NCBI GenBank assembly: GCA_003554345.1
Contig: PWGE01000285.1
Location: forward strand, 1-15,086
From: T1SED10-198M sp003554345 [NCBI: Candidatus Sumerlaeota bacterium]
Lineage (GTDB): Bacteria > Sumerlaeota > T1SED10-198M
Reading direction: 5' to 3'
DNA: 15,086 nt
Part shown: one piece after another, positions 1 through 15,086 of the stretch
How the letters are laid out: every line of letters starts with the position of its first letter
Numbering within the stretch: position 1 is the first letter of the stretch
The notes under the pieces: model-generated
Seen by the model: the letters and a program-made list of their open reading frames with translations, nothing else
Told to the model about the DNA's origin: nothing
Databases searched by the model: none
Position numbers and translations under genes: made by a program

Positions 1-15
1 TATTTTCAGAGGAGT
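1..15 (+). repeat. 15-bp direct repeat, left copy
   Basis: TATTTTCAGAGGAGT at the window edge is repeated exactly at 203-217. The left end may extend beyond the window. The two copies bracket the segment that contains both REP-like palindromes. Confidence 0.5.
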
Positions 16-22
16 TCTTCAC

Positions 23-49
23 GCTGATGCGGACATCAGCGCCACCAAG
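23..49 (+). repeat. REP-like palindromic element, copy 1
   Basis: A perfect 7-bp inverted repeat, GCTGATG (23-29) and CATCAGC (34-40), encloses a CGGA tetraloop and is followed by GCCACCAAG. TTTCAGA occurs 19 bp upstream of the stem. Copy 2 has the same architecture in the same orientation 89 bp downstream. The short stem-loop with a conserved 3' flank resembles dispersed REP-type elements; the family is not one I can name. Confidence 0.5.
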
Positions 50-111
50 CATGAAAATAAGAATTAGAAGCCGGTATCACCATAGACGGACTTTCAGAAT
101 AAGAACAAGAT

Positions 112-138
112 GCCGATTCGGAGATCGGCGCTCCCAGG
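112..138 (+). repeat. REP-like palindromic element, copy 2
   Basis: GCCGATT (112-118), a CGGA loop, then GATCGGC (123-129), followed by GCTCCCAGG. It aligns without gaps to copy 1. One stem pair changed from T-A to C-G on both sides, and the innermost pair changed from G-C to T-G, so pairing is kept while the sequence has diverged. TTTCAGA again lies 20 bp upstream (92-98). This covariation supports a structured repeat family over a chance palindrome. Confidence 0.5.
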
Positions 139-202
139 AAGGCAGAAATACACTCATGAAGTGATAGTTTTTATAACGACGTATACTATATTTTGAAGAG
201 TT

Positions 203-217
203 TATTTTCAGAGGAGT
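203..217 (+). repeat. 15-bp direct repeat, right copy
   Basis: Exact copy of positions 1-15, 202 bp downstream and about 37 bp before the coaX start codon. It contains AGAGGAG, which looks like a ribosome binding site but is too far from the coaX start to serve it. It may be a duplication created when the palindrome-bearing segment arrived, or part of a longer repeat unit. Confidence 0.5.
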
Positions 218-253
218 AAATACGTTAACTTTTTACAGGCAGGGTAAAATGCC

Positions 254-1084
254 ATGATTATTACAGTTGATATAGGCAATACAGATATAGTATGTGGTGT
301 CTTTAAAGACAATGAATTGCTTTATCACTGGCGCTTTTCCAGTTCTACTCAAGCCAGTACTGATGAATACATGATGAGGTATTTCAGTCTTTTTAAGATA
401 CATGAGATTGATTATAAGAATAACATACAGGGAGCTATTATTGGATCGGTGGTACCGGAACTGAACCGAAAGCATTATAAAGCCCTGTTATATCTGCTGG
501 AGCAACATCCCATTATTGTAAGTTCCAACCTGTTGTGGAATCTGACGCTTAATTTTGACAAACCTAAAGAAATAGGGGTGGACCGTCTTTTAAATGTTCT
601 GGCAGCCAAAGAACTATACGGACTGCCGGCTCTGGTGGTAGATTACGGTACTGCCACAACCATTGATATTATATCTGAAGAATCCGAGTACCTTGGAGGA
701 ACCATTGCCCCGGGTATTCTCATCTCTCGTGATGCCCTGTCAACCCGCACTGCCCAACTGCCAAGTATTTCACTGGAAGTCCCTCCCGATGTTCTCGGCA
801 AAAATACCATCAGCAGTATGCGGTCCGGAATTTTATATGGCTCAGCCGGACAGACTCAATACCTTATTGAGAGGATACGCCGGGAATTTCGCACGTCCAG
901 GGAACCTCACCTCATTTTAACAGGGGGTTTTGCCAACCTGATGAGCAAGCTTCTTCCTTTTAAATCGATTGTTGACTCCTATTTAACCTTAAAAGGACTC
1001 AATATTCTTTATCTCCAGAACCGCCATTTAGGAGGAGGAGAAGGCAATTCCGGCAGTTCTCCTGACCTGTCAAAAACAGAGTAA
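254..1084 (+). CDS. coaX: Type III pantothenate kinase
   Basis: Cytosolic enzyme that phosphorylates pantothenate with ATP, the first committed step of coenzyme A synthesis. CoaX proteins belong to the ASKHA (actin/hexokinase/Hsp70) fold. The expected motifs are present: DIGNT phosphate loop (residues 6-10), GVDR (108-111), DYGTATT (130-136) with the probable catalytic aspartate D130, GGTIAPG (148-154) and TGGFA (223-227). The start ATG has a modest AGGG at 241-244, 9 nt upstream. At 276 residues it is about 20 longer than typical CoaX. The core ends near residue 257, and the Gly/Ser-rich tail (258-276) is read from DNA that also encodes the C-terminus of the convergent gene, so the tail may be a by-product of that overlap. 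No terminator separates the two genes. Confidence 0.95.
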   Translation: MIITVDIGNTDIVCGVFKDNELLYHWRFSSSTQASTDEYMMRYFSLFKIHEIDYKNNIQGAIIGSVVPELNRKHYKALLYLLEQHPIIVSSNLLWNLTLNFDKPKEIGVDRLLNVLAAKELYGLPALVVDYGTATTIDIISEESEYLGGTIAPGILISRDALSTRTAQLPSISLEVPPDVLGKNTISSMRSGILYGSAGQTQYLIERIRREFRTSREPHLILTGGFANLMSKLLPFKSIVDSYLTLKGLNILYLQNRHLGGGEGNSGSSPDLSKTE

Positions 1085-2331
1085 TACGGGCCGTATTCTT
1101 TTCCTTCCAGCTTGAGAAAGGCAATAAGAGCATACGAAGATGCCCGAATATTAAGGACTTCTTTAACCGAACCGTCGTATCCTGCATCCCCGTAAATTCC
1201 CCCATGGGCTTTAGGATTGGTGGTCTCTGTTTCCTGTAACCAGATTAAATGTGCTCCTGCCCGATGAGCACTTTCGCGATATTCCTCGTTACCTGTTAAT
1301 TTATAAAGATCGAGGAGTAATATGGGAACGGTGGCAGAAGCAGAATGGACAAAAGGTTCAGCAAAAGAGCCGTCTTTATTTTGCTCATCCATGAGCCATC
1401 GGGCAAAATTCTTTGCCTGCTCCAGGTACGTATCTTCTTCGTAATAAAGATATGCGCCCAGTAAGCCGAGAGAGGAAAAATCATCATTATAACGATGCAT
1501 GATTTGCCAGTAAAGAGGATGATAGGGCTTATCTTTTCCATCAAGATATTTTTCTTTTTCGGTATCGTAAATGATGTAGATTGAACCGTCTTCCTTCATG
1601 AAACGGTCTATAAAGTGGTCAGCAATGAACTGTATACCTTTATCAGCACCAGAAAAATCCCCTGTGACTCGTCCATAATCGTAAAAATAGGCTGCCACTC
1701 CTCCGTGAAATGACCCTTCCAGATATATGTTCTTATAGGGTTCTTCGCCCCGGAAATTAACCTCCCACAAGGGCCAACCGTCCGCCATGGCGTAGTTCAG
1801 AAACCAGTCATTAAAAAATTGAACCCTCTCTAGATATTCTTTTTCACCGGTTTCTTCATACATCCATAGCAGTCCCCAGGCTGCGGTAAGAGTGTCTCTG
1901 GGATAACACCAGGTAGTTTGGGGTGTGTTTTCACGGAAATTACCGAAATATGCAGGGTTGCGTTCGCCCAGAATCTGCAGAGATTTAAGGTATTCCCCTG
2001 CGCGATAAGCAGCGTCGTAATATTTTTCATCCCCGGTACGGTGATACATCATCAGCAAACCCTTCAGAGAGGTGGCTGTTGTCCAGTTAATAGAATAAAA
2101 GAGCACCTCATCTGGTTTTTCCACGTTATAAGTGCCCAGAAAACGACCATTATTAGCATCATCCCAGTTCTGTACCTGGTTTTCAACAAGCCAGTTTGCC
2201 AGCTTTCTGGCAGCCTCAAAGTACTTTTCTTCACGACTCTTTTCTGAATGGCTGATTTCTGCCCATGTAAGCAGGGATGATAGCAGAATCACTACTATCG
2301 TAGAGGATAAAACAGAATATCTGAACTTCAT
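1009..2331 (-). CDS. Secreted alpha/alpha-barrel (six-hairpin glycosidase-like) protein
   Basis: A 440-residue protein whose exact function I do not recognise. The N-terminus is a typical Sec signal peptide: basic MKFR, a hydrophobic core to about residue 23, then a TWA-E type cleavage site. The rest consists of repeated helical units of the form 'LL..Y..TGD..Y...A...A.YL' (for example around residues 90-115, 155-180, 325-345 and 380-400), with aromatic and acidic loop motifs such as DDFSSLG and EDGSIY. This pattern is typical of (alpha/alpha)6 barrels of the six-hairpin glycosidase superfamily, which includes glycan hydrolases, lyases and epimerases. A role on an extracytoplasmic glycan is inferred. 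The start has a GAGGGG ribosome binding site 7 nt upstream. It appears to be a single-gene unit, since 201 nt separate it from rsmE. A terpenoid-cyclase-type toroid is the main alternative. Confidence 0.7.
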   Translation of the reverse strand: MKFRYSVLSSTIVVILLSSLLTWAEISHSEKSREEKYFEAARKLANWLVENQVQNWDDANNGRFLGTYNVEKPDEVLFYSINWTTATSLKGLLMMYHRTGDEKYYDAAYRAGEYLKSLQILGERNPAYFGNFRENTPQTTWCYPRDTLTAAWGLLWMYEETGEKEYLERVQFFNDWFLNYAMADGWPLWEVNFRGEEPYKNIYLEGSFHGGVAAYFYDYGRVTGDFSGADKGIQFIADHFIDRFMKEDGSIYIIYDTEKEKYLDGKDKPYHPLYWQIMHRYNDDFSSLGLLGAYLYYEEDTYLEQAKNFARWLMDEQNKDGSFAEPFVHSASATVPILLLDLYKLTGNEEYRESAHRAGAHLIWLQETETTNPKAHGGIYGDAGYDGSVKEVLNIRASSYALIAFLKLEGKEYGPYYSVFDRSGELPELPSPPPKWRFWR

Positions 2332-2442
2332 AATAACACCCCTCTATTATTTGATAACACCATATATTTTACTATCATTAAGCATGTTATTGACAGATAG
2401 TAGCGCAGGGTAGGAAAAAAGCAAGAAATAGGTGCGAAAAAC

Positions 2443-2470
2443 CGAAAAAAGAATAAACAATCCTTTTTCG
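2443..2470 (-). terminator. Weak candidate terminator after rsmE
   Basis: Downstream of the rsmE stop the minus strand reads CGAAAAA (2470-2464), a 14-nt loop, TTTTTCG (2449-2443), then GTTTTTC. The stem is only 7 bp and mostly A-T, so it is a weak intrinsic terminator at best. Nothing better is visible between rsmE and the next gene (2332-2532). That gap must also hold the promoter of the 1009-2331 gene, which I could not assign. Confidence 0.25.
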
Positions 2471-2532
2471 TTTGATAATAAAAAAGCAGTATAGAAGAAA
2501 TGAATGACAGGCAAAATCAACAGGAGACAGAA

Positions 2533-3282
2533 TTAGTGATGAGAAAGAAAAAGGGAAGATATTAGAGCTACTGCTGCAGTACAGGCAGTAGCGGTTCGCA
2601 GCCGCCATTCACTCAATCTGGAAATAACTCCCCCCGTCCGGCTGAAGAGATCGACTTCCTGGCAGGAAAATCCCCCTTCCGCTCCGATAAATATGTTCAC
2701 TTTTTTCTGGTGGTCCAGGGGGCAAAGATACGTGTATTCCCGGGCTCCTTCATAAAATAGAATATTGATGGTCTCGTCAGAAAGGCGGCTTATTACATCC
2801 TGGAAATTTCCACTCAGAGAAAGAGTGGGCAGATGAAATCGACGGGACTGCTGGGCGGCTTCTCGTGCTATCTTATGCCAGCGCCGTCTTTTATTGGGAG
2901 AAATGTCAGATGTTTTAACCTCGGTAAAAGCAGAATGAAAGAAATGTATTTCGGTAACTCCCAGTTGTGTGGCCTGATTGATAATGAGCTCGGCCGTATC
3001 GGCTTTTGGGAGGCCTGCATAAAGAGCTATTTCCAATGGTGGAGGCGGAAGAGGGTGTAACTCATCGACCTTGAGAGCAATTTCTTTCTTCCTGGAGTTG
3101 ATAGTAGACAGGCGACAACGAGCCTGGTATTTTCCATCGAGCAGAAGAATATTATCATCCGGCTTAAAACGAAGCACATTTACCAGGTAATGATAATATT
3201 CTCTTTTCTGAAGAATCAAGGAAGTAGGCGAAGAGGGGAGTTTCCCCTCTTCTACAAAAAGATGTTTTAGTTCCGGGCTCAA
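2533..3282 (-). CDS. rsmE: 16S rRNA (uracil-1498-N3)-methyltransferase RsmE
   Basis: SPOUT-class methyltransferase that makes m3U1498 in 16S rRNA using S-adenosylmethionine. The 249-residue length is normal. An N-terminal PUA-like domain covers about residues 1-75. The SPOUT domain has QATQLGV (103-109), EAAQQSRR (141-148), the SAM-binding IGAEGGF (199-205) and the C-terminal knot strand WRLRTATA (226-233), where most family members have ILRTETA. The start is a TTG at 3282-3280, chosen because GAGGT (3297-3293), overlapping the dnaJ stop, is 10 nt upstream; no ATG fits. It lies 13 nt behind dnaJ and is probably the last gene of the chaperone operon. dnaJ-rsmE proximity is familiar from Gram-positive dnaK operons, which usually also carry prmA; prmA is absent here. 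Confidence 0.93.
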   Translation of the reverse strand: MSPELKHLFVEEGKLPSSPTSLILQKREYYHYLVNVLRFKPDDNILLLDGKYQARCRLSTINSRKKEIALKVDELHPLPPPPLEIALYAGLPKADTAELIINQATQLGVTEIHFFHSAFTEVKTSDISPNKRRRWHKIAREAAQQSRRFHLPTLSLSGNFQDVISRLSDETINILFYEGAREYTYLCPLDHQKKVNIFIGAEGGFSCQEVDLFSRTGGVISRLSEWRLRTATACTAAVALISSLFLSHH

Positions 3283-3295
3283 GACCCTTATTACC

Positions 3296-4474
3296 TCAAG
3301 AAGATATTTTGCCGAACCACTCTTTGAGAGTCTTTTTAAAGGCTTTTATTTTGGGGAAATTACTCTCATCCTGAATCTTTTTGAATTCTTCCAGAAGTTC
3401 TTTTTGCCGGGAGTTGATTTTTTTCGGCAGTTCTACGTTGATACGGACATACTGGTCACCACGCCCGAAGCTTTGCAACCTCGGAATACCCTGACCTTTC
3501 AAGCGCAGGAGAGTGCCGGGCTGTGTGCCAGGAGCCACCTTTAAACGAGCCTTCCCATAAAGAGTGGGAACCTGAAGCTCAGTACCCTGAATAGCCTCGA
3601 TAAAACTGATAGGATAATCCAGGTAGACATCTTCGTTTTCTCTCTTGAAGAGTTTGTGTTCTTCAATTAGTATTTCAGCATACAGATCACCAGGCGGTCC
3701 GCCATCAGGTGAGGGTTCACCTTCTCCGTTAAGGACTAATCGCTGTCCGCTATGAATCCCTGCGGGCACCTTCACCTCCAGTGTCTTTTCCCTGGCAACC
3801 AGGCCGCGTCCTCCACAAGTCTGACAGGGTTTTTCTACAATTTCTCCTTCACCGCGGCAGAGATCGCAGGTTGTAGAGTAGGTGAAAATAAAGCCTCCTC
3901 CCTGCGTTACTGTATGTTTGCCGGTTCCTTCGCATTTAGGGCAGGGTTTTGTACTGGAACCGGGCGCAGCTCGGGAGCCCTGGCAGGTCTCACATATCTC
4001 CCTTTTCTTAAGGCGGACTTTCTTGGTAGAGCCGGTAGCAGCTTCTTTGAGGGTTATTTTGAGCCTGATCTTTACATTGCGTCCGCGATGTACCCGGCGA
4101 CCACGTCTTCCTGTTCCCTGAGAGCCAAAGGGACTGCCTCCGCCAAATATTTCTTCGAAAAAGCCGCCAAGTCCTCCTCCAAATATATCACTCAAATCAT
4201 CAAAGTGGTGAAAGTCCTCCCAGGTAAAACCACCTCTGGAGAAGGTCTGTCGAACACCTTCGTAACCATAGGTGTCGTATCTTTTCCGTTTCTCTGGGTC
4301 GCTCAGCACTTCATAAGCTTCACTGACTTTTTTGAACTTCTCTTCAGCCTGTTTATCATCCGGGTTACGATCAGGATGATATTTCATGGCCAGCTTTCGA
4401 TAGGCTTTTTTTATGTCATCCTGGCTGGCATCTCTTGATACTCCTAATATTTCGTAATAATCTTTTTTAGCCAT
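3296..4474 (-). CDS. dnaJ: Chaperone protein DnaJ (Hsp40)
   Basis: Co-chaperone that delivers substrates to DnaK and stimulates its ATPase. All four type I DnaJ regions are present in the 392 residues: J domain (1-70) with the HPD tripeptide at 33-35; Gly/Phe-rich segment (about 80-120); zinc-binding region with four CxxC repeats at C161/C164, C178/C181, C203/C206 and C217/C220; and C-terminal substrate-binding domains (from about 230). The first zinc repeat reads CETCQGSR instead of the usual CxxCxGxG. The start ATG follows AAAGGA by about 9 nt, and the gene lies 27 nt behind argS. It is separated from dnaK by orf68 and argS, an unusual split of the normal dnaK-dnaJ pair. grpE is not in the window. 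Confidence 0.97.
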
Positions 4475-4501
4475 AATATCAGTCCTTTTTTATAATTTTT
4501 T

Positions 4502-6151
4502 TTACATTGCTTTTGGTAAGGGAAGTCCCAGCAAAAAGGCACAGTTCTCCAATACCTGTTGAACAATGCTGATAAACTTGAGATTACTGTAAGAGTCCGA
4601 AGCATCTTCCACCAGAAATCGCTGGGAGTTATACAGCACATGAAATCGACGAGCCAGTTCTGTAGCAAATTCACATAGAAGATGGGGAGACTGAACGTCA
4701 CAGGCAGTACTGACTGCCTGGGGAAAATGCGATAAATGCAGGATAAGCTCCTTTTTTTCTTCTGAATCAAGGGGGATATCCTTAACAGGATACGATCTGA
4801 TTTCATCAGGATTGTACTTGTTCGCCAGAGCTTTTTCAAAAACGCTATTGATACGGGCATTGGCATACTGGACATAATAAGCAGGATTACTCATGGATTC
4901 TTCCCTGGCAATATCCCAGTCAAAAACCATCTGGCTATCAGGTTTACGCATGGAAAAGAAATAACGAATCACCCCTGTTCCCAATTCATCTATCATATCA
5001 CGGAGGGTGACAAAATCTCCTTTTCTGGTTGACAACTTCATATTCTGCCCATCTTTGACAAATGAGACCATCTGAACAAGGATAGTATGCAAAATGCTAT
5101 CGTCATTTTCAAGCATTTTTATTGAAGCTTCAAGTCGTGGGATGTAACCATGATGATCAGCTCCCATCACATTAATAAGCTGATGATAACCCCGTTCCAG
5201 CTTATCTTGATGATAAGCGATGTCGGAAGCGAAATAAGTGGTGGTAGCATCACTTTTAATAATCACTCTGTCTTTTTCATCCCCGAAGAGTGATGTCTTT
5301 ACATAAGTGGCACCCCCGGATTTATAAAGATATCCTTTTTCTTTCAGGATATGGAAAGCTTTTTCCACTTTCTCATCTTCAAATAAAGAGCTTTCTCTGA
5401 ACCAGGAATCGAATTGAATATGTAAAGAAGCCAGGTCTTCTTTAATCATTTTAATAATAGCGTTGGATGCATACTCAGTAAAAGAGCTGGTATCCACATC
5501 TTTCAACCAGGAGTCGCCTTTCTCCCGGCGAAGTTTTTGGGCAATTTCCTTGATGTACTCTCCCCTGTAAAGATTTTCATCAGGTACCGTTGGTTCTCCG
5601 AAGAGCTCCTGATAGCGGTAACGCAGGGATTCTCCCAGATTCCTCATCTGAACGCCGGCATCATTATAATAATATTCGCGGGTCACCTCATATCCGTTTG
5701 CTTCATACAAACGGCTTAACACATCGCCTACTACCGCTCCCCGGCCGTGACCTACATGGAGAGGACCGGTAGGGTTGGCGCTGACGAATTCAACAAGGGC
5801 TTTTTGCCCCTGAAAACGGGAGTTTTTCCCATACTCTTGCTCTTCACGTTCAATTTTTGCCAGAATATTGAGCAAATACTCCTGGTTATAAAAGCAGTTA
5901 ATAAATCCGGGACCGGCCACTTCTACTTTTGCAAAGCAATCCGAATGATTCAAAAGATAATCTTTAGCTTCTTCAGCAATATCACGTGGTTTTTTAGAAA
6001 GCCGTGGAGCATAAACCATAGCGAAATTCGTAGCAATATCACCGAACTTTTTGTGTTTGGGGGGAGATATTTTGACGGCCGATTCTTCGAGCGAAGAATC
6101 GTAATTATCACTCAGATAAGAATCAAGTATGGCTGCCAGTTCCGTTTTCAT
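4502..6151 (-). CDS. argS: Arginyl-tRNA synthetase
   Basis: Class Ia aminoacyl-tRNA synthetase that charges tRNA-Arg with arginine using ATP. The 549-residue protein has an N-terminal additional domain (about 1-110), the HIGH-type signature HVGH (132-135) in the ANPTGPLHVGHGRG context, and MKLSTRKG (371-378) as the KMSKS counterpart. A C-terminal DALR anticodon-binding domain starts near VQYANARI (428-435). The ATG at 6151 has only a weak GAGA-type ribosome binding site and is preceded by a strong 44-nt hairpin, so its expression may be set apart from the upstream chaperone genes. argS sits inside the run between orf68 (97 nt upstream) and dnaJ (27 nt downstream), an unusual location. Confidence 0.97.
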   Translation of the reverse strand: MKTELAAILDSYLSDNYDSSLEESAVKISPPKHKKFGDIATNFAMVYAPRLSKKPRDIAEEAKDYLLNHSDCFAKVEVAGPGFINCFYNQEYLLNILAKIEREEQEYGKNSRFQGQKALVEFVSANPTGPLHVGHGRGAVVGDVLSRLYEANGYEVTREYYYNDAGVQMRNLGESLRYRYQELFGEPTVPDENLYRGEYIKEIAQKLRREKGDSWLKDVDTSSFTEYASNAIIKMIKEDLASLHIQFDSWFRESSLFEDEKVEKAFHILKEKGYLYKSGGATYVKTSLFGDEKDRVIIKSDATTTYFASDIAYHQDKLERGYHQLINVMGADHHGYIPRLEASIKMLENDDSILHTILVQMVSFVKDGQNMKLSTRKGDFVTLRDMIDELGTGVIRYFFSMRKPDSQMVFDWDIAREESMSNPAYYVQYANARINSVFEKALANKYNPDEIRSYPVKDIPLDSEEKKELILHLSHFPQAVSTACDVQSPHLLCEFATELARRFHVLYNSQRFLVEDASDSYSNLKFISIVQQVLENCAFLLGLPLPKAM

Positions 6152-6179
6152 GAGTCTCTATCGCTGATGGTAATCTATA

Positions 6180-6223
6180 AAGGAAAAAGAGCTCCTTTTT
6201 TAGAAAAGAAGCTCTTTTTCCTT
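6180..6223 (-). other. Long intercistronic RNA hairpin before argS
   Basis: In the minus-strand transcript a 14-bp arm (6223-6210 with 6193-6180), one U-G pair (6209/6194) and a 5-bp arm (6208-6204 with 6199-6195) close a 4-nt loop (6203-6200), giving a 20-bp stem. The only imperfect pair is U-G in the minus RNA but C-A in the plus RNA, which favours a role in the operon transcript. No U-tract follows on the minus side, so it is not a canonical intrinsic terminator. It may be an RNase III-type processing site, a stability element or a partial terminator between orf68 and argS. Confidence 0.7.
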
Positions 6224-6248
6224 CAGTTTTTATCGAAAAAGGAAGGGG

Positions 6249-6455
6249 TTACTCTTTAACTTCAAATTCTATTTTGCCTTCCTCAAAGTCCTTGAATGCC
6301 TGGTCAATATAGTAGATATACTCGGAAATGTCCAGATCTTCATTATCCATATCGGCATTCAACTCCAGGTTGTACTTTGCATATTGTGCCAGCAGATTCA
6401 GGTAGAAATATTTATTTTTCAACAACTCTTCGCGGGTGTAACTTTTAAGAGGCAT
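6249..6455 (-). CDS. Small acidic protein of unknown function between dnaK and argS
   Basis: A 68-residue protein I do not recognise. It is credible because its ATG follows a clear AAGGAG ribosome binding site (6-nt spacing), it lies 14 nt behind dnaK, and it is co-directional with the chaperone run. It is strongly acidic, has no signal peptide or membrane segment, no cysteine, and many Tyr, Asp and Glu residues. The sequence looks mostly helical: a basic start (KSYTREELLKNKYF), a Tyr/Leu/Asn-rich middle (residues 17-35), and an acidic C-terminal half with SEYIYYIDQAF (44-54). Its position next to dnaK suggests an association with Hsp70 function, but that is guilt by association only. It is too short and different in sequence to be GrpE. 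Confidence 0.75.
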   Translation of the reverse strand: MPLKSYTREELLKNKYFYLNLLAQYAKYNLELNADMDNEDLDISEYIYYIDQAFKDFEEGKIEFEVKE

Positions 6456-6469
6456 GGGATACTCCTTAC

Positions 6470-8431
6470 TTATTTGTTTTTATCCTCATCATCCTCATCC
6501 TCTACCTCATATTCAGCGTCGACCACATCTTCGCCTTTATCTTCTTCAGAGGCAGATTCCTGAGTCTGTTCATTATACCCCTTTTCATCAGTTTGTCCAC
6601 CACCCTGTTGATCGGCACCTGCAGCCTTATACAGTTGTTCAGCCACTTTGTGGTTAACCTGATTGAGCTTTTCAGTGGCTTCTTTCAGTTCAGATACATC
6701 CTTACTGTCCACTTTTTCTTTCGCTTCTGCTACCGCTTTTTCAATTTCCGATTTCATATCATCCTGCAGCTTATCTGCATTTTCCCTCAGCATCTTTTCA
6801 GTGGACATAATGAGTCCATCCAGCTGGTTTCGCTGGTCAATCACTTCTCTCATCTTCTTATCTTCTTCAGCGTGTTCTTCAGCATCTTTCTTCATTTTTT
6901 CAATTTCTTCTTCGCTCATGCGGGTTGCTGCTTCAATCCGAATCTTCTGTTCTTTTCCGCTGGCAAGGTCTTTCGCAGAAACGTTGAGTATTCCATCGGC
7001 ATCGATGTCAAAGGCAACCTCAATCTGCGGAACACCTCTGGGAGCAGGCGGAATTCCTTCCAGGTTAAAACGTCCCAAACTGCGATTATATTTTGCCATT
7101 TCTCGTTCGCCCTGCAGTACATGGACTGTTACAGCGGTCTGATTGTCCTGGGCAGTGGTAAAGGTTTCTTTCTTGCGGCAGGGAATAGTGGTATTTTTTT
7201 CAATCATCTTCGTGAACACTCCGCCCAGCGTTTCTATACCAAGAGAGAGGGGTGTTACGTCAAGCAACAGGAGATCTTTCACTTCACCTGCCAGAACACC
7301 TGCCTGGATGGCGGCTCCTACAGCAACTGCTTCATCGGGATTCACTTTTTTATTCGGTGTTTTCTCGAAAAAGTCGGTTACAAACTCCTGAACCTTTGGT
7401 ATTCGTGTGGATCCACCCACCAGGATAACTTCTCCGATATCGGCAGGTTTCAGATCTGCATCTTTCATTGCAGTTTCGCAGGGGGTTTTGGTCCTTTTGA
7501 TAATATCTTCGATCAACGCTTCCACTTTGGATCGGGTGACCTTCATATTCAGGTGCTTGGGCCCCTGATTATCTGCTGTAATAAAGGGAAGATTGATAGT
7601 CGTTTCTTTCGTTTGTGAAAGATCACATTTAGCTTTCTCTGCTGCTTCTTTCAAGCGCTGTAAGGCCATTTTATCTTCAGATAAGTCGATATTATTCTCT
7701 TTTTTAAATTCGGATACTATATGTTGTATGATCAGTTCATCGATATCATCGCCACCAAGGTGGGTATCACCGCTGGTTGATTTAACTTCGAATACTCCTT
7801 CTCCTATTTCCAGAATAGAAATGTCAAATGTACCACCACCAAAGTCATAGACAGCAATATTCTCTTCACTTTTGTTATCCAGACCATAAGCGAGAGAAGA
7901 AGCAGTTGGTTCGTTGATTATGCGCAGAACTTCCAGACCTGCAATTTTTCCTGCCTCTTTGGTTGCTGTACGCTGAGAATCGTTAAAATAGGCAGGAACC
8001 GTTATAACTGCTTTTTTTACCTCGGTTCCGACATATTCTTCGGCTATTTTTTTCATTTTCTGGAGAATATAAGCTGATATCTGTTGGGGAGAATATTTTT
8101 TACCGCGAATATTCACGGTAATCATCCCTTTATCGTCCTTTTCTACTTTGTATGAAACACGCTTAAGCTCATCTTTATCTATTTCGTCATAGCGCATTCC
8201 CATGAAACGTTTGATAGAGTAAACGGTGTTTTCTGAGTTAGTGATGGCCTGTCTTTTTGCCAGTTCACCAACAAGGATTTCATCCTCCTCTGTGAATGCC
8301 ACCACTGATGGTGTTGTTCTTCGTCCTTCTTCGTTAGGAATGACTACAGCTTCTCCGCCTTCCATCACGGATACGCAGGAATTCGTTGTTCCCAGGTCTA
8401 TTCCTATTACTTTTTCTGTTTTTTTAGCCAT
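6470..8431 (-). CDS. dnaK: Chaperone protein DnaK (Hsp70)
   Basis: ATP-dependent Hsp70 chaperone that binds exposed hydrophobic stretches, working with DnaJ and the exchange factor GrpE. The 653-residue protein has the nucleotide-binding domain with DLGTTNS (12-18), YDFGGGTFD (195-203) and GGSTRIP (339-345), the interdomain linker DLLLLDVTP (386-394), the substrate-binding domain, and a helical lid with an acidic tail. The tail carries DVVDAEYE, typical of bacterial DnaK, then an extra run of Glu/Asp ending in DKNK. The reading frame is open to a GTG at 8440, but that codon overlaps the GGAG ribosome binding site, so the ATG at 8431-8429 (MAKKTEK) is the start. dnaK lies 78 nt downstream of groEL; hrcA and grpE are absent and no CIRCE operator is seen. 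Confidence 0.98.
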
Positions 8432-8439
8432 AAACATCA

Positions 8440-8443
8440 CTCC
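8440..8443 (-). promoter_or_regulatory. Ribosome binding site deciding the dnaK start
   Basis: GGAG on the minus strand (8443-8440), preceded by an A-run, lies 8 nt before the ATG at 8431. It overlaps the more distal GTG (8440-8438), which therefore cannot be the main start. The A-run joins it to the foot of the groEL-dnaK hairpin only about 5 nt upstream. Confidence 0.75.
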
Positions 8444-8448
8444 TTTTT

Positions 8449-8481
8449 TTTCCCCGGGGAGCTTTTCACTCCCCGGAGAAA
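8449..8481 (-). other. Hairpin between groEL and dnaK
   Basis: In the minus transcript a GC-rich stem pairs 8481-8469 with 8461-8449 around a 7-nt loop (UGAAAAG). Its core is CCGGGGAG/CUCCCCGG, extended by a U-G pair (8477/8453) and A-U pairs to 13 bp. The U-G pair is C-A on the opposite strand. It is followed by A residues rather than Us, so it is not a typical intrinsic terminator. It begins about 28 nt after the groEL stop and ends just before the dnaK ribosome binding site. Protection of the groESL mRNA 3' end, or reduced readthrough into dnaK, are plausible roles. Confidence 0.65.
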
Positions 8482-8509
8482 TATTATATTTACTTTACTG
8501 TCGCAGGAA

Positions 8510-10150
<1,641 letters not shown>

Positions 10151-10171
10151 TTAACCTCCTCAATAAATTTG

Positions 10172-10459
10172 TTATTCTACGATCGCTAAAATATCATTTT
10201 CTTTAAGTATCAGGTACTCTACTCCGTCAATCTTCACATCAGTACCTGCATACTTGCCAAATAAGACAGTATCGCCTTCTTTGACTTCCATGGGGTTCAC
10301 ATCACCCTTCTCATTGCGACTACCCGGACCTGCTGCTACCACTTTACCTTTTTGTGGCTTTTCTTTTGCCGTGTCCGGAATAACAATGTTGCCTACCTTC
10401 TTTTCCTCTTCTTCGATCCTTTCTACAAGGACGCGGTCGCTTAAAGGTCTGACTTTCAT
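10172..10459 (-). CDS. groES: Co-chaperonin GroES (Hsp10)
   Basis: Forms the heptameric lid of the GroEL folding chamber. The 95-residue protein has the standard N-terminus [20 protein letters not shown], the mobile loop [14 protein letters not shown] (about 22-35), which contains the hydrophobic tripeptide that docks on GroEL, and the C-terminal strand [16 protein letters not shown] strong AGGAGG ribosome binding site is 6 nt before the ATG. It is the first gene of the chaperone run, about 34 nt downstream of the predicted start of a sigma-54 promoter. Confidence 0.99.
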
Positions 10460-10502
10460 TGCTAACCTCCTCTTCTAGTTTTTTTTGTTTTCATGTAATA
10501 TA

Positions 10503-10520
10503 AAGCAAACCCTGTGCCAA
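10503..10520 (-). promoter_or_regulatory. Sigma-54 (-24/-12) promoter upstream of groES
   Basis: The minus strand reads TTGGCACAGGGTTTGCTT (10520-10503). The -24 GG is at 10518-10517 and the -12 GC at 10506-10505, separated by exactly 10 nt. The -24 half (TTGGCAC) and -12 half (TTTGCTT) match the sigma-54 consensus (TGGCAC N5 TTGCW). The predicted transcript starts near 10493, giving a 34-nt leader with AGGAGG before groES. As a sigma-70 promoter, TTGGCA and TATATT would be only 12 bp apart, which is too short. No CIRCE inverted repeat is present. Sigma-54 promoters need an AAA+ activator bound upstream. Confidence 0.72.
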
Positions 10521-10856
10521 AAACTAAGGGAATAATTTTATTCTTTTTTTATCAATGGATATTAAGGACATGAAGATAAAAGCAGTGAAGCGGATAAAAA
10601 AAGAAATAGAGTTGCAGGGAAAAAATTGGCCCGGGGCTATACAGAAAGAAAAGCAGACAGTATATGCCTGAAGAACAGAGGAACGATAGAGTGAGGAATT
10701 CCCGCAGAAGGGTGTGAGGTGGATGGTAACCTTGAACCCCCCTCTCTTATAATGTGTCCTGTAAGAGGTAACAGGTAATAAGAATAAAGGGTCAATATGT
10801 ATCAATTTAATACGGTGAAGTAGAAGGCGTCCGTATTTGTGTATCTCCAATACGTT
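10521..10856. other. Non-coding region upstream of the groES promoter
   Basis: No convincing gene. A 108-codon minus-strand frame here has low-complexity hydrophobic content, no ribosome binding site and no recognisable fold. Candidate control elements are a repeated GATAAAA (10575-10581 and 10593-10599, 18 bp apart) and an imperfect dyad CAGACA-N5-TGCCTG (10654-10670). These lie about 57-150 bp upstream of the -24 box, where a sigma-54 activator would be expected to bind. A 6-bp dyad CGTATT/AATACG (10832-10854) follows the stop of the membrane-protein gene but has no T-tract. Confidence 0.5.
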
Positions 10857-11921
10857 TCAGACCTTATCGGCATCCACATCTTCGAGAATATCTGAAAGCG
10901 AAATGCCTGTCTGAGCGAGGTAAAACAATCCAAAAGATACGATAAAGAACATCTGCACGACATGGACTACAAGGGTAAAGGAAAGGGCAAGTCCCTCATC
11001 GAAGTTCAGCAATACCAGGGCAAACATGCCTGCCAGCTCAAAAAGACCCCAATAACCGGGGGCAGAAGGTATCATCACCCCGAAACATATCATCAGGCTG
11101 GTGAAAAGAGCCTGATGGTAATTCAAGGTGATTTCAGGAATGGAACGGGAAGCAGCGTAAAAGCTCAAGCCTACCAGTAACCAAACGGCAAAACTGAGCA
11201 ACAGTGTCATTATGACTGCCCGGGCATTTTTTAGTGACTGGAAACCATGAATAAGTTGAAGGTACATTGATTTTATTTTTTGAAAGAAGCGGGCTGGCAG
11301 AATTTTGCTGCTGAATTCAATAACCTTAAGTCCCAACTCCTGAAAGAAGGAAAATTGAAAAGCAAGAATTACCAGGAAGACAAAAGTGGTCATATATGCA
11401 ACATTGCGCACCAGGGCTTCAATAATTTGACCGCTTATTTCATATCCTTCGAAGGACAACCTGAAATCCGGGGGGATTTCCAGGCGCAGGAGAAGAGGCG
11501 TAAAAAGGATGAGCACGGCAAGTAAATCGTATACTCTTTCAACAACAATGGTAGAAAATCCAAAAGAGAACGTCAGATTATGCTTCTTTTTGAGAATAAC
11601 GGCTCTGGCGAACTCTCCTATTCGAAGGGGAAGAATTGAATTTAATGCGAAACCAATAGCGCATATTTTGTAAAGCGAATAGGATGGCATTTTTTTATTA
11701 TGGGCTGCAAGATAATGCCACCGGACTCCGCGGATGAAAAGTTGAAAGAGAGTCAGAAAACCAAAAACAAGAAGCCATGGAATCCTGACATTTCGGATGA
11801 TGCTCCATACCTGGGGAAGATTGACATCCTTAAAAGCCAGCCACAGACCGGCAGCGGTAAGAAAAAAGCCAACAATGACCTTGATCCAGTGAAGTTTAAG
11901 AAGTTGCCAGAATGTCGACAT
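10857..11921 (-). CDS. Flippase-like integral membrane protein (LPG synthase TM-domain / UPF0104 family)
   Basis: A 354-residue multi-pass inner-membrane protein with about eight hydrophobic segments, starting with VIVGFFLTAAGLWLAF near residues 15-30. It resembles the membrane domain found in lysylphosphatidylglycerol synthases and stand-alone UPF0104 proteins. Features seen are GVRWHYLA (about 65-72), a PLRIGEFARA motif (about 99-108), VERVYDL (about 127-133) and PGYWGLFE in the C-terminal half. There is no aminoacyl-transferase domain, so lipid lysinylation is not expected. Family members are proposed to move or flip lipid-linked substrates, and the substrate here is unknown. The ATG has GAGGGA 9 nt upstream and lies 31 nt behind lepB, probably in one transcript. 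Confidence 0.82.
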   Translation of the reverse strand: MSTFWQLLKLHWIKVIVGFFLTAAGLWLAFKDVNLPQVWSIIRNVRIPWLLVFGFLTLFQLFIRGVRWHYLAAHNKKMPSYSLYKICAIGFALNSILPLRIGEFARAVILKKKHNLTFSFGFSTIVVERVYDLLAVLILFTPLLLRLEIPPDFRLSFEGYEISGQIIEALVRNVAYMTTFVFLVILAFQFSFFQELGLKVIEFSSKILPARFFQKIKSMYLQLIHGFQSLKNARAVIMTLLLSFAVWLLVGLSFYAASRSIPEITLNYHQALFTSLMICFGVMIPSAPGYWGLFELAGMFALVLLNFDEGLALSFTLVVHVVQMFFIVSFGLFYLAQTGISLSDILEDVDADKV

Positions 11922-11952
11922 AGATTGAGATCCCTCTTGGGCAAAAGCCGTA

Positions 11953-12840
11953 TTAGCGTATAAAGCCTATATTCTGAAGAGGCCAGAAGCAAAAGAGAGC
12001 TTTGCCACCGATGTTTTCTCTGGGAATATCGCCCCAGAAACGGCTGTCAAAACTGCTGGAGCTATTGTCTCCCAGGGCATAAAAATGGTCCGGCTGAACC
12101 GTATGGTCATCCAGCCTGTTTATAGTGAAATACTCATTATTATAAAGGATGGGATGTTCTTCTATCCTTTCCCCATCCAGGTATAAACGGTCGTTCTGTA
12201 TACTGAGGGTATGGGCATCAAGAGCGGCGATTCGCTTAATGTATTTCGGTTTGCTGGAATCATAAATATCTGCAGGCGTTTTGAACATTATCACATCACC
12301 AATTTGTGGTTCCCGGAACCAGTAATAGAATTTATTTATAACCAAACGACTGTATTCCCGGTTAACCTCATCAATCTGACGTATTTCATCAAGGTAATCA
12401 AAAGGTGATTCCAGTTCCCAGTTGGCTTCATCTTCTTGTATAATAACCGGATGAAATATTTCTGCATACTGTTCTTTTATCTGCTCCAGAGAAACATCCA
12501 TTTCTCCCTGTACTGAAAAGCTCCTGGTGCGAGGGTGATACAATACTGCAAAAGGAGCTGATGCCACCATTTTTAAAGGCCAACCTTCTCCAACCTGATG
12601 TTCGAATAATACAATATCGTCTTCCCCGGATTGAGTGAGATCAATGCGGGCAGCAAAATCGCCCATCAGGGTAGGAGTCATGGAGCCGGTGGGAACCTGG
12701 TACAGTTCTACGACAAAAGTTCGGAAGAACATGGCGATAAAGAGGGCAAAGACAAGTGCATCAATATTTTCACGCAGTTTAATAAGAAAACTGCGCTGCT
12801 CAGTCTTTTTTTTCTTTTTCCTGGAAGGGCGGGCGCTCAC
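11953..12840 (-). CDS. lepB: Signal peptidase I with a long internal insert
   Basis: Membrane serine protease that removes signal peptides from exported proteins. With the GTG start at 12840 it has 295 residues: a very basic N-terminus (residues 4-13), one transmembrane segment (about 27-45), the catalytic serine S53 in PTGSMTPTL, the general-base lysine K202 in KYIKRI, and the late motifs GDNS (258-261) and SFDSRFWG (263-270). The GDVIMFK strand (181-187), normally about 30 residues after the serine, comes about 130 residues after it, because about 100 extra residues (roughly 62-164) precede RLVINKFYYWF. The GTG is chosen over a TTG at 12921 because AAGGA lies upstream of it and the TTG is itself part of the likely -35 box. 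Confidence 0.88.
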   Translation of the reverse strand: MSARPSRKKKKKTEQRSFLIKLRENIDALVFALFIAMFFRTFVVELYQVPTGSMTPTLMGDFAARIDLTQSGEDDIVLFEHQVGEGWPLKMVASAPFAVLYHPRTRSFSVQGEMDVSLEQIKEQYAEIFHPVIIQEDEANWELESPFDYLDEIRQIDEVNREYSRLVINKFYYWFREPQIGDVIMFKTPADIYDSSKPKYIKRIAALDAHTLSIQNDRLYLDGERIEEHPILYNNEYFTINRLDDHTVQPDHFYALGDNSSSSFDSRFWGDIPRENIGGKALFCFWPLQNIGFIR

Positions 12841-12865
12841 GGGGTGATTTTTTCCTTCTCTGGGA

Positions 12866-12898
12866 TTGACAATAAAATATGATGAGTTTAAATATAAT
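12866..12898 (+). promoter_or_regulatory. Candidate promoter of tRNA-Leu
   Basis: A consensus TTGACA (12866-12871) and a consensus TATAAT (12893-12898) lie upstream of the tRNA, but with a 21-bp spacer, longer than the usual 16-18. TTAAAT (12888-12893), 16 bp from the -35, is an alternative -10. Starting near 12905 would give a 20-nt 5' leader. Confidence 0.45.
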
Positions 12899-12921
12899 AT
12901 ACCAAATCGAGGATAAGTCAA
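12894..12921 (-). promoter_or_regulatory. Candidate sigma-70 promoter of lepB
   Basis: On the minus strand TTGACT (12921-12916) and TATTAT (12899-12894) are separated by 16 bp. Transcription would start near 12887, leaving a leader of about 47 nt with AAGGA before the GTG start. It overlaps the -10 region of the divergent tRNA promoter. Confidence 0.55.
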
Positions 12922-12924
12922 AGG

Positions 12925-13012
12925 GCCGAAGTGGCGGAATTGGCAGACGCAGGGGATTCAAAATCCCCCGGGCTTTATGTCCCTGAGGGTTCAAGTCCCT
13001 CCTTCGGCACCA
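12925..13012 (+). tRNA. tRNA-Leu (anticodon CAA)
   Basis: An 88-nt class II tRNA decoding UUG. The acceptor stem pairs GCCGAAG (12925-12931) with CTTCGGC (13002-13008), followed by discriminator A and an encoded CCA (13010-13012). The anticodon stem GGGGA/TCCCC (12952-12956, 12964-12968) carries the loop TTCAAAA with anticodon CAA at 12959-12961. The T arm is GAGGG-TTCAAGT-CCCTC (12985-13001), and a long variable arm lies between, as expected for leucine. The D arm contains the usual GTGGCGGAAT...GGCAGAC pattern. Confidence 0.97.
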
Positions 13013-13070
13013 CCATCTTCTTTTCTTCTTTTTTCTGCCTTATCTGGAGCTACATTAAACATTCTTTCAG

Positions 13071-13099
13071 TTGTGAATTTGAGCGTAATGTGTTAAAAT
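13071..13099 (+). promoter_or_regulatory. Candidate sigma-70 promoter of the response regulator
   Basis: TTGTGA (13071-13076) and TAAAAT (13094-13099) are separated by 17 bp. Transcription would start near 13106, before the terminator-like hairpin at 13137-13164. If real, the regulator transcript has a leader of about 138 nt. Confidence 0.5.
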
Positions 13100-13136
13100 G
13101 ATTCACTGGATTTCGATTTTATTTTGTGTTTCTTAC

Positions 13137-13164
13137 GGTGAAAAACGAGATTTTCACCTTTTTT
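13137..13164 (+). terminator. Intrinsic terminator-like hairpin between tRNA-Leu and the regulator
   Basis: GGTGAAAA (13137-13144) pairs with TTTTCACC (13151-13158) around ACGAGA and is followed at once by six T residues (13159-13164). The 8-bp stem plus T-tract matches an intrinsic terminator on the plus strand. It could end the tRNA transcript. Because a good promoter lies upstream of it, it could also act as an attenuator in the regulator's leader. Confidence 0.65.
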
Positions 13165-13227
13165 CAATGAGGAAAAGGTATCAGATATGATGCCATTTTT
13201 TGTGACTGAAAGAAGGCCTGATATAAA

Positions 13228-13233
13228 GAGGAG
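13228..13233 (+). promoter_or_regulatory. Ribosome binding site deciding the regulator start
   Basis: GAGGAG 10 nt before the ATG at 13244. The upstream in-frame ATG at 13187 has only AGGAAAAGG at a poor distance and would add 19 residues before the REC domain, so 13244 is preferred. Confidence 0.75.
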
Positions 13234-13243
13234 CAAAACATAT

Positions 13244-14611
13244 ATGAAACCCAGAATATTAGTGGTCGATGATGAAGAAAAAGCGGCCCGGGGCATAAAA
13301 AGACTTCTTGAAATTTCCGGCGGGTACGACGTGGATATAGCCTGCCATGGTAAAGAAGCACTCGAGAAGATGGGAGAAGAGGCGTTTAATATTGTTATTA
13401 CAGATTATAAGATGCCGGAAATGAATGGGTTGGAACTTTTAGAAGCTATTAAGAAGCAACAGCCGGAGGTAGAGGTGATTGTTATCACTGCCTATGATAC
13501 AGAAGTAGGTCCGGCTGTAGATGCCATGAAATTAGGGGCTTTTGATTATATTACCAAACCCATTCAAACATCCGAGCTCAAGATCCAGATTAAAAAAGCC
13601 CTGGAAAGACAGAAATTGCAGAAAGAACGAGTCCTGTTCCAGGAGGAATTGGACAAAAAATACGGTTTGGATAATATCATTGGCAATTCACCGGCCATGC
13701 AGAAAGTGTATGAAAAAATCAGGCTGGTGGCGCCGACAAATGCTACTGTGCTCATAACCGGTGAAAGTGGTACAGGAAAAGAACTGGTGGCAGAAGCCAT
13801 TCACCGTTTGAGTTCTCGAAAAGATAAGCCGCTGGTTAAAGTCCATTGTGCGGCCTTACCGATGACTCTTTTAGAAAGTGAACTGTTTGGTCATGTAAAA
13901 GGGGCTTTTACGGGGGCAGTCAATACAAAGGCCGGTCGTTTTGAGATGGCAGATAAGAGTTCCCTGTTTCTGGACGAAATAAGCGAAATCGAGCCCTTTA
14001 TTCAGGTTAAATTGTTACGGGTTTTACAGGATCAGTTTATTGAACGGGTGGGAAGTACCAGGGGTTTTCAGGTAGATGTACGTATTATATGTGCTACCAA
14101 CCGTAAGCTTGAAGAACTGGTAAAAAAAAATAAATTTCGGGAAGATCTCTATTACCGGTTGAAGGTGGTAGAAATTGAACTGCCGCCGTTACGTGAAAGA
14201 GAGGGGGATATCCAGCTTCTCATTGACCATTTTGTGAAACATTTCTCCCGGATCCACAACAAAGAAGTCGAAGGGATAGCACCTAATGCCTTGAAGGTCC
14301 TTTATCAGTATCCCTGGCCTGGAAATATTCGGCAATTGCGTAATACTATAGAGAGCATGGTAGTTCTTTGCCGCTCCAGGACCATTCAGAAGAAAGATTT
14401 GCCGGAAGAAATCCAGAAATCTAAACGAAAAAACAACGTGCGAATGCCTCTGGGAATTTCTCTGCAAGAGGTTGAGAAAGAATATATCCTGGCAACCCTT
14501 CGCAAAAATGATTTCAACAAGGCTCAAACAGCGAAGGAACTGGGAATAGGAAGGAAGACTCTCTACCGTAAAATTGAGGAATATGACATACATTCATTTA
14601 CGGCTGAATAG
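13244..14611 (+). CDS. Sigma-54-dependent response regulator, NtrC family
   Basis: A 455-residue two-component activator of RNA polymerase holding sigma-54. The receiver domain (1-120) has the acidic pocket D9-D10-E11, phospho-acceptor D54 in ITDYKMP, T82 and K105. The AAA+ domain (about 143-375) has Walker A GESGTGKE (173-180), the sigma-54-contacting GAFTGA loop (220-225), Walker B LFLDEI (241-246), the FREDLYYRL arginine region (298-306) and sensor II PWPGNIRQLRN (358-368). A Fis-type helix-turn-helix lies at about 407-447. All key residues are intact, so it should be a working activator. The start is ATG 13244, set by GAGGAG. No histidine kinase is in the window. hslU begins 23 nt downstream, probably in the same transcript. 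Its targets are unknown; the groES promoter is a candidate. Confidence 0.95.
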   Translation: MKPRILVVDDEEKAARGIKRLLEISGGYDVDIACHGKEALEKMGEEAFNIVITDYKMPEMNGLELLEAIKKQQPEVEVIVITAYDTEVGPAVDAMKLGAFDYITKPIQTSELKIQIKKALERQKLQKERVLFQEELDKKYGLDNIIGNSPAMQKVYEKIRLVAPTNATVLITGESGTGKELVAEAIHRLSSRKDKPLVKVHCAALPMTLLESELFGHVKGAFTGAVNTKAGRFEMADKSSLFLDEISEIEPFIQVKLLRVLQDQFIERVGSTRGFQVDVRIICATNRKLEELVKKNKFREDLYYRLKVVEIELPPLREREGDIQLLIDHFVKHFSRIHNKEVEGIAPNALKVLYQYPWPGNIRQLRNTIESMVVLCRSRTIQKKDLPEEIQKSKRKNNVRMPLGISLQEVEKEYILATLRKNDFNKAQTAKELGIGRKTLYRKIEEYDIHSFTAE

Positions 14612-14634
14612 AAAATAAGGAGGAAGAATAGATA

Positions 14635-15086
14635 ATGACATCATCACCTTATACTCCCCGGGAAATTGTCGAGTTACTTGACAAATATATCATTGGACAG
14701 GAAGAGGCCAAGAAAACGATGGCCATTGCTTTGCGCAACAGGTATCGTCGTAAGCAGCTGGACCCGGAGATAGCGGAAGAAATATCTCCCAAGAATATTA
14801 TTATGATAGGGCCTACGGGTGTGGGAAAGACGGAAATAGCCCGTCGTTTGGCCCTCTTGTTGTATTCTCCCTTTCTAAAAGTAGAGGCTTCCAAATATAC
14901 GGAAGTAGGGTATATGGGGCGTGATGTTGAATCCATTATCCGTGATCTCGTTGAAATTGCTGTGCGTATGGTCAAGAAAGAACTTCTGAAACAGGTGCGG
15001 GAGAAAGCCGCCAAAAATGTTGAAGAACTGCTCCTTGACCTTTTATTACCGGAGTTGCCCAAAAAGCGCGAGGAAACAGAGGAGGA
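14635..15086 (+). CDS. hslU: ATP-dependent protease ATPase subunit HslU (partial)
   Basis: AAA+ unfoldase (Clp/Hsp100 family) that feeds substrates to the HslV peptidase. The first 150 codons are present and the window ends within the gene. Visible are the N-terminal [16 protein letters not shown], Walker A GPTGVGKT (59-66), and the pore-loop motif GYMGRD (92-97). The last visible part enters the intermediate (I) domain, which is charged and helical. AAGGAGGA at 14617-14624, 10 nt before the ATG, is a strong ribosome binding site. hslV, normally just upstream of hslU, is missing there and the sigma-54 regulator takes its place; hslV could lie beyond the window. Confidence 0.96.

Follow-up and report, generated by a model that had tools for sequence, protein, structure and literature searches.

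Which form of RNA polymerase transcribes the groESL operon of this Sumerlaeota bacterium, and what switches it on? Within the window, by which we mean the whole 15,086-nt stretch of DNA analysed here, the minus strand carries upstream of groES the element TTGGCACAGGGTTTGC, which matches the sigma-54 consensus at all specified positions and places its GG and GC exactly 10 nt apart. The earlier note on this DNA had singled out a sigma-54 site with a -24 GG and a -12 GC at this spacing, and we can confirm it as an exact consensus match: it is the sole zero-mismatch match to TTGGCACNNNNNTTGC in the window, all other sites having at least two mismatches. Looser matches, with up to three mismatches, number 35 in the window against 35.05 expected, which is chance level. 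The genome scan for sigma-54 sites that the note had proposed as a check returned, for the core TGGCAC-N5-TTGC in the 2.55 Mb draft genome (G000), nine exact sites and 126 with up to one mismatch versus 56 for the reversed control; given these counts, a single exact site is insufficient as proof of function.

Taking C 10505 as the -12 position, transcription is predicted to start at about 10493. The note had also described a leader with a ribosome binding site, and GAGGAGG does precede the groES ATG at 10459. Its figure of 34 nt stands as well, though not its wording that the promoter lies 34 nt before a leader, since 34 nt is the distance from the predicted start to the ATG. The features on which our argument draws are collected in Table 1.

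Table 1. Annotated and predicted features of the window, with the basis for each.
Feature	Position	Strand	Basis or remark
dnaK, directly 3' of groEL	6470..8440	-	Pfam HSP70
groEL	8510..10144	-	Pfam Cpn60_TCP1, E 2e-77
groES	10172..10459	-	Pfam Cpn10, E 6e-37
Predicted 34-nt leader, GAGGAGG ribosome binding site	10460..10493	-	Sequence; start inferred from -12
Sigma-54 promoter -24/-12 element TTGGCACAGGGTTTGC	10505..10520	-	Exact consensus; kept in relatives
Predicted upstream activating sequence, palindrome TGTATCAATTTAATACG	10798..10814	.	Motif score 14.3, second-best in window
Palindrome TGTGTTAAAATGATTCA before regulator gene	13089..13105	.	Motif score 14.4, best in window
NtrC-type response regulator: receiver, sigma-54 activator AAA+, Fis HTH	13244..14611	+	Pfam domains

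Stronger evidence comes from the phylum, sampled here as 40 Sumerlaeota genomes, namely G000 and 39 others that all belong to families other than that of G000. Counts for groES refer to the 33 genomes with a full-length groES, which span 14 families (f1-f11, f13-f15); seven genomes were left out for want of a full-length match (G013, G023, G027, G030, G033, G038, G039), as were a contig with a CIRCE operator (G031:C230) and the second groES of G029. Searching from -140 to -30 of groES, requiring the core together with its GG and GC, and comparing with 1000 dinucleotide shuffles, we find a sigma-54 site with up to two mismatches in 26 of the 33 genomes (shuffles: mean 0.756, maximum 5), with up to one mismatch in 12 (mean 0.115, maximum 2) and an exact site in 4 (mean 0.007, maximum 1), counts to be read with the caveat that the genomes are related and thus not independent. 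Any other spacer of 0-11 nt yields at most 3/33 genomes at up to two mismatches, and the opposite strand yields 1/33. Because 26 relatives keep the site, and only at the sigma-54 spacing, we conclude that it is not a product of chance. The remaining seven genomes (G009, G012, G016, G018, G019, G020, G029) have no good site in the tested interval; G012 and G016 read TGGCAC-N5-TTGA upstream of groES, a loss of the -12 C only, and G029 has TGGCAC-N5-TTGG farther upstream. Conservation upstream of groES in relatives, which the earlier note had asked about, is thus seen in 26/33 genomes with both dinucleotides kept, while the loss of the GG/GC positions that it had named as a refutation is confined to the 7/33 within the tested interval, the relatives in either case being members of other families. 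The other refutation it had named, absence of rpoN, is contradicted: the rpoN of G000 matches Sigma54_DBD at E 2.5e-57, and the gene is found in 39/40 genomes, the exception being the 71% complete G034. Taken together, these observations make it very probable that the groES sigma-54 promoter is real and used.

It may be that this promoter does not act alone. A housekeeping promoter could provide basal groESL expression, with the sigma-54 promoter reserved for stress induction, an arrangement compatible with the explanation that we favour below. Since groESL is essential in most bacteria, it would be hazardous for the operon to have no promoter other than one that needs an activator. Against this stands the finding that the minus strand from 10000 to 11200 holds no sigma-70-like site matching at least 9/12 positions, in a scan that knows the E. 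coli-type consensus only. We regard a second promoter as possible yet rather doubtful.

A sigma-54 promoter calls attention to its upstream activator site, and we suggest that a predicted palindrome fills this place. Training a symmetric matrix on the groES upstream sequences of the 33 genomes yielded TGTGTCA-N3-TGACACA, and the motif TGTRTCA-N3-TGAYACA lies upstream of groES in 33/33 genomes. Scores exceed 8 in 33/33 versus 1.9 in shuffles when the training set is also the test set; when the families were in turn left out of the training, the shuffle p is at most 0.05 in 33/33 and at most 0.01 in 27/33. The window's own groES palindrome, TGTATCAATTTAATACG, has two mismatches and was recovered with its own family held out (shuffle p about 0.01); it and the palindrome before the window's regulator gene are the two best in the window, the next scoring 8.2. 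The distance from palindrome to promoter was measured in 26 genomes and is 90-132 nt in 25 of them; families f2 and f3 stand at about 91 nt, and f5, one helical turn more, at about 102 nt. In G000 the gap is wider than in all the others, the palindrome being placed 295 nt upstream of the promoter. Outside the phylum, 1/14 Flavobacteriia groES loci score above 10 (L111, where the match lies on the sigma-54-like site itself), as do 0/6 in Planctomycetota.

The palindrome is not restricted to groES. A scan of all 40 genomes for TGTRTCA-N3-TGAYACA, allowing one mismatch at most, returned 33 sites versus 9 for the reversed control. Of these 33 sites, 14 precede heat-shock genes (groES 6, Hsp20 3, dnaK 2, and one each for clpB, grpE and an M48, HtpX-like, peptidase); the other 19 have no recognised heat-shock gene behind them, and several lie within open frames. 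Two sites without a recognised heat-shock gene, L185 (G037:C2:4294) and L186 (G014:C6:161410), stand at apparently the same place in two genomes of one family. Palindrome and sigma-54 site occur together before dnaK, Hsp20 and M48 peptidase genes in some relatives, and in G000 itself clpB is preceded by a palindrome and, 62 nt from the ATG, by an exact sigma-54 site. A further exact sigma-54 site of G000, this one without a palindrome, lies 52 nt 5' of a trypsin/PDZ (HtrA-like) protease gene (G000:C47:5210-5224, L034).

Among the loci examined across the 40 genomes (dnaK 30, clpB 29, Hsp20 30, regulator orthologues 30), those of dnaK offer a ready-made comparison. Using a linkage table of dnaK and groEL built by tblastn, we find the palindrome before 17 of the 18 dnaK genes without an adjacent groEL, 13 of these with a sigma-54 site, versus 0/12 where groEL lies directly upstream (Fisher p 1.5e-7, a value that overstates independence, since the contrast follows families and so reflects few independent events). 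The sole exception among the unlinked loci is G026, which has a second dnaK beside groESL. As dnaK follows groEL in the window, it is expected to share the groES promoter, and both this gene order and the linkage contrast suggest that it is probably read from there. The clpB and Hsp20 genes carry the pair less regularly than dnaK: the palindrome is present at 9/29 clpB loci, 6 of which also have a sigma-54 site downstream of it (some starts being mis-called, in G004, G007 and G035), and both elements at 7/30 Hsp20 loci, taking the best match per genome.

What might bind the palindrome? The window encodes a candidate, an NtrC-type response regulator whose start was chosen by alignment with orthologues within an open frame running from 13187, and whose receiver phospho-acceptor Asp and GAFTGA motif are both intact. 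By its domains it is a member of the sigma-54 enhancer-binding protein family with no named equivalog, none of the models (AtoC, ZraR, NtrC and others) reaching its threshold and the best, AtoC, giving 473.6 bits against a cut-off of 714. The palindrome before its gene, TGTGTTAAAATGATTCA, shares positions with the -10 of a sigma-70-like promoter at 13071-13099, itself a consensus match only, and from this overlap we infer that the regulator probably binds ahead of its own gene as a repressor. In the 11 regulator loci examined for a sigma-54 site before the gene, such sites are limited to two weak ones (G021, G027), with none in the window. Two terminator-like hairpins, at 13137-13158 and 13177-13194, separate the sigma-70-like promoter from the regulator gene and may serve for attenuation; a tRNA-Leu(caa) at 12925-13012 is upstream of both hairpins. 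An AAA+ frame at 14635-15084 begins 23 nt after the regulator gene and is cut by the contig end; by eye it was taken to be hslU, with Pfam giving AAA only. Adjacency to hslU as a rule was considered and dropped: hslU and lepB adjoin the window copy only and are absent from the 29 other orthologue loci within flanks of up to 1.5 kb.

The choice of this regulator has to be weighed against its many relatives. Each Sumerlaeota genome contains between 12 and 44 matches to the family of this regulator, and another member could be the activator, so that promoter and palindrome would be real but a different enhancer-binding protein would occupy the palindrome. Two features of the orthologues agree with such a reading: 19/30 have no palindrome in front, and in 14/30 (L240-L268) the second G of GAFTGA is replaced by D, N or H, giving GAFTDA, GAFTNA, GAFTHA or GSFTDA. 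Set against it, groES and precisely this regulator are the genes preceded by the window's two top-scoring palindromes, and the association extends to relatives, where a palindrome precedes the gene at 10/29 further orthologues. At a score above 12, orthologues with a palindrome number 11/30 versus 0/20 sampled paralogues (p 0.0016), and at a score above 10, 11/30 versus 1/20 (p 0.016); all 11 retain the second G of GAFTGA. The orthologues also form a coherent group. In a tree in which one paralogue row (L367, read in a wrong frame) is disregarded, and whose paralogue set overlaps only partly with that of the palindrome comparison, the 30 orthologues cluster apart from 18/20 paralogues, and the best regulator matches of the 30 genomes together with G018 and G020 are set apart from the other sampled paralogues with support of 94/89. 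The recognition helix GRKTLYRK is invariant in 30/30 orthologues and found in 0/19 readable paralogues, G018 and G020 having SRKTLYRK. We therefore judge a different activator to be unlikely.

These considerations lead us to posit, as the probable explanation, a sigma-54 heat-shock regulon that includes groESL and is driven by the NtrC-type regulator of the window. In this model, sigma-54 RNA polymerase would transcribe groESL and dnaK from the -24/-12 element. The NtrC-type response regulator that binds the palindrome, most likely the product of the gene at 13244-14611, would, on a signal that may be heat or misfolded protein, open the groES promoter by ATP hydrolysis via DNA looping. Further heat-shock genes would be driven by the pairing of palindrome and sigma-54 site, clpB here and dnaK, Hsp20 and others in relatives, so that across Sumerlaeota sigma-54 would take the place of HrcA/CIRCE and sigma-32 in heat-shock control; the regulator would also bind before its own gene, probably as a repressor. 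Read directly from sequence are the sites with their spacing and conservation and the gene content, from which promoter use, the identity of the binding regulator, the nature of the signal and autorepression are deduced.

Two other accounts fare poorly. The resemblance to a sigma-54 promoter might be fortuitous and groESL transcribed with the housekeeping sigma factor, as the chance-level number of loose matches in the window and the seven relatives without a good site could suggest, but retention at the exact spacing in 26/33 relatives versus a shuffle mean of 0.76 makes this very improbable. Classical control is no better placed. We detect hrcA in 0/40 genomes (completeness is 90% or more in 20 of them), rpoH models exceed their cut-off in 0/40, and no CIRCE with up to five mismatches lies before the window groES. 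CIRCE elements with up to three mismatches occur in 9/40 genomes and an exact one solely at G031:C230, before a groES (L161); this contig is probably a contaminant, since G031 has another groES, which lacks a CIRCE but carries a sigma-54-like site. An additional sigma factor of G000 (on contig C5) fits RpoD-like models best and falls below every rpoH cut-off shown. HrcA/CIRCE and sigma-32 control of groESL were accordingly both rejected, in keeping with the earlier note, which had set this operon apart from such control; the perfect CIRCE of G031:C230 and the group-2/3-like sigma-70 factors present in the phylum speak for classical control, but against the counts above it is the least credible reading of all.

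Two-component activation of a heat-shock gene has a reported parallel: Ueki and Inouye are said to have described in 2002 such a system in Myxococcus xanthus, HsfA/HsfB acting on lonD, and HsfA is NtrC-like. The likeness, drawn by description only, lies in the two-component activation of a heat-shock gene; the known target there is one protease gene, whereas our proposal for Sumerlaeota spans several heat-shock genes. HrcA/CIRCE and sigma-32 control the same genes as the proposed regulon, yet their parts are absent or below cut-off in 40/40 Sumerlaeota genomes, save for the one CIRCE contig. Bradyrhizobium japonicum has several groESL copies, of which groESL3 is one. This copy is listed as RpoN-dependent in the accessible text of PMC4842269, and so, as we propose for Sumerlaeota, a groESL operon is under RpoN; it belongs there to the NifA and sigma-54 nitrogen-fixation regulon (PMC4842269), whereas in Sumerlaeota the main groESL of the phylum is concerned.

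Closer to our case is a 2025 weight-matrix survey, the accessible text of which predicts sigma-54 control of GroES, GroEL, DnaK, DnaJ, GrpE and IbpA in Planctomycetota and Bacteroidota, citing a Blattabacterium genome paper for its B. thetaiotaomicron claim (PMC12316311). As in Sumerlaeota, sigma-54 sites are predicted there before heat-shock genes, in the survey before groES, groEL, dnaK, dnaJ, grpE and Hsp20 genes; the survey covers classes and in that text gives no upstream element or activator, both of which are predicted here, and a text search of it returned no Sumerlaeota. At the loci that we examined, Flavobacteriia agree with the survey, with a sigma-54-like site of up to two mismatches at 9/14 groES loci, and Planctomycetota, unlike its prediction, show a site at 0/6. 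The Flavobacteriia site, TGGCAYAATTTCTGC, lies about 67-80 nt before groES (L111, L118, L127, L130, L133, L135, L136, L137, L139), with TGACA/TGTCA elements just upstream that are unlike the Sumerlaeota palindrome, and an Acidobacteria MAG (L079) has TGGCATAATAATTGC 55 nt before groES. The earlier note had called sigma-54 control of groESL unusual, which is apt by comparison with the usual HrcA/CIRCE or sigma-32 control but not within Sumerlaeota, where it is the rule (26/33), nor for the chaperones of Planctomycetota and Bacteroidota as predicted in the accessible text of PMC12316311. Term searches of the text of two Sumerlaeota papers (PMC8092238, PMC10866078) found neither heat shock nor groE, rpoN or HrcA, and our literature search of open-access papers found no report of a sigma-54 heat-shock regulon or of HsfA for Sumerlaeota. 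Sigma-54 control of chaperones was thus already predicted elsewhere (PMC12316311, as far as its accessible text goes); what would be new is the Sumerlaeota variant with its palindrome and candidate activator.

With promoter, palindrome and candidate activator named, the question becomes directly testable. Textbook accounts of heat-shock control in bacteria usually centre on sigma-32 or on the HrcA and CtsR repressors. If our explanation is right, the essential chaperone operon of a phylum depends on an ATP-driven activator, which would raise the question of how a response regulator is informed of protein-folding stress. In its boldest form, held with somewhat better than even confidence, the proposal concerns the whole phylum: sigma-54 would have replaced HrcA/CIRCE and sigma-32 across Sumerlaeota with one regulon, in which a single autoregulated NtrC-type regulator, acting through a single palindrome, activates groESL and dnaK and, in numerous lineages, also clpB together with proteases and small heat-shock proteins. 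Should this wider reading hold, positive, ATP-driven activation would be the main heat-shock switch of Sumerlaeota.
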